Positions 1 to 64,000 of a stretch of 64,000 bases of DNA are shown piece after piece. The DNA comes from Phycisphaerae bacterium RAS1 (GTDB lineage: Bacteria > Planctomycetota > Phycisphaerae > UBA1845 > Fen-1342), in assembly GCA_007859745.1 (NCBI GenBank), contig SMLU01000004.1:1-64000 (forward strand), in the 5' to 3' direction. Positions within the stretch are counted from its first letter, which is position 1. Each line of letters begins with the position of its first letter. The notes under the pieces are model-generated. The model was not told the DNA's origin. It saw only the letters and a list, made by a program, of their open reading frames with translations, and did not search any database. A program made the translations under genes and the position numbers.

Positions 1-492
1 CGTGCGTCTGTCCGAACCCGCCGCGCCAAGCGGCGGGGTGACGTGCGTCTGTCCGAACCCGCCGCGCCAAGCGGCGGGGTGACGTGTGTCTGTCGGAACC
101 CGCCGCGCCAAGCGGCGGGGTGACGTGCGTCTGTCCGAACCCGCCGCGCCAAGCGGCGGGGTGACGTGCGTCTGTCCGAACCCGCCGCGCCAAGCGGCGG
201 GGTGACGTGCGTCTGTCCGAACCCGCCGCGCCAAGCGGCGGGGTGACGTGTGTCTGTCGGAACCCGCCGCGCCAAGCGGCGGGGTGACGTGTGTCTGTCC
301 GAACCCGCCGCGCCAAGCGGTGGGGTGACGTGCGTCTGTCCGAACCCGCCGCGCCAAGCGGCGGGGTGACGTGCGTCTGTCCGAACCCGCCGCGCCAAGC
401 GGCGGGGTGACGTGTGTCTGTCGGAACCCGCCGCGCCAAGCGGCGGGGTGACGTGCGTCTGTCCGAACCCGCCGCGCCAAGCGGTGGGGTAA
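1..492. repeat. 12-copy tandem array of a 41-bp palindromic (REP-like) unit
   Basis: Twelve units start every 41 bp (1, 42, 83 ... 452), and the array probably continues beyond the left edge. Each unit holds a perfect 8-bp stem, CCCGCCGC / GCGGCGGG, around the loop GCCAA. Units 3, 7 and 11 share the variant GTGTGTCTGTCGG, and units 8 and 12 share a GGTGGGG change, so there is a four-unit (164-bp) higher-order period. This suggests growth by block duplication. The array ends about 30 bp before the HUH transposase gene. There are no unique spacers, so it is not a CRISPR array. Confidence 0.95.
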
Positions 493-522
493 GTTGAGAC
501 GGCGACAAGAGGACCGCTCGCC

Positions 523-1008
523 ATGTCCGACCCGCTCGCCTACCTGCTCACGTTCAGGACGTACGGCACTTGGCTGCATGGCGACGATCGCGGGTCGATC
601 GATGATCGAAATAACCTGGTTGACAATCCGTTGTGGGAACGAAACGACGCATGGCGGCAATGGGAGAAGGGCCGGTTGCGCGCGCCGCCCGTGGAACTCG
701 GCGACCCGATGCGCCGAGTTATTGAGAAGGCCCTCCACGACGAATGCAGTTTCCGCGGCTGGAACCTGATCGAACTGGCCGTGAGAACCAACCACGTTCA
801 TGCAGTGTTGGGCTTTGCGGAGCTTCCGCCGGAACAGATGGCTGGTAAACTGAAGTCGCATGCAACGCGTGAACTGAGACGCGCCGGGTTCTTTCTGACG
901 CGCCCGGTCTGGGCAGACGGCGTCGGCAGCAGGCGATACCTGTGGACTGACTCGGATGTCGAAGCCGCCGCAGCCTACGTCCGCGAAGGACAGGACGTGC
1001 CGAAGTAG
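523..1008 (+). CDS. REP-associated tyrosine transposase (RAYT, Y1/IS200-like HUH nuclease)
   Basis: This 161-residue protein has the Y1 transposase layout. An N-terminal strand carries LTFRTYGTWLHGD (residues 9-21). The metal-binding HUH motif is NHVHAVL, with His91 and His93. The C-terminal helix has AYVREGQ with Tyr152 as the likely nucleophile; Tyr139 is an alternative. Enzymes of this family cut and join single-stranded DNA at hairpins. Length is normal for a single-domain RAYT and no tnpB lies nearby. The gene sits between two arrays of the same 41-bp palindrome in opposite orientation, the arrangement expected of a RAYT and its REP substrate. The start is the ATG after a GAGACGG-rich leader. 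The family call is firm; activity on these repeats is inferred. Confidence 0.88.
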   Translation: MSDPLAYLLTFRTYGTWLHGDDRGSIDDRNNLVDNPLWERNDAWRQWEKGRLRAPPVELGDPMRRVIEKALHDECSFRGWNLIELAVRTNHVHAVLGFAELPPEQMAGKLKSHATRELRRAGFFLTRPVWADGVGSRRYLWTDSDVEAAAAYVREGQDVPK

Positions 1009-1013
1009 CGAGC

Positions 1014-1140
1014 GTACCCCGCCGCTTGGCGCGGCGGGTTCGGAAATACGAGCGTCACTCCGCCGCTTGGCGCGGCGGGTTCGGAAATACGAGCATCACC
1101 CTGCCGCTTGGCGCGGCGGGTTCGGTAATACGGGCACGCC
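1014..1140. repeat. Three inverted copies of the 41-bp REP-like unit
   Basis: Three tandem copies of the same palindrome (stem starting CCGCCGCTTGGCG) repeat every 41 bp at about 1021, 1062 and 1103. They are inverted relative to the array at 1-492. A degenerate fourth half-unit runs into 1140. They fill the gap between the transposase stop and the citrate synthase start, so they probably lie in the gltA 5' leader. Confidence 0.9.
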
Positions 1141-1183
1141 CCATCGGCGTGTGCGGGTTCGGGAAGAACAGGATAGGTGCATC

Positions 1184-2473
1184 ATGGCAGACTTTGCGAC
1201 ACTCTCATTTCGCGGCAAGTCCTATGAACTGCCGGTGGTTGAAGGCTCCGAGAAGGAAATCGGCGTCGATATCAGCGATCTGCGCGCCAAGAGCGGCATG
1301 ATCACACTCGACGACAGCTACGCCAACACCGGCTCGTGCAAAAGCGAGATCACCTTCATCGACGGTGACAAGGGCATCCTCCGCTACCGCGGCTACGCGA
1401 TCGAGGATCTCGCGGAGAAGTCCACCTTCCCCGAAGTGGCCTACCTTCTGATCTTCGGCGAGCTGCCCGAGGCCGGCGAGTTGGCCGAGTTCCGCAAGCT
1501 GCTCACCGAGCACCAGTTCGTCCACGAAGACCTGAAGCACACGCTGGCCGGCTTCCCGCCCAATGCCCCGCCCATGGCCATTCTCTCGGCCATGATCAAC
1601 GCTGCGAGCTGCTTTCAGCCCGAGTTAATCACTCCCGCGGAAGGCGAGCACTTCATGCAGTCGGCGGCCCGGCTGCTTTCCAAGGTGCGGACCATCGCGG
1701 CGGCGGCCTACAAGAAGAGCAAGGGCCGGCCGATGGTCTACCCGCGTTTTGACCTGGTCTACACGGCCAACCTGCTGCACATGATGTTCAGCAAGCCCAA
1801 CCTGCCCTACGAACCCGACCCGGACGTGGTCCGCGCCATGGACCAGCTCCTGATTCTGCACGCCGACCATGAGCAGAATTGCTCCACCTCGACCGTGCGA
1901 ATGGTCGCGTCGTCAAAGGCCAACCTGTGGGCCTCCGCCGCCGCCGGCGTGTGCGCCTTGTGGGGGCCGCTGCACGGCGGAGCCAACATGGAAGTGATCG
2001 ACATGCTGACCAAGATTCACGCCGGCGGCGAGTCGATCCAGTCGTTCATCTCCAAGGTCAAGGACAAAACCAGCCACGTGAAGCTGATGGGCTTCGGCCA
2101 CCGCGTCTACAAGAACTTCGACCCGCGGGCCCAGATCATCAAGAAAGCTTGCGACAACGTGCTCGTGAAGCTCGGCATCAATGACCCGCTGCTCGAAATC
2201 GCGAAGAAGCTCGAAGAAGTCGCGCTGCACGACGGCTACTTCGTCGAGCGCAAGCTGTATCCAAACGTCGATTTCTACAGCGGCATCATCATGCGGGCGC
2301 TCGGCATCCCGACTGACATGTTCACCGTCATCTTCGCCATCGGCCGCATGCCCGGCTGGGTGGCCCACTGGCGCGAGGTCAACCTGAACCCGAACGGCCG
2401 CATCTCGCGCCCGCGGCAGGTCTACACCGGCGCCACGCCGCGGGCGTACGTGCCGATCGAGCGCCGCGGCTAG
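1184..2473 (+). CDS. gltA: Citrate synthase (type II, hexameric-like)
   Basis: The enzyme condenses oxaloacetate and acetyl-CoA to citrate, the entry step of the TCA cycle. The 429-residue length and catalytic residues match the GltA family: His264 in GPLHGGAN, His306 in GFGHRVYKNFDPR and Asp363 in YPNVDFYSG. The N-terminal beta-rich segment (about 1-60, with DDSYANTGSCKSEI) is typical of the large bacterial form. The frame is open further upstream, but that part would translate the 41-bp repeat array, so the ATG at 1184 is preferred; only a weak GGATAGG-type ribosome site precedes it. The hairpin array upstream may affect expression. Confidence 0.97.
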   Translation: MADFATLSFRGKSYELPVVEGSEKEIGVDISDLRAKSGMITLDDSYANTGSCKSEITFIDGDKGILRYRGYAIEDLAEKSTFPEVAYLLIFGELPEAGELAEFRKLLTEHQFVHEDLKHTLAGFPPNAPPMAILSAMINAASCFQPELITPAEGEHFMQSAARLLSKVRTIAAAAYKKSKGRPMVYPRFDLVYTANLLHMMFSKPNLPYEPDPDVVRAMDQLLILHADHEQNCSTSTVRMVASSKANLWASAAAGVCALWGPLHGGANMEVIDMLTKIHAGGESIQSFISKVKDKTSHVKLMGFGHRVYKNFDPRAQIIKKACDNVLVKLGINDPLLEIAKKLEEVALHDGYFVERKLYPNVDFYSGIIMRALGIPTDMFTVIFAIGRMPGWVAHWREVNLNPNGRISRPRQVYTGATPRAYVPIERRG

Positions 2474-2549
2474 GACGACGCCGCGACCTCGGTACGCCGA
2501 TGGTTCCAGAAATCCGGCGCTCAGCCCCGTAGGGGCATGGAAGTGATTG

Positions 2550-2666
2550 GGTGGGACGGGCGTCTCGCCCGTCCCGGCCGCGTCAGGATCGGGCAATATG
2601 CCCGTTCCACCCGCGGTTCTCCCCGGGTTTTCGCGCCCCGTCGGCCACCAAAGGCCGACGCTACGG
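2550..2666. repeat. Cluster of hairpin repeats downstream of gltA
   Basis: Three small palindromes sit between the convergent gltA and kinase genes: GGACGGGC gtctc GCCCGTCC near 2553-2573, GGGCAATATGCCC near 2590-2603, and CGGCCACCAAAGGCCG ending in CTAC (an inverted GTAG) at 2642-2664. The last belongs to the CGTCGG/CCGACG family found elsewhere in the window. They may also end transcription of the converging genes. Confidence 0.7.
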
Positions 2667-2677
2667 CTTCTTCGCGG

Positions 2678-4864
2678 CTACCGCGGCGTGCCGCGCGTCG
2701 TTGATGCCGCCGCGCCGGCGAGCACCTGCGCCACCCGCTGCAGCAGCGTCGTCGCCGAGTAGGGTTTGTGCATGAACTGAACCCCGCTCGCCAGAACGCC
2801 GCCGTGCACGATCGCGTTCTCCGTGTAGCCCGAGGTGAAGAGAAACCGCACCGCCGGCCAGCGCGCTGCGCACAAGTCGGCCAGTTGCCGGCCGCTCCGC
2901 CCGGGCAGCATCACGTCCGTGACGACCACGTCGATGGCTCCGTTTCGAGCCTCCAGTTGCACCAGCGCCTCTTCCGCCGTGCCGGCCGTCAGCGCCGTGT
3001 ACCCTTTCTTCGACAGGATCATCTGCGCGATCTGCCGGATCATCGGCTCGTCTTCCACCACCAGCACCGTCCCGCTGCCGACAGCGGGAACCGCGGGTTC
3101 CGGGCGGGCTTCGTCCGCATGCGGCGCGCGCGTGCTCCTCGGGATGTGGATCTTGAACGTCGTCCCGCGCCCCGGCTCGCTGTAAAGCCAGATGTGACCG
3201 CCGGCCTGCTGCACGATGCCGTGCACGCTGGCCAGGCCCAGCCCGGTCCCCTCGCCGGCTTGCTTGGTCGAAAAGAACGGCTCGAAAATGTGCTGCTGAA
3301 TGGCGGCCTCCATCCCGGCGCCGGTATCCGAGATGGTCAGCATGACATAGTCGCCGATGTGAACATCCGGGTGCTGCCGCGTGTAGTTCTCATCGAGGCG
3401 GGCGTTGCCCGTCTCGATCAGCAGGCGGCCGCCGTCGCGCATTGCATCGCGCGCATTGGCCGCGAGGTTCAGCAGCACCTGCTGAATCTGCACCGGATCC
3501 ACCTCCACGGGCCACAGAATCTCGGCGCAGACCACGCTGACCAGGATGTTCTCGTTCAGCAGCCGCCGCAGCAGCGGCTCCGTCTCGCGCACGATCGCGT
3601 TGATGTCCACGACCTGCGGGGCGATGACCTGCTTGCGCGCGAACGCCAGCAGTTGCCGCGTCAGCTCGGCGGCGCGCTGCACGGCGGACTGCACCTGCCG
3701 CAGGTGCGGCAGCGCCGGATGCTCCTCGGCCATCTGCTGCGCCGCGAGGTCCACCGCGCCGGTGATGGCGGTCAGGAGATTGTTGAAGTCATGCGCCACG
3801 CCGCCGGCCAGTCGTCCGACCGACTCGAGCTTCAGCGCGTGCAGGAGCTGCTCGCGCATCCGCTTCCGCTCCGAAATGTCGCGCCAGAAGATGCTCATGC
3901 CGGCCGCCGTGGGTATCGCGCGAACCTCGATCAACCGGTCGGAAAACGCGATCGAAGGGGACTCAAACTCAACCGGCACACGTTCCTGCGCGGCGCGCCT
4001 GAATTGCGCCTCCATTTGCGACGCGCGCAGTTGCGGAAAGACATCCCACATGACTTTTCCCAGCACCTCGTCCGAGCCGCGGCCCATGTAGCTGAGCCCG
4101 CGCGCGTTGACGTATCGATAGCGCCACTCATCATCCAGGTGCGCGAAGCACTCGCCCATGGTCTCCAGAATCTCGATCAGGCTCTCGTTGGCCGCGTGCG
4201 TGCGGATCGCCGCCTGACGAAACTGGCGATTCAGCGCCACGGCCGCCGTCAGCACGGATCCGCCCAGCACCAGCCCCAGCGCCGCCAGAGTCGTCGCGCT
4301 TCGCCGGCTGCCGGCCGCCTCGCCTCGCTGCCGCGAGCGGTCGTCGCGCACATCCGCCGTCGCCTGCGCGAGCAGCGCGCGGACGTCGTCCATGATGGCC
4401 TTGCCCCGCCCGGATCGAACCTGCTCGTGAGCCGCGTCCACGTCGCCGCTTCGCGCCAGGCGGACGGCATTACCCAGGTGCTCCAGCTTGGTCTCGGCCA
4501 GCGCGCCCAATCGACGGAACCGCTCCAGCAGCGCCGCATCGCCGTCCGCCGGCGCTTCGAGAACGCCGCGGGCTCGGACCAGCCGCGGGCCAGCCGCCTC
4601 CAGCAGCGAGAGATACGCTTCGTCGCCGGTCAGCAGATAGCCACGCTGGGCCGTCTCGGCGTCCACCAGCAGCGTGAGCACTTCATTCAACGAGGAAATC
4701 ACGTCATAGGTGCGATCGACGCGCTCGAGCTGGTCAGACATCAACTGGAATTCGCGCCCCGCCAGCGCCGTAATCACGACCAGGACGACCAGGCTGACGA
4801 CCAGCCCGGTCGACACCCACGGCCCCAGCGCCCAGCGGCGTACGCTTGAACGGGCGTCGCGCAT
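2678..4864 (-). CDS. Hybrid sensor histidine kinase with CHASE3, PAS and receiver domains
   Basis: The 728-residue protein has a membrane helix (about 16-36), a CHASE3-like periplasmic helical domain (about 45-185, with AETAQRGYLLTG), a second helix (193-212), a PAS domain (about 230-335), HisKA with phospho-acceptor His358 in GGVAHDFNNLLTAITG, HATPase_c (N-box Asn470, DTGAGM 513-518, GLGL 541-544) and a C-terminal receiver with Asp650 in VVTDVMLPG. This is the usual layout of a membrane sensor with an internal receiver; its signal is unknown. The frame extends 42 codons further upstream, but the Met just before the first helix is a better start. No separate regulator gene is adjacent. Confidence 0.93.
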   Translation of the reverse strand: MRDARSSVRRWALGPWVSTGLVVSLVVLVVITALAGREFQLMSDQLERVDRTYDVISSLNEVLTLLVDAETAQRGYLLTGDEAYLSLLEAAGPRLVRARGVLEAPADGDAALLERFRRLGALAETKLEHLGNAVRLARSGDVDAAHEQVRSGRGKAIMDDVRALLAQATADVRDDRSRQRGEAAGSRRSATTLAALGLVLGGSVLTAAVALNRQFRQAAIRTHAANESLIEILETMGECFAHLDDEWRYRYVNARGLSYMGRGSDEVLGKVMWDVFPQLRASQMEAQFRRAAQERVPVEFESPSIAFSDRLIEVRAIPTAAGMSIFWRDISERKRMREQLLHALKLESVGRLAGGVAHDFNNLLTAITGAVDLAAQQMAEEHPALPHLRQVQSAVQRAAELTRQLLAFARKQVIAPQVVDINAIVRETEPLLRRLLNENILVSVVCAEILWPVEVDPVQIQQVLLNLAANARDAMRDGGRLLIETGNARLDENYTRQHPDVHIGDYVMLTISDTGAGMEAAIQQHIFEPFFSTKQAGEGTGLGLASVHGIVQQAGGHIWLYSEPGRGTTFKIHIPRSTRAPHADEARPEPAVPAVGSGTVLVVEDEPMIRQIAQMILSKKGYTALTAGTAEEALVQLEARNGAIDVVVTDVMLPGRSGRQLADLCAARWPAVRFLFTSGYTENAIVHGGVLASGVQFMHKPYSATTLLQRVAQVLAGAAASTTRGTPR

Positions 4865-5329
4865 TACGATTCCATCTCTCGCATCGTCGCGGCCTCTCAG
4901 GCAGTCGGCGAATTCCCGCGCGCTCGCGCGGACAAATGGAAACGGAAAGTCACTGCGGCCCGCGCAGTGCGCCGCGATTCCTAAACGCACTCCGCATCAA
5001 CTGTCAAGCGCCGCCGCCGCCGCGCCGGCTTTCCGACCCGCGACCTCTTTCCGAGCCGCGACCTCTTTCCGAGCCGCGACCTCTTTCCGAGCCGCGACCT
5101 CTTCCCGAGCCGCGACCTCTTTCCGAGCCGCGACCGTGAGGGAGCGGAGGCTTGAAAACATCCGCTTGCTCAGGCGCGCGGCTCGGTTCGAAACGGGCTT
5201 TGCGGGGATAGCCTCTACTGCCGCAGCGCACACGCCCCGCGCACGCCGACCAAGGCGTTAAAATCCCCGCCGGCGCCGCGCGCCGCGCGGGCGCCCGGCG
5301 AGACACCCGACACCGCGGCGAGGAACCAC
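4865..5329. other. Intergenic region between divergent kinase and lyase genes
   Basis: No gene is supported in these 465 bp. It holds an 18-bp tandem repeat (5031-5153) and should contain both divergent promoters. A GAGGAA ribosome site lies just before the ATG at 5330. Short open frames here translate only the repeat and were not accepted. Confidence 0.6.
5031..5153. repeat. 18-bp tandem repeat (GAGCCGCGACCTCTTTCC)
   Basis: About six near-identical 18-bp units follow each other and end in GAGCCGCGACCGTGAGGG, which is the core of a hairpin family found again at 18590-18655, 62301-62510 and 63740-63811. The array looks like local expansion of one arm of that hairpin. Confidence 0.9.
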
Positions 5330-6277
5330 ATGAATCCATCGGCGAACAGTCGACCGGCGCGGATGCGTACCCTGCTGGCGCGCTCCTGCACCGCCATGCC
5401 GGGCGCAACCAATGCGCTCACAGCTCGCCTTATCGAGCGGATGGGCTTTGAGGCCATGTACCTCTCCGGCGCGGTGCTCGCCAACAGCGTCATCGGCGTG
5501 CCCGACACCGGCCTGACCACGCTGAGTGAGGCCGCGGCCCACGCCCGCCGCTGCGCCGCCGTCACCACCATTCCGATCATCATGGACGCCGACACCGGCT
5601 TCGGCGAATCCGAGGAAAACGCCGCCCGCACCGTGCAGGAATATGAACACGCCGGGTTGGCCGGCCTGCACTTGGAAGATCAGGAATTCCCCAAGCGCTG
5701 CGGCCATCTGCCCGGCAAGCGGCTCGTGCCGGCCGACGAGTTCTGCATCAAGCTCGCCGCCGCCGCCGCCGCCCGCCGCGACAAGGACTTCGTCATCATC
5801 GCCCGCACCGACGCCCGCGGCGTCACGACCTACGACGACGCCGTCGCCCGCGCCCACGCCTATCTGAAAGCCGGCGCCGACGCGATTTTCCCCGAAGCGC
5901 TCAAGACCCGCGAAGAATTCGCCCGTTTCGCCCGCGACCTGACACCCGCCGGCAGCTCCCTTTCCACAGGCACCCTTTCCACGGCCTCCCTTTCCACGGC
6001 CTCCTTTTCCACGGGCTCCCTTTCCACCGGCGGCGCCGGCCCCGCCCCGCTCTTAGCCAACATGACCGAATTCGGCCAGACGCCGCATTTTTCGGTCAGC
6101 GAGTTCGCCGAGATGGGCTACCGCATGGTGATCTTCCCCGTCTCGCTGCAACGCGCCGCGATGAAAGCCGTCGAGCGCGTGCTGCTCGCCATCAAGAACG
6201 ACGGCGGCACGCAATCGCTGCTAGGCGACATGCAGACGCGGGAGGAGTTGTACGATCTGCTCGGGTACAAGCCGTAG
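5330..6277 (+). CDS. prpB: Isocitrate lyase / PEP mutase family enzyme, 2-methylisocitrate lyase-like
   Basis: PrpB-type enzymes split 2-methylisocitrate into pyruvate and succinate in the methylcitrate cycle. Visible motifs are the Mg-binding MDADTGFG (85-92), the catalytic KRCGH loop (122-126, Cys124), IIARTDA (156-162) and LLANMTEFG (241-249). The 315 residues exceed the usual 290 or so because about 25 Ser/Thr-rich residues (209-234) are inserted before the LLANMTEF strand. That insert is encoded by five 15-bp repeats, described separately. A GAGGAA site lies 5 nt before the ATG. No prpC or prpD is adjacent; citrate synthase lies 2.9 kb upstream. A carboxyphosphonoenolpyruvate mutase-like role cannot be excluded. 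Confidence 0.85.
   Translation: MNPSANSRPARMRTLLARSCTAMPGATNALTARLIERMGFEAMYLSGAVLANSVIGVPDTGLTTLSEAAAHARRCAAVTTIPIIMDADTGFGESEENAARTVQEYEHAGLAGLHLEDQEFPKRCGHLPGKRLVPADEFCIKLAAAAAARRDKDFVIIARTDARGVTTYDDAVARAHAYLKAGADAIFPEALKTREEFARFARDLTPAGSSLSTGTLSTASLSTASFSTGSLSTGGAGPAPLLANMTEFGQTPHFSVSEFAEMGYRMVIFPVSLQRAAMKAVERVLLAIKNDGGTQSLLGDMQTREELYDLLGYKP
5956..6030 (+). repeat. In-frame 15-bp minisatellite inside the PrpB-like gene
   Basis: Five units of 15 bp (type CTCCCTTTCCACGGC) start at 5956, 5971, 5986, 6001 and 6016. They encode repeated LSTAS/LSTGS blocks. The period is a multiple of three, so the reading frame is kept. The insert sits between conserved blocks of the lyase fold. Confidence 0.95.
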
Positions 6278-6375
6278 GGCGGGGACATTTGTAGGGCGCG
6301 CGGAACGCTCGGCTGTGCGAACGCGCGAGCCAAAGGCCAAAAGCCGAACGTGGAATTCGACAGTCTCGCTTCCGC

Positions 6376-6448
6376 GTCGCAACTGCGCGCAGCGTCGCGG
6401 CAACGTCTCTCGGACACCGGCGCGTCCGCCGATGCCAAGCCAACGCAC
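6376..6448. repeat. Diverged palindromic repeat upstream of the nucleotidyltransferase
   Basis: This stretch (with CGTCTCTCGGACACCG and CGTCCGCCGATG) is a diverged copy of the hairpin at 7560-7620, which has 13-bp perfect arms. It lies directly upstream of the -10-like box of the nucleotidyltransferase gene. Confidence 0.65.
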
Positions 6449-6458
6449 GCTCCGCGAC

Positions 6459-6464
6459 TATAAT
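6459..6464 (+). promoter_or_regulatory. Candidate -10 box TATAAT for a leaderless transcript
   Basis: A perfect TATAAT lies 7 nt before the ATG at 6472, which would place transcription start at or next to the start codon. No purine-rich ribosome site precedes this ATG. No good -35 was seen at the right distance. Confidence 0.45.
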
Positions 6465-6471
6465 GCGGCGA

Positions 6472-7002
6472 ATGGCCACCCTCTCGAAGCCCGAGCTGAT
6501 TTCGGCGTTGACCCGCCTGGGGCGCCTCGCCGCGGAGGCCGGCGAGCACATCGAACTGCTTCTGCTTGGCGGCGGGGCCATGGTCCTCGGGTTCTCCGCG
6601 CGTGAATCGACCCGCGACGTCGATGCCGTGATTCTGTCGCCCGCGGATCGCGCTGCGGTGCGCCGCATGATCGAAGTAGTGGGGCAGGAACGCGGCTGGC
6701 CGGCCGATTGGATGAATGACGGCGCCAAGGGTTTCCTGATCGACCCGCAGCCGGGAAACACGCTATTGTCCGTCGCCGGCCTGACCGCGCGGATTCCGAT
6801 TGTCGAACAACTGCTGGCGATGAAACTCGGCGCGTGGCGAGACGACGTCGATATCAGCGACGCGCGGAGATTGCTCTCGGAACTGCGCGACACGCGCGAG
6901 GAAATCTGGGCGCGCGTCGCCCGACACGTCGCGCCCGGACGCGAACTCAAGGCGAAAATGGCGTTTGACGACCTCTGGGATGAACAGCATGCCGCGGATT
7001 GA
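6472..7002 (+). CDS. DUF6036-like nucleotidyltransferase-fold protein
   Basis: The 176-residue protein shows the minimal nucleotidyltransferase pattern: GGGAMVLGFSARESTRDVDAV (about 33-53 in full) with the GG turn and the acidic pair Asp49/Asp51. It also has the helical MKLGAWRDDVDISDARRL block seen in small family members that handle toxin-antitoxin or nucleotide modification roles. The likely start is the ATG at 6472; another ATG at 6463 overlaps the TATAAT box. It overlaps the next gene by 14 nt, so the two are probably co-translated. The substrate is unknown. A toxin role is an inference from fold and pairing only. Confidence 0.7.
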   Translation: MATLSKPELISALTRLGRLAAEAGEHIELLLLGGGAMVLGFSARESTRDVDAVILSPADRAAVRRMIEVVGQERGWPADWMNDGAKGFLIDPQPGNTLLSVAGLTARIPIVEQLLAMKLGAWRDDVDISDARRLLSELRDTREEIWARVARHVAPGRELKAKMAFDDLWDEQHAAD

Positions 7003-7345
7003 AGATATCGCCCGCGCCGCGCTTTCCGGCGACGCGCTCGCCGTCCGGAGTTTGACCCAAGACCTGTTGGCCAGTGGCTGCGCCCTGACCGCCATCCCTC
7101 GCCCGGATCGTGCGGAGACGCGCGTGCTTGCCGTCGCCGCCGCACTTGCCGAACTCCTCGCGCTCCGCGCCGGCGTATCGCCGCCGGCCTGGACGGCCGG
7201 CGTCGGCGCGCTCGATGAACCGCTGTACCTGGTCCGCGCTGCCGCGACGATGCCGCGGCTGCGCAGCCTGTGCCAGCGCGAGTCCCCCGAACCGCTTCGT
7301 CGCCGAAAGATCTACGCACCCCCGGATTACCTTGCCGCGGCATAG
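6989..7345 (+). CDS. Small partner protein of the nucleotidyltransferase gene, function unknown
   Basis: The 118-residue protein begins inside the end of the preceding gene. It is Ala/Leu-rich and mainly helical, with a C-terminal block SPEPLRRRKIYAPPDYL. I recall similar C-termini in small proteins encoded beside DUF6036-type nucleotidyltransferases, but could not check this. No DNA-binding motif is clear. By position it could be an antitoxin-like or accessory partner. ATG at 6989 is chosen; in-frame ATGs at 6965 and 6980 overlap the neighbour more. Confidence 0.6.
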   Translation: MPRIEDIARAALSGDALAVRSLTQDLLASGCALTAIPRPDRAETRVLAVAAALAELLALRAGVSPPAWTAGVGALDEPLYLVRAAATMPRLRSLCQRESPEPLRRRKIYAPPDYLAAA

Positions 7346-7559
7346 CCATGGCGCGGGGTGAGCCGCGCCCACGTCTTCTACGCGCGCAGGTCGCAGTGAA
7401 ATGTCAGTGCCAGCAACCCATCGTCCTCGAACGACCGGAGACGCTCTGACGCTCGCCGGCTCGTTCTGCCGCCGAGCGCAGCGGAAGGCGGGCGTGGGGT
7501 GACAGGTGAGAAGTGACAGGTGGCACGGGTGCGAGATGGCGGGGGCCCGGGCCATTGGT

Positions 7560-7620
7560 GCGTTGGCGTCGCGGCAAGGTCTCTCGGACACCGACGCCTC
7601 CGCCGATGCGACGCCAACGC
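7560..7620. repeat. Hairpin with 13-bp perfect arms
   Basis: Arms GCGTTGGCGTCGC and GCGACGCCAACGC flank about 35 nt containing GTCTCTCGGACACCGACG. A diverged copy lies at 6376-6448. Confidence 0.85.
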
Positions 7621-7679
7621 ACCATACGCAACTGTGGCTACAGATTTCGGCAACCGCGCTTCGCCCGGAGGGCGCACGA

Positions 7680-7832
7680 CCGTTGCCAGGGGCTTCGAGC
7701 CCCTGGCAACTCGGCTCCCCTACTGCACTTCCGCCCGGAGGGCGGACGAAACGCCGCAGCTTCGTCCGCCCTCCGCGCGGGATCGATACGAGAGGTCTCA
7801 GCGTCCAGGGACTGAAGTCCCTGGCAACGGCC
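7680..7832. repeat. Cluster of small palindromes with a CCCTGGCAAC core
   Basis: Includes TTGCCAGGGG cttcga CCCCTGGCAA near 7683-7708, a GGGCGGACGAA / TTCGTCCGCCC pair near 7740-7775, and CAGGGACTGAAGTCCCTGGC near 7804-7823. A relative of the last recurs near 45880 next to another TGCGCCCTA.GGGC block. Confidence 0.75.
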
Positions 7833-7861
7833 GTGCGCCCTACGGGCGAAGAGTCCGCCAT

Positions 7862-8050
7862 GTCCCGTTTGTCGCGCGACCGGAACTCTGGCGCTGGTCC
7901 AGCGCGGCGTACTTCGCGGGCATGGGCCGGCCGTCGTTGATTCCGGACGTTGATTCGATTCCGTCGCCGCCGCGGCACGGGCGATTCTGGAGCCGCGGAG
8001 GTTGAGCAGAAAGTCCATGCTCACGCTGAGTACAGCGCGAGCATGCCGTC
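7862..8050 (+). pseudogene. Decayed 3' end of a RAYT transposase gene plus hairpin tail (copy 1)
   Basis: A plus-strand frame translates as ARPELWRWSSAAYFAGMGRP followed by LIPDVDSIPSPP, the typical C-terminus of a REP-associated transposase (W-x-WSSA ... D-x-P). No N-terminal domain remains. The sequence continues into a conserved non-coding tail that ends in the hairpin GCTCACGCTG agtacagcgcGAGC. The 3' part recurs at 8617-8746 and 9833-9963. Confidence 0.7.
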
Positions 8051-8095
8051 GCTGGCACGGTCGGGAGAAAGCGCCACAAGTGAGTGACGAGACGT

Positions 8096-8342
8096 GTGCC
8101 ACTGCTCTGCGAGCAGTGCTCTTGGACCCTCGGCGATGTTTCGGTATCGTGCCGACGTGGGCAGCACGATACGCAAGGCGCGACCACGCGAACCCGGTTC
8201 GGCACGGGCTGCCCGACCGACTGGGAGTGGTGCGGCGCGCGGTTCTGCGAACGCACCCGGCGTTTCGCCGCCGATGAACAACCCCACGGGTTGCGGGCGT
8301 GGCCGACGGCCGAAGACACTGCTCGCAGAGCAGTGGCACACG
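8096..8342. repeat. Inverted pair of CACTGCTCTGCGAGCAGTG hairpins
   Basis: TGCCACTGCTCTGCGAGCAG occurs near 8098-8117. Its reverse complement occurs near 8319-8338, again next to GGCACACGTGG or GACGTGTGCC. The two copies form a pair facing each other across about 200 bp that encodes nothing recognisable. Confidence 0.8.
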
Positions 8343-8404
8343 TGGAGAAACACTGGAGTCTGAACAGTGCCACCCCGCCCCTCCGGATCCGATAGCGCCG
8401 CGGA

Positions 8405-8602
8405 TGGTGGGCACGGCCCACCCTACAAGCGGCTGGTCCGGCGTAGGGTGGGCCATGCCCACCTCTTCAACGCCCACGCGCCGCAGCGGACCGTCATTTC
8501 AAGCGAACGCCGGAACCGAAATCCCGGGAATGCACTGACGCGCGCTGGCTCGTCCTGCCCCCGCGCGCGGCGGAAGGCGGGCACGGCCCACCCTACAAGC
8601 CG
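8405..8602. repeat. GTAGGGTGGGCC-type hairpins (three copies)
   Basis: GTAGGGTGGGCCATGCCCACC is split here as GTAG plus the palindrome GGTGGGCCATGCCCACC near 8443-8463. Inverted relatives ending CCCACCCTAC occur at about 8408-8428 and 8579-8596. The leading GTAG matches the classical REP tetranucleotide. Confidence 0.85.
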
Positions 8603-8616
8603 CGGACGGTCGGCCC

Positions 8617-8746
8617 GGGCCAGCCGCCGCTCATTCCAATCGTTGATTCGATTCCGTCGCCGCCGCGGCACTGGAGATTCGGGAGCTGCGGAGTTTGAGC
8701 AGCAAGTGCATGCTCACGCTGAGTACAGCGAGAGCATGCCACCCGC
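8617..8746 (+). pseudogene. Decayed RAYT 3' tail (copy 2)
   Basis: About 130 bp closely match the tail of copies 1 and 3. A frame reads GQPPLIPIVDSIPSPP and is followed by the GCATGCTC ... GAGCATGC hairpin at about 8709-8738. Nothing of the catalytic domain remains. Confidence 0.65.
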
Positions 8747-8767
8747 AGGGCTGGCGTAGCAGCGAGA

Positions 8768-9628
8768 TCAGCGACCCAATATCCCTCGTCCTGCGACGGC
8801 CATTTGAAACGCGCCAACTTGCGAGGAATAACCCGCGTTAACGGTCCCTCGGTACGTAATGGAATTCTCCCCGGTTTGCTCGAACGTGTCGATTCCTTGA
8901 CCGGGAAATGTGACAACTACCTCTTCAGTCGACGTGTCGAGCAAGTCGATCTCGAAGTCATACTTAACGACCACTATGCCGTCTTGCTTTTCGAGCTGCG
9001 TCGCGACGATGTTGAAGCGAAAGATGCCCGTGCTCGTGAGCGTCGTCACATCGGACGGCGATCCGTCACTGTTAACCAGAAGCGTCTGCTCTAACGTCGA
9101 AGCTTCCGTTGTTCGCTCTTGACTCGTGCTTTCGATTGAAAACACCTGATCGATGATCGCGATGTTGCAACTCGCACACGCGACATTCAGGTCCGGAAAC
9201 GGCCCGACGCAAATGGTCGCCGCCGTGTTGACTTCGTCAGCCTTCGAATACCCATTGAGGCGATCGGCCTCCACGGCCTCGATCAACGAGTTGATGTCCG
9301 CGTCGCGGTCCGCGTATCCGACGCAGGCTCGCCGCAGCGGATCGTTGACGTCCAACCTTGCCGGGTCACCCTTGATGAAAATCCCGGTGGCGGTAATCGT
9401 CACGTCAAACGTCAGCGTCCCGGAATAGAGTCCCTTGACGAGTCCCGAACCGCCGTCGCTGTCGGCGTTCTGATCGTTCGCAGAGTCGTTGTCGTTCGTC
9501 GCGGGCCGTTCGCTTTCCGGTATGTCGCCCGACACCGGGACGTTGATGGTCGGCAACGTGATCTCGCTCGGACAACTCGCGCCGCAGGCAACGAAAAGCA
9601 CCGTTGCACATGAGAAATGCCGCCACAT
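8768..9628 (-). CDS. Secreted or lipoprotein of unknown function
   Basis: The 286-residue protein starts with an export signal (MWRHFSCATVLFVACGASC) whose Cys residues at the end of the hydrophobic stretch suggest a non-canonical lipobox. An acidic low-complexity linker follows (about 40-62, Asp/Asn-rich), then a beta-rich domain with GLYSGTLTFDVTITATG and several Cys (CASC). A strong GGAGGA site lies about 8 nt before the ATG. It stands alone in repeat-rich DNA. I do not recognise the family; an extracytoplasmic beta-sandwich is likely. Confidence 0.7.
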   Translation of the reverse strand: MWRHFSCATVLFVACGASCPSEITLPTINVPVSGDIPESERPATNDNDSANDQNADSDGGSGLVKGLYSGTLTFDVTITATGIFIKGDPARLDVNDPLRRACVGYADRDADINSLIEAVEADRLNGYSKADEVNTAATICVGPFPDLNVACASCNIAIIDQVFSIESTSQERTTEASTLEQTLLVNSDGSPSDVTTLTSTGIFRFNIVATQLEKQDGIVVVKYDFEIDLLDTSTEEVVVTFPGQGIDTFEQTGENSITYRGTVNAGYSSQVGAFQMAVAGRGILGR

Positions 9629-9832
9629 TTTTCTTCCTCCGAGAGGATGTGGAACTGCTTGCTCAAAGTGTACGACTCCAAGGAACTCGGCGTCAAGATG
9701 ATTCTCAACGCCCAGCGGAGCGCGGAGCGTGTCATCGCTGCGTCTCGCAGAGCGCCGCAGCGAGCACCGCTCCTATCCGTTCGTCGCCTCCCATGATACC
9801 CGCGCGCGCCTCCCCGTGAACTCCGCCGACAC

Positions 9833-9963
9833 GGGCCAGCCGCCGTTGATTCCGGACGTGCATTCGATTCCGTCGCCGCCGCGGCACTGGAGATTCTGGA
9901 GCTGCGGAGGTTGAGCAGCAAGTGCATGCTCACGCCGAGTTCAGCGAGAGCATGCCACCCGCC
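9833..9963 (+). pseudogene. Decayed RAYT 3' tail (copy 3)
   Basis: The frame TGQPPLIPDVHSIPSPP and the downstream tail match copies 1 and 2 with only scattered differences. It ends in the GCATGCTC ... GAGCATGC hairpin at about 9924-9955. Confidence 0.65.
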
Positions 9964-10103
9964 GGCGTGCAGCGTACTTGACTTCCTATCTATGATAGAT
10001 ATGCTCCATGCGTGCCGCACGGCCAACGGGGGGAACATGCGCAGCCAACCTGAAATGTCGCGCTTCGGCCCAATAATAACCACGCCCTTCACCCCTTCCG
10101 CCG

Positions 10104-10145
10104 AAGGTGCGCAATTAGGTCTCGCGCACCTGCGCACCTTGAACA
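10104..10145. repeat. AAGGTGCGCA / TGCGCACCTT hairpin repeat (copy 1 of 3)
   Basis: Arms AAGGTGCGCA and TGCGCACCTT flank a 20-nt centre with AGGTCTCGCG. Near-identical copies lie at 26078-26115 and, inverted, at 45463-45502. Confidence 0.85.
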
Positions 10146-10183
10146 TCTTGGTTCCCCAGCCCACGGTGTGCCCCGCGCCCGCC

Positions 10184-11656
10184 TCACTCCAGCAGCGCCT
10201 TGCACACATTCTCACACAACCCCCGCTCCTCCCCCTCGTTCACCAGAATCGCAAACGCCAGTTCCACGCCGTCTTCCCGGCGCAGATAACCCGCCAGCGT
10301 CGTCACGCCCTGAATCGACCCCGTCTTCCCCACCAGCCGCTCCGCCAGCGGCGGATTCGACAGCCGTCGCCGCATCGTGCCGTCGCGGCCGGCGACCGCC
10401 AGGCTCGCTCGCCACGCGTCCCGATGCCGGTGATGATCCATCGCGCGCAGCAGCGAGACGATCTGCGCCGCGCTAACGGCATTCGAGTGGCTCAGCCCGC
10501 TGCCGTCGCGCAGCGTCGCGCCGCTCAGATCGACGCCGAGCGACCCGAGCGTCCGACGAATCGCCTCCATGCCCGTCTCCCAGCTTCCCGCCGCGCCGGT
10601 CGGCCGCCCCACGCGGTCATACGCGGCCAGCGACTTCGCGAGGCACTCGGCGAACAGGTTCTGGCTGAACGTGTTGGCCCGCCAGATGACATCGGTCAGC
10701 GGTGTCTCCGCCGAGCCGATCGGCGTCGCTGCCGCGGCCTCGTCGGCGCTGATCGTGCGGCGGACCACGTCGCGGCCGCAGCGGATCCCGCGCTTTTCCA
10801 GCTCCGCCTTCACGACGTGGCCGAAAAACACGCTCGGCCGCCCGGCGCTGACCGGGCCAAGGTCGTCGTTTTTTCCAACCACGCCCTTCAACTCGAAAAT
10901 GTCGCTGTCCGGCTCGCGCCGCGCGGACGGGTTGTGCGACTTGCCGGCTTTCAGCAGGTTCCGCACGAACGCCCCCGGCAGTTCCGGCGTCAGAAGGGCC
11001 GCGACGGCCTTCTTTTCGACGCGCACGCGCACGTCGAGGCAGTTGTCGTTGATATTCAGCCCCCCCACCGGCGCCTGGTACCAGCGGTCGGCTTGATCCT
11101 CCGGCCAGTCCGCGTGGCGGAACTGCTGATCGAAGATCGTGTCGTCCAGTACGAGTTTGTCAATCTGCGTCACGCCGCGCTCGCGCAGCGCCGCCGCCCA
11201 TTCGTCGAGCGCGGCGAACTGCGGCCGGCCGTGGCGCTCGGCGATGCGCCCGTCGCAGAAGCCCGGATCGCCGCCGCCAATGATCCAAAGCTCGCGCCCG
11301 CTCAGCACCGCTCGCGTGCGAAACGCGAACTGCGGGCCGAAGTGATCCAGCGCGGCGGCCGTTGTAAAGAGCTTGAGAACGCTGGCGGGCTTGAACGGCG
11401 CCGTCGGCTGTTGCTCGATCCAGCGCTGCCCGTTCGCATCGTCGACGACGATCGCGACGCGCGTCCCCGCCGGCATCGCCGTCACGAGCGAATTGACGCG
11501 CTCAGCCACCCCCGCCGGCGGCTGGGCGAAGCTGACGGATGCAATCAGCGCGATGAATACGGCAGCGGGCGCGGCTGCTCGCAGACCGAACCGTCTCCCC
11601 CGGTCGCGCTCGCTTGCGCTTCGCGTTCTGATTGGCGCCGCCGCGTTGATCATCAA
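10184..11656 (-). CDS. dacB: D-alanyl-D-alanine carboxypeptidase/endopeptidase (PBP4, family S13)
   Basis: This periplasmic serine peptidase trims peptidoglycan cross-links and stems. Its 490 residues carry the three penicillin-binding motifs: SVLK (Ser92-Lys95), DGSGLSHSN (384-392) and KTG (444-446). The GGGDPGF block (127-133) is typical of the family. A signal peptide ends near SFAQPP (42-47). The first 25 or so residues come partly from a dispersed DNA repeat (26 nt at 11606-11631). A TAGACT box lies 6 nt before the ATG and there is no clear ribosome site, so translation may be leaderless. The gene is the last of an envelope-related run on the minus strand. A functional peptidase implies peptidoglycan is present. 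Confidence 0.93.
   Translation of the reverse strand: MMINAAAPIRTRSASERDRGRRFGLRAAAPAAVFIALIASVSFAQPPAGVAERVNSLVTAMPAGTRVAIVVDDANGQRWIEQQPTAPFKPASVLKLFTTAAALDHFGPQFAFRTRAVLSGRELWIIGGGDPGFCDGRIAERHGRPQFAALDEWAAALRERGVTQIDKLVLDDTIFDQQFRHADWPEDQADRWYQAPVGGLNINDNCLDVRVRVEKKAVAALLTPELPGAFVRNLLKAGKSHNPSARREPDSDIFELKGVVGKNDDLGPVSAGRPSVFFGHVVKAELEKRGIRCGRDVVRRTISADEAAAATPIGSAETPLTDVIWRANTFSQNLFAECLAKSLAAYDRVGRPTGAAGSWETGMEAIRRTLGSLGVDLSGATLRDGSGLSHSNAVSAAQIVSLLRAMDHHRHRDAWRASLAVAGRDGTMRRRLSNPPLAERLVGKTGSIQGVTTLAGYLRREDGVELAFAILVNEGEERGLCENVCKALLE
11606..11631. repeat. 26-nt arm of a dispersed palindrome inside the dacB 5' end
   Basis: These 26 nt (starting GCGCTCGCTTGCG and ending CGTTCTGA) equal one arm of the perfect inverted repeat at 16716-16779. 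They encode part of the residues before the signal peptide core, RTRSASER. Confidence 0.9.
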
Positions 11657-11662
11657 GTGAGT

Positions 11663-12364
11663 CTAGTCGAAAAACGAAAACCGCACGATGCACACGATCG
11701 CCTTCACCCCATCGCGCCAGGTGATCTTCTTGCCCTCATCGTACGACCGCCCGTTGTAGCTGATGCCCACCTCGAAAATCTTCCACCGCCCCTTCGCAAC
11801 CTTGGCCGTCAGCTCCGGCTCGACGCCGAAGCGGTTGCTCTTGATGCGGATCTTCGCCAGCACCTCGCGCTTGAAGACCTTGTAGCAAGTCTCCATGTCG
11901 GTCAGGTTCAGGTTGGTGAACATGTTCGACAGGTTCGTGAGCGCCTTGTTGCCGATCATGTGCCAGAAATAGAGCACGCGATGCGCGTCCCCGCCGACGA
12001 AGCGCGAGCCGTACACCACGTCCGCCCGGCCGTCGAGGATCGGCGCGAGCAGCCGGCCGTAGTCCTTCGGGTCATATTCCAGGTCCGCGTCCTGCACGAG
12101 GACGATGTCACCCTGCGCCTCGCGGAAGCCCGTCCGCAGCGCCGCCCCCTTGCCCTGGTTCACCGCGTGCTTGAACAGCCGGATGCGGGCCCCGGGGAAT
12201 CGCGTCTCAAGCTGCGAATACAACTCGTGTGTCCCGTCCTTCGAGCAGTCATCGACAAGGACGATTTCGCGCTCCATCGGAAGCGGCACGTCGAGCACGC
12301 GCTGAATGATCTCGAAGAGCGTCTCGCGCTCGTTGTAAACCGGGATCACCACCGATAGCAGCAT
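11663..12364 (-). CDS. Family 2 glycosyltransferase (DPM1/polyprenyl-phosphate sugar transferase type)
   Basis: The 233-residue single-domain GT-A enzyme probably moves a sugar from a nucleotide donor to polyprenyl phosphate at the inner membrane face. Visible are VVIPVYNE (5-12), [11 protein letters not shown] (36-46), [11 protein letters not shown] and the metal-binding DADLEYDP (about 92-99). There is no C-terminal membrane segment, as in the soluble DPM1 subgroup. It starts with ATG after a GGAGACGAG stretch and ends 6 nt from the dacB start. Products of the membrane GT-C-like genes to the right (13431-18550) could use its lipid-linked sugar; this is inference. Confidence 0.88.
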
Positions 12365-12415
12365 CAGGTCACTCGTCTCCGCGGATCACGCCGGCCCTCG
12401 GCTGAAGAAATCCAA

Positions 12416-12561
12416 CCACAGAGACACAGAGGCACAGAGAAGAAGGGATAAAGGGACAAAGGGATAGATGGCGCGCAGGGTTGCGCGATCCTGCGCGCCC
12501 TCTATCCCTTTGACCCTTTATCCCTCTTCTTCGCATTCTCTGTGCCTCTGTGCCTCTGTGG
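12416..12561. repeat. 146-bp long inverted repeat with CACAGAGGCACAGAG ends
   Basis: Two arms of about 65 bp fold back on each other: CCACAGAGACACAGAGG ... AAGGGATAAAGGGACAAAGG ... GGCGCGCAGG, then the complementary CCTGCGCGCCCTCTATCC ... CTCTGTGCCTCTGTGG. The arms differ by a few substitutions and a short indel. It sits between two genes on the minus strand and is far less GC-rich than its surroundings, so it looks acquired or mobile. Confidence 0.9.
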
Positions 12562-12571
12562 TTGTTTTCGC

Positions 12572-13075
12572 CTACGCCGGCGCCGTCAGCAGCGGATACA
12601 GCCCCGCGTCGCGCGACACGATCGCCTCGCGAATCTGCGCCCGCAGCGTCTGAATCGGAAGCCGCCACAACCGTCCGGCCAGCGGGGCGACGGTCTGCAC
12701 GCCGGGGTCCGGCTCAGCCAGCACATCCAGAAGCTGTCGCTCGCGCGGACAACGGTCAAACTCCGGCCGGCGGAACTCCTCCCACGTGTCCAGCAGCACC
12801 GGCAGAAGCAGCGCCTGACGCCGGCTGACCCAGTTCAAACCGGCGAAGACCAGCAACGCGGCCGACTCAAGTTCCGGCTCCGCGCGATGCGCCACCATCA
12901 TGTGCCGGACCGCCGTTGCCACCCGGCCGCGGTCGAAACAGTGGCACGCGAGCAGATAACGGGCGACAGCGCAGCGCGGCGCCTCGCGCAGCCGGCCCTC
13001 CAACTGAGCCGGAAGTCGCTCGGCCGGGCTTCGCATCAGGGAGCTGAGCACGTCGCGAAAGCGCCAGTGTTGCAT
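12572..13075 (-). CDS. Conserved-looking helical protein of unknown function
   Basis: The 167-residue protein has no signal peptide or membrane segment. It is rich in Arg, Leu and Ala, with paired helices (ARYLLACHCFDRGRVATAVR, residues about 38-57) that resemble one or two TPR units. The start is the ATG at 13075 and no strong ribosome site is seen. It is separated from the glycosyltransferase by the long inverted repeat. I do not recognise the family. Confidence 0.55.
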   Translation of the reverse strand: MQHWRFRDVLSSLMRSPAERLPAQLEGRLREAPRCAVARYLLACHCFDRGRVATAVRHMMVAHRAEPELESAALLVFAGLNWVSRRQALLLPVLLDTWEEFRRPEFDRCPRERQLLDVLAEPDPGVQTVAPLAGRLWRLPIQTLRAQIREAIVSRDAGLYPLLTAPA

Positions 13076-13209
13076 AGGGTCTCAGACCTGCCGCGCCATG
13101 GCAGAATTCCGGCACGCTACAAGGCGACGTTGGAATCGTCAACTTCCGCCGCGCGGGTCCGTGCTCGGGCGTGTCGCCAGCATTCTGGGCAGGCGCCGCC
13201 GGCCAGGCC

Positions 13210-13316
13210 GCTTTTCCGAACCCGCCGCGCCAAGCGGCCGGGTGACGGTCGTGAGCAAGCGGCGCCACACCGGCTCGGGACGTCACCCCGCCGCTTGGCG
13301 CGGCGGGTTCGGACGG
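13210..13316. repeat. BIME-like inverted pair of the 41-bp family palindrome (copy 1 of 4)
   Basis: CCGAACCCGCCGCGCCAAGC at the left and its reverse complement at the right enclose about 50 nt. Similar composite elements lie at 23620-23740, 34998-35107 and 56372-56475. An open frame runs through it, but it probably lies upstream of the true start of the next gene. Confidence 0.9.
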
Positions 13317-13430
13317 GCTAGCTCGCGGCGGGTTCGGACCGGTGTGTTCTGCCGAACCTGCCATTTGGCCACTACCGAACGTCTGGTCGCACTTGACGGC
13401 TCCACCGCGTGGCGGGTACGTCTGCCGCCC

Positions 13431-15518
13431 GTGACCCTCGCCCCGCCAATCACCGCGCGCCGACCGCCCTGGCCGGCCGATGCTCTCGCCGCCGCCGCCG
13501 TTGCACTGGTCGCTCTTGTCACGATCGCCGCCCTCGCACCGCGTTGCCTTCTCGTGCTGCTCACCGACGGACTCTACTCCGCCGCCCTCATTGCCGCCGC
13601 GCTCGGCTACGGCCTGTTGCTCGCTCCGCTGCTCGCCGCGCCGCCCGCCGGCACGCTGCGGCGCGCGCTTCTCAACATCGCTCTCGGGCTGGGAATCGTC
13701 GGCGTCCTGGCGCTCGTCCTCGGAATCGCCGGCGGTCTGAACCGCGTGACGGCATGGTCCATCCTCACGCTCGGAATGCTCCGCGCGCTCGCCGGAGCGC
13801 TTTCACGCGGCGTTCAGTCGGCGCCCGGCCCGGCCGGCGGTCCGCGGTCGCGCAAACTCGCCGCAGTTCTCGCCGCTCCGCTGGGCTTCCCTCTCGGCAT
13901 CATGCTCATCGGTGCGTCCCTGCCCCCGGGCCTGATCTGGAAAGACGAAGCCAACGGCTACGACGCGCTGGAATACCACTTGCAAGTGCAGCGCGAATAC
14001 TGGGACGCCGGGCGAATCGCTTTCCTGCCGCACAACGCGTACGCCTCGTTTCCACAACAGACCGAAGTCCTCTACCTGCTTCTCATGCACCTCGCCGGCG
14101 GGCCGTACGCCGGAGCGATCCCCGCGCAACTTCTTCACGCCATGCTCGGTGTTCTCGCCGTCGCCGCCGTCGGCGCATGGGCGCCCGAACGAACCCGTGT
14201 CGCAGCGCTGCTCCTGGTCGGCGGCGTGCCCTGGCTGGCGTACGTCGGGGCGCTGGCGTACGTCGAGCTGGCGATGCTCTTCTTCACCGCGGTCGCGGCG
14301 GGATTATGCTTTTCGCCCGACGCCTCTGGGGAATCGGCCTCCGACCGGTTGCTTGCCACTGGACAGAGACCGGCCGGAGGCCGGTCCCCCAATTACGACT
14401 CGGGCCGTTTCTGGGCAACCGGCCTCTGCGCCGGACTGGCCTGCGGCTGCAAGTACACCGCCGTCGCACTGGTCGCTGCGCCGCTGGCGTTGTGTGCTCT
14501 CGGGGCTGCCGGGTCGATCACTCAACGTCTCCGTCGCAGCCTGATCATCGCGGCCGCAAGCCTGCTCAGCTTCTCGCCCTGGCTGGTGCGAAACGCGGCC
14601 TTCACCGGCAATCCGGTCTATCCATTCGCGTACGAAGTCTTCGGCGGAAAGGCGTGGAGCGCCGATCAGGCGGCGCAGTGGGCCGCCGGACATCGACCAA
14701 AATCGCCTGACGACAGCGCGCCGCGGCGTTTCGTCCTGGCGTTCGAAGAGCTGTCCGAGCGCTCGCCCTACGGAATCGCCGTTCGTTCGGCGATCGCGCT
14801 GCTGATCGTCGGCGCACTGCTGCTCGGCTCCGGAACATTCCCAGGAGCACTGCTCTGGCTCATCGCCGCGCCGCTCGTGTGGATTCTGTTTACGCACGGC
14901 CCCGGACGATTCGCGCTCCCGCTCCTGATTCCGCTCGCGTGGACGCTGGTCGATTTCGGCGTCCGGCTTGAGCAACGGCTGGGCGTCCTCGTGGCCTGGC
15001 GCGTTTTCTTGATCGTCGCGCTAATTCTCAGCGCCGCGACCGTCGTCAACGCCGCCACGCTTTTTCGCGTCTTCGACGACCACCAGCGCCGCCTTCAGTC
15101 ACGTACCCAAAGCGACGTCCGCTTCAATGACCTGGTCGGCCAGACCGAAGCCCTGCGCCTTCAGATGCATGTGCTCAATCAGCTCCCGACCGCCGACACG
15201 CGAATCCATCTCATCGGCGACGCGGCCGTCTTCTACATCGACCGCCCATTGCACTACACCGTGGTTTTCAACCGTGACCCGCTGCTCGAACTGGCCCGCG
15301 GCGGAGTGTCGCCCATGGAGTGCATCGCCTGGCTGCGTACCCAAGGCGTCTCGCATCTGGTATTTTCGTGGCCGGAGATCGAGCGGCTGCGGCGGACGTA
15401 CGGCTTCCCGGAGGTCGTGACGCCCGTCTGGTCCGCCGCGCTGCAATCCGCCGGCCTGCGGCGAAGCAGTCTCTCCACGGATCAACTGGAAATCCTGGCC
15501 GTGCCGGCGGCGCACTGA
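13431..15518 (+). CDS. Multi-pass membrane protein, GT-C glycosyltransferase-like
   Basis: About 695 residues with roughly a dozen hydrophobic segments. After the third or fourth helix comes a large loop with KDEANGYDALEYHLQ and PHNAYASFPQQTEVLYLLLM, which resembles the first periplasmic loop of polyprenyl-phosphate-sugar-dependent GT-C enzymes (acidic DE near a membrane edge). The C-terminal 130 residues are soluble. The open frame starts at 13098 but its first 110 codons read through a repeat, so the GTG at 13431 is preferred; the start is uncertain. It is followed after 6 nt by a flippase-like gene, so the three plus-strand membrane genes look like one operon for envelope glycan assembly. 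Confidence 0.75.
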   Translation: MTLAPPITARRPPWPADALAAAAVALVALVTIAALAPRCLLVLLTDGLYSAALIAAALGYGLLLAPLLAAPPAGTLRRALLNIALGLGIVGVLALVLGIAGGLNRVTAWSILTLGMLRALAGALSRGVQSAPGPAGGPRSRKLAAVLAAPLGFPLGIMLIGASLPPGLIWKDEANGYDALEYHLQVQREYWDAGRIAFLPHNAYASFPQQTEVLYLLLMHLAGGPYAGAIPAQLLHAMLGVLAVAAVGAWAPERTRVAALLLVGGVPWLAYVGALAYVELAMLFFTAVAAGLCFSPDASGESASDRLLATGQRPAGGRSPNYDSGRFWATGLCAGLACGCKYTAVALVAAPLALCALGAAGSITQRLRRSLIIAAASLLSFSPWLVRNAAFTGNPVYPFAYEVFGGKAWSADQAAQWAAGHRPKSPDDSAPRRFVLAFEELSERSPYGIAVRSAIALLIVGALLLGSGTFPGALLWLIAAPLVWILFTHGPGRFALPLLIPLAWTLVDFGVRLEQRLGVLVAWRVFLIVALILSAATVVNAATLFRVFDDHQRRLQSRTQSDVRFNDLVGQTEALRLQMHVLNQLPTADTRIHLIGDAAVFYIDRPLHYTVVFNRDPLLELARGGVSPMECIAWLRTQGVSHLVFSWPEIERLRRTYGFPEVVTPVWSAALQSAGLRRSSLSTDQLEILAVPAAH

Positions 15519-15524
15519 GGTCTG

Positions 15525-16691
15525 ATGCAACCAGCCCTGCGGATCACCTTCAAGCTCATCCCCTGGCTGCTGTGCGCGGCCGCAGTTGTATTTCTCGTGC
15601 GGGCGGTCAAATGGCATGACCACGTTCATCTCAATGATGCGGACGGCACTCTCGTCCGGCTGGTCGAGGAGCGCGACGACGGCTTCCTGATCGAGCGCGA
15701 CGGACGCCGCCAAGTCGTCGCTCCCGACGCCGTGCGGCGTGTCGCCGGCGGATTGCCCGACATCAACTACGGCATCGCCAGCGTGGTCCGCGGGGCCGAT
15801 CTGATGGACATGGTCTGGGCGCTGCTGCTCTTCGCCCCGGTTCCGCTGCTGCAATCGCTTCGCCTGGTCTGGATGCTCGGCATTCAGGAAGTGCGCCTGT
15901 CCCTCTGGCAGGCGATCAAGCTCTCATTTGCCGGAAACTTCTTCAACTTCGCCCTGCCCGGCACGACCGGCGGCGACCTGATCAAGGCCTACTACCTGAC
16001 GCGCTTCACCCATCGCAAGACGGAAGCCGTCACGACCGTCTTCCTCGATCGCGTCGTCGGCCTGCTCGGCCTCGTGCTGCTGGCCGGAATCACGATGCTC
16101 TCGCGCTGGGACACGCAGGCCTTCGGCAATGTCGCCGGAATCATGGGACTGGCCTGCGCCGGACTCGCAGTCGCCGCCCTCTTCATCTTCAGCCGGCGGC
16201 TGCGGCACGCGATCCGCCTGCCCGAGCTGGCCGCGAAGCTGCCCGCCGGCGAGCACTTGCTGCGCGTCGGCCGCGCCACCGTCGCGATGCGCAAGCAGAA
16301 GTCGCTGGTCGCCGCATCGCTCGGTCTGACCGCAGTACTTCAGTTTCTGGTGATGGTGAGCGCCTTTGCGATGGCCCGGGCCTTGAACATGCGCGGCGAC
16401 TTCACGCTCTACCTGGTCTACGTGCCGGTCGTCTTCCTGATCGCCGCCGTGCCCATCGCTCCGCCGCAGGGCGTCGGCATTCTCGAATTTTTCTGCGTGC
16501 AGTTTTTTGCCGGCGGCCGGCTGAATTCGGATTCGCAGGCATTCGTCTTCGCCCTTGCGATTCGGCTTATCCAGCTTGTCTGGGCCCTGCCGGGAATCCT
16601 CGTGCCGTTGCTCGGCGCGCACCTGCCGACGCAGGGCGAGCTGGCGTCGCTCGAGCGCGCCGACGGTGAGGCGGCGACGGCGACAAAATGA
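15525..16691 (+). CDS. Lysylphosphatidylglycerol synthase TM-domain / UPF0104 flippase-like membrane protein
   Basis: The 388-residue protein has the signature of this membrane family: NFFNFALPGTTGGDLIKAYY (about 146-165) followed by FLDRVVGLLGLVLLAG (about 180-195), and a late APPQGVGILEFF block. Family members move or modify lipids and are often found with glycosyltransferases. An unusual periplasmic segment (about 30-85) lies between helix 1 and helix 2, containing a short SH3-like stretch (DADGTLVRLVEERDDGFLIE). It overlaps the next gene by 4 nt (ATGA), which indicates coupled translation. Confidence 0.88.
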   Translation: MQPALRITFKLIPWLLCAAAVVFLVRAVKWHDHVHLNDADGTLVRLVEERDDGFLIERDGRRQVVAPDAVRRVAGGLPDINYGIASVVRGADLMDMVWALLLFAPVPLLQSLRLVWMLGIQEVRLSLWQAIKLSFAGNFFNFALPGTTGGDLIKAYYLTRFTHRKTEAVTTVFLDRVVGLLGLVLLAGITMLSRWDTQAFGNVAGIMGLACAGLAVAALFIFSRRLRHAIRLPELAAKLPAGEHLLRVGRATVAMRKQKSLVAASLGLTAVLQFLVMVSAFAMARALNMRGDFTLYLVYVPVVFLIAAVPIAPPQGVGILEFFCVQFFAGGRLNSDSQAFVFALAIRLIQLVWALPGILVPLLGAHLPTQGELASLERADGEAATATK

Positions 16692-18550
16692 ACCCGCGCG
16701 AACCGGCGCCGCCTTTCAGAACGCGAAGCGCAAGCGAGCGCGATCGCGCGCAGGCGCTCGCTTGCGCTTCGCGTTCTGACCAGCTTCCTGGCCCCTCACG
16801 CTCAGTCGGACGCCGCGCCGCCGCCCTGCTCGCGCTTGCCGCGGTCATCTTCATCGCCCACGGCCGATCGCTTTCCTACGGCCTGTTCATGGATGACCAC
16901 GCCCACTTCCGCCAACTGCGCGAATGCGATTGGTCGCTCGCGGGTCTGGTCGACGCCTGCCGGCTCGATCTGGTCGGCGGCGTGATCGACATCTGGTGGC
17001 TTCCCGCCTGCACGCTGCGATTCTTCCGCCCGGTCGCGTTCGCGCTGATGAAGCTAACCTACAAGCTCGGAGGCTGGTCGCCGCTGCTCATGCACGTCGC
17101 CAACCTCGGCTGGCACCTGCTCAACTGCGTCCTGCTCATGACGCTGCTCTCCCGCCTGGGAACGCCGCGGCTGCTGGCATGGGCGGCGGCCATGCTCTTT
17201 GCGATTCATCCGGCGCACGTAGGCACGGTGCAGTGGATCGCCTGCCAGTCGGAACTCATGGTGACCGCCCTGCTGCTCGCCGCCACGCTGGCCTATCTTC
17301 GCTACCGCGGAATCTCCGAATCGGCCGAACGCTCAGCTACAGCGGCTCCCGGCTCCGCAGTCTGCGGATTTCTCTCAGCCCTCGCCTTTGCCGCCGCCCT
17401 CGGCTGTCGCGAAAACGCCATCGCTCTGCCGGCCGTGCTGATCGGACTGGAGCCGCTGATCCGCCGCCGCGGCGGGAACTCCAGCCGGCTCGCGACCAGC
17501 CTCGTAACCGCGGCGCTCCTGATCGCCGCATACGCCTGGCTGCGCACCAGCACGCTGGGCGGCGGCGCCCTTCCGCCGCGTCCGTACGTCTACCCCCCTG
17601 CCGATCCCGGATTCGTTCGGTACATCTTCGACAAGGCATGCTACTACCTGCTCGGCGAGTTTCTGCTCGTCCCGTGCGTGCCGATCGGCGGTTTGCCCTA
17701 CCTGCGCGACCGCGCCGGTCTCTTCTACGGCGCATCCGGCGCGCTTCTTCTCATCCTCACGATCGTGCTGATCCGCAACCGCCGCCAGCCCACCGGCTGG
17801 ATCGGCTTCTCTTGGCTGATCGGCTTCATGCTGCCGGTTCTCCCCGCTTTCGAGTCGCCGCATCATCTGTACCTGCCCGGCGTCGGCTGGGCGATCGTGA
17901 TGACGACGCTGCTTGGCGACGTGGCCGGCCTGCGCCACACGCCGCACCCGACGCGCTGGGGCCAGCGCTTCGCCGCCGCCGGAGTCGTCCTCCTGGCGAC
18001 CGGCTTTTCTTTCGCGACCTATTTCTCCGGCCTGGCGCTCGACATCGCGCAGCGCGTCGAAGACGCCGTCGCCGATGAAGCCGCCGACGCCCGCGGCCTG
18101 CGCAGCGGCGATCGGCTCTACTTCCTGAACCTCCCGATCATCGCTCACTACGTGCGTTACGCCGTCGAAGAGCGCACCGGCCTGCGCGATCTGCACGCGA
18201 CCGCCCTGACCTGGTCGCCGCGCGTCCTCGGCCTGCGGCAGACCGGGATTCACACCGGGTTGACGCGGCTATCGGATCGCGAAATCGAAGTCGCCATCTC
18301 CGGCGATGCGTATCTGGCCGGCGCATTCGGGCTGCTCGTGCGACAGGCGACCGGCCGCGAAATCCGCGTCGGCCCGTTCGGACGTTTTGAGCGATACTCA
18401 AAGGGCCAGCCCGATTTTCGCGTCTCGATCCTCGACGCCGACGCGACCGGCGTCCGCCGCCTGCGCGTTGATTTCACGCAGCCCCCGGCAGAAACCCACG
18501 CGCACCTCTTCTGGACCTCCGCCTCGCGATGGGCGTATCCAATCGAGTAG
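16688..18550 (+). CDS. Multi-pass membrane protein, protein O-mannosyltransferase-like
   Basis: The 620-residue protein has about ten hydrophobic segments. An early loop with FMDDHAHFRQL (about 65-75) carries the acidic pair expected of GT-C catalytic loops. A later AIHPAHVGTVQWIACQSEL block is characteristic of the PMT/TMTC-like group common in planctomycetes. Residues 10-31 are encoded by a perfect 64-nt inverted repeat, so the N-terminus is repeat-derived or the true start is later. The start overlaps the previous stop. The stop codon TAG is part of a GTAG hairpin element. The donor is probably a polyprenyl-linked sugar; the acceptor is unknown. Confidence 0.78.
   Translation: MNPREPAPPFRTRSASERDRAQALACASRSDQLPGPSRSVGRRAAALLALAAVIFIAHGRSLSYGLFMDDHAHFRQLRECDWSLAGLVDACRLDLVGGVIDIWWLPACTLRFFRPVAFALMKLTYKLGGWSPLLMHVANLGWHLLNCVLLMTLLSRLGTPRLLAWAAAMLFAIHPAHVGTVQWIACQSELMVTALLLAATLAYLRYRGISESAERSATAAPGSAVCGFLSALAFAAALGCRENAIALPAVLIGLEPLIRRRGGNSSRLATSLVTAALLIAAYAWLRTSTLGGGALPPRPYVYPPADPGFVRYIFDKACYYLLGEFLLVPCVPIGGLPYLRDRAGLFYGASGALLLILTIVLIRNRRQPTGWIGFSWLIGFMLPVLPAFESPHHLYLPGVGWAIVMTTLLGDVAGLRHTPHPTRWGQRFAAAGVVLLATGFSFATYFSGLALDIAQRVEDAVADEAADARGLRSGDRLYFLNLPIIAHYVRYAVEERTGLRDLHATALTWSPRVLGLRQTGIHTGLTRLSDREIEVAISGDAYLAGAFGLLVRQATGREIRVGPFGRFERYSKGQPDFRVSILDADATGVRRLRVDFTQPPAETHAHLFWTSASRWAYPIE
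16716..16779. repeat. Perfect inverted repeat, 26-bp arms and 12-nt loop, inside a gene start
   Basis: Left arm 16716-16741 (TCAGAACGCGAAGCG ...) and right arm 16754-16779 (... CGCTTCGCGTTCTGA) are exact complements. Single arms occur at 11606-11631 and about 63838-63861. It lies within codons 10-31 of the membrane protein gene. Confidence 0.95.
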
Positions 18551-18655
18551 CGTCGGACCTCCGCGTCCGACGCCGTGCACGCTGTCTTTCCGAGCCGCGA
18601 CCGTGAGGGAGCGGTCCGCACCGGAGCAACCGCTTCCTTACGGGCGCGGCTCGGA
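18547..18655. repeat. GTAG hairpin on the stop codon, followed by a GAGCCGCGACC inverted repeat
   Basis: GTAG at 18547-18550 contains the TAG stop of the membrane protein gene. It is followed by CGTCGGAC / GTCCGACG (8-bp stem). From 18590 a second element starts CCGAGCCGCGACCGTGAGGG and ends GCGCGGCTCGG. The region separates convergent genes and may end transcription. Confidence 0.88.
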
Positions 18656-18667
18656 CAACGTCCATCG

Positions 18668-19690
18668 CTAAGTGCGTAGCACCACGCCCAACCCCGGCTC
18701 GACGGACGGAAAGAACAACTCACCCCCCTGCCGCCCGATCCCGTCGAACGAATCCTCCGCCAGCAGCAAATGCCCATCCAGGTCGGCGAAGTCCACCAGC
18801 GACGCGATCGCCAGCGCCGGCGCAATCGCCAGGCTGCTCGAGACGAAGCACCCCAGCATCACGCGCATCCCCAGCACGCGCCCCAGCGCGATCATCCGCA
18901 ACGCCTCGCGCACGCCGCCGCACTTGGTGAACTTGATACTGACGCCGTCCACCAGTCCGTGCAGCCTCAGCACGTCCGCCGGCCGCTGACAGCTTTCATC
19001 CGCAATGATCGGCGCCACCCCCAGCGTTCGCAGTTCCGGCAGCGCCGCATCATCGCGGCGATGCAGCGGCTGCTCGATCACGGCCGGTCTGAAGCGCTCC
19101 AGCGACCGAATCGCCCGCACTGCCTCGGCCGGCGTCCAGGCCTCGTTCGCATCCAGCAGCAGCGGCCCGTCGAAGCGCTCGCGAACGATCTCGAGCGTGC
19201 GCGCGTCGTCCGGTGTGCCCACCTTTACTTTCAGCAGGTCGAACCCCGCCTCCAGCGCCTCGCGCAGCTTCTCACGCACGCCGGCAACCGTGGCCGTTGC
19301 GCCGATCGTAAACGACGTCCGCTGCCGCGGCCGCGAGAGCCCCAACAGTCGCCATACGGGCGCGCCCAGGCGCTTGCCCACCCAGTCATGCAATGCCGCG
19401 TCAATCCCGGCGATCGCAGCCCGTTGATCGTCGAATCGCTCCGCCAGCCCCGCCACGATCGGCTCGATTTGAAATGGATCATCCCCCATCGCACCCCCGG
19501 CCGCCGCGAGCATCGCCTCGCTGCTCTCCAGCGATTGTCCGTAAAGCGCCGACGGCGCGATCTCCCCCATCCCCACCACGCCGTCGTGCTCCAATTCGAC
19601 GACGATGGTCTCCTTCTCGTCAATTCCGCCGCGCGAAGTCGCGAAACGATGCCGCAGCCGGAGCGTCTGCCTCCGCCAGTTCAGCCGCAT
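18668..19690 (-). CDS. Dipeptide epimerase (enolase superfamily, L-Ala-D/L-Glu epimerase type)
   Basis: Enolase-superfamily enzyme that probably inverts the second residue of Ala-Glu dipeptides during peptidoglycan peptide recycling. The 340 residues carry the KxK motif KVK (154-156), metal ligands Asp180 (LLLDANEAW), Glu206 (VIEQP) and Asp231 (IADES), and the second base in SIKFTKCGG (Lys253/Lys256). The pattern fits the epimerase subgroup better than mandelate racemase, but the substrate cannot be settled from motifs. Its ATG shares one base with the stop of the small gene upstream (TGATG), so the two are translationally coupled. Confidence 0.88.
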   Translation of the reverse strand: MRLNWRRQTLRLRHRFATSRGGIDEKETIVVELEHDGVVGMGEIAPSALYGQSLESSEAMLAAAGGAMGDDPFQIEPIVAGLAERFDDQRAAIAGIDAALHDWVGKRLGAPVWRLLGLSRPRQRTSFTIGATATVAGVREKLREALEAGFDLLKVKVGTPDDARTLEIVRERFDGPLLLDANEAWTPAEAVRAIRSLERFRPAVIEQPLHRRDDAALPELRTLGVAPIIADESCQRPADVLRLHGLVDGVSIKFTKCGGVREALRMIALGRVLGMRVMLGCFVSSSLAIAPALAIASLVDFADLDGHLLLAEDSFDGIGRQGGELFFPSVEPGLGVVLRT

Positions 19691-20010
19691 CAGCCGCGCT
19701 CCTCGCGCTCAAGCGTCTGCGACTCCGCGACCACGTCATCCAGCGCCGAAAAACTCACAACCGCCGCCCGCTCGACAAACACCCGCCGCCGATTGACATT
19801 CCGCGACCCGTGCCGCTCCAGCTCATGCGCCTCGTTGATGTAGATTTCCTTGGTGCTGTGGCCGTCATGCCGATCATGCACATCCGCATCAATGAGCCAG
19901 TACCCGCTTGCATCGACCTGCGCCAGCGTCCCAATGTAGATCAGCGGCCCCTGCGTATCCATCACCACCCGGCGATTAAGCAGACTGTCAAGTGAATAGT
20001 GCTGCATCAA
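19690..20010 (-). CDS. Small beta-rich protein of unknown function
   Basis: The 106-residue protein is coupled to the epimerase gene by one shared base. The N-terminal 50 residues are beta-rich (RRVVMDTQGPLIYIGTL, YWLIDADVHD), somewhat like a small Sm- or SH3-type barrel. A conserved-looking NRRRVFVERAAVVSFSALDD ends the domain, and there are many His/Asp residues at 43-52. There is no signal peptide. I do not recognise a named family; the short spacing suggests co-expression with its neighbour, not shared function. Confidence 0.6.
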   Translation of the reverse strand: MMQHYSLDSLLNRRVVMDTQGPLIYIGTLAQVDASGYWLIDADVHDRHDGHSTKEIYINEAHELERHGSRNVNRRRVFVERAAVVSFSALDDVVAESQTLEREERG

Positions 20011-20145
20011 TGCTACCAGCTCTCAGACTTCATCCGTAGCGCCAAACCGCCGCGTCCGACGCCGGCGCCTGCGGGAACATGCGGCGTTGCGTTCGCGTGC
20101 AGTTCGATATTCCGCGTTCGCCATTCGCCATTCTGTATTCACTCG

Positions 20146-21144
20146 CTACTCGATACTCGATACTCCAACAAGAACTCCCTCAATCCCATTCTCCAGACTC
20201 CGTAGCCCCGACTTCGCCGCCGCGTCCACCCCCGCCAGCGCCGCCAGCGTCCCCGCCGCCCGCCGCGCGGGCACGCGCCGCAAGATCGTCTCCAGCTCGC
20301 GCTCGCGCCCCCACATCATCACCTTCGGCGCCACCTCCGCAACGCCCGCCCCCGCCGCGATCATCCGATGCGCCGTCAGCCATTTCCGCACCACGAACGC
20401 CATCCCGCCGATCGCCCTGTAGACCGCCGCGCTGTCCGTTGCCAGCGTCTGGTGCCACAGCTTCAGCGTCTCGGCCGTCCGCCCCGCCCCGGCGGCGTCC
20501 ATCACCGCGAAAATCCGCTCCTCGCGCGTCTGCCCCACCAGCAATCCCACGTCGTCCGACGTAATCTCCGCCCGCGGCCCGACGAAAAGCGCCAGCTTCT
20601 CGATCTCCATTGCCACGATCGCCTGCTCCTGCCCGATCAGGTCGACGATCTGCGCCGCCGTCCCGCTGTCCAGCCGCTTGCCGCGTGCCCGCGCCTCACC
20701 CATCGCGAAATCCACCAGCGCCCGCCCGCTCAGCTTCTTGCACTCCACCACCCGCCCCGCCGCCGCAACCGCCTTGTACAGCCGCGTCGTCTTCGGAAAG
20801 CTGCGGCAATCCAGAATCAGGCACCCGGTCGAGAACGGTTTTTCGACGTAGCGCTCCAGCCGCTCGCGGTGAGCCGAGACGAACCGGTCCGCCTCGCGAA
20901 TCACGACCACGCGCCGATCCGTCAGAAACGGCAGCGTCGCCAAGTCGTCCATCACGGTCGCATACGCCGGCCCGCCGGCCTCCTCCCCGCCCGCCGCCGC
21001 CCCGTCATACTCCCCCAGCGCCATCGCCCGATCCACCTCCGGCGGCAAAAGCTCATCCAGCGCCGCCCGCAGCGCCAGCGCCTTCTGATACGGCTCATCG
21101 CCGAACACCACGATCACCGGCGGCATGGATTTCTGCTTGGCCAC
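20146..21144 (-). CDS. holA: DNA polymerase III subunit delta
   Basis: Delta opens the beta sliding clamp within the clamp-loader complex. The 332-residue protein has the family order: an N-terminal GDEPYQKALALRAALDELL segment, RRVVVIREADRFV (about 76-88), the central CLILDCRSFPKTTRLYKAV stretch, then the helical C-terminal collar (EKLALFVGPRAEITSDDVGLLVGQT; AVYRAIGGMAFVVRKWL). The start is a GTG at 21144, with no strong ribosome site. It is an essential replication gene, placed among unrelated genes here. Repeats fill the upstream gap. Confidence 0.88.
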   Translation of the reverse strand: MAKQKSMPPVIVVFGDEPYQKALALRAALDELLPPEVDRAMALGEYDGAAAGGEEAGGPAYATVMDDLATLPFLTDRRVVVIREADRFVSAHRERLERYVEKPFSTGCLILDCRSFPKTTRLYKAVAAAGRVVECKKLSGRALVDFAMGEARARGKRLDSGTAAQIVDLIGQEQAIVAMEIEKLALFVGPRAEITSDDVGLLVGQTREERIFAVMDAAGAGRTAETLKLWHQTLATDSAAVYRAIGGMAFVVRKWLTAHRMIAAGAGVAEVAPKVMMWGRERELETILRRVPARRAAGTLAALAGVDAAAKSGLRSLENGIEGVLVGVSSIE

Positions 21145-21169
21145 GATCCGCGCAAGCTACGCGAGCGGG

Positions 21170-21376
21170 GTGGCACGGACAAGCGGTACTCCGCTTGTCC
21201 GTGTCTTCGCAGAGTCGTAGTCGTTCTCGTAGGCTGGGCTGAGTCGCAGTCGTAGGCTGGGCTGAGTACTCGAAGCCCAGCGACAACCCGGGCCAGAGTC
21301 GTAGTCGTAGGCTGGGCTGAGTACTCGAAGCCCAGCGACAACCCGGGCCGGGCTTCGCAAGCTCAGCCCAGCCTAC
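21170..21376. repeat. Hairpin cluster upstream of holA (GGCACGGACAAGC and GTAGGCTGGGC families)
   Basis: GGCACGGACAAGCGG tac TCCGCTTGTCCGTG lies near 21172-21203; a full copy is found after rpoC at 56021-56053. Next come three copies of GTAGGCTGGGCTGAGTACTC followed by GAAGCCCAGC between about 21212 and 21345, with an inverted relative (CTCAGCCCAGCCTAC) ending at 21376. The second and third copies share about 60 bp including GACAACCCGGGCC. Confidence 0.88.
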
Positions 21377-21385
21377 AACTGACTT

Positions 21386-22441
21386 CTAACTTCTCACTCC
21401 CGCCTTCGCCCCGCACACCTCCCGAAACACCCCAAGCGCCCGCTCAATCTGCCCGCGCGTCACATCCAGATGCGTCACCGCCCGCACCTTGTCAGCCCCC
21501 GTCGCGAACATCCACACGCCCCGCTCGCGCAGCCGGTCCACAAACTCCTGCGCCGCGCCAAGCTCAGCCGACACGCCGAAGATGACGATGTTCGTCTCCA
21601 CCTCGCGCGGATCCAGCCGAATGCCCGGCAGCCCGGCGATTGCCTCCGCAAAGAAGCGCGCGTTGGCATGATCCTCCGCCAGCCGCGTGACATTGTGATC
21701 CAAGGCATAGATCGCCGCCGCCGCCAGCAGTCCCGCCTGCCGCATCGCCCCGCCGAACATCTTGCGGAACCTCTGGGCCCTCTGAAAAAACGCCCGCGTC
21801 CCGGCCACGATCGACCCGACCGGCGCCCCCAGCCCCTTCGAAAAGCACATCGACACCGAGTCCACATGCTGCGTGTAGTCCGTCGGCTTCAGCCCGCTCG
21901 CGGCGCAGGCGTTCATCAGCCGCGCTCCGTCCAGATGCACGCTCAGCCCGTGCTCGTGAGCCGTCTCGGCCACCGCCGCGACCGCCGCCGCCGGCCACAC
22001 GCTCCCGCCGCCGCGGTTGTTCGTATTCTCGATAATGACCAGCCGCGAACGCGCAAAATGCATCGAATTCGGCCGCAGACAGCCAACCACGTCGCGCGGC
22101 GAAAAGATGCCGCGCGGCCCCTCGATGAATCGCATGCTGCAACCCGACAGCGCCGCCGGCCCGCCGGTCTCGTAGTTGTAGCTGTGCGTGGTCACGTCGC
22201 AGATGATCTCGTCGCCCGGCTCGGTGAAGCAGCGGATCGCGATCTGGTTCGCCATGCTGCCGGAAGGAACGTACAGCGCCGCCTCCTTGCCGAGCAGCGC
22301 CGCCGCCCGCTCCTGAAGCGCGATCACGGTCGGATCGTCGCCCAGCACGTCGTCACCGACCTCGGCCGCCGCGATCGCGGCCCGCATGGCGGGCGTCGGT
22401 TTGGTGACGGTGTCGCTGCGCAGATCAACGATATTCGGCAT
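21386..22441 (-). CDS. ltaE: Low-specificity L-threonine aldolase (PLP-dependent)
   Basis: Cleaves L-threonine or allo-threonine to glycine and acetaldehyde. The 351 residues begin with the family hallmark [15 protein letters not shown] (5-19). [10 protein letters not shown] (169-178) supplies the PLP-ring Asp171, and [12 protein letters not shown] (199-210) supplies the PLP-binding Lys202. Length is normal. A GGAGG site lies about 7 nt before the ATG, inside the end of the upstream gene, which it overlaps by 17 nt. Confidence 0.95.
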
Positions 22442-23366
22442 ACTGGTCCCTCCAGCGCTTGGCAGTCTCGCGCGCCGCCTGCTTGACGCGCTCCAGCTCG
22501 TCGCGCCGCTGCTTTTCGGGCGCCTTCTCCCAGAATGACGCCGGCTTCTTGTTCTTGATCTGGCAGATTTTCAGCAGCGAGTCGTAGACCTTGATGGCGA
22601 ACTTGCTGTCGTTGTCCTCCAGCGCCTCCAGCATGTACTCCGCCCCGCCCGGCAGCACGTCGCCCAGCCGCGCGCCCGCGTCCGCGTCGCCGGCGCGGGC
22701 CGCCTCCAGCAGCGTCTCCACCGCCGGCTTGGTCGCCAGAAGCGCCAGCGTGTCAAACGCGGCGGCGCGAACGTCCTTGGTGACGGCCTGGTCCTTGGCC
22801 ACCTTCACGACCGTCTCATCCGCCTTGAGTATCGTAAACTCGCGAATGAAGCCCAGCGCGATCTTGAGATCGGCCGCCTTGGCCTCCTTGTCCTCCAGCT
22901 TGGGCTTCAGCTCGTTGTTGAAAAGGCCGGTGCGGTAGGAGTCGAACGCGGCGGCCATCTTCTGACAAAAGGCGTCCGGCGCCGCGACTTCGCTGGGCGC
23001 AACGCGGTCGATCATCTTTGCGTCCGGCGAGATAAAGACGATCTCCATGTTCCCCAGCACCGACAGGTCCAGGTCGCGGAGCAGGTTGCGCCCCTGGCTG
23101 CGCGAGACGCGAACGCAGACGAATCGCCGCGACACGCTTAGCACGTCGGCATTCGCGAACGAGCGGCGCTGCGCGTTCTCCAACTGGTTCTCGCGCTCAT
23201 CGGTCGAGCCGACGACGTAGATCATCAGCGGCCGGTGCGACTGCTGCGCCGTGGCGATGCCGCGCTGCGAGTTGGTTTCCCACTGGATCTGCTGATTCTT
23301 GGATTGGGCCGCGGCCAGCGCCGGACCGGCCAGCAGCACGAATACGAGCCACGTTCGAGCCGACAT
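22425..23366 (-). CDS. Secreted thioredoxin-fold protein lacking the CxxC motif
   Basis: The 313-residue protein has a signal peptide ending near ALAAAQS (residues 17-22). A thioredoxin-like segment follows (about 45-130: [17 protein letters not shown] ... [20 protein letters not shown]) in which the usual CxxC position has no cysteine. A helical C-terminal half (about 150-300) resembles HEAT-type repeats. The frame is open further upstream through the 41-bp family repeats, but ATG at 23366 has a clear AAGGAG site 8 nt before it. It overlaps ltaE by 17 nt. A redox reaction is unlikely without the cysteines; a binding or chaperone role is possible. Confidence 0.7.
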
Positions 23367-23485
23367 CGGAACTCCTTGAGCAAGCCCGCAGGCCGGGGTT
23401 GCTTGACTCATTCTACACGCGGCTTGCCGGGAATCAGCCCGGCCGACGGATTCACGCACTTGGCAAGCTCGGCGGGCACTTCTGT

Positions 23486-23740
23486 CCGAACCCGCCGCGC
23501 CAACCGGCGGGCTCGGTGCGCAGCTCTGTCCGAACCCGCCGCACCCAGCGGCGGGCTCGGTGCGCAGCTTTGTCCGAACCCGCCGCGCCAAGCGGCGGGC
23601 TCGGTGCGCAGCTCTGTCCGAACCCGCCGCGCCAAGCGGCGGGGTGACGTCCCCAGCCCATGAGGCGCCGCTCGCGTACGATCGTCAACCCTCCGCTGGG
23701 CGCGGCGGGTTCGGAAAAAACGGCCCGGCCGGCGGCGCCT
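23486..23740. repeat. Four direct units plus an inverted unit of the 41-bp family palindrome
   Basis: TGTCCGAACCCGCCG starts units near 23486, 23528, 23570 and 23618, spaced 40-50 bp. An inverted, partly diverged unit at about 23692-23718 is followed by AAAACGGCCCGGCCGGCGGC. The last direct unit, the spacer and the inverted unit form a composite like those at 13210, 34998 and 56372. It lies between divergent genes. Confidence 0.9.
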
Positions 23741-23876
23741 GCGGAGAACGCCGGCCAAACCCGGCGGTAGCCTCCGGCGCATGCCGCGCCCGGTGCGCCC
23801 GGCTACGTTTGCTTGACGCTCATACGCCGCGCACCTACCATCGCCTTGGACGGCTCTGTTTCGCCGGAGAATCCTG

Positions 23877-24374
23877 ATGGGCCTCTGTCAGCGCTGCAAG
23901 AAAGCCCAGGCCACCTTCCACTTGACGAACATCGACCCGCACGGCAACAAGATGGAGCAGCATCTCTGCGAGCGCTGCGCCATCGAGGAAGGATTGCAGC
24001 AGGCCAAGTCCCCCGTCTCGGTCAACGAGTACGTCGAGACCTTCCTCGCCTCCAGCAAGGCCGGGGCCGCCGCCGCCAGCAACCTCGTCTGCGAAAACTG
24101 CGGCATCACTTACATCGAATTCCGCAACCAGGGCATGCTCGGCTGCCCGGATGATTATGACGCCTTCAAGGAGCACCTCGCCAAGCTGATCGAGCGCGCC
24201 CAGGAAAACGCGACCCACCACGTCGGCAAAACCCCCAAGGCCCCGGCGACGCGCAAGCCCGGCCCGGCCGAAGTGCGACGGCTCAAGAAGCTGCTCGAAG
24301 AGGCTGTGGCCGCCGAAGATTACGAGCGCGCCGCGCAGCTCCGCGACCGCATCGGCGAGCTGGAGAAGGCATGA
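23877..24374 (+). CDS. mcsA: McsA-like zinc-finger/UVR protein, activator of the McsB arginine kinase
   Basis: McsA stimulates McsB, which phosphorylates arginines and marks proteins for ClpCP in Firmicutes. The 165-residue protein shows two CxxC pairs (Cys4/Cys7, Cys31/Cys34), a further CENC (Cys72/Cys75) with Cys90, and a C-terminal UVR motif (about 132-165, EVRRLKKLLEEAVAAEDYER). A GGAG site lies about 8 nt before the ATG. Its stop overlaps the mcsB start by 4 nt (ATGA). Neither ctsR nor clpC is present in this window. Confidence 0.9.
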   Translation: MGLCQRCKKAQATFHLTNIDPHGNKMEQHLCERCAIEEGLQQAKSPVSVNEYVETFLASSKAGAAAASNLVCENCGITYIEFRNQGMLGCPDDYDAFKEHLAKLIERAQENATHHVGKTPKAPATRKPGPAEVRRLKKLLEEAVAAEDYERAAQLRDRIGELEKA

Positions 24375-25432
24375 GCGCCGGCCTGGGCGATTTCGCGAAG
24401 CAGGCCGGCGAATGGCTTCGCGGCGTCGGGCCGCTGCACGAAATCGTCATCTCCACGCGCATTCGCCTGGCGCGCAACATCCGCGGATTTTTCTTCCTCT
24501 CGCGGGCCGACGCCAAGATGCGCGCCGACATCGCCGACGCGGCCCAGTCGGGAATCAAGAAGGCCCGCACGCTCGGCGACCTAATTCACGTCGACGTCGA
24601 GAAGCTCGACGAGCTGGACCGCACCCTGCTGGTGGAGCGGCACCTCATCAGCAAACAGCACGCCGAAAGCTCCGGCGCCCGCCGCGTGGCCTTCGACGCC
24701 ACCGAAACCTCCGCCGTGATGATCAACGAAGAGGATCACCTGCGAATCCAGGTGATGCGCAGCGGCCTTCAGCTCGGCGAGGCGTGGGAGCAGATCGACC
24801 AGATCGACACCTCCCTCGCCGATCAGCTCGAGTTCGCGTTTCACCCCCAGTATGGCTACCTGACCGCCTGCCCCACCAACGTCGGCACCGGCATCCGCGT
24901 CTCCGTGATGCTCCACCTGCCCGCTTTGCGGCTGACCAACGAGCTTGAAAAAGTGGCCCAGGCGGCCCGCGACATGCGCCTGGCGATCCGCGGCCTGCAC
25001 GGCGAAGGCACCGAAGCCCTCGGCGACTTCTTCCAGATTTCAAACCAAACCACGCTCGGCCGCTGCGAGCTCGACATTATCGACGACTTCCGCACGGTCG
25101 TGATTCCGAAAATCGTCGAGTACGAGCAGAACGCCCGCAAGGCGCTGCTCAAGAACCGCGTTCACGCCCTGGACGACAAGATCTGGCGCGCCATCGGGCT
25201 TCTGCGACACGCGCGGCTGATGAGCTCGAACGAGGCCATGCAGTGCTTGTCGCACCTGCGCATGGGGCTGCACGTCGGGCGCGTCAAAGACATCAACCTG
25301 CAGACGCTCAACGAGCTCTTCCTCCAAACCCAGCCGGCGCACCTGCAGAAGCTGCAGGGGGAGCGCCTCAACGGCGAACAGCGCAGCATCGCCCGCGCCA
25401 CGTTCATCCGCTCCCGCCTCAGCAATAATTAA
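24371..25432 (+). CDS. mcsB: Protein arginine kinase McsB
   Basis: A 353-residue ATP:guanido phosphotransferase domain protein. Visible are ISTRIRLARNIRGFFF (27-42, phosphate-binding arginines), INEEDHLRIQVMRSG (about 118-132, guanidinium side) and LTACPTNVGTGIRVSVMLHL (about 159-178) with the active-site Cys that precedes the nucleotide-binding segment. These match McsB and not metazoan creatine or arginine kinases. Coupled translation with mcsA supports a working kinase-activator pair. The targets cannot be inferred here. Confidence 0.94.
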   Translation: MSAGLGDFAKQAGEWLRGVGPLHEIVISTRIRLARNIRGFFFLSRADAKMRADIADAAQSGIKKARTLGDLIHVDVEKLDELDRTLLVERHLISKQHAESSGARRVAFDATETSAVMINEEDHLRIQVMRSGLQLGEAWEQIDQIDTSLADQLEFAFHPQYGYLTACPTNVGTGIRVSVMLHLPALRLTNELEKVAQAARDMRLAIRGLHGEGTEALGDFFQISNQTTLGRCELDIIDDFRTVVIPKIVEYEQNARKALLKNRVHALDDKIWRAIGLLRHARLMSSNEAMQCLSHLRMGLHVGRVKDINLQTLNELFLQTQPAHLQKLQGERLNGEQRSIARATFIRSRLSNN

Positions 25433-25491
25433 TTACTCCTATCAGAACCGGGGAGCGCGACGTCCCGCCCGCACCGCAGGCTATCAGCCGG

Positions 25492-25691
25492 GTAGGGCAG
25501 GTCGCGGTACTCCGTGACCTGCCGCCGCCGCTCGGCGAGCGTCTGGCCCGCGTGCCGCCGCACTCGGGTCAGTTGTGTAGTTGTGTAGGCTGGGCTTTGT
25601 ACTCGAAGCCCAGCCTCTCCGTCCGCGGTTCTAAAGTTGTGTAGGCTGGGCTTTGTACTCGAAGCCCAGCCTCTCCGTCCGCGGTTCTAAA
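25492..25691. repeat. GTAG hairpins, including a 56-bp direct duplication
   Basis: GTAGGGCAGGTCGCGG tac TCCGTGACCTGCC lies at 25492-25523. Two tandem copies of a 56-bp unit start at 25580 and 25636; each carries GTAGGCTGGGCTTTGTACTC then GAAGCCCAGCC, followed by TCTCCGTCCGCGGTTC. Confidence 0.9.
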
Positions 25692-26077
25692 GTGGGCCCG
25701 GTGGCGCCAACGCCCCGAGAGTATTTGCAGCAGGGAGTGACGTTTCCTGTGCCGCGGATCTGCGGGCCGTGTCTTCGGCGACGGGTGAACGCCGTCCCGC
25801 TACGGACGACGCCCCGGGTTCGAAGAGCATCGCGACCTGCGCACCTCTTACGGCTACAACGACCGAACCGAGTTGACGACGGCCTACCGCCGCCTCAGCG
25901 GACGTTCACGCCGCTCCCCCGCCCCGCACCCCACTTTTCTTGCATTCCTACAAGTTCATGCTACTCTATGAGCGGGCGCAGCCCGCCGCGCCCATGAAAC
26001 CGGGGCCAACATGCGCAACGTCCGCCCATTCTCGACCGCAGCGTCCTATAAGAGCCGCCCCGCGGCTCATCCCGCCG

Positions 26078-26115
26078 AAGGTGCGCAACCAGGCCTCGCG
26101 CACTTGCGCACCTTG
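26078..26115. repeat. AAGGTGCGCA / TGCGCACCTT hairpin repeat (copy 2 of 3)
   Basis: Same arms and centre (AGGCCTCGCGCACT) as the copies at 10104-10145 and 45463-45502. Confidence 0.88.
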
Positions 26116-26379
26116 AACACCGCCGCCCGCGGGCGCGCCGGCCAGGAGCCCCGCGCCACGGACCAATCTTCGCCCGTACCGCCGCCAGCGCCCGTGCGTT
26201 TCCCCCGCTCTCCCGTTCCCGCCTTCCAACGTTCCCACGTTCACCCCACGCCATTCGACATCAATCGACAAATTCGCAACGCAACACACTCGACGATAGA
26301 TTGTTATGCTGACCTGAGCCATGTATCGCCGACACCCCTGGATTGCGCGCCCGGCGTGGATCGGCGTAAGGAGAGCCCC

Positions 26380-27438
26380 ATGAGATTCCGACTACTCGCC
26401 CTGACCTGCTTGACGTTTTTCCCGCTCGCGGCCCTGGCCCAGAACCCACCCCCTCCGCCCCCCGGCGGCGAAGACGGCCCGCGACGAATGGGCCGCGGCC
26501 GCGACGGCGGCATGATGTTCGGCGGCCCCGGCCGCATGCTCGGCCGGCTGCCGCAGCAGCTTCAGCTTGACGACGAGCAGAAAACCCGCTTCGAAGAGCT
26601 GCTCGCCGCCCATCGCGAACGGATGCGCGCCTTCGGCGAGCAGATGCGCGAGGCCAGGCAGGCCGCCGACGAGGGCAGCCCGGACACCGCCGAGCAGCTT
26701 CGCAACCAGCTCCGCGACAGCGACGTTCCCAACCAATCGGTGCAGCAGCTCTTCGACGACCTCGAGCCGCTGCTCCGCGAGGAGCAGCTCGAAAAACTGG
26801 ACAGCATCCGCGAGGACAATGACCGCCGCGGCGATCAGATGCAGAAGATGATGCGGATGCGCGAGGAGCTGCCCGAGCAGCTTCAGCTCACCCCCGAGCA
26901 GGAGCAGCAGTTTGACAACATGCTCCGCGAACGGCGCGAGTCCATGCGCGAGCGCATGTCCGGCATGCGGCCGCTGATGGAGGAGATGCGCGCCGCGCGC
27001 GAGGCCGGCGACGAGGCCCGCGTCGCTGAGCTGGAAAAGCAGATGGAAGCCGGCCAGCCCGACATGACCTCGATGCAGAACGAGTTCTTCGAGCAACTGG
27101 CCGCAATTCTCAACGCCGACCAGCAGAAGCTGCTGGCCGAGTATCGCGCCGAGTTCACCGGCGAGGCCGCCGGCAAGAGCGGATCAACCGCCGATCTGAA
27201 GACCATCCTCCGCGCCGCCCGTCGGGCGCGCCTCACGTCTGAGCAGAAGGACGAGCTGCGCGACATCGAGAAGGAGTCGCTCGCGGCACAGAAGAAGCTG
27301 AACCGCCGCGACAAGGAGGCCCAGGCGGCGCTGGCTTCGCAGGTTCGAGAGAAAATCGAGCGGCTGCTCGAGCCGCAGCAGAAGGAGCGCTTCGAGCAGG
27401 TGCTGGAGCGTAGCCAGCGCGGGGCGCGCTCGCGGTAG
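26380..27438 (+). CDS. Periplasmic LTXXQ/Spy-CpxP-like helical protein
   Basis: The 352-residue protein has a signal peptide ending near AALAQN (17-22), then a Pro/Gly-rich linker with GRGRDGGMM. The rest is almost entirely charged helix, rich in Glu, Gln, Arg and Met. Repeated LQLDDEQK, LQLTPEQE and LTSEQKDE blocks resemble the LTxxQ motif of Spy/CpxP stress chaperones, and there are about three such units where Spy has two. Coiled-coil formation is likely. An AAGGAGAG site 6-10 nt upstream supports the ATG at 26380 against a longer open frame. It is probably involved in envelope stress or metal response, by family analogy. Confidence 0.75.
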   Translation: MRFRLLALTCLTFFPLAALAQNPPPPPPGGEDGPRRMGRGRDGGMMFGGPGRMLGRLPQQLQLDDEQKTRFEELLAAHRERMRAFGEQMREARQAADEGSPDTAEQLRNQLRDSDVPNQSVQQLFDDLEPLLREEQLEKLDSIREDNDRRGDQMQKMMRMREELPEQLQLTPEQEQQFDNMLRERRESMRERMSGMRPLMEEMRAAREAGDEARVAELEKQMEAGQPDMTSMQNEFFEQLAAILNADQQKLLAEYRAEFTGEAAGKSGSTADLKTILRAARRARLTSEQKDELRDIEKESLAAQKKLNRRDKEAQAALASQVREKIERLLEPQQKERFEQVLERSQRGARSR

Positions 27439-27455
27439 CGGGTCGCGAAAAACTG

Positions 27456-27535
27456 TAGCGTCGGCCCTCTGTGGCCGACGGCGAGTGCATGAAGCCGCGG
27501 GATTCTGGCGTCGGCCACTGAGGGCCGACGCTACG
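27456..27535. repeat. Two facing GTAGCGTCGGCC hairpins
   Basis: GTAGCGTCGGCCCTCTGTGG followed by CCGACG starts near 27456. An inverted copy (GGCGTCGGCCACTGAGGG then CCGACGCTAC) ends at 27534. The CTAC of the second is the reverse complement of GTAG and supplies the TAG stop of the minus-strand gene at 27531. Confidence 0.9.
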
Positions 27536-28685
27536 GCCTGCCTTTCTCGCCGCTCGTGCCGCCGGCGGCACGCGCCTGATCGATGAACTGCTGAATCCAA
27601 CGACGATACGCCGGGTCGCGCGAACGCTCCTGCGCCTCCAGCGCCAAGGCCAGCGCCTCGCTCGGCCGTCGCAGCGCCGGATCATCCGCCGCCAGGTAAA
27701 CCTGCGCCAGCCCATCCAGGAACATCACGCAGCCGGGAAACTCTGCCCGCCCGAGTCGGAATCCTTCGTGCGCCTCGACAAATCGCCCAAGGTGAAGCTG
27801 GCACTCGGCCACGCGGTATCGCGCCGTCGCCTCCAGATCAACCGGCCGAAAACGGGCCGCCTCGCGATTGCACTGCAGGCCGGTCTCGAAATCGCCCCGC
27901 TGCATCGCAGTCAGTCCGGCGTGGATGTTGCGCCACGCATAAACCTGCACTGCCGCGAGCAGGATCACGGGCATCAGCGGCACGAGGTTGAGCGCCCAGC
28001 GCGGCTCGACGAGCCCGTAGCGTCGGACCTCGGTGTCCGACGGCGATTCCAGCGTCGGACGCGGAGATCCGACGCTACGGAAAAACCAGAACTTCTCTAG
28101 AATCAGAGCCGCCGTCGCCATCAGCACACCCACAACCGATCCGAGGCCGGCCGAAATCACCGCCGCAGCAGCCGCAGCGAGTGCCGCAGCGACCGCCACC
28201 GCCGGCGGACGGCGACGGACGGCGCGCACCGCCAGCCCGATCGCCAGCACAGGCACGAACGCAAGAGTCTCCGCCCTCAGCCGCCGGTCCAGCGGAAGAT
28301 TGTCCAGCCCCAGCCAGTCGGGACCGGTGACGCCGCTGTCGATCGGCCACCAGAGCGGAATTCCGCCGCTGACCCCGTCGAGCAACGAATGCGACGCAAT
28401 CATCAGCGTCGCCGCCAGCAGCGTCAGGCGCGACTTCTCGCCAAACCCGCCGCGCAGCAACCCGACCACCAGCAGCACCGACGCCGCCGCGCACCAGATG
28501 GACGCCGGCGCCGCATGCGGCAGACGCACTCCGCAGAGCGTCAGCCCCCACTCCGCAATATCCGGCCAGTAGCCAAGCAGAACTCCCGTTCCCAGCCACG
28601 CCTGCCGCAAGCGCGGCGAAGTCGGGTCGCGGCTGGTCGCGATGGCCAGCGCCGCGCCGACAAGCCCATGTCCGAATTGCGGCAC
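27531..28685 (-). CDS. YdjM/DUF457-like membrane protein with C-terminal TPR-like region
   Basis: About 384 residues. The N-terminal half matches membrane-bound metal-dependent hydrolases of the YdjM/DUF457 type: FGHGLVGAALA, GYWPDIAEW and IASHSLLDGVSGG give the conserved His/Asp set across about five helices. The C-terminal third (about 275-375) is soluble with TPR-like helices (HAGLTAMQRGDFETGLQCNR). Between them, about 22 residues (VGSPRPTLESPSDTEVRR) are encoded by a GTAG hairpin repeat in frame (28016-28081). A GTG start with GGGAG 5 nt upstream is preferred; the ATG at 28736 lies in another repeat. The stop is the TAG of a GTAG element. The reaction is unknown. Confidence 0.72.
   Translation of the reverse strand: MPQFGHGLVGAALAIATSRDPTSPRLRQAWLGTGVLLGYWPDIAEWGLTLCGVRLPHAAPASIWCAAASVLLVVGLLRGGFGEKSRLTLLAATLMIASHSLLDGVSGGIPLWWPIDSGVTGPDWLGLDNLPLDRRLRAETLAFVPVLAIGLAVRAVRRRPPAVAVAAALAAAAAAVISAGLGSVVGVLMATAALILEKFWFFRSVGSPRPTLESPSDTEVRRYGLVEPRWALNLVPLMPVILLAAVQVYAWRNIHAGLTAMQRGDFETGLQCNREAARFRPVDLEATARYRVAECQLHLGRFVEAHEGFRLGRAEFPGCVMFLDGLAQVYLAADDPALRRPSEALALALEAQERSRDPAYRRWIQQFIDQARAAGGTSGEKGRP
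28016..28081. repeat. GTAGCGTCGGACC hairpin pair inside a coding sequence
   Basis: GTAGCGTCGGACCTCGG followed by TGTCCGACG, then its approximate inverse GCGTCGGACGCGGAG followed by ATCCGACGCTAC, occupy 66 bp, a multiple of three. They are read through in the DUF457-like gene between its membrane and soluble parts. Confidence 0.9.
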
Positions 28686-28729
28686 CTCGTCTCCCGAGCC
28701 CAGCGCGGGGATGATCGGTGTTCGCGCGG

Positions 28730-28840
28730 GGAGCATCGGCGTCCCGCCGGTGCGCCGCCGTCTCCCGAGCGCCCGTGCGTTTGCACCGGCCAGAGGCCGA
28801 TGCTCCCCTGTGGCGCCAGACCTCCAGGTCCGGCGACGTT
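28730..28840. repeat. GGGAGCATCGGCGTC inverted pair and a GTGGCGCCAG hairpin
   Basis: GGGAGCATCGGCGTCCCGCC GGTG near 28733-28756 faces ACCGGCCAGAGGCCGATGCT ending near 28806. A closely related, perfect inverted repeat lies before rpoC (51490-51563). A smaller GTGG-led palindrome (CGCCAGACC / GGTCCGGCG) follows near 28812-28837, at the aceE 3' end. Confidence 0.8.
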
Positions 28841-31513
28841 TTACCCGTTCGCCGACGACGGCGCGTCGCCGTCGATTCCCAGCGTCTTCATCGCGCCCGC
28901 CAGCCTGCTCCGCTCAAACTGTCCGCGCGCCGCGACCGAACAGAGCGCCGCGTAGACCATGTGCTCGGCGTCGGTCTCAAAATGCCGTCGCAGGCTTTCA
29001 CGCGTCTCGCTGCGGCCAAAACCATCGGCGCCCAGCGCCGTCAGTCCCGCCGGCGTCCACGGTGCGATACGCTGCGCCAGGGCCTTAACGTAGTCGCCGG
29101 TGCTGACGATCGGCCAGGGCTCGCCGGCCAGGATTTGCTGCACATACGCGGTGCGCGGAGTCTCGGCCGGATGAAGGCGATTCCAGCGTTCGACCTCCAG
29201 CGCCTCGCGGTACAGCTCGGTGTAGCTCGTTGCGCTCCAGACGTCCGCCGCCACGCCGAACTTGTCCCGCAGGATCTCCTGCGCCCGCAGCGCCTCGCGA
29301 ATAAGCGGGCCGCTCCCGAATAAATGGACCCGCGCCGCCCCCGCCGCCACGTTCTCGGCGGCGCGAAACTTGTATAGACCCTTCAGAATCCCCTGCTCGG
29401 CGCTGTCGGGCATGGCCGGCTGCTCATGCACCTCGTTGTACGCCGTCAGGTAGTAGAACACGCTCTCCTGCTCGAAATACATCCGCCGAACGCCCTCGCG
29501 GATGATGATCGCCAGCTCGTACGCGAATCCCGGGTCGTACGAGATGCAGTTGGGCACCGTGCTGGCGTGCAGATGCGAGTGACCATCCTGGTGTTGCAGC
29601 CCTTCGCCGTTCAGCGTGGTGCGGCCCGCTGTCGCGCCCACGAGGAACCCGCGGCAGCGCATGTCCGCCGCCGCCCAGATGCTGTCGCCGATGCGCTGGA
29701 AGCCGAACATCGAGTAGAAGATGAAAAACGGGATCATGTTCAGCCCGTGCGTCGCGTACGCCGTCCCCGCCGCGGTGAACGAAGCCATCGACCCGGCCTC
29801 GGTGATGCCCTCTTCGAGAATCTGGCCGTTCTGCCGCTCTTCGTAGCGCATGAGCTGGGCGTGATCGACCGGCTCGTAGAGCTGGCCGGCGTGGGCGTAG
29901 ATGCCGTAGGTGCGGAACAGCGCCTCCATGCCGAACGTGCGGGCCTCGTCGGGGACGATCGGGACGATAAGCTTGCCCAGCCGCTTGTCAGCCAGCAGCC
30001 GCGCCAGCATGCGCATCAGCGCCATGGTGGTGCTGGCCTTGCGATCGCCGCTGCCGCCCATGAACTCGTCGAACAGCTCGACGCCGGGGGCCTCGAGTTT
30101 CTGCACCTGGACCCTGCGGGCCGGCACTGAGCCGCCCAGCGCCCGGCGGCGCTCGGTCAGGTATTCGTATTCCGCGCTGCCCTTCTCGAAGCGATAGAAC
30201 GGCGCGTTCTTGATGTCCTTGTCGCTGACCGGGATTTCAAACCGATCGCGGAAGTGCTTCATTTCCTGCTCGTTGAGCTTCTTCTGCTGGTGCGTGACGT
30301 TTCGGCCTTCGCCCGCCTCGCCCAGTCCGTAACCCTTGATCGTCCGCGCCAGAATCACCGACGGCCGGCCTTTCGCCGCCAGCGCCGCCGAAAAAGCCGC
30401 GTAGACTTTCTCCGGGTCGTGCCCGCCCAGGCGCATTCGGTGAATCTGGTCATCGCTCATCTGCTCGACCAGCTTCGCCAGGCGCGGGTCGCGGCCGAAA
30501 AAGTGCTCGCGCGCGTAGCCGCCCGGCTCGACCGCGTAACGCTGCCACTGGCCGTCGACGATCTCATCCATCGTGTCGATCAGAATGCCGTCGGCGTCGG
30601 CCTCGAACAGCGGATCCCAGTCGCTTCCCCAGATGCACTTGATGACGTTCCATCCGGCCCCGCGAAACGCCGCCTCCAGTTCCTGGATGATGTTGCCGTT
30701 GCCGCGCACCGGGCCGTCCAGCCGCTGCAGATTGCAGTTCACCACCCACGTCAGGTTGTCGAGCTGCTCTCGCGACGCGAGCGTGATCGCGCCCAGACTC
30801 TCCGGCTCATCCATCTCGCCGTCGCCCAGAAACGCCCAAACCCGCGAACCGTCATGCGGCAGAACACCGCGATCAACCAGGTACGAATTGAACCGCGCCT
30901 GGTAGATCGACGTGATCGGCCCCAGTCCCATTGAGACCGTCGGATGACACCAGAATTTCGGCATCAGCCACGGATGCGGATAGCTCGATAGTCCGCCGCC
31001 CGGGGCCAACTCACGCCGAAAGTTGACCAGGTGACGCTCGTCCAGCCGGCCTTCGAGATACGCCCGGGCATAGATGCCGGGCGAGGAATGACCCTGAAAG
31101 AAGATTTGGTCGCCGGCTGTCTCGGGATCTCCGGCGCGGAAGAAGTGGTTGAACCCGACTTCGAGCAGCGTCGCGACAGAAGCGTAAGTCGAAATATGGC
31201 CGCCGATGCCGTCCGACAGCTTGTTCGCGCGAACCACCATCGCCATCGCGTTCCAGCGCAGGACGCTCTTGATGCGGCGCTCGATCTTGCGGTCGCCGGG
31301 ATATGGCGGCTGGTCTTCGCGCGCGATGGAGTTAATGTAAGGAGTGTTGGCGTTGAACGAGATCGGAACTTGCCGGCGGTGGGCCCAGCGCTGCAACTGC
31401 TCGATCAGAAAGGCGCTGCGTTGAGGGCCGGAGGCACGGTCCACCGCCTCGATGGATTCGAGCCAGTCGGCGGTCTCGGAGGGGTCATGGTCGCGATAAT
31501 TGTGTTGTAACAT
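28841..31513 (-). CDS. aceE: Pyruvate dehydrogenase E1 component, homodimeric type
   Basis: Thiamine-diphosphate enzyme that decarboxylates pyruvate and acetylates the E2 lipoyl domain. The 890 residues match the homodimeric AceE family: N-terminal NTPYINSIAREDQPPYPGDR, the active-site loop region HISTYASVATLLEVGFNHFF, and the TPP motif GDGEMDEPES ... NLQRLDGPVRGN. The transketolase-like middle (GITEAGSMASFTAAGTAYAT) and C-terminal domain (VWSATSYTELYREALEVERW) are intact. E2 and E3 genes are not in the window. The gene is divergent from an ArsR-type regulator gene across 137 bp. Confidence 0.96.
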   Translation of the reverse strand: MLQHNYRDHDPSETADWLESIEAVDRASGPQRSAFLIEQLQRWAHRRQVPISFNANTPYINSIAREDQPPYPGDRKIERRIKSVLRWNAMAMVVRANKLSDGIGGHISTYASVATLLEVGFNHFFRAGDPETAGDQIFFQGHSSPGIYARAYLEGRLDERHLVNFRRELAPGGGLSSYPHPWLMPKFWCHPTVSMGLGPITSIYQARFNSYLVDRGVLPHDGSRVWAFLGDGEMDEPESLGAITLASREQLDNLTWVVNCNLQRLDGPVRGNGNIIQELEAAFRGAGWNVIKCIWGSDWDPLFEADADGILIDTMDEIVDGQWQRYAVEPGGYAREHFFGRDPRLAKLVEQMSDDQIHRMRLGGHDPEKVYAAFSAALAAKGRPSVILARTIKGYGLGEAGEGRNVTHQQKKLNEQEMKHFRDRFEIPVSDKDIKNAPFYRFEKGSAEYEYLTERRRALGGSVPARRVQVQKLEAPGVELFDEFMGGSGDRKASTTMALMRMLARLLADKRLGKLIVPIVPDEARTFGMEALFRTYGIYAHAGQLYEPVDHAQLMRYEERQNGQILEEGITEAGSMASFTAAGTAYATHGLNMIPFFIFYSMFGFQRIGDSIWAAADMRCRGFLVGATAGRTTLNGEGLQHQDGHSHLHASTVPNCISYDPGFAYELAIIIREGVRRMYFEQESVFYYLTAYNEVHEQPAMPDSAEQGILKGLYKFRAAENVAAGAARVHLFGSGPLIREALRAQEILRDKFGVAADVWSATSYTELYREALEVERWNRLHPAETPRTAYVQQILAGEPWPIVSTGDYVKALAQRIAPWTPAGLTALGADGFGRSETRESLRRHFETDAEHMVYAALCSVAARGQFERSRLAGAMKTLGIDGDAPSSANG

Positions 31514-31560
31514 CCGGGCAGGTTAGCAGCTTCCAGCGATGCGTCAACGAAAAACGGGTC

Positions 31561-31593
31561 TTGACGACGAATATTCTATGCTAATATGCGCAT
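31561..31593 (+). promoter_or_regulatory. Candidate promoter and dyad operator in the aceE/arsR gap
   Basis: TTGACG (31561-31566) and TAATAT (31582-31587) are spaced by 15 bp and point toward the regulator gene. ATGC (78-81) and GCAT (90-93) form a small dyad across the -10 box. This AT-rich patch stands out and would suit autoregulation by an ArsR-type dimer. Confidence 0.45.
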
Positions 31594-31650
31594 CTTGGCA
31601 TGTTCGCGCGAGGTCGCTTCTGGTCAACGTCCGCAGGTGCGAGGCCACGC

Positions 31651-31992
31651 ATGCAATCCACCGGCGCCCACATCAGAAACACCGCCCGCTCCGAGATTCT
31701 CCGCGCCATCGCTCACCCGATTCGAATCGCGATCCTCGACGCTCTTCAGGGCTGCGAGATGTGCGTCGGCGAGCTGGCCGACTTGCTGCTCGCCGGACAA
31801 CCGACGGTGTCAAAGCACCTCGCGATGCTCCGCGCCGCCGGCGTCGTCGAAGTTCGTCGCGACGGCAACTCGGCCTACTACCGGCTGACGACGCAGTCAC
31901 TTCCCGCGCTGTGGGGGTCCGTCGAAGACCTGCTGGCGACGCGGCACAAATCCGGCGCGCTGGCGCTCCGCACGCCGCAGTCGTCGCAATGA
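31651..31992 (+). CDS. ArsR/SmtB-family winged-helix transcriptional regulator
   Basis: The 113-residue protein has a single winged-helix domain: RSEILRAIAHPIRIAILDAL (about 13-32), CEMCVGELADLLLAGQPTVS (recognition helix, about 35-54), KHLAMLRAAGVVEVRRDGNS and YYRL. The CEMCVGEL block resembles the ELCVCDL metal-binding motif of ArsR sensors, with Cys at about 35 and 38, so thiol or metal sensing is possible. A frame starting further upstream would cover the dyad, so ATG at 31651 is preferred. Candidate targets are its own promoter and the divergent aceE. Confidence 0.85.
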   Translation: MQSTGAHIRNTARSEILRAIAHPIRIAILDALQGCEMCVGELADLLLAGQPTVSKHLAMLRAAGVVEVRRDGNSAYYRLTTQSLPALWGSVEDLLATRHKSGALALRTPQSSQ

Positions 31993-32037
31993 GCCCCGTT
32001 GCAAGGATGTCTGACCGCCGCAAGTCCCGTCGCCCGA

Positions 32038-33447
32038 TCAATCCGCAAAGTCGTCGAGAATCGTCTTAGCCAGATTGGAGAGCGTCTGCGTGCTGACATC
32101 CGCGTTGGCAAAGATGCACACGGCGGCGTCGGACTGCGGACGAAGAACAAACGCCGTCGCGAAGCCCGGCCGTGCCCCGCCGTGCCCGACCTGTACGACG
32201 GGTTGGCCGGGCAGTGAACTCGTGAAAAACCCGATCCCGTAGTAGCGCTCATACGGACAATTCGGAGAGCAGCCCAGGTCGGTCGTCGCCGCCCACAGGT
32301 CGCGGATGCCCGCCGGTGAAAGCAGACCGCCGCGCCCGTGATAGCTGGCCAGGAGCGATTCGGCGAAGTGCGCCAGGTCAATCACCGACGCGATGACGCC
32401 GCCCGCCGGGTCGCGCGCCTCGGCGGCCGCTTCATCAATCCGGTAAACCTGCCAGGAATACGCATCGCCGGGCAGGTCGTCGCTGCTGTAGTAGTTGTCC
32501 GCGCAGCGCGGATCAAACTGGCTGTAGTAGTTGACATACGGACCGACGTGCATGGTCGCCGTCTCTGAGACGCCCCATCCGTTTCCGATGGGCGAGTTCG
32601 CCGCACGGGTTCCATCGAGCGTGGCAGTGCACATACCGGTCTTGTTGAACACGCGCCGCTGCAGCAGCGTCGCCAGCGGGCGTCCGGCGCGATGCGCGAG
32701 GTACGCTCCGGCCAGCGAGTAGTTGAAGGCCGAGTACTGGTATCCGCCGCCGAGATTTCCGTACTGAGCGCTGTTGTAATGCGGGCTGACGACGTCGTCC
32801 GGATCGAGCCAGAACGCCGCCAGATCGCCGTCGTAGCAGAAGAGGTGGATCGCGCCGTAGTCCGTGCGGAATGCGCCCTGGTGTGTCAGAAGATGGCGCA
32901 GCGTCCGCTGTGGATTCGCAATCGCCTGCGTTCCATCCTCATCGCTCACGTAATCGCCCAGCGAGAGCTGGCCTCTCTCCTCCATCGCCTTGGCGGCGAC
33001 CGCGACGATCGACTTGGTCGTCGAGCCGATCCGGTAGAGCCGGTGAACGCCGGACGCGTCGCGTACGAATTGCCCGTCGCCGACATAATTGAACGCATCG
33101 GCGAAATGCAGCCTGCCTTCCTTGACCACGGCGAAAGACATCTGCGTCACGAACGTCGGGTCGGTCATCAGCAGGTTCGCCACGCGCTCTCGCGCGCGGC
33201 ACTCCGGCTGCGGATCGTTGGCCGGGTTCAGGTCCATCGGCGCGCACGCCGTCCAGTCGAAGAGCGGCAGGTACAGCACGTTCGGACAGTCGTCGTCGGT
33301 GTCAATCAGGCCGTCGTGATCCGAGTCCATCTCGACGCCCACGGGCGGGATGACGAGCTTGTGTCCGGTCTGCGCGCCGGCCGGCCGCTGCCCGACACCG
33401 AGAGCGCAGATTCCAATGAACGCGGCCAGGAGGATTCGCGAGGTCAT
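32038..33447 (-). CDS. Secreted serine beta-lactamase-like hydrolase (class C / family S12)
   Basis: The 469-residue exported protein has a signal peptide ending near PAGAQ (22-26). A short Asp-rich calcium-binding-type stretch DSDHDGLIDTDDDCP (41-55) resembles a thrombospondin type-3 unit. The hydrolase domain follows: nucleophile Ser142 and Lys145 in STTKS, a YSAFNYS block near 238 in place of the common YxN, and a C-terminal VGHGG in place of KTG. Such enzymes act as esterases, D-aminopeptidases or DD-peptidases; true beta-lactamase activity is unlikely to be inferable. It lies 104 nt downstream of the probable selenoprotein gene in the same direction. Confidence 0.85.
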   Translation of the reverse strand: MTSRILLAAFIGICALGVGQRPAGAQTGHKLVIPPVGVEMDSDHDGLIDTDDDCPNVLYLPLFDWTACAPMDLNPANDPQPECRARERVANLLMTDPTFVTQMSFAVVKEGRLHFADAFNYVGDGQFVRDASGVHRLYRIGSTTKSIVAVAAKAMEERGQLSLGDYVSDEDGTQAIANPQRTLRHLLTHQGAFRTDYGAIHLFCYDGDLAAFWLDPDDVVSPHYNSAQYGNLGGGYQYSAFNYSLAGAYLAHRAGRPLATLLQRRVFNKTGMCTATLDGTRAANSPIGNGWGVSETATMHVGPYVNYYSQFDPRCADNYYSSDDLPGDAYSWQVYRIDEAAAEARDPAGGVIASVIDLAHFAESLLASYHGRGGLLSPAGIRDLWAATTDLGCSPNCPYERYYGIGFFTSSLPGQPVVQVGHGGARPGFATAFVLRPQSDAAVCIFANADVSTQTLSNLAKTILDDFAD

Positions 33448-33551
33448 GCGTCTGTCCTCGATCGCGTCCCGCTACGACGGGCGCCGATGACGTCCATGAT
33501 AGCCGTTTCAGTGGCGAGTCAGCTTGCGGAACTGCTCTCTCGTTCTCCCGC

Positions 33552-34958
33552 TCAATCGCGCCCTGTCGCGGGCGGGGCGGCGGCGGGCGCCGCCGCCGGC
33601 CGGACCAACCAGGCCGCGTCATACACATCCACAAACGCCGGCGGAACGGATTGCGCCGCCCCGGACGACGCCAGCCGAATGACGAAGCCGATCGCGCTGC
33701 GCTCCGGCTGGCCGCGCCGCGCGTTGTTCTCCGAAAAACCCCAGCGCTGTCCCACACCTACCATCTCAAAACGCGTGAACCGGCCCGCATCCAAGTCGAA
33801 GGTCGCCTGCCCGAGCAGCCGCGTAACAATTCCACGCGGATGCGCCCGCTCCGGCTTCCACACCGCCTCGCTCATGTCCCACTGATCGCCGCTGACGGCC
33901 CGTGTCTCGCCGCGGAGCTCAATCTCGACGCAAGCCCCGTCGCGCGCCGTGACGCGCGACTCGATCCGCGAGCCGGCCACGTCGGCGCGGGTGAATGGAA
34001 CCGTCTGTCCGCGCACATTGTCGACCAGGTGGAATCGCGCCAGCCGCTCAACCAGCGCTGTCGGGACGTTGACAACGGCGCCGCGCGTCGCATCCGCCGG
34101 CAACCACGCGCGGGCTTCATCCCGGCTGAACCAGGCGTGGTCGCGATTCCAGCGCGAATCACGGCAGGAGGCCGCGTCGCTCGCGGAGGGCGATTCAGGC
34201 AGGGCAGGCGACTCGCGCTGTGCCGGCGATTCCTGCGGCGTCGGCGGGTCGCCGCGAAGGTCGCGGTTGGTCGTTTCGAGAATCAGCCCACCCTCCGGCC
34301 GGGCATGCTCCCAGCGCGGCTCGAAACGGGCGGCCAGGTCGGCGGGCAGCCGCCGCTCGGCCGGGCTGAGCGCGTCCCAGGCGCTCAATCCCGAAGCGAG
34401 CGTCTTGCAGACCTCATCCGCGTCGAGGGAGTTGATCGACGCCAGCAGTCTGCCGCCGGGCGTGCAGATGTAGATGCCCTGTCGCGTCCCGCCGGCGGCG
34501 CGGTAGTGGCCGCGGTCGGCCATCGCTTGAAAGAAGCGGCATTCCGCGCCGGACCCGGTCTGCAGCCGCCAGACCTCATCCGTGGCCGCGACGAAGCGGC
34601 TAGCCATCTCGATCGCTTTCGGGTTTGACCAGACGGACCGTCTGTCGGCAAGTCCGTTGCCTCAGGTGCAGCCGAGCGGGTGACCGTTCATCACCCAGAG
34701 CAGCAACGGCCGGTCGGCGGCGTCAGCGGCAAGCAACCCATCGCGGAACGTGGGCAGCCACGCGACGCGCTCCCAGGCGGTCTCGTCGGCGGTCGGCAGG
34801 ATGAGCGCCCGCCAGTCGGCGAGGTTTGCCGGCGTGAGCGCGATCCGCTCAGCGGCGAGGAGGGCGTCCGCGAGTTGCTCGGGCGGAGCATCGGCGCCCA
34901 AGGCAGCGACGGCGCCGGCGCACCAGACGATCACGGAACGGATCGGGTGACGGATCAT
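33552..34958 (-). CDS. Probable selenoprotein: exported thioredoxin-like protein with in-frame UGA (Cys97-Thr98-Sec99)
   Basis: Two halves in the same frame are separated by one TGA at 34662-34664; the next 18 codons are open and continue into the long downstream half. Read through, it is 468 residues. The N-terminus (MIRHPIRSVIVWCAGAVAAL) is a signal or anchor. A thioredoxin-like segment follows: RPLLLWVMNGHPLGCT, then the UGA codon, then GNGLADRRSVWSNPKAIEMA; later comes GIYICTPGGRLLASI. UGA thus falls two residues after a Cys at the redox-loop position. GAGGAG lies about 8 nt before the ATG. A stem-loop with GGUC follows the UGA. The C-terminal part (about 280-450) is unrecognised. A nonsense mutation or sequencing error is the alternative. 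Confidence 0.68.
34630..34661 (-). promoter_or_regulatory. Candidate bacterial SECIS stem-loop directly after the UGA
   Basis: On the mRNA, 17 nt after UGA (GGCAACGGACUUGCCGA) comes the palindrome CAGACGGUCCGUCUG, with a 5-6 bp stem and a GGUC loop. The E. coli fdhF element also presents GGUC at a similar distance, and bacterial SECIS models ask for a G at the loop start 16-37 nt after the UGA. The first 15 nt can also pair as GGCAA / UUGCC. A competing fold pairs ACGGAC with GUCCGU. The sequence is compatible with SECIS but not proof of it. Confidence 0.5.
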
Positions 34959-34997
34959 CGAATGGCTCCTCTATGACGCGATGAAGCTCGGCGGGCC

Positions 34998-35107
34998 TTT
35001 CTGTCCGAACCCGCCGCGCCAAGCGGCGGGTCGACGTCCCCGGTTTATGCGCCGCCGCTCGCCTCCGATTGTCAACCCGCCGCTTGGCGCGGCGGGTTCG
35101 GACAAAC
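34998..35107. repeat. BIME-like composite of the 41-bp family palindrome (copy 3 of 4)
   Basis: TGTCCGAACCCGCCGCGCC at about 35001 and its reverse complement ending TTCGGACA at about 35104 enclose a spacer with GACGTCCCCGG and GATTGTCAA. Similar spacers occur at 23640-23690 and 56400-56445. It separates the selenoprotein gene from hppA. Confidence 0.92.
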
Positions 35108-35125
35108 GACTCTCCCGCGGATGCG

Positions 35126-37696
<2,571 letters not shown>

Positions 37697-38255
37697 GACC
37701 ACGAAACCTCACTGGTCAGACGTTGAGCCTAAATGACCTGGCGGAGAACTCAGACGACCGGACGCCTCGCCGCACCCGCAATACCCACGGTCGGCGTTCA
37801 AAACGGACCGCCGAGCGGCGAGCCGCGTAATCTACTGCAAACGCAAAAAAACGAAAGGCCGCGCGTCGCCGAACATGAAGAATTATTTGCGGATCGCGGG
37901 GCATGCCGCGGACATAATCAGACCGCGGATTGCGGAATAAACCCTTGACCCGCCGGGGCGGATTCGCGATAACTGGAGCATCGGTCAACCTGTCTCGGGC
38001 GCCTCTCGCGCCCGCGCGGCGCGGCCCGGTCATCGCGGGCCGCCGTCCGTTTGCTGTTCGGCGGGTGCAATTGCCCGCGTTTTGGAGGTGAAAGGGCCAA
38101 GCACATCGCGTTTACGCTAGGTCTCATTGTTGTTTGATGACATGGAATTTTTCACATCTGAACGGCCGCCCAGCCTCGCCGCTTAGGGGCATCGAGGCGA
38201 ACTCCGTTGCTTGGCGCAACCGAGATTGGCCGTTCGCAGCCTGAGGAGAAGGTCA
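37697..38255. other. Divergent promoter region between hppA and the large secreted protein gene
   Basis: The 559 bp hold no supported gene. TTGACC (37945-37950) and GATAAC (37968-37973), 17 bp apart, form a plausible plus-strand promoter with a leader of about 270 nt. The stretch 38110-38165 is AT-richer (GTTGTTTGATGACATGG) and may hold a second promoter. A GAGGAGAAGG site precedes the ATG at 38256. Confidence 0.5.
37945..37973 (+). promoter_or_regulatory. Candidate sigma-70-type promoter for the large secreted protein
   Basis: TTGACC, 17-bp spacer, GATAAC. The match is 5/6 and 4/6 to consensus, in the correct direction. Confidence 0.35.
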
Positions 38256-41200
38256 ATGCGAAGCTTCTGCATTGCGGTAGTTTCCCTCACGGCGGCGTGT
38301 AGCTTGTGTGTTACACCCGTCCAGGCAAACGACTCCACACCACCCGGCGTCAAATCCAGCTTCGACGCTGCGAGCCACGCCACCGGCACGCGCCAGCCGG
38401 TCGCCACTAAGCGCCCGTCACAGGGCGACCTGGCGGACAAAATGGCCAGCCGGCCGGGGCCGGACAGCGTCTCGGCGCGGCAGCCCGTCTCGCGCACCGG
38501 CGGGGGGACGATCGATCCAAACGCCAGCCTTTCGACTCGCCCGGAACATCCGATCGACATCGGCGGCGGGCACGACGGCGGCGTGCGCCAGGGCGGTGAC
38601 ACGTGCGCTTCCGCGACTGCGCTCGCCGGAGCGCTGCCGATCACGGTCAGCGGCACGACCATCGGCTACGCAAATGATTACGACGAAGTCTGCCCGTTCA
38701 CCGGCTCAACTTCGCCGGACGTGGTCTATTCCTACTCTCCCACGACGGACATCCTCGTCGAAATCAACCTCTGCGCGTCCTTCTACGACACCAAGGTCTA
38801 CGTCTACCAGGGCTCGTGCGGCAGCGGCGCCATCGCCTGCAACGATGACGGCTGCCCCGGCTCTCCCCCGGACGCGTATCGCTCGCGGATTCCGCAGCTC
38901 CAAATGGCCTTCGGCGAGACCTACTACATCGTCGTGGACGGTTACTTCGGCGAACAGGGCGATTACTCGCTGACGCTCTCCGAGCGCATCCCGGTCGTGA
39001 TCGAGTGCCCGCCCAACGGCATTCAGGAGAACGAAGCGAATTGCGGCCTGCCGACCGACACGGTCAACGGCGGCTGCAACTCCATTCCGCCTGTGTTCAC
39101 CAACATCTCCTGCGGCCAGACGATCTGCGGCAGTGGCGCCTTCGACGGCGGCCTGCGCGACACGGACTGGTTCCAGCTTGTGCTGACCACCGACACGCTC
39201 GTCACGCAGACCTGCGTGGCCGCCTTCCCGGTCGTGATCGGCATCGTCGACACCGGCGGCATTCCGGACTGCAGCCTCGCCACCGCGCTCAATCCGTTCG
39301 CCGTCGGCGGCGCGAATGAGCAGATCGCGATCAGCGCCTGCCTGCCCGCCGGCACCTACTGGTTCTTCGTCGGCGCGCAGTTCGCTGAGCTGGTCGCCTG
39401 TCCCTCCAGCTACGTGACCAGTTTCTCGTGCGAGACTTGCTTTGTCCCGACCGGCGCCTGCTGCGTGGCCGGACAGTGCAACATCATCTCCGGCGGCACC
39501 TGTGCAGCGCAGGGCGGCGTTTACTTCGGCGACGGGTCCACCTGCGATCCGAACCCCTGCCTGATCAACTGCCCCGACGGCGCTCAGATCGAGCAGGAAC
39601 CGGATTGCGGCCTGCCGAACGACACCGTCAACGGCGGCTGCAACTCGGCGCCCCCGGTGTTCGGCAACGTCGCCTGCGGCCAGACCATCTGCGGCAGCGG
39701 CGCGTTCGACGAGGGCATCGGCTTCCGCGATACCGACTGGTACCAGGTTGTCGTGACCTCCGACACGCTCTTCACCTGGACCGTGCAGGCGTCCTTCCCG
39801 GTCGTGATCGGCCTGGTGGACACCGGCGGCGTTCCGGATTGTGCGTTCGCGACCGCGCTCGATCCGTTTGCGATCGGCGCCCCGCTCCAGCCTGTCAGCG
39901 TGTCGACCTGCGTGGGCGCCGGCACGTATTGGTGGTTCGTGGCGCCTGACTTCGCGCCGGGAATCCCCTGCCCCTCGCCCTATGTGGCAACGCTCACCTG
40001 CGAGCCATGCACGGCCCCGCGCGGCGCGTGCTGCCTCAACGGCGAGTGCGTCCCCAACCTCACCGAGGGTGAGTGCGGCGCCGGCGGCGGCATCTACCTG
40101 GGCGATGGCTCAGGCTGCACGCCTGACCCGTGCGCCCCGGCTGACAACGACGATTGCAGCCAGCGCGTCCTGCTCGGCCTGCCGTCGGTCGTGGCCGGCA
40201 GCACGCTCAGCGCCACGTTCGACGCGGTGCCCGATTGCGGCACGTCGATCAGCGCTCCGGGCGTCTGGTACAGCGTCATCGGCGATGGCAACACCATCAC
40301 CGCCACCACCTGCGGCGCGTTCTTCGGTTACGACACGAAGCTGAACATCTACTGCGGCTCGTGCGAGAACCCGGTCTGCGTCACCGGTAACGACGACGAC
40401 TGCTTCAGCGGCGCCAACGTCTTCAGCAGCACCGTCTCCTGGTGCTCCGCCATGGGTCAGGAATACCTGATCCTGGTTCAGGGCTTCGGCGGCGCCACTG
40501 GTCCGTTCATCATGAACCTGTCCTCTGACGGGTTCCCCTGCAGCTTCCCGCCGAGCTGCGTGCCGCCCACCGGCGCATGCTGCGTCAACGGGAACTGCGT
40601 CGGCACCACCGAGCAGCCCGAGTGTCTCAACATGGGCGGCACCTGGTTCGAAGGCAATACCTGCCCCGGCTTCGCTTGTCCGATCCCGCCGACGAATGAC
40701 AATTGCCCCGACGCAATCGCCATCAACACCGGCCAGGTCGTCAGCGGTGACACCACGCTCGCCACCTTCGACGCCCCGCCCACCTGCGGCACGTCGATCT
40801 CGGCCCCTGGCGTCTGGTACACCATCGTGGGCAACGGCCACATCTACGATGCCACCACGTGCGTCAGCTTCTTCGGCTACGACACCAAGCTGAACGTCTA
40901 CTGCGGAACCTGCGACGGCCTCTTCTGCGTCGGCGGTAACGACGACGACGCGTCCTGCGGCATCGACGGATTCCTCAGTCGCGTGACCTGGTGCACCGAA
41001 GCCGGCCGCACGTACTACATCCTCGTTCAGGGCTTCGGCGGTAGCGTCGGCGCCTTCGAACTGCTGGTGACCGATACCGGCACCACCTGTGACAACCCCG
41101 TCCCGTGCGCACCCTGCACCCCGCCGGCCTGCCCGCCCGGCTCGATCCTCGAGAACGAGCCGAACTGCGGTCTGCCGACTGACACCGTCAACGGCGGCTG

Positions 41201-42392
41201 CAACAGCACGCCTCCTGTGTTCACCGAGATCGAATGCGGCGCCACCGTTTGCGGCAGCGGCGCGTTTGACTCCGCACTTGGCTTCCGCGACACCGACTGG
41301 TACCAGGTCACCTTCACCGGTGAAACCCAGGTCGAGTGGTGCGTGACGGCGGCCTTCGACTCGCTCGTCGGCATCGTCGAAAACGGCGGCGTCCCGGATT
41401 GTGCCGGCGTCAGCGCGTTCCGCGTCTTCGCGACCGGCCTGCCCTGCCAGACGGTCTGCGTCACGTCCACGCTGCCCGCGGGCACGTGGTGGTTCTTCGT
41501 CGCGCCGCAGTTCACGCAGGATTGGCCGTGTGAGACGCCCTACGTCGCCACGCTCAACTGCATCACCTCCGGCGCTTGCTGCCTGCCCAGCGGGGATTGC
41601 GTGATCCTCAGCCCGCATGATTGCGGCGCCGCCGGCGGTAGCTACCTCGGCGACAACACCAACTGCGGCGGCTCGGGCGGCAACCCGATGACCTACACGT
41701 CGAATCCGGGCCTGTCCATTCCGGACAACGTCCCGTCCGGCGTAAGCGACACGATGAACGTCCCCGACTCGATCACGATCGGCGACGTGAACATCGGCCT
41801 GACGATCCCGCACACCTGGGTCGGCGACCTGGTCGTCAGCGTCACGCACGGCGCGACCACCGTCACGATCGTCGATCGCCCGGGTCAGTCCGGCAGCGGC
41901 TTCGGCTGCTCCGCGGACAACTACAACGGCATCGTCATCGATGACGAGGGCGTGGTAGGCATCGAGAACGCCTGCGCCGACAATCTCACCAGCCCGCCGA
42001 ATTACCGTCCCAACAACCCGCTCAGCGCGTTCGACGGACAGAATTCGGCCGGAGCGTGGGTGATCAATGTCTCCGACAACGCCGGCGCCGACCTCGGCAC
42101 GCTGGTCAGTTGGTCGGTGATCATCGACACCGCCGGCGTCAGCCCCTGCGCGCGTCCGTGCGGCCTGTGCGGCGACTCGAACTGCGATGGCGTCGTGAAC
42201 ATCCTCGACATCAACGCGTTCATCACCGCCATGTCGAATCCGTCCAAGTGGGAGTCGGAGTATCCGTGCAACTACTGCTGCGCGAACGACACCAACGGTG
42301 ACGGCTTCGTCAACATGCTCGATGTCAACCCGTTCATTCTCGCCATCGAGAACGCGGGTTGCCCGCAGTCGACCGCCTGCAACGGTCGCTAG
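38256..42392 (+). CDS. Large secreted Cys-rich protein with P-domain and dockerin-like C-terminus
   Basis: The 1378-residue exported protein has a signal peptide (1-25, ends VQAND). It contains PPC-like beta domains (ASATALAGALPITVSGTT; two closer copies with CGTSISAPGVWY), three copies of a CGLPTDTVNGGCNS domain, and four small units starting GACC (about 50 residues, 6 Cys). A proprotein-convertase P-like domain follows (about 1165-1290, with NIGLTIPHTWVGDLVVSVTH). The C-terminus has two EF-type loops, DSNCDGVVNILDINAFI and DTNGDGFVNMLDVNPFI, like dockerin type I. Function is probably structural or adhesive at the cell surface; the dockerin may anchor it to a cohesin partner. ATG at 38256 has GAGGAGAAGG 4 nt upstream. 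Confidence 0.85.
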   Translation: MRSFCIAVVSLTAACSLCVTPVQANDSTPPGVKSSFDAASHATGTRQPVATKRPSQGDLADKMASRPGPDSVSARQPVSRTGGGTIDPNASLSTRPEHPIDIGGGHDGGVRQGGDTCASATALAGALPITVSGTTIGYANDYDEVCPFTGSTSPDVVYSYSPTTDILVEINLCASFYDTKVYVYQGSCGSGAIACNDDGCPGSPPDAYRSRIPQLQMAFGETYYIVVDGYFGEQGDYSLTLSERIPVVIECPPNGIQENEANCGLPTDTVNGGCNSIPPVFTNISCGQTICGSGAFDGGLRDTDWFQLVLTTDTLVTQTCVAAFPVVIGIVDTGGIPDCSLATALNPFAVGGANEQIAISACLPAGTYWFFVGAQFAELVACPSSYVTSFSCETCFVPTGACCVAGQCNIISGGTCAAQGGVYFGDGSTCDPNPCLINCPDGAQIEQEPDCGLPNDTVNGGCNSAPPVFGNVACGQTICGSGAFDEGIGFRDTDWYQVVVTSDTLFTWTVQASFPVVIGLVDTGGVPDCAFATALDPFAIGAPLQPVSVSTCVGAGTYWWFVAPDFAPGIPCPSPYVATLTCEPCTAPRGACCLNGECVPNLTEGECGAGGGIYLGDGSGCTPDPCAPADNDDCSQRVLLGLPSVVAGSTLSATFDAVPDCGTSISAPGVWYSVIGDGNTITATTCGAFFGYDTKLNIYCGSCENPVCVTGNDDDCFSGANVFSSTVSWCSAMGQEYLILVQGFGGATGPFIMNLSSDGFPCSFPPSCVPPTGACCVNGNCVGTTEQPECLNMGGTWFEGNTCPGFACPIPPTNDNCPDAIAINTGQVVSGDTTLATFDAPPTCGTSISAPGVWYTIVGNGHIYDATTCVSFFGYDTKLNVYCGTCDGLFCVGGNDDDASCGIDGFLSRVTWCTEAGRTYYILVQGFGGSVGAFELLVTDTGTTCDNPVPCAPCTPPACPPGSILENEPNCGLPTDTVNGGCNSTPPVFTEIECGATVCGSGAFDSALGFRDTDWYQVTFTGETQVEWCVTAAFDSLVGIVENGGVPDCAGVSAFRVFATGLPCQTVCVTSTLPAGTWWFFVAPQFTQDWPCETPYVATLNCITSGACCLPSGDCVILSPHDCGAAGGSYLGDNTNCGGSGGNPMTYTSNPGLSIPDNVPSGVSDTMNVPDSITIGDVNIGLTIPHTWVGDLVVSVTHGATTVTIVDRPGQSGSGFGCSADNYNGIVIDDEGVVGIENACADNLTSPPNYRPNNPLSAFDGQNSAGAWVINVSDNAGADLGTLVSWSVIIDTAGVSPCARPCGLCGDSNCDGVVNILDINAFITAMSNPSKWESEYPCNYCCANDTNGDGFVNMLDVNPFILAIENAGCPQSTACNGR

Positions 42393-42415
42393 GGTCCACT
42401 GAGCTCCCTGTCCAT

Positions 42416-42442
42416 CCGCCGCCGACCGACGGTCGGCGGCGG
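42416..42442. repeat. Perfect hairpin CCGCCGCCGACC / GGTCGGCGGCGG
   Basis: Twelve-bp arms around GAC, 24 nt after the stop of the large secreted protein gene. It probably assists the terminator downstream. Confidence 0.85.
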
Positions 42443-42470
42443 ACGACGGGATGACCAAACCGAGCCTTAC

Positions 42471-42516
42471 ACGCCGGGCGTCGCGGATCATCGGTCCGCG
42501 GCGCCCGGCGTCTTTT
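42471..42516 (+). terminator. Rho-independent terminator after the large secreted protein gene
   Basis: ACGCCGGGCG t CGCGGA, a 7-nt loop, TCCGCG g CGCCCGGCGT, then CTTTT. This is a strong stem of about 16 bp with one mismatch and a short U-tract. Confidence 0.85.
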
Positions 42517-42604
42517 CAGCGCGGTTCGTACTCGTGAAAAATGCGCGCGACGAGCGGCACTCAGCCTATAACCCTATGTGCGGCGGCGCGCAACCGCAGC
42601 AACC

Positions 42605-42682
42605 GTAGGGTCCGCTGTGCGGACCAACACCCGTAGGGTCCGCTGTGCGGACCAACACCCGTAGGGTCCGCTGTGCGGACCA
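42605..42682. repeat. Three tandem GTAGGGTCCGCTGTGCGGAC elements
   Basis: The units start at 42605, 42633 and 42661 (28-bp period). Each is GTAG plus the palindrome GGTCCGC tgt GCGGACC. Two more follow the first PEP-CTERM gene (43512-43567) and one follows the second (44529-44549). Confidence 0.95.
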
Positions 42683-42711
42683 AAAACTCGCCAAACACCA
42701 CGGAACACCAT

Positions 42712-43509
42712 ATGACCATTCGACGAAACGCTCTCCTCGCGACGATGATTCCCGCGCTCCTCGCCGCCGCCGCGGCGGCCCAGACAGCCGCCGGCCGCTG
42801 GTTCTTTTCGCTCGACGGGTTGTCCGACCCATCCGACCCGCAATGCCCGGCCGTCGCCCCGGCAAACCTGCCGCCGCGCGTCAACCCGGACGGCGGTCTC
42901 CTGGGCAACCGGCTGTACCTGTGGTTCAACAACCCCGTGTCGTCACGCGTCTGGACCGGCTTTCAGAATTACGTCATCGACATCCGCGACGGCGACGCGG
43001 TCATCACGGATGTCGCGCTCTACAACCTGAACATGGTCGTAGACCTGGGAGACGACGGCGCACCCGGCGGCGGCGACGACATCACCGCGACGCGCTGGAG
43101 CGCCGTGAACGAGGGTGTCGGCGAGCGCACTCCGGTCGTTTCCGGCATCAGTATGCTCAGCTTGTCGGGAACCATGGGCATTCGGAACGGCTCGCTCCCG
43201 ATTGGCGGCGACCCGCACTTTCGAGGAGCCGCCGAAAACCGCGCAACGCTGGTCGGTCACATCGACGTCTCGCCCGGCAGCGGGCGCGTCTTCATCCGCC
43301 ACGGTCTCACGGCGGCGTCGGCGACCACCGGAGCGGTCATTCCGCCGCCCGACGCCTTCATCCGCCTCGGCTTCGGCGACGAGGACACGGTCTACACGGG
43401 CGGCGCCAGCGGCGACAGCCCGATCCCCGAGGCGACGCTCACGCCGGAGCCGGGAACGCTGATGCTGCTGGGCGCGGCGAGCTTGGTGTCGCTGCGTCGT
43501 CGTCCGTAA
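42712..43509 (+). CDS. PEP-CTERM sorted exported protein, paralogue A
   Basis: The 265-residue protein has a signal peptide ending near AAAAAQ and a beta-rich domain (GRWFFSLDGLSDPSDP, NRLYLWFNNPVSSRVWTGFQ). Its C-terminal sorting signal is PEPGTLMLLGAASLV then RRR. PEP-CTERM signals are processed by an exosortase at the membrane, usually in organisms that make exopolysaccharide. About 65-70% identical by eye to the next gene, so the two are a tandem duplication. The ATG at 42712 follows an NdeI-like CATATG; no strong ribosome site is seen. The domain has an Asp-rich loop (DLGDDGAPGGGDD) that may bind calcium. Function unknown. Confidence 0.82.
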   Translation: MTIRRNALLATMIPALLAAAAAAQTAAGRWFFSLDGLSDPSDPQCPAVAPANLPPRVNPDGGLLGNRLYLWFNNPVSSRVWTGFQNYVIDIRDGDAVITDVALYNLNMVVDLGDDGAPGGGDDITATRWSAVNEGVGERTPVVSGISMLSLSGTMGIRNGSLPIGGDPHFRGAAENRATLVGHIDVSPGSGRVFIRHGLTAASATTGAVIPPPDAFIRLGFGDEDTVYTGGASGDSPIPEATLTPEPGTLMLLGAASLVSLRRRP

Positions 43510-43511
43510 CG

Positions 43512-43567
43512 GTAGGGTCCGCTGTGCGGACCGACAATTGGCAGCCGTAGGGTCCGCTGTGCGGACC
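43512..43567. repeat. Two GTAGGGTCCGC hairpins after PEP-CTERM gene A
   Basis: GTAG starts at 43512 and 43547, the first only 3 nt after the TAA stop. The units are separated by GACAATTGGCAGCC. Confidence 0.93.
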
Positions 43568-43722
43568 ATTTCGCGCCGTCGCACGGGCCGGCCGCCGCGC
43601 CCCGAATCGAGACGAACCGACACCCGTCCTTCGGCAGCGAAGCGACCTACAATCCAAGAGGCGGCGGCGCGGCCGGGGGGCCGACTGCCGAACACCCGCC
43701 ACCACATCAATGGAGATACCAC

Positions 43723-44526
43723 ATGATCCCCAGGCGACTTCGCGCCATCGCGCTCACGGTGGTTGTTTTCGTCCCCTTGTCTGCCCCAGCCCAAACCGCT
43801 GCGGGACGCTGGTTCTTCTCGCTCGACGGGTTGTCCAACCCGTCCGACCCGCAAAGCCCGGCCGTGGCCCCGGCAAACCTGCCGCCGCGAGTCAACCCTG
43901 ACGGCGGCCTTCCGGGCAGCCGGATGTACTTGTGGTTTAACCACCCGGTTTCGTCGCGGCTGTGGAGCGGATTTCAGGAATACTCGCTCGAGCTTCGCAA
44001 CGGTACGGCGGTGATCACCGACGTTTCGCTCTACAACCTGAATCTCATCATCGACTTCGGCCCGGACGGTGCGCCCGGCGGCGGCGACGATGAAACACTG
44101 CCACGCTGGGACGCAGTCAACGAAGGCATCGGGAAAGGCTCGCCGATCGTATCCGGGATCGCGTTCTTCGCCTTCAGCCTGTCTGATCGCATCGGGATCA
44201 GAAGCGGCGCGCTTCCGGTCGGCGGCGATCCGCACACCGTCGGCAGCGGCGCCTCGCGCGCGACGCTGGTCGGCCATGTCGAGCTGTCTCCGGGCAGCGG
44301 AAGCCTCTTTATCTCGCACGGCCTGACGATGCCGACATACACGCCGACGGGCGCCATTCCGCCGTCAGACGTCTTCATCAGGCTGGGCTTCGGCGACGAG
44401 AGCACGGTCTACACCGGCGGCGCGAGCGGCGACAGCCCGATCGCGGAGGCGACGTTCACGCCGGAGCCGGGAACGCTGATGCTGCTGGGCGCGGCGAGCT
44501 TGGTGTTGCTGCGTCGTCGTCCGTAA
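43723..44526 (+). CDS. PEP-CTERM sorted exported protein, paralogue B
   Basis: The 267-residue product repeats the layout of paralogue A: signal peptide (ends SAPAQT), TAAGRWFFSLDGLSNPSDP, MYLWFNHPVSSRLWSGFQ, Asp/Gly-rich GPDGAPGGGDDE, and the sorting tail TPEPGTLMLLGAASLVLL plus RRR. The last 90 nt are almost identical to paralogue A, also at DNA level, which indicates a recent duplication or gene conversion at the 3' ends. The next element, GTAGGGTCC, again follows the stop after 3 nt. Confidence 0.82.
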   Translation: MIPRRLRAIALTVVVFVPLSAPAQTAAGRWFFSLDGLSNPSDPQSPAVAPANLPPRVNPDGGLPGSRMYLWFNHPVSSRLWSGFQEYSLELRNGTAVITDVSLYNLNLIIDFGPDGAPGGGDDETLPRWDAVNEGIGKGSPIVSGIAFFAFSLSDRIGIRSGALPVGGDPHTVGSGASRATLVGHVELSPGSGSLFISHGLTMPTYTPTGAIPPSDVFIRLGFGDESTVYTGGASGDSPIAEATFTPEPGTLMLLGAASLVLLRRRP

Positions 44527-44528
44527 CG

Positions 44529-44549
44529 GTAGGGTCCGCTGTGCGGACC
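44529..44549. repeat. GTAGGGTCCGC hairpin after PEP-CTERM gene B
   Basis: One GTAG plus GGTCCGC tgt GCGGACC copy, 3 nt after the stop and followed by GACAATTG as after paralogue A. The duplication may therefore have included the hairpin. Confidence 0.93.
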
Positions 44550-44691
44550 GACAATTGCATGGCACACCCGGTTTGGACCGCCGCGAGAGCTTTGTTATCA
44601 TGAGCTTTCGCCCGCACCGCCGCGGCGGCGGAAGCCGGGCAGCCCATCAGCACGCCGCCGCAGCGGCCCGACCGGCCGGAAGGGAAGAAGC

Positions 44692-45381
44692 ATGGCTCGA
44701 CACGTCGCCATCGCCGTGGCTCTGCTCTGCGCGGCACACGTCGCATCGAACCGCACGCTCGCCGCCGCGATCACACTTTCCGGAGACCTGGGCAGCGTCA
44801 ATTTCAACACGCCCTTCTTCCTGAACGCCAACCAATCCAGCACGACGCCGTTTCAGCATATTGTCCCCGGCCGCGGCAGCATCAGCGGCGACGCGATCGC
44901 CAACAACTTTGGCGGCAACCAGTTCGACCTGGTCATCACCAACCTGACGTTCACCGGCATGAATTCCCCCAGCGGCGGAACGTCGATCACGCTCACCGCG
45001 CTGCAGCACTACGCGACGCAGCAATCCGGCAACACTTACGCCGCGGCGCACTTCGTCAGCGGCTCGTGGACCACCGCGACCGGCAATCACATCATCTGCG
45101 ACTCGCTGCACGACTTCGGCGGCTCCAGCACGTCGCTGCCGACGCTGTCATTTTTCAACACGCCCGGAATCCCCACGTTCGGCGTGCCGCTGGCGGGCAC
45201 AAACGTCCTCAACCAATTGCCGACGATCTACTCGATCCGGACCACGATCCAGCTTTTCCTCGACGGCGACGGGACCATCTCGCTGCCGAGCAGCTATGAC
45301 GTGAGCGCGACGCCTGTGCCCGAACCAGCCGGCGCGCTGGTGCTGCTCCCGGCGCTGGTCGCAGTTTTCCGGCGGCGCTAA
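44692..45381 (+). CDS. PEP-CTERM sorted exported protein, unrelated to A and B
   Basis: The 229-residue protein has a signal peptide (1-27, ends LAAA), a beta-rich Ser/Thr/Asn-rich domain (ITLSGDLGSVNFNTPFFLN) and a C-terminal PVPEPAGALVLLPALVAV followed by FRRR, a standard PEP-CTERM tail. GAAGGGAAGAAGC lies just before the ATG and serves as ribosome site. The body does not resemble its two PEP-CTERM neighbours. Function unknown; it is probably an exosortase substrate. Confidence 0.82.
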   Translation: MARHVAIAVALLCAAHVASNRTLAAAITLSGDLGSVNFNTPFFLNANQSSTTPFQHIVPGRGSISGDAIANNFGGNQFDLVITNLTFTGMNSPSGGTSITLTALQHYATQQSGNTYAAAHFVSGSWTTATGNHIICDSLHDFGGSSTSLPTLSFFNTPGIPTFGVPLAGTNVLNQLPTIYSIRTTIQLFLDGDGTISLPSSYDVSATPVPEPAGALVLLPALVAVFRRR

Positions 45382-45462
45382 TCGGTCGAACGGAGGCGCC
45401 GGCGAACGCCGCCGCCGGGGCAAACGCGCGCCGGCTTGCGGTGGGCGAGAACGGAAGGGGAT

Positions 45463-45502
45463 CAAGGTGCGCAAGTGCGCGAGGCCTAGTTGCGCACCTT
45501 CG
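45463..45502. repeat. AAGGTGCGCA / TGCGCACCTT hairpin (copy 3, next to the 186-bp duplication)
   Basis: CAAGGTGCGCAAGTGCGCGA then GGCCTAGTTGCGCACCTT is the inverse of copies at 10104 and 26078. It abuts the tandem duplication that starts at 45499. Confidence 0.88.
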
Positions 45503-45870
45503 GCGGGCGGGGCGGGCGCAGGGTTATTATGCGACGTTGCGGGCGGTTTTGGGGCGAGATTGAGCATGTTGACGCCCGGCCATGCGACGCGGAATGGGCG
45601 CGTCGAGGGATGGTAGCTAGCGATGGTAGGAAAGCAAGGGCGTGCGGCGGCTGGGCTTCGAGTACGAAGCCCAGCCTACCCGACTTCGGCGGGCGGGGCG
45701 GGCGCAGGGTTATTATGCGACGTTGCGGGCGGTTTTGGGGCGAGATTGAGCATGTTGACGCCCGGCCATGCGACGCGGAATGGGCGCGTCGAGGGATGGT
45801 AGCTAGCGATGGTAGGAAAGCAAGGGCGTGCGGCGGCTGGGCTTCGAGTACGAAGCCCAGCCTACCCGAC
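45499..45870. repeat. Exact tandem duplication of a 186-bp unit
   Basis: 45499-45684 and 45685-45870 appear identical by eye. Each ends with the hairpin GGCTGGGCTTCGAGTACGAA followed by GCCCAGCCTAC, whose outer CTAC is an inverted GTAG. No convincing coding sequence is present: the open frames repeat the same 60 or so residues and have no ribosome site. It is probably a recent unequal crossover, or an assembly feature. Confidence 0.92.
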
Positions 45871-45875
45871 TACCC

Positions 45876-45990
45876 GACTGAAGTCCCTGGCAGCGGTCGT
45901 GCGCCCTAGCGGGCAGGCAGCGCGGTCGCATCATCGTCGGCCACAAAGGGCCGACGCTACGCACCGTCCGACTCGGAGGTCGGACGCTAC
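45876..45990. repeat. CCCTGGCAGCGG and CCGACGCTAC hairpins downstream of ruvX
   Basis: GACTGAAGTCCCTGGCAGCGG at 45880-45900 resembles the element at 7804-7823. GGCCACAAAGGGCCGACGCT then AC, and GTCCGACTCGGAGGTCGGAC then GCTAC, end at about 45961 and 45991; both are inverted GTAGCGTCGG-type hairpins. They lie between the duplication and the ruvX 3' end. Confidence 0.8.
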
Positions 45991-46553
45991 GGTCCGGCCG
46001 GGGGCGGCCGGGGTACATCACCGCGGGGAGTTCGGCGCGCGTCGAGGTAGGCTTGGAGCGTGACGCACGCTGCCATGGCGTCGCGGGCGGATTTCTTTTT
46101 TGAACGGCGAATCTTCGCGCCGGCGATGAGGCCGTCGGAAATCAGCTCGTCCGCCGCGAAGGAGCTGAGGCGCTCGTCCCAGAGCTCGATGGTCAGAGGC
46201 GCTGGCGCCGGTGGGGTGGTCAGTGGCGCTGACGCCGGTAGGGTGGCGCGGTCGGAGGACAGCGACGCGGCGGCGGCGGCCAGCGCGGCGGCGAAGCGGC
46301 GCGTCAGACGGGTCTGCTCGCTGTCGGTACCGTCCATGTTCAGCGGCAGGCCGACGACGATGGTGGTCGCCTCATTCGCGCGGGCCCAGTCGGCGACGCG
46401 GGCGGCGTCGCGGGCGGTGACGCGGGCGGCGTCGCGCGGCAGGTCGCGGGCGCTTTCGAGCACGTCGGCGGGGGAGGCGATCGTGCCGGCGTAGTCGCTG
46501 AGCGCCAGTCCGATGCGTCGCGTCCCATAGTCCACGCCGGCGTAACGAGCCAT
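45987..46553 (-). CDS. ruvX: Putative Holliday junction resolvase / pre-16S rRNA nuclease (YqgF/RuvX)
   Basis: The 188-residue RNase H-fold protein has the YqgF pattern: Asp8 in GVDYGTRRIGLALSD (6-20), IVVGLPLNMDGTDSEQT (about 67-83), acidic ELWDERLSS (about 123-131) and ARDAMAACVTLQAYLD near the C-terminus. A Pro/Ala-rich insert (about 103-121, LPASAPLTTPPAPAPL) lengthens the protein beyond the usual 140 residues. In E. coli the family member processes 16S rRNA 5' ends. ATG at 46553 is chosen; a longer frame starts 6 codons earlier. It is divergent from rpoB. Confidence 0.88.
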   Translation of the reverse strand: MARYAGVDYGTRRIGLALSDYAGTIASPADVLESARDLPRDAARVTARDAARVADWARANEATTIVVGLPLNMDGTDSEQTRLTRRFAAALAAAAASLSSDRATLPASAPLTTPPAPAPLTIELWDERLSSFAADELISDGLIAGAKIRRSKKKSARDAMAACVTLQAYLDARRTPRGDVPRPPPAGP

Positions 46554-46974
46554 CAGCGTCTCTCCCGGCATCCCGATGCGCGCGGCATCTGCGATCGTAA
46601 CACTATTAATAACAATGTGTTACAGTCATAGATCAGAGCCGTTGCAGCGCTGAAGCGCGACGCCGCGGACGCCCGGTCCGGTCTCCATGCAATTTCCTTG
46701 CCAAATTCGAAAACTCGTTGATCTGGCCCTTGCGACATTCGAAACGAGCATTATACTCTGGGGTTCGCGATGGAGCGAGAGCGCTATTGGTGTCTCTACA
46801 GGTCGTGTCGAGCCTGCGGCGGCAGCGAGAGTTACGATCGCTTCCATCGCTCGTCGGTGAGAAACGGTGAAGATCGCTCTGGCACGTATGCTACCCGCCA
46901 CGGCCGCTTCACGCCCGCGGGGGATTTCCGGATTAGCGACGCCACCCCTCTGAGCACGTGTGAGGTTCTCAGGT
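46554..46974. other. Intergenic region between ruvX and rpoB
   Basis: 421 bp with no supported gene. An AT-rich block near 46605-46635 (CACTATTAATAACAATGTG) is the lowest-GC patch of the region and may hold the ruvX promoter. The rpoB promoter candidate is listed separately. No rplJ or rplL gene is present, although these commonly precede rpoB. Confidence 0.7.
46730..46757 (+). promoter_or_regulatory. Candidate rpoB promoter
   Basis: TTGCGA (46730-46735), a 16-bp spacer, and TATACT (46752-46757). The predicted leader is about 210 nt before the ATG at 46975. It contains GAGCGAGAGCGC-type short repeats but no clear known riboswitch. Confidence 0.5.
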
Positions 46975-50799
<3,825 letters not shown>

Positions 50800-50810
50800 C
50801 GTGTCTTTCC

Positions 50811-50867
50811 GAACCCCGCACGGCAGTGCGGGGCCGCCGGACCACCCCCGCACTGTCGTGCGGGGTT
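50811..50867. repeat. Long cruciform-type palindrome between rpoB and the GNAT gene
   Basis: GAACCCCGCACGGCAGTGCG faces CGCACTGTCGTGCGGGGTTC across about 15 nt; arms of about 23 bp have one mismatch. Each arm is itself a palindrome (CCCCGCAC / GTGCGGGG). A one-arm relative lies at 56629-56653. It begins 12 nt after the rpoB stop, so it must affect any rpoB-rpoC transcript. Confidence 0.92.
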
Positions 50868-50940
50868 CCGAAGTGCATGAACGCGAAACGCGCATGCGAC
50901 GAGAGCGAACGATCGAGTCACGCATCAAGGAGACGGTCGG

Positions 50941-51468
50941 ATGTCCAACGTCACCTATGGCAGCGGCAGTGAGATTACGCCGCATGAACTCGGCGAGTTC
51001 TACGCGCGGCTGAAACACGATCTGGCCGCGAAGCCGGAGCAGATTCGAAAGATGATGTCGCAAAGCGCCGCTTTTGTGACGGCCCGCGCCGACGGCCGGC
51101 TGATCGGCGTCGCCCGCGGCGTGGCTGACGGGCTGCGCGGCTACCTGACCGAGTGCAAGCTGGACGCGGAATACCAGGGCCCGGCGGCGCTGAGCCGCAC
51201 CGATGGCCGGATCGAACATGATGCGTTCGGCATCGCGCGCGAGCTGGCCCGGCGGGTGCTGGAGAAGATGCGCGATCAGGGCGTCCAGCGGATCGACGTG
51301 GTGGCGTGGGGCACCGAGGTCGACTTCCTTGAGGAACTTGGATTCCGCAAGCGCGGCGGGTGGGTCGGCATGAGCATGCGGGCCGAAGACCTGCACGCGC
51401 TCGCGGCGGCGCCGGTGGGCGTTTCCGCGGGATCCGCTTCGAGCGGTTTTGCCGCGACGGCCGGCTGA
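50941..51468 (+). CDS. GNAT-family acetyltransferase located between rpoB and rpoC
   Basis: The 175-residue protein has the GNAT core: AAFVTARADGRLIGVARGVA (about 42-61, beta2-beta3), YLTECKLDAEYQGPA (beta4, about 66-80), a diverged acetyl-CoA loop region DAFGIARELARRVLEKM (about 93-110), RIDVVAWGTEVDFLEELGFRKRGGWVGM (about 117-144, in two pieces). The Q/RxxGxG/A loop is degenerate, so catalysis is uncertain. The C-terminal 25 residues are Ala/Ser/Gly-rich. GAGACGGTCGG precedes the ATG. The gene is codirectional with rpoB and rpoC and flanked by palindromes on both sides. The substrate is unknown; a link to RNA polymerase or ribosomal proteins is speculation from position. Confidence 0.78.
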   Translation: MSNVTYGSGSEITPHELGEFYARLKHDLAAKPEQIRKMMSQSAAFVTARADGRLIGVARGVADGLRGYLTECKLDAEYQGPAALSRTDGRIEHDAFGIARELARRVLEKMRDQGVQRIDVVAWGTEVDFLEELGFRKRGGWVGMSMRAEDLHALAAAPVGVSAGSASSGFAATAG

Positions 51469-51489
51469 GCAGCCGGCGACCCCTGTATC

Positions 51490-51563
51490 GGGGAGCATCG
51501 GCGTCTCGCCGGTGAGCCCCGGGGCTTGAAGACGGACGCACCGGCGAGACGCCGATGCTCCCC
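51490..51563. repeat. Perfect 25-bp-arm inverted repeat between the GNAT gene and rpoC
   Basis: GGGGAGCATCGGCGTCTCGC plus CGGTG (51490-51514) is exactly complementary to 51539-51563, with a 24-nt loop. It lies 18 nt before the rpoC ATG, so it could fold over the translation start. A diverged relative lies at 28733-28806. Confidence 0.95.
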
Positions 51564-51581
51564 CTGAGAGGATTAATCAGC

Positions 51582-55966
<4,385 letters not shown>

Positions 55967-55970
<4 letters not shown>

Positions 55971-56054
55971 CGCTCGACGTACCATCGAGCGGCACAATTG
56001 GGTGGCACAATTGGGGTGGCACGGACAAGCGGTACTCCGCTTGTCCGTGCCGTT
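55967..56054. repeat. GTAG hairpin on the rpoC stop and a GGCACGGACAAGC hairpin
   Basis: GTAG at 55967-55970 includes the TAG stop and is followed by CGCTCGA cgtacca TCGAGCG. After two GGTGGCACAATTGGG repeats comes GGCACGGACAAGCGG tac TCCGCTTGTCCGTGCC (56021-56053) and then GTTTC, which could work as a terminator. Confidence 0.88.
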
Positions 56055-56282
56055 TCATGATTGGTTAACCGACGTGGCGGCGGGATCGGGGAACGCGACC
56101 GGCTTGGGCTTGCCGTCGCCGGGGAACTGTCCGCTTACGAGAAACTGAATCCGCACGCCCGTGTTCGTGTCCCGCAGACCGCGGCTGCCGTCGAAGGGCG
56201 CGACGTATTCCAGACCTTCAAGTGACTTTCGAGCGGCCTCCAGCCCCTCCGCCGTGACCAGAATGTCCACATCATATTCTGA
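56055..56282 (-). pseudogene. Truncated nucleotidyltransferase-like gene fragment
   Basis: About 76 codons remain after a TAA. SEYDVDILVTAEGLE begins like the D-x-D region of small nucleotidyltransferases, followed by SRGLRDTNTGVRIQFLVSG and GDGKPKPVAFPDPAA. The N-terminal GG turn and the C-terminal helical part are missing. It lies between hairpin repeats, downstream of rpoC and convergent to it. Best read as a gene remnant. Confidence 0.6.
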
Positions 56283-56371
56283 TTAAGGACCGAATCAGCC
56301 GATTTCACCAACCCAATCCGTCACAGCGGGTGTTTAACCGAGATTGTGGCAGGCTGACGTGACTGGCTGTC

Positions 56372-56475
56372 CGGACCCGCCGCGTCAAGCGGCGGGTCGA
56401 CGTCCCCCGGCCGGTGCGACGCCGATCGCTTGCGATCGTCAACCGGCCGCTTGGCGCGGCGGGTTCGGAAAAACG
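56372..56475. repeat. BIME-like composite of the 41-bp family palindrome (copy 4 of 4)
   Basis: TGTCCGGACCCGCCGCGTCA at the left and GGCGCGGCGGGTTCGGA at the right flank a spacer with GACGTCCCCCGG and CGATCGTCAA. It is followed by AAAACGGCCCGGCCGGCGGC, also present after the copy at 23620-23740. Confidence 0.92.
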
Positions 56476-56628
56476 GCCCGGCCGGCGGCGTGTGGAGCGG
56501 GCGCGCCAGCAGCGGCCGGAGAACCGGCGAAAGAACCGGGGTGTGAGGGCGTCTCGCCGGCACCCGCCATCCCCGCCCCGACAGGCCGGAGGCCCGCGCT
56601 ACTCGCGTCTTAAGAACTCCTATCAGAA

Positions 56629-56653
56629 CCCCGCACGGAAGTGCGGGGCCTGT
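56629..56653. repeat. Single CCCCGCACGGAAGTGCGGGG hairpin
   Basis: Matches one arm of the double palindrome at 50811-50867, and is preceded by CAGAA. Confidence 0.85.
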
Positions 56654-56694
56654 CGCCCGACACTCCCTTGGCGGGTTCTGTTAGGCGCTCCAAG

Positions 56695-58452
56695 TCAATT
56701 CGACGAGCCCAGGCGTTCATCCATCTCGCACATCAACTGCTCCCACCACTCCGACAGCTCGCTCATCGCCGCCGCGGCCAGGTCAGCCAGAAGCGCGTGC
56801 AATTCCGCTTCGCTCGCACCCCCGGCTCCCGGGTTCTCAATCGCCGCGCCATCCGCGGCCAGCTCCGCCGGTTCAACGGCGGAATCGAGTTCGTCGGCCT
56901 GCGCAAGAGGAATCGGACCCACGACCTCTGAGTCCGCGACGAAAGTGAACTCGGGCCCAACGGCGAACCCGAACTCGCGAATGCGCACCAGGCCGTCGGA
57001 CAGCGCCTCTTCAACGTAGCTCGCGACTTCCAACGCCGCATACTCATCCCCGGCAGTTGCGAACGTCTCCTCCACTGTCGGAAGCGCCAAGGCCGGCTCC
57101 TCGTCGGCGCGAGCGGGTTCTGCCGCGGCATCCGACGAACCGCAATCGGCGTCAGGTTCGACATTCGCCTCGGCCAGCCAGTCCACGATTTCGACGAGGT
57201 ATGGATCAACGAAGGCATCGGCCCACACGTCGTCCACATCCGTAATTTCGCCTTCGCACGGATCGGGAATCGCGGGCGGCGCAGGATTCGCCGCGAGTTC
57301 GGCGCCAACCTGAGCCAACGTTGCTGTGGTCAGCGCGGACGCAGCCTCGTCGGCCGGAGCAACGGCGGCGACCGCTTCGGTTGCGGGTACGTCCGTGGCG
57401 GTCGAGATTTCGGCGACGCCGTCATTGGCCGGCGAAGCTGCCCCTGCCTGCTCAACCGCCGTCGTGTCGTCTACCGGCGTTTCCAACGGCTCGGGCGCTT
57501 TTTCAGCGTGCGTTTCGCTCGAGGGCTCAACCGCGGCGGTCCGAGCCGCCGCTTCTGCGACTTCGGTCGTTTCGGTCGCACCGGTTGGCGATGCCGGACT
57601 CGCCGGATCGACGGCGCCCATCTCGGCGGACGGCTCAGCGACCACCTCTGCCGGCGACTCTTCAGCCGGCACTGCCTGAACGGACTCGTCTGCCTCGCCG
57701 GCCGGTGCGTCGCTTTCCGCCGCGATCTGCGGCGGCGGCGTCTCGGCGGCCAACCGCGCCACTTCACGTAGCTTCAGCCGCGCCGCCTCAAACTCGGGAT
57801 TGGCCTGTAGCGCAGCTTCGAGCGAGCGGGCGGCTTCGGCGTATCGGCCCTTGGACGCCTGCATCGTGGCGAGGTTGAAATTCGCATCAGCCGGCGGGAC
57901 GACCTGCAGGAACTCCGCGAGAGCTTCCTCATCGTGGCCGAGGTGCGCCAGCGCCAGTGCGTGATTCATTCGCGCCCGGCGGAAGCCCGGATTCAGCTCG
58001 AGCGCCCGCCCAAGGGCCGCGCGGGCGCCTTCGTAGTCGCCTTCCAGAAGCAGGCTGAAACCCAGGTTGTTATGCAGATGCGCCTGGTTGGCGTTGTCCG
58101 CGACCGCGTGGCGGAATTCGGCCGAGGCCTCGGCGTGCTGCCCGAGCGCGTTCAGCACCATGCCCAGCCGGTTGCGCGCGGAGAGAAACTTCGGCGAGAT
58201 TTCGAGCGCCTTGCGGTACTGCTCCGCGGCCCCCTTCAGGTCGCCCTGCCGCTCGATCAGATGGCCGTGCGCGAAATAGGTCGACGCATTCAGGCGCGGC
58301 GCCGCGTCGCTCTTGCGGGCCGCGTCCTGCGGCAGCTCACCCGGCCGCGACACCGTTTGAGCATTCTGGCATCCGAACACGCCCAGGCACGCCGACGTGC
58401 CCGCGACCAGAGCGACCGGCGTGAACGTCCGGCGCAGCAGATTTTTCCGCAC
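56695..58452 (-). CDS. TPR-repeat lipoprotein, TadD-like
   Basis: The 585-residue protein has a lipoprotein signal with Cys28 (LGVFGCQ). Five or so TPR units follow (about 55-235: FAHGHLIERQGDLKGAAEQY, GMVLNALGQHAEASAEFR, NLGFSLLLEGDYEGARAAL, MNHALALAHLGHDEEALAEF). The C-terminal 350 residues are acidic, Ala/Glu/Val-rich and low in complexity. The N-terminal half resembles TadD of Flp/Tad pilus systems. A GTG start has AAGGAG 9 nt upstream. It lies 22 nt after the small lipoprotein gene, so the pair is an operon. The acidic tail has no known function here. Confidence 0.82.
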   Translation of the reverse strand: MRKNLLRRTFTPVALVAGTSACLGVFGCQNAQTVSRPGELPQDAARKSDAAPRLNASTYFAHGHLIERQGDLKGAAEQYRKALEISPKFLSARNRLGMVLNALGQHAEASAEFRHAVADNANQAHLHNNLGFSLLLEGDYEGARAALGRALELNPGFRRARMNHALALAHLGHDEEALAEFLQVVPPADANFNLATMQASKGRYAEAARSLEAALQANPEFEAARLKLREVARLAAETPPPQIAAESDAPAGEADESVQAVPAEESPAEVVAEPSAEMGAVDPASPASPTGATETTEVAEAAARTAAVEPSSETHAEKAPEPLETPVDDTTAVEQAGAASPANDGVAEISTATDVPATEAVAAVAPADEAASALTTATLAQVGAELAANPAPPAIPDPCEGEITDVDDVWADAFVDPYLVEIVDWLAEANVEPDADCGSSDAAAEPARADEEPALALPTVEETFATAGDEYAALEVASYVEEALSDGLVRIREFGFAVGPEFTFVADSEVVGPIPLAQADELDSAVEPAELAADGAAIENPGAGGASEAELHALLADLAAAAMSELSEWWEQLMCEMDERLGSSN

Positions 58453-58474
58453 GGGGTGAACTCCTTTTCAACGG

Positions 58475-59005
58475 CTAGCGCTGCGTCCCGCCGCCCATCA
58501 AACCCGACAGGTCGACCGCGGCGCCGCCCCCGTTCTGCTTCTTCTTCGGCGTGTAGACGCCCAGGTCCTTGCGAATCAGCAGCACTTCGGCGGCGTTCAT
58601 GCCCGCGTCGCCGGCCAGATCCGCCTGCACCAGCTCCGGCCGCGCGTCGACACCCGCCTCGGTCAGGCAGGCCAGGATGGCTTGGGTGCGGTCACTCAAC
58701 AGACCCGCATCCGATACGTCGCTGCTGAAGCGGATTGCGCCGCCGTACGCGTCGATCAGCCCGGCCAGACGCTGGACACGCTCCTGCCCGAGGGTGTTGA
58801 GCATCGGACGGTGAGGGACGAAATGAACGTCAGAGACGGTCATGTCCGCCAGCATGGCGTTGTCGGCCATGTAGACGAACGTGCCGCGCATCGACGAGTC
58901 CTCGGACGCGCTGCCGTGCGGCGGCGCATTAAGGCGCGGCGCGGGCGAGGCGCAGCCCAGAAGTCCGGCGACGACGGCGATTGGAACAAGGCGCGTGAAT
59001 CTCAT
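58475..59005 (-). CDS. Small lipoprotein, possibly CpaD-like
   Basis: The 176-residue protein has a clear lipobox LLGC (Cys18). After a short linker comes a mixed domain with MTVSDVHFVPHRPMLNTLGQ and RVQRLAGLIDAYGGAIRFSS, then SDRTQAILACLTEAGV and AEVLLIRKDLGVY. This order (a rising number line, an acidic loop, an Arg-rich strand) recalls CpaD of Tad pilus systems and OmpA-like periplasmic domains, but the match is by eye only. An AGGAG site lies 7 nt before the ATG. It is followed at once by the TadD-like gene, which supports the pilus reading. Confidence 0.65.
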   Translation of the reverse strand: MRFTRLVPIAVVAGLLGCASPAPRLNAPPHGSASEDSSMRGTFVYMADNAMLADMTVSDVHFVPHRPMLNTLGQERVQRLAGLIDAYGGAIRFSSDVSDAGLLSDRTQAILACLTEAGVDARPELVQADLAGDAGMNAAEVLLIRKDLGVYTPKKKQNGGGAAVDLSGLMGGGTQR

Positions 59006-59163
59006 GTGCAGCTCCTAGGACATCGGCGGGTTCGACTGCCCATAAAATCGGCAAGTCGCCGCGCAGCCTGTAGCCGGACGAGCGCACAAGTTCGCGGGCG
59101 CCGGGGGGCGGCCCGCGATTGTCGGAAACCGCCCGCGCCCTGCGCCCGCCGGGCCGCGCCCGC

Positions 59164-59169
59164 TAGAAT
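59164..59169 (+). promoter_or_regulatory. Candidate -10 box TAGAAT for a leaderless transcript
   Basis: TAGAAT lies 8 nt before the ATG at 59178, and no ribosome site is seen. Comparable to the TATAAT before 6472 and the TAGACT before dacB. Confidence 0.4.
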
Positions 59170-59177
59170 CCGCCGAC

Positions 59178-60725
59178 ATGCGAGCTTTGCGCGTGGCCCT
59201 GGCGGCCCTGCTCTCCATCGCCGTGCTCGGCTCGGTGGCAACCGGCCTCGGCTATGCGTGGTATCTGCGCTCCGACGGCTATCGCACCGCCTGCAGCGAG
59301 GCGCTCAGCCGCGCCATCGCGCTGCCCAGCCGCATCGGGCAGGTGGTTCCGCGCGCTCGCAGCGCCCGCGAATTCCGCGATATTGACGTCTGGCTGCCGG
59401 GCCGGCGGCTCAAGGCGCTGCACTGCAACGAGGCGGTTCTGCGGCGCGTGCCGTCGCCCGACGATCCCGCGGCCTATCAGATCGAGTTGCGCGATGGCCA
59501 GTGCGAGATTTCGACCCGCACCTGGCTAAGCAACGACTACCGCACCGTGGTCGAGTCGGGCCTGCGGCCGGGTTTTGATCCGGACGGGCCGCATCGCGTG
59601 CGCTTCAGCGGCATGGATGTTGCGTTTGAGCGCGACCGGTTTCGGGCGTCGCTCGACGACGCCGCCGGCGTGATCGATTTCGTAAACGACCACGTCGGCC
59701 AGGCCACTGTGACGTGCCGGCGATTCAATGGGCAGAGCGTGGCGGAGCCGGTCGCTCTGTCGATCCGGTTCTCGCCGGCCGTGGGCGGCGTTCAGATCGA
59801 CCAGCTCTCGCTCGACGTGCCGCCGCTGCCTTTGCGCATTTTTGACCTGGGCGCGCTTGTCGGAGCATCGCTGCAGAGCGGGTCGTTCGCCGGCCGGCTC
59901 GATTACTCCGAAGAGGGCGGCTCGCGCCGCATGACCCTTCAGGGAAAGTGCCTCGACCTGCGACTGTCCGAATGCACGGCGGGACTCGTGCCTTCGCCCT
60001 GGGCCGGCGTCTGCCCGGAAATCGAGCTGACCGAGCTCACGCTTCGCGATCGCGTCGTCGAGCGCGTCCGCTTTCACGGACTGCTCAAGGACATGTCGCC
60101 CGGCGACGTTTTGGCCACGCTCGGGATCACGGGAATTCAGGGGCGCCTTGACCTGCACGTCGATGACGCGCTCGTCACACCCGCCGGCATCGAGCGCTTC
60201 GTGGCCCGCGGACGCTGCGAGGATGTCTCGCTCGAGGCCGTGACGAAGGCGCTGGGATGGGGCGTCATGACCGGCAACGCCAGGCTGGTGATCGACGACC
60301 TGACCATCGAACGCAACCACCTCGCTTCACTCACCGCCACGTTCCGCGTGGATGACGCCGGCGACCCGCCCAACTGGGTCGAGGGCCGCCTGCTCCGGGA
60401 GGCCATTCAGCGGACGCTGAAACTCACGCTGCCGCCTTTGCTGCCGGCGAAAATCGAGTACGTCAAGCTCGGCGTCCGCATCGAAGTGCGCGATGAGATC
60501 ATGACGGTCTTCGGCACGCACGGCGAGAAGGAGCGGACAATCCTCACCGTCCGCCTGCTCGAACAGGATGTGGCCCTCGTTAACGAGCCGCGCACCTCCT
60601 ACGAACTGACGCCGGAGCTGGACAAGCTGCGAGCGGGGGCCGAGCAGACGCTTCGCGCGCGGCTGGCAGCCGCCGCTGCCGCTGCGTCAACCGCGGCCGC
60701 CAAGCGCAGCGGAGACGGCGGATGA
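59178..60725 (+). CDS. Membrane-anchored AsmA-like envelope protein
   Basis: The 515-residue protein has one N-terminal membrane helix (about 5-28) and a large periplasmic part rich in beta strands. Typical short strands such as FRDIDVWLPGRRLKALHCNEAV, VRFSGMDVAFERDRF, ATFRVDDAGDPPNWVEGRLL and YVKLGVRIEVRDEIMTVFGT recall AsmA/DUF3971 proteins that act in outer-membrane lipid traffic. No catalytic motif is seen. The C-terminus is Ala-rich (AAAAAAASTAAAKR). Its stop overlaps the next start by 4 nt (ATGA), so it is coupled to a sensor kinase gene. Assignment to the AsmA group is tentative. Confidence 0.65.
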   Translation: MRALRVALAALLSIAVLGSVATGLGYAWYLRSDGYRTACSEALSRAIALPSRIGQVVPRARSAREFRDIDVWLPGRRLKALHCNEAVLRRVPSPDDPAAYQIELRDGQCEISTRTWLSNDYRTVVESGLRPGFDPDGPHRVRFSGMDVAFERDRFRASLDDAAGVIDFVNDHVGQATVTCRRFNGQSVAEPVALSIRFSPAVGGVQIDQLSLDVPPLPLRIFDLGALVGASLQSGSFAGRLDYSEEGGSRRMTLQGKCLDLRLSECTAGLVPSPWAGVCPEIELTELTLRDRVVERVRFHGLLKDMSPGDVLATLGITGIQGRLDLHVDDALVTPAGIERFVARGRCEDVSLEAVTKALGWGVMTGNARLVIDDLTIERNHLASLTATFRVDDAGDPPNWVEGRLLREAIQRTLKLTLPPLLPAKIEYVKLGVRIEVRDEIMTVFGTHGEKERTILTVRLLEQDVALVNEPRTSYELTPELDKLRAGAEQTLRARLAAAAAAASTAAAKRSGDGG

Positions 60726-62281
60726 GGCGCACCGGCGAAACAGCGATGCTGGCGGCGTCGGCAGGCGTGGGCCTGGTGCTCACGGGCGTGACGATCTGGG
60801 CGGTGGCCGCCCAGAACGACGCCATCCAGGAGCGGGAATGGAGCGACGTGCGCAACTCGGCTCAGCAGGCGGCCATCGACCGGCGGGCCGCGTTCGAGCG
60901 CGACCTGGAACGCTCCTTTCAGGATGCGTCGCGGGCGTTCGCAGCCGGTGGCGCCAACGGACTGGATGCATGGATGGCCGAGGAGTCAGGCTGGCCGCTG
61001 GCCTTTACCGAGCTCTTTCCCGGCATCCCATGGGGCGTGTATCCCCTGGAGGACGCCCACGCCGAGACGCGGCCGAGCGGCGCGGTCCTGGTCGGCCCGC
61101 AGGCGCGCGCCCTGGCCGCCGCCGCGCGACTTCGCCACGCGGAGGAGCGTCTGCGCGAGGCCGTCATCCGCGCCCGCTGGGCCACCAGCGCCCCGCCGCC
61201 CGCGCAGCCGCAGCTTTCCTGGATTTCGATCGACGGGCCGACGCGCGTGCTGATCGCGATGTACACGCTGGGCGGCAACGTGCCGATCGCGCTCGTGGCG
61301 CCGTCCGATTTCATCATCGCTCGTTACTGGTTTGCTGTGGACGTCGAGCCGGTCTGGGATGTGCACGTCGGCGGCCCGCCGGACGACACCCTGCTGCTCA
61401 CGACGCTGCGCAGCCCCTTTCAGGGCGCCTACCTGGTCGCCAGCAAGTACACGCTCAGCCGCCAGGAGGAGCTGCGGCAGCGCCGCGCGGGCTTCCTGGC
61501 CCTCACCGTCACCGGAATGGCCGCCGGCTGGTCGCTGGTCTCCTGGATGCTGGTGCGGGCCGTGCGGCGGCAGCGCGAGCTGGTCAGTCTTCAGCAGCGC
61601 TTCGTGGCCGACGTGAGCCACGAGCTGAAAACGCCCCTGGCGCTCATCCGCTTGCTGGCCGAGACGCTTCAGGCGCAGCGCATCCGCGATCCCCACCGCG
61701 CCCAGGAATACCTGGAGACCATCACGCGCGAGAGCGAGCGGCTCACCGTTCTGCTCGACAGCATTCTTGACTTCAGCCGCATCGAGCGCGGCATGAAGCA
61801 GTACAGTTTCAGCGACTGCGACGTGGGCATGGTGGCGCGGCAGGCGTGGACGCTCTTTGCGCCGCAGTTCGCGTCCAGCGGGTTCAATTCGCGGGTCGAC
61901 ATTGAGGACAACCTGCCCGTCATCCACGCCGACGGCCAGGCGCTCCAGCAGGTGCTGGTCAACCTGCTGCAAAACGCCTATCGCTACGGGGCCGAAGGCA
62001 AGTACGTCCGCCTCAACGTCCGCCGCGAGGGGTTCCTGGTCGTGATGACGGTCGAGGACCACGGCATCGGCATGACCAACGACCAACTGCGCGAGCTGGG
62101 CGCGAGTTTCTATCGCGCCCCCGACCCGCGCGTCCGCCGCACGCGCGGCACCGGGCTGGGACTGACGATCGTGAATCACATCGTGACGGCCCACGGCGGA
62201 AAGCTGGAAGTGCAGTCGCGCGAGGGGGCCGGCAGCGCCTTCACCGTCTGGCTGCCGCTCGATCCGCGCCGGCAACCGTAA
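60722..62281 (+). CDS. Membrane sensor histidine kinase
   Basis: The 519-residue kinase has a membrane helix (about 8-30), a periplasmic sensor (about 31-255, with no recognised domain but Ala-rich helices and a mixed domain at about 160-250), and a second helix (about 260-280). HisKA has His300 in VADVSHELKTPLALIRLLAETL. HATPase_c shows N-box NLLQNAYRYG, DHGIGM and GTGLGLTIVNHIV, followed by the last Gly-rich GAGSAF. It overlaps the AsmA-like gene by 4 nt. No response regulator gene is adjacent, so its partner is elsewhere. Confidence 0.9.
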   Translation: MRRTGETAMLAASAGVGLVLTGVTIWAVAAQNDAIQEREWSDVRNSAQQAAIDRRAAFERDLERSFQDASRAFAAGGANGLDAWMAEESGWPLAFTELFPGIPWGVYPLEDAHAETRPSGAVLVGPQARALAAAARLRHAEERLREAVIRARWATSAPPPAQPQLSWISIDGPTRVLIAMYTLGGNVPIALVAPSDFIIARYWFAVDVEPVWDVHVGGPPDDTLLLTTLRSPFQGAYLVASKYTLSRQEELRQRRAGFLALTVTGMAAGWSLVSWMLVRAVRRQRELVSLQQRFVADVSHELKTPLALIRLLAETLQAQRIRDPHRAQEYLETITRESERLTVLLDSILDFSRIERGMKQYSFSDCDVGMVARQAWTLFAPQFASSGFNSRVDIEDNLPVIHADGQALQQVLVNLLQNAYRYGAEGKYVRLNVRREGFLVVMTVEDHGIGMTNDQLRELGASFYRAPDPRVRRTRGTGLGLTIVNHIVTAHGGKLEVQSREGAGSAFTVWLPLDPRRQP

Positions 62282-62300
62282 TACTGCTGATGCGTTTTCG

Positions 62301-62510
62301 GAGCCGCGACCGTGAGGGAGCGACGGGTGGCATGCTTTCGCGTACTCGCGTAAGCATGCCGCATCGCGCGGCGTCTGTAATCCAGGCATGCATGCTAATG
62401 CGGAGTACCGCGAGAGCATGCCACCACATGCCACTGCCACCCGACCGCTCGGAGCCGCGACCTTGAGGGAGCGGAGGCTCAAGAACCGCTTGCTTACGCG
62501 CGCGGCTCGG
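62301..62510. repeat. GAGCCGCGACCGTG and GCATGCTT hairpins between convergent genes
   Basis: GAGCCGCGACCGTGAGGGAG lies at 62301. GGCATGCTTTCGCG tact CGCGTAAGCATGCC lies at about 62329-62360, and GCATGCATGCTAATGCGG then TACCGCGAGAGCATGCC at about 62387-62421. GGAGCCGCGACCTTGAGGGA ... GCGCGGCTCGG lies at 62450-62510. The second and third resemble the tail hairpins of the decayed RAYT copies. Confidence 0.88.
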
Positions 62511-62519
62511 ATGGGCCAG

Positions 62520-63719
<1,200 letters not shown>

Positions 63720-63739
63720 GCTCTCTCAGCGCCGCCGTT

Positions 63740-63811
63740 CCGAGCCGCGACCGTGAGGGAGCGGTTCTTCGGCGAACAAACGCCATCCGCTCCCTCACGG
63801 TCGCGGCTCGG
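63740..63811. repeat. Perfect 25-bp-arm GAGCCGCGACC inverted repeat
   Basis: 63740-63764 (CCGAGCCGCGACCGTGAGGG plus AGCGG) is exactly complementary to 63787-63811, with a 22-nt loop. It lies just upstream of the acyl-adenylating enzyme gene. A single 26-nt palindrome arm (CGCTTCGCGTTCTGA) also lies at about 63838-63861. Confidence 0.95.
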
Positions 63812-63923
63812 ATGCCACCGGCGTCTTCCGCCACCGCGCTCGCTGGCGCTTCGCGTTCTGACCAGCGGGGGCGCGCGTTCCGGTCTACGGCCGGCACGGG
63901 GGCCGGCCGCTACCGCGAATCAA

Positions 63924-64000
63924 TTACGGGTTGACCACAAAATCCGCCGTCACGTCGCAGGTGTAACGGAAACGAACCGGCGGCAGGTTCGGACCGCCGG
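63924..64000 (-). CDS. Possible C-terminus of a gene cut by the window edge
   Basis: A minus-strand frame ending at TAA (63924-63926) reads GPNLPPVRFRYTCDVTADFV then VNP. It has beta-strand character, but it is only 25 codons and enters from the right edge. The frame could be chance. Confidence 0.3.
   Translation of the reverse strand, partial: GGPNLPPVRFRYTCDVTADFVVNP

Follow-up and report, generated by a model that had tools for sequence, protein, structure and literature searches.

An open reading frame on the reverse strand of the window, by which the whole 64,000-nt stretch of DNA from Phycisphaerae bacterium RAS1 is meant, raises the question of whether an in-frame TGA truncates the gene or is read through and, if the latter, as which residue and in what kind of protein. 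The frame (33552-34958, reverse strand) runs from an ATG at 34958 through 468 codons to a TGA stop at 33552-33554 (codon 469), and its sole internal stop is the TGA at 34662-34664, codon 99. A ribosome-binding site, GAGGAG, is located at 34966-34971 on the same strand, 7 nt ahead of the ATG, and this reading of the frame agrees with the original prediction of a gene with one interruption and a GAGGAG start. The codons just before the internal TGA are TGC-ACC, for Cys97 (34668-34670) and Thr98. With selenocysteine (Sec) at codon 99, the product would be a selenoprotein of 468 aa consisting of a probable signal peptide, assigned by eye (MIRHPIRSVIVWCAGAVAALGA, 34893-34958), a thioredoxin-like domain of about residues 45-195 (34374-34826), assigned from a structure model, a fold match to AGR3 and weak Thioredoxin_7 matches of a few family members, and a beta-rich C-terminal domain of about residues 212-452 (33603-34325), delimited from structure models. 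The N termini of some homologues appear by eye lipobox-like, not signal-peptide-like.

To ascertain the nature of codon 99, homologues were compared across the UGA. The first relatives, found by tblastn-type searches, all have TGA at the aligned column. A profile search detected the family in 113 of 392 Planctomycetota genomes, and the 116 copies that align over the site comprise 107 with TGA, six with Ser and one each with Asp, Pro and Arg, the Arg copy probably being a misalignment beside a Cys-TGA; Cys occurs in none. A second sample, drawn from another class and comprising 154 genomes that partly overlap the first, contained the family in 70, with one TGA in nearly all full-length copies and Thr, Asp or Ser, and never Cys, in those TGA-free copies that were read. 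In total, the search for Cys forms covered the Planctomycetota genomes, one peptide-pattern scan of 85,000 species, and plasmids, the last of which yielded no family member at all. Bacterial selenoproteins usually, though not necessarily, have Cys-containing homologues. Most homologues are 25-55% identical to the window protein, and homology continues on either side of the UGA. The family motif is W-x-M-N-G-H-P-L-G-C-T-U-(G/N)-N-G, with Sec99 lying in the part MNGHPLGCTU(G/N)NG, and among the 107 Sec members His93 is conserved in 102, Asn101 in 105, Cys97 in 98 and Thr98 in 96. The placing of Cys97-Thr98-TGA where a redox pair would lie, as first proposed, is upheld as to position and refined as to the residues, Cys97 being variable and Sec99 the better kept. 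In a subfamily (L093, L086, L097 and relatives) the motif reads DGHPLGCTUNNGVLDR, the C-terminal part diverges more, and the SECIS differs in sequence (CGUGAGUCCACG in L086). One member close to a Planctomycetota group (that of L024) comes from a record titled Bacillota (L023, QNYK01000053.1), which is probably a mislabelled or contaminated MAG.

The machinery needed to decode Sec had been noted as absent from the window, and so it is; selA, selB, selC and selD are all located elsewhere in the genome. The assembly (5.5 Mb, 99% complete, with the window in contig C4) was searched as the original prediction had proposed, and contains selB (298 bits, above the curated cut-off, and 322 with its neighbour), selA (533 bits in one frame), selD (380 bits) and a tRNA-Sec of 95 nt, its anticodon called as TCA by ARAGORN. 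The host selD (G000:C2:159537-160460; L028 1480-2424) carries an in-frame TGA of its own within YASCAGUAGKLP, where SelD selenoproteins have their UxxK site. SelD (TIGR00476) is a protein unrelated to that of the window but depends on the same decoding machinery, and its Sec codon is thus an independent sign of another Sec gene in this genome. The host organism has a complete Sec pathway and a second selenoprotein gene of a well-known type.

Recoding of UGA in bacteria is guided by a SECIS hairpin, and the original prediction had placed one 17 nt from the UGA with the spacing and loop G of known elements. In the window gene a hairpin, CAGACG-GUC-CGUCUG, can form 17 nt past the UGA (core stem at 34630-34644 with a GUC loop at 34636-34638) within the 20-nt segment GACAGACGGUCCGUCUGGUC (34627-34646, reverse strand), its apical loop being 23 nt away from the UGA. 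The arrangement lies within the bSECIS geometric limits of a 3-9 nt loop, a 4-16 bp stem, a spacing of 16-37 nt and a G in the first two loop positions (PMC13188914). The predicted geometry was therefore borne out by the bSECIS search. The energy is -5.8 kcal/mol for the uninterrupted stem and -7.4 for the best 20-mer fold, to be set beside a bSECIS threshold of -7.5 or lower. Over nt 16-42, 74 of 104 members reach this threshold. A comparable hairpin follows 14% of all TGA triplets in the GC-rich window and, given this background and the modest stability, the hairpin in a single sequence proves nothing. In a strict contiguous-stem scan 57 of 104 members pass, compared with 14% of background TGAs, an enriched but weak signal. 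When the 61 nt downstream of the UGA were folded for seven members, they showed no stability excess over shuffled sequences (z 0.15 for the hairpin), and their global folds differed.

Because single-sequence folding was uninformative, comparative tests were used instead. Synonymous conservation was measured by aligning the codons of 71 Sec members, taking expectations from the codon usage of each gene and using only pairs below 70% nucleotide identity. It peaks after the UGA. Of 313 windows along the gene, the highest-ranking fall at codons +3 to +13 (mean z 2.2), and the three most constrained of 310 columns (z 4.1-4.5) are codons +6, +8 and +10, which carry, in this order, the 5' arm of the stem, the G of the loop and the 3' arm. 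Where codon +9 encodes Ser, its wobble base is C with CGG in 24 of 29 cases and U with CAG in all five, which re-forms the closing pair (p = 9e-4 in a test that takes C or U wobbles only, leaves out G and A and ignores shared ancestry). The core pair 23-33 is formed in 67 of 68 members. Exhaustive pair statistics did not set the stem apart within the region, since the stem columns hardly vary. By eye, Arg106 of the window gene is AGA where most relatives have CGG, converting a G-U to an A-U pair, and the A can pair with a U that relatives bulge out. In one subclade (L081, L085, L087 and L089) the hairpin seems shifted about 3 nt downstream (CCAGA-UGG-UCUGG in L081). The comparative evidence of the TGA column and the synonymous peak lifts the putative hairpin well above chance.

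An in-frame stop in one assembly could also mark an ordinary thioredoxin-like gene broken by a true stop or a sequencing error, and many of the relatives are known from MAGs. Given that the same column holds TGA in 107 homologues from roughly 100 independent assemblies, and that GC3 and conservation carry on past it, a pseudogene or error is barely credible and was rejected on the conserved column. Sequence alone cannot fix which residue is inserted, so the UGA might be decoded as another amino acid, whether by leaky readthrough or by a general reassignment, or the truncated product might be the one that counts. This is very improbable: the constraint at the level of the SECIS, the presence of selA, selB, selC and selD, and the Ser or Pro found at the site in genomes without the machinery all argue for Sec. 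Reassignment of the code was rejected given the Sec machinery and the use of TGA to terminate the window gene itself, many relatives ending in TAA or TAG at roughly this position. These comparisons strongly support the insertion of Sec at the UGA, and the gene almost certainly encodes a selenoprotein whose family had not been catalogued before. SelB and Sec-tRNA-Sec would read UGA 34662-34664 as Sec, guided by the hairpin 17 nt downstream.

To place residue 99 within a fold, the protein was modelled with AlphaFold2 from a 75-row alignment (mean pLDDT 88, pTM 0.88), with most of the thioredoxin-like domain above pLDDT 93. In the model, residue 99 lies directly ahead of helix 100-108, the position of the thioredoxin nucleophile at the start of the helix, and by position U99 corresponds to the first Cys of CxxC. 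The best solved fold for the N-terminal domain was AGR3 (probability 0.99, TM(target) 0.58, E 0.02), although fold searches with the whole protein and with the C-terminal domain returned nothing at E 0.001 or better; by probability, only this AGR3 match of the modelled N-terminal domain is convincing. A conserved Gln160 appears, from alignment by eye, to take the place of the thioredoxin cis-proline. Modelled alone, the C-terminal domain is beta-rich (pLDDT 89) and has no convincing PDB match. The C-terminal extension described originally thus turned out to be a conserved domain without a known fold match, and the reading of the protein as thioredoxin-like with Cys-Thr-Sec agrees with both the fold model and the TGA column.

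The window protein has no match in Pfam or NCBIfam (June 2026), and 75 members gave no family-level match in either, the best NCBIfam E being 0.011. The NF-numbered families, which reportedly stem from Haft and Tolstoy in 2025, were compared through NCBIfam. A catalogue of May 2026 holds 119 families (PMC13188914), and its Table 1 contains nothing with the motif and architecture seen here. Selenoproteins of two other planctomycetes have been reported (PMC4807772); no description of the family was found in the literature searched, which includes the main text of PMC4807772. The initial view that the family is not among the named selenoproteins holds for Pfam, NCBIfam and the 119-family catalogue. 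The nearest catalogue entry is VPGUxxT (NF041383/NF041382; OS_HP5 in PMC13188914), also found in Planctomycetota, which shares a Thioredoxin_7-like N-terminal domain with a KP-hLL strand followed by a Sec/Cys loop (hhalign of the N-terminal domain: probability 79, E 1.6e-5, 117 columns). It differs in its motif, PG(U/C)xTC as opposed to PLGCTU, and in its C-terminal part. Membership of NF041383 requires more than 275 bits and the VPGUxxT motif; only two of the 75 members match it, at best at E of about 0.01, and the window protein does not. Thioredoxin_7 (PF13899) and human AGR2/AGR3, which give the best fold match (AGR3) and weak PDB sequence matches (AGR2/AGR3), are likewise related in fold, but the window family has a longer loop, Sec in place of Cys and the additional C-terminal beta domain. 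PF13899 is matched weakly by 6 of the 75 members (best E 0.005), below family level, and not by the window protein. Sec.1 (PF13192; PMC13188914 Table 1) has the same CxU arrangement in a thioredoxin-like protein, and is matched by none of the 75 members at E 0.1.

Inclusion of the family as a divergent branch of VPGUxxT or of the Trx7/PDZ selenoproteins (NF041199) would draw on the hhalign score and on the two NF041383 matches. It is unlikely, as the best NCBIfam E is far from family level, NF041199 is unmatched at E 0.1, and the GCTU motif, the C-terminal domain and the lack of Cys forms all differ; on sequence comparison, the window family and VPGUxxT appear to be separate families of a shared superfamily. 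Thioredoxin-like bacterial selenoproteins are a known kind, whereas this family, widespread in Planctomycetota, and its apparent Sec-only distribution are not. More room exists for doubt over function. Gene neighbours include no partner conserved beyond close relatives, so context gives no substrate hint. Near the gene, 28841-31513 and 35126-37702 look by eye to encode a pyruvate dehydrogenase E1-like protein and a membrane pyrophosphatase, neither conserved beside the family elsewhere. Also by eye, a protein like the McsB protein arginine kinase is at 24371-25432, and 38211-42392 encodes a large protein in which Cys-rich units recur and the C terminus resembles a dockerin. A role outside thiol-disulfide exchange, with Sec as a ligand for a metal or for selenium or heavy metals, or in a peroxidase without a resolving Cys, is possible but doubtful: Cys97 is not universal, Gln160 seems to replace the usual cis-Pro, and next to Sec both His93 and Asn101 hardly ever change, but a Sec at the helix start of a thioredoxin-like domain with a Cys two residues away in 92% of Sec members is the usual redox layout. 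The activity would most likely be that of an extracytoplasmic thiol/selenol oxidoreductase or a peroxide/thiol reductase. Such a redox protein would probably be exported, judging from its signal-peptide-like N terminus. Sec99, placed where the first active-site helix starts and in the position of the attacking CxxC Cys, would attack as the selenolate, and Cys97, two residues earlier, may resolve it as a selenenylsulfide in most members; this step cannot be universal, as 9 of the 107 Sec members lack Cys97. The C-terminal beta domain may bind a ligand or a protein substrate.

The distribution of the family was compared with that of the decoding machinery. Of the 102 genomes with strong family matches, 94 encode selA, as do 146 of the remaining 290 (Fisher p 1.8e-15, shared ancestry ignored). 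In eight of the 102 no selA was found. Five of these (G142, G224, G274, G324 and G340) have Sec copies or, in G142, a fragment without the site, and all have selB over the cut-off, with tRNA-Sec also present in G142 and G324. The other three (G157, G234 and G356) have only Ser or Pro copies, and neither selA, selB over the cut-off nor tRNA-Sec was found in them. Two further genomes (G369 and G435) have Ser forms only, yet keep the machinery. At one locus (L074, G170:C37) a Sec copy adjoins a Ser copy (QGNPLGLPDMAPS), and the clade of this Ser copy is found by itself, too, in genomes that lack Sec decoding (L073, L075). A quick maximum-likelihood tree with 113 rows, the root of which was not fixed, nests the 10 non-Sec rows inside Sec clades and requires four changes for them, forced by well-supported branches. 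Sec therefore looks to be the economical ancestral state, lost at least four times. The losses go to Ser, Thr, Asp or Pro, never to Cys, and mostly coincide with loss of Cys97, which suggests that the redox function was lost and not replaced by sulfur. Whether the family is Sec-only, without Cys relatives at family level or reversion to Cys, the site passing to Ser, Thr, Asp or Pro on loss and sometimes with the whole machinery, is a close call and is put forward tentatively.

The family adds to about 119 known prokaryotic selenoproteins and is present in 29% of the 392 sampled Planctomycetota genomes. That no Cys homologue was found would explain why it had been missed, and suggests that other Sec-only families may hide in genomes as truncated or split genes. 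Genomes in which a Ser or Pro copy has outlived Sec decoding offer a direct test of what selenium contributes. If the Sec-only reading is true, the protein would perform chemistry beyond the reach of sulfur and would help to keep Sec decoding in Planctomycetota.
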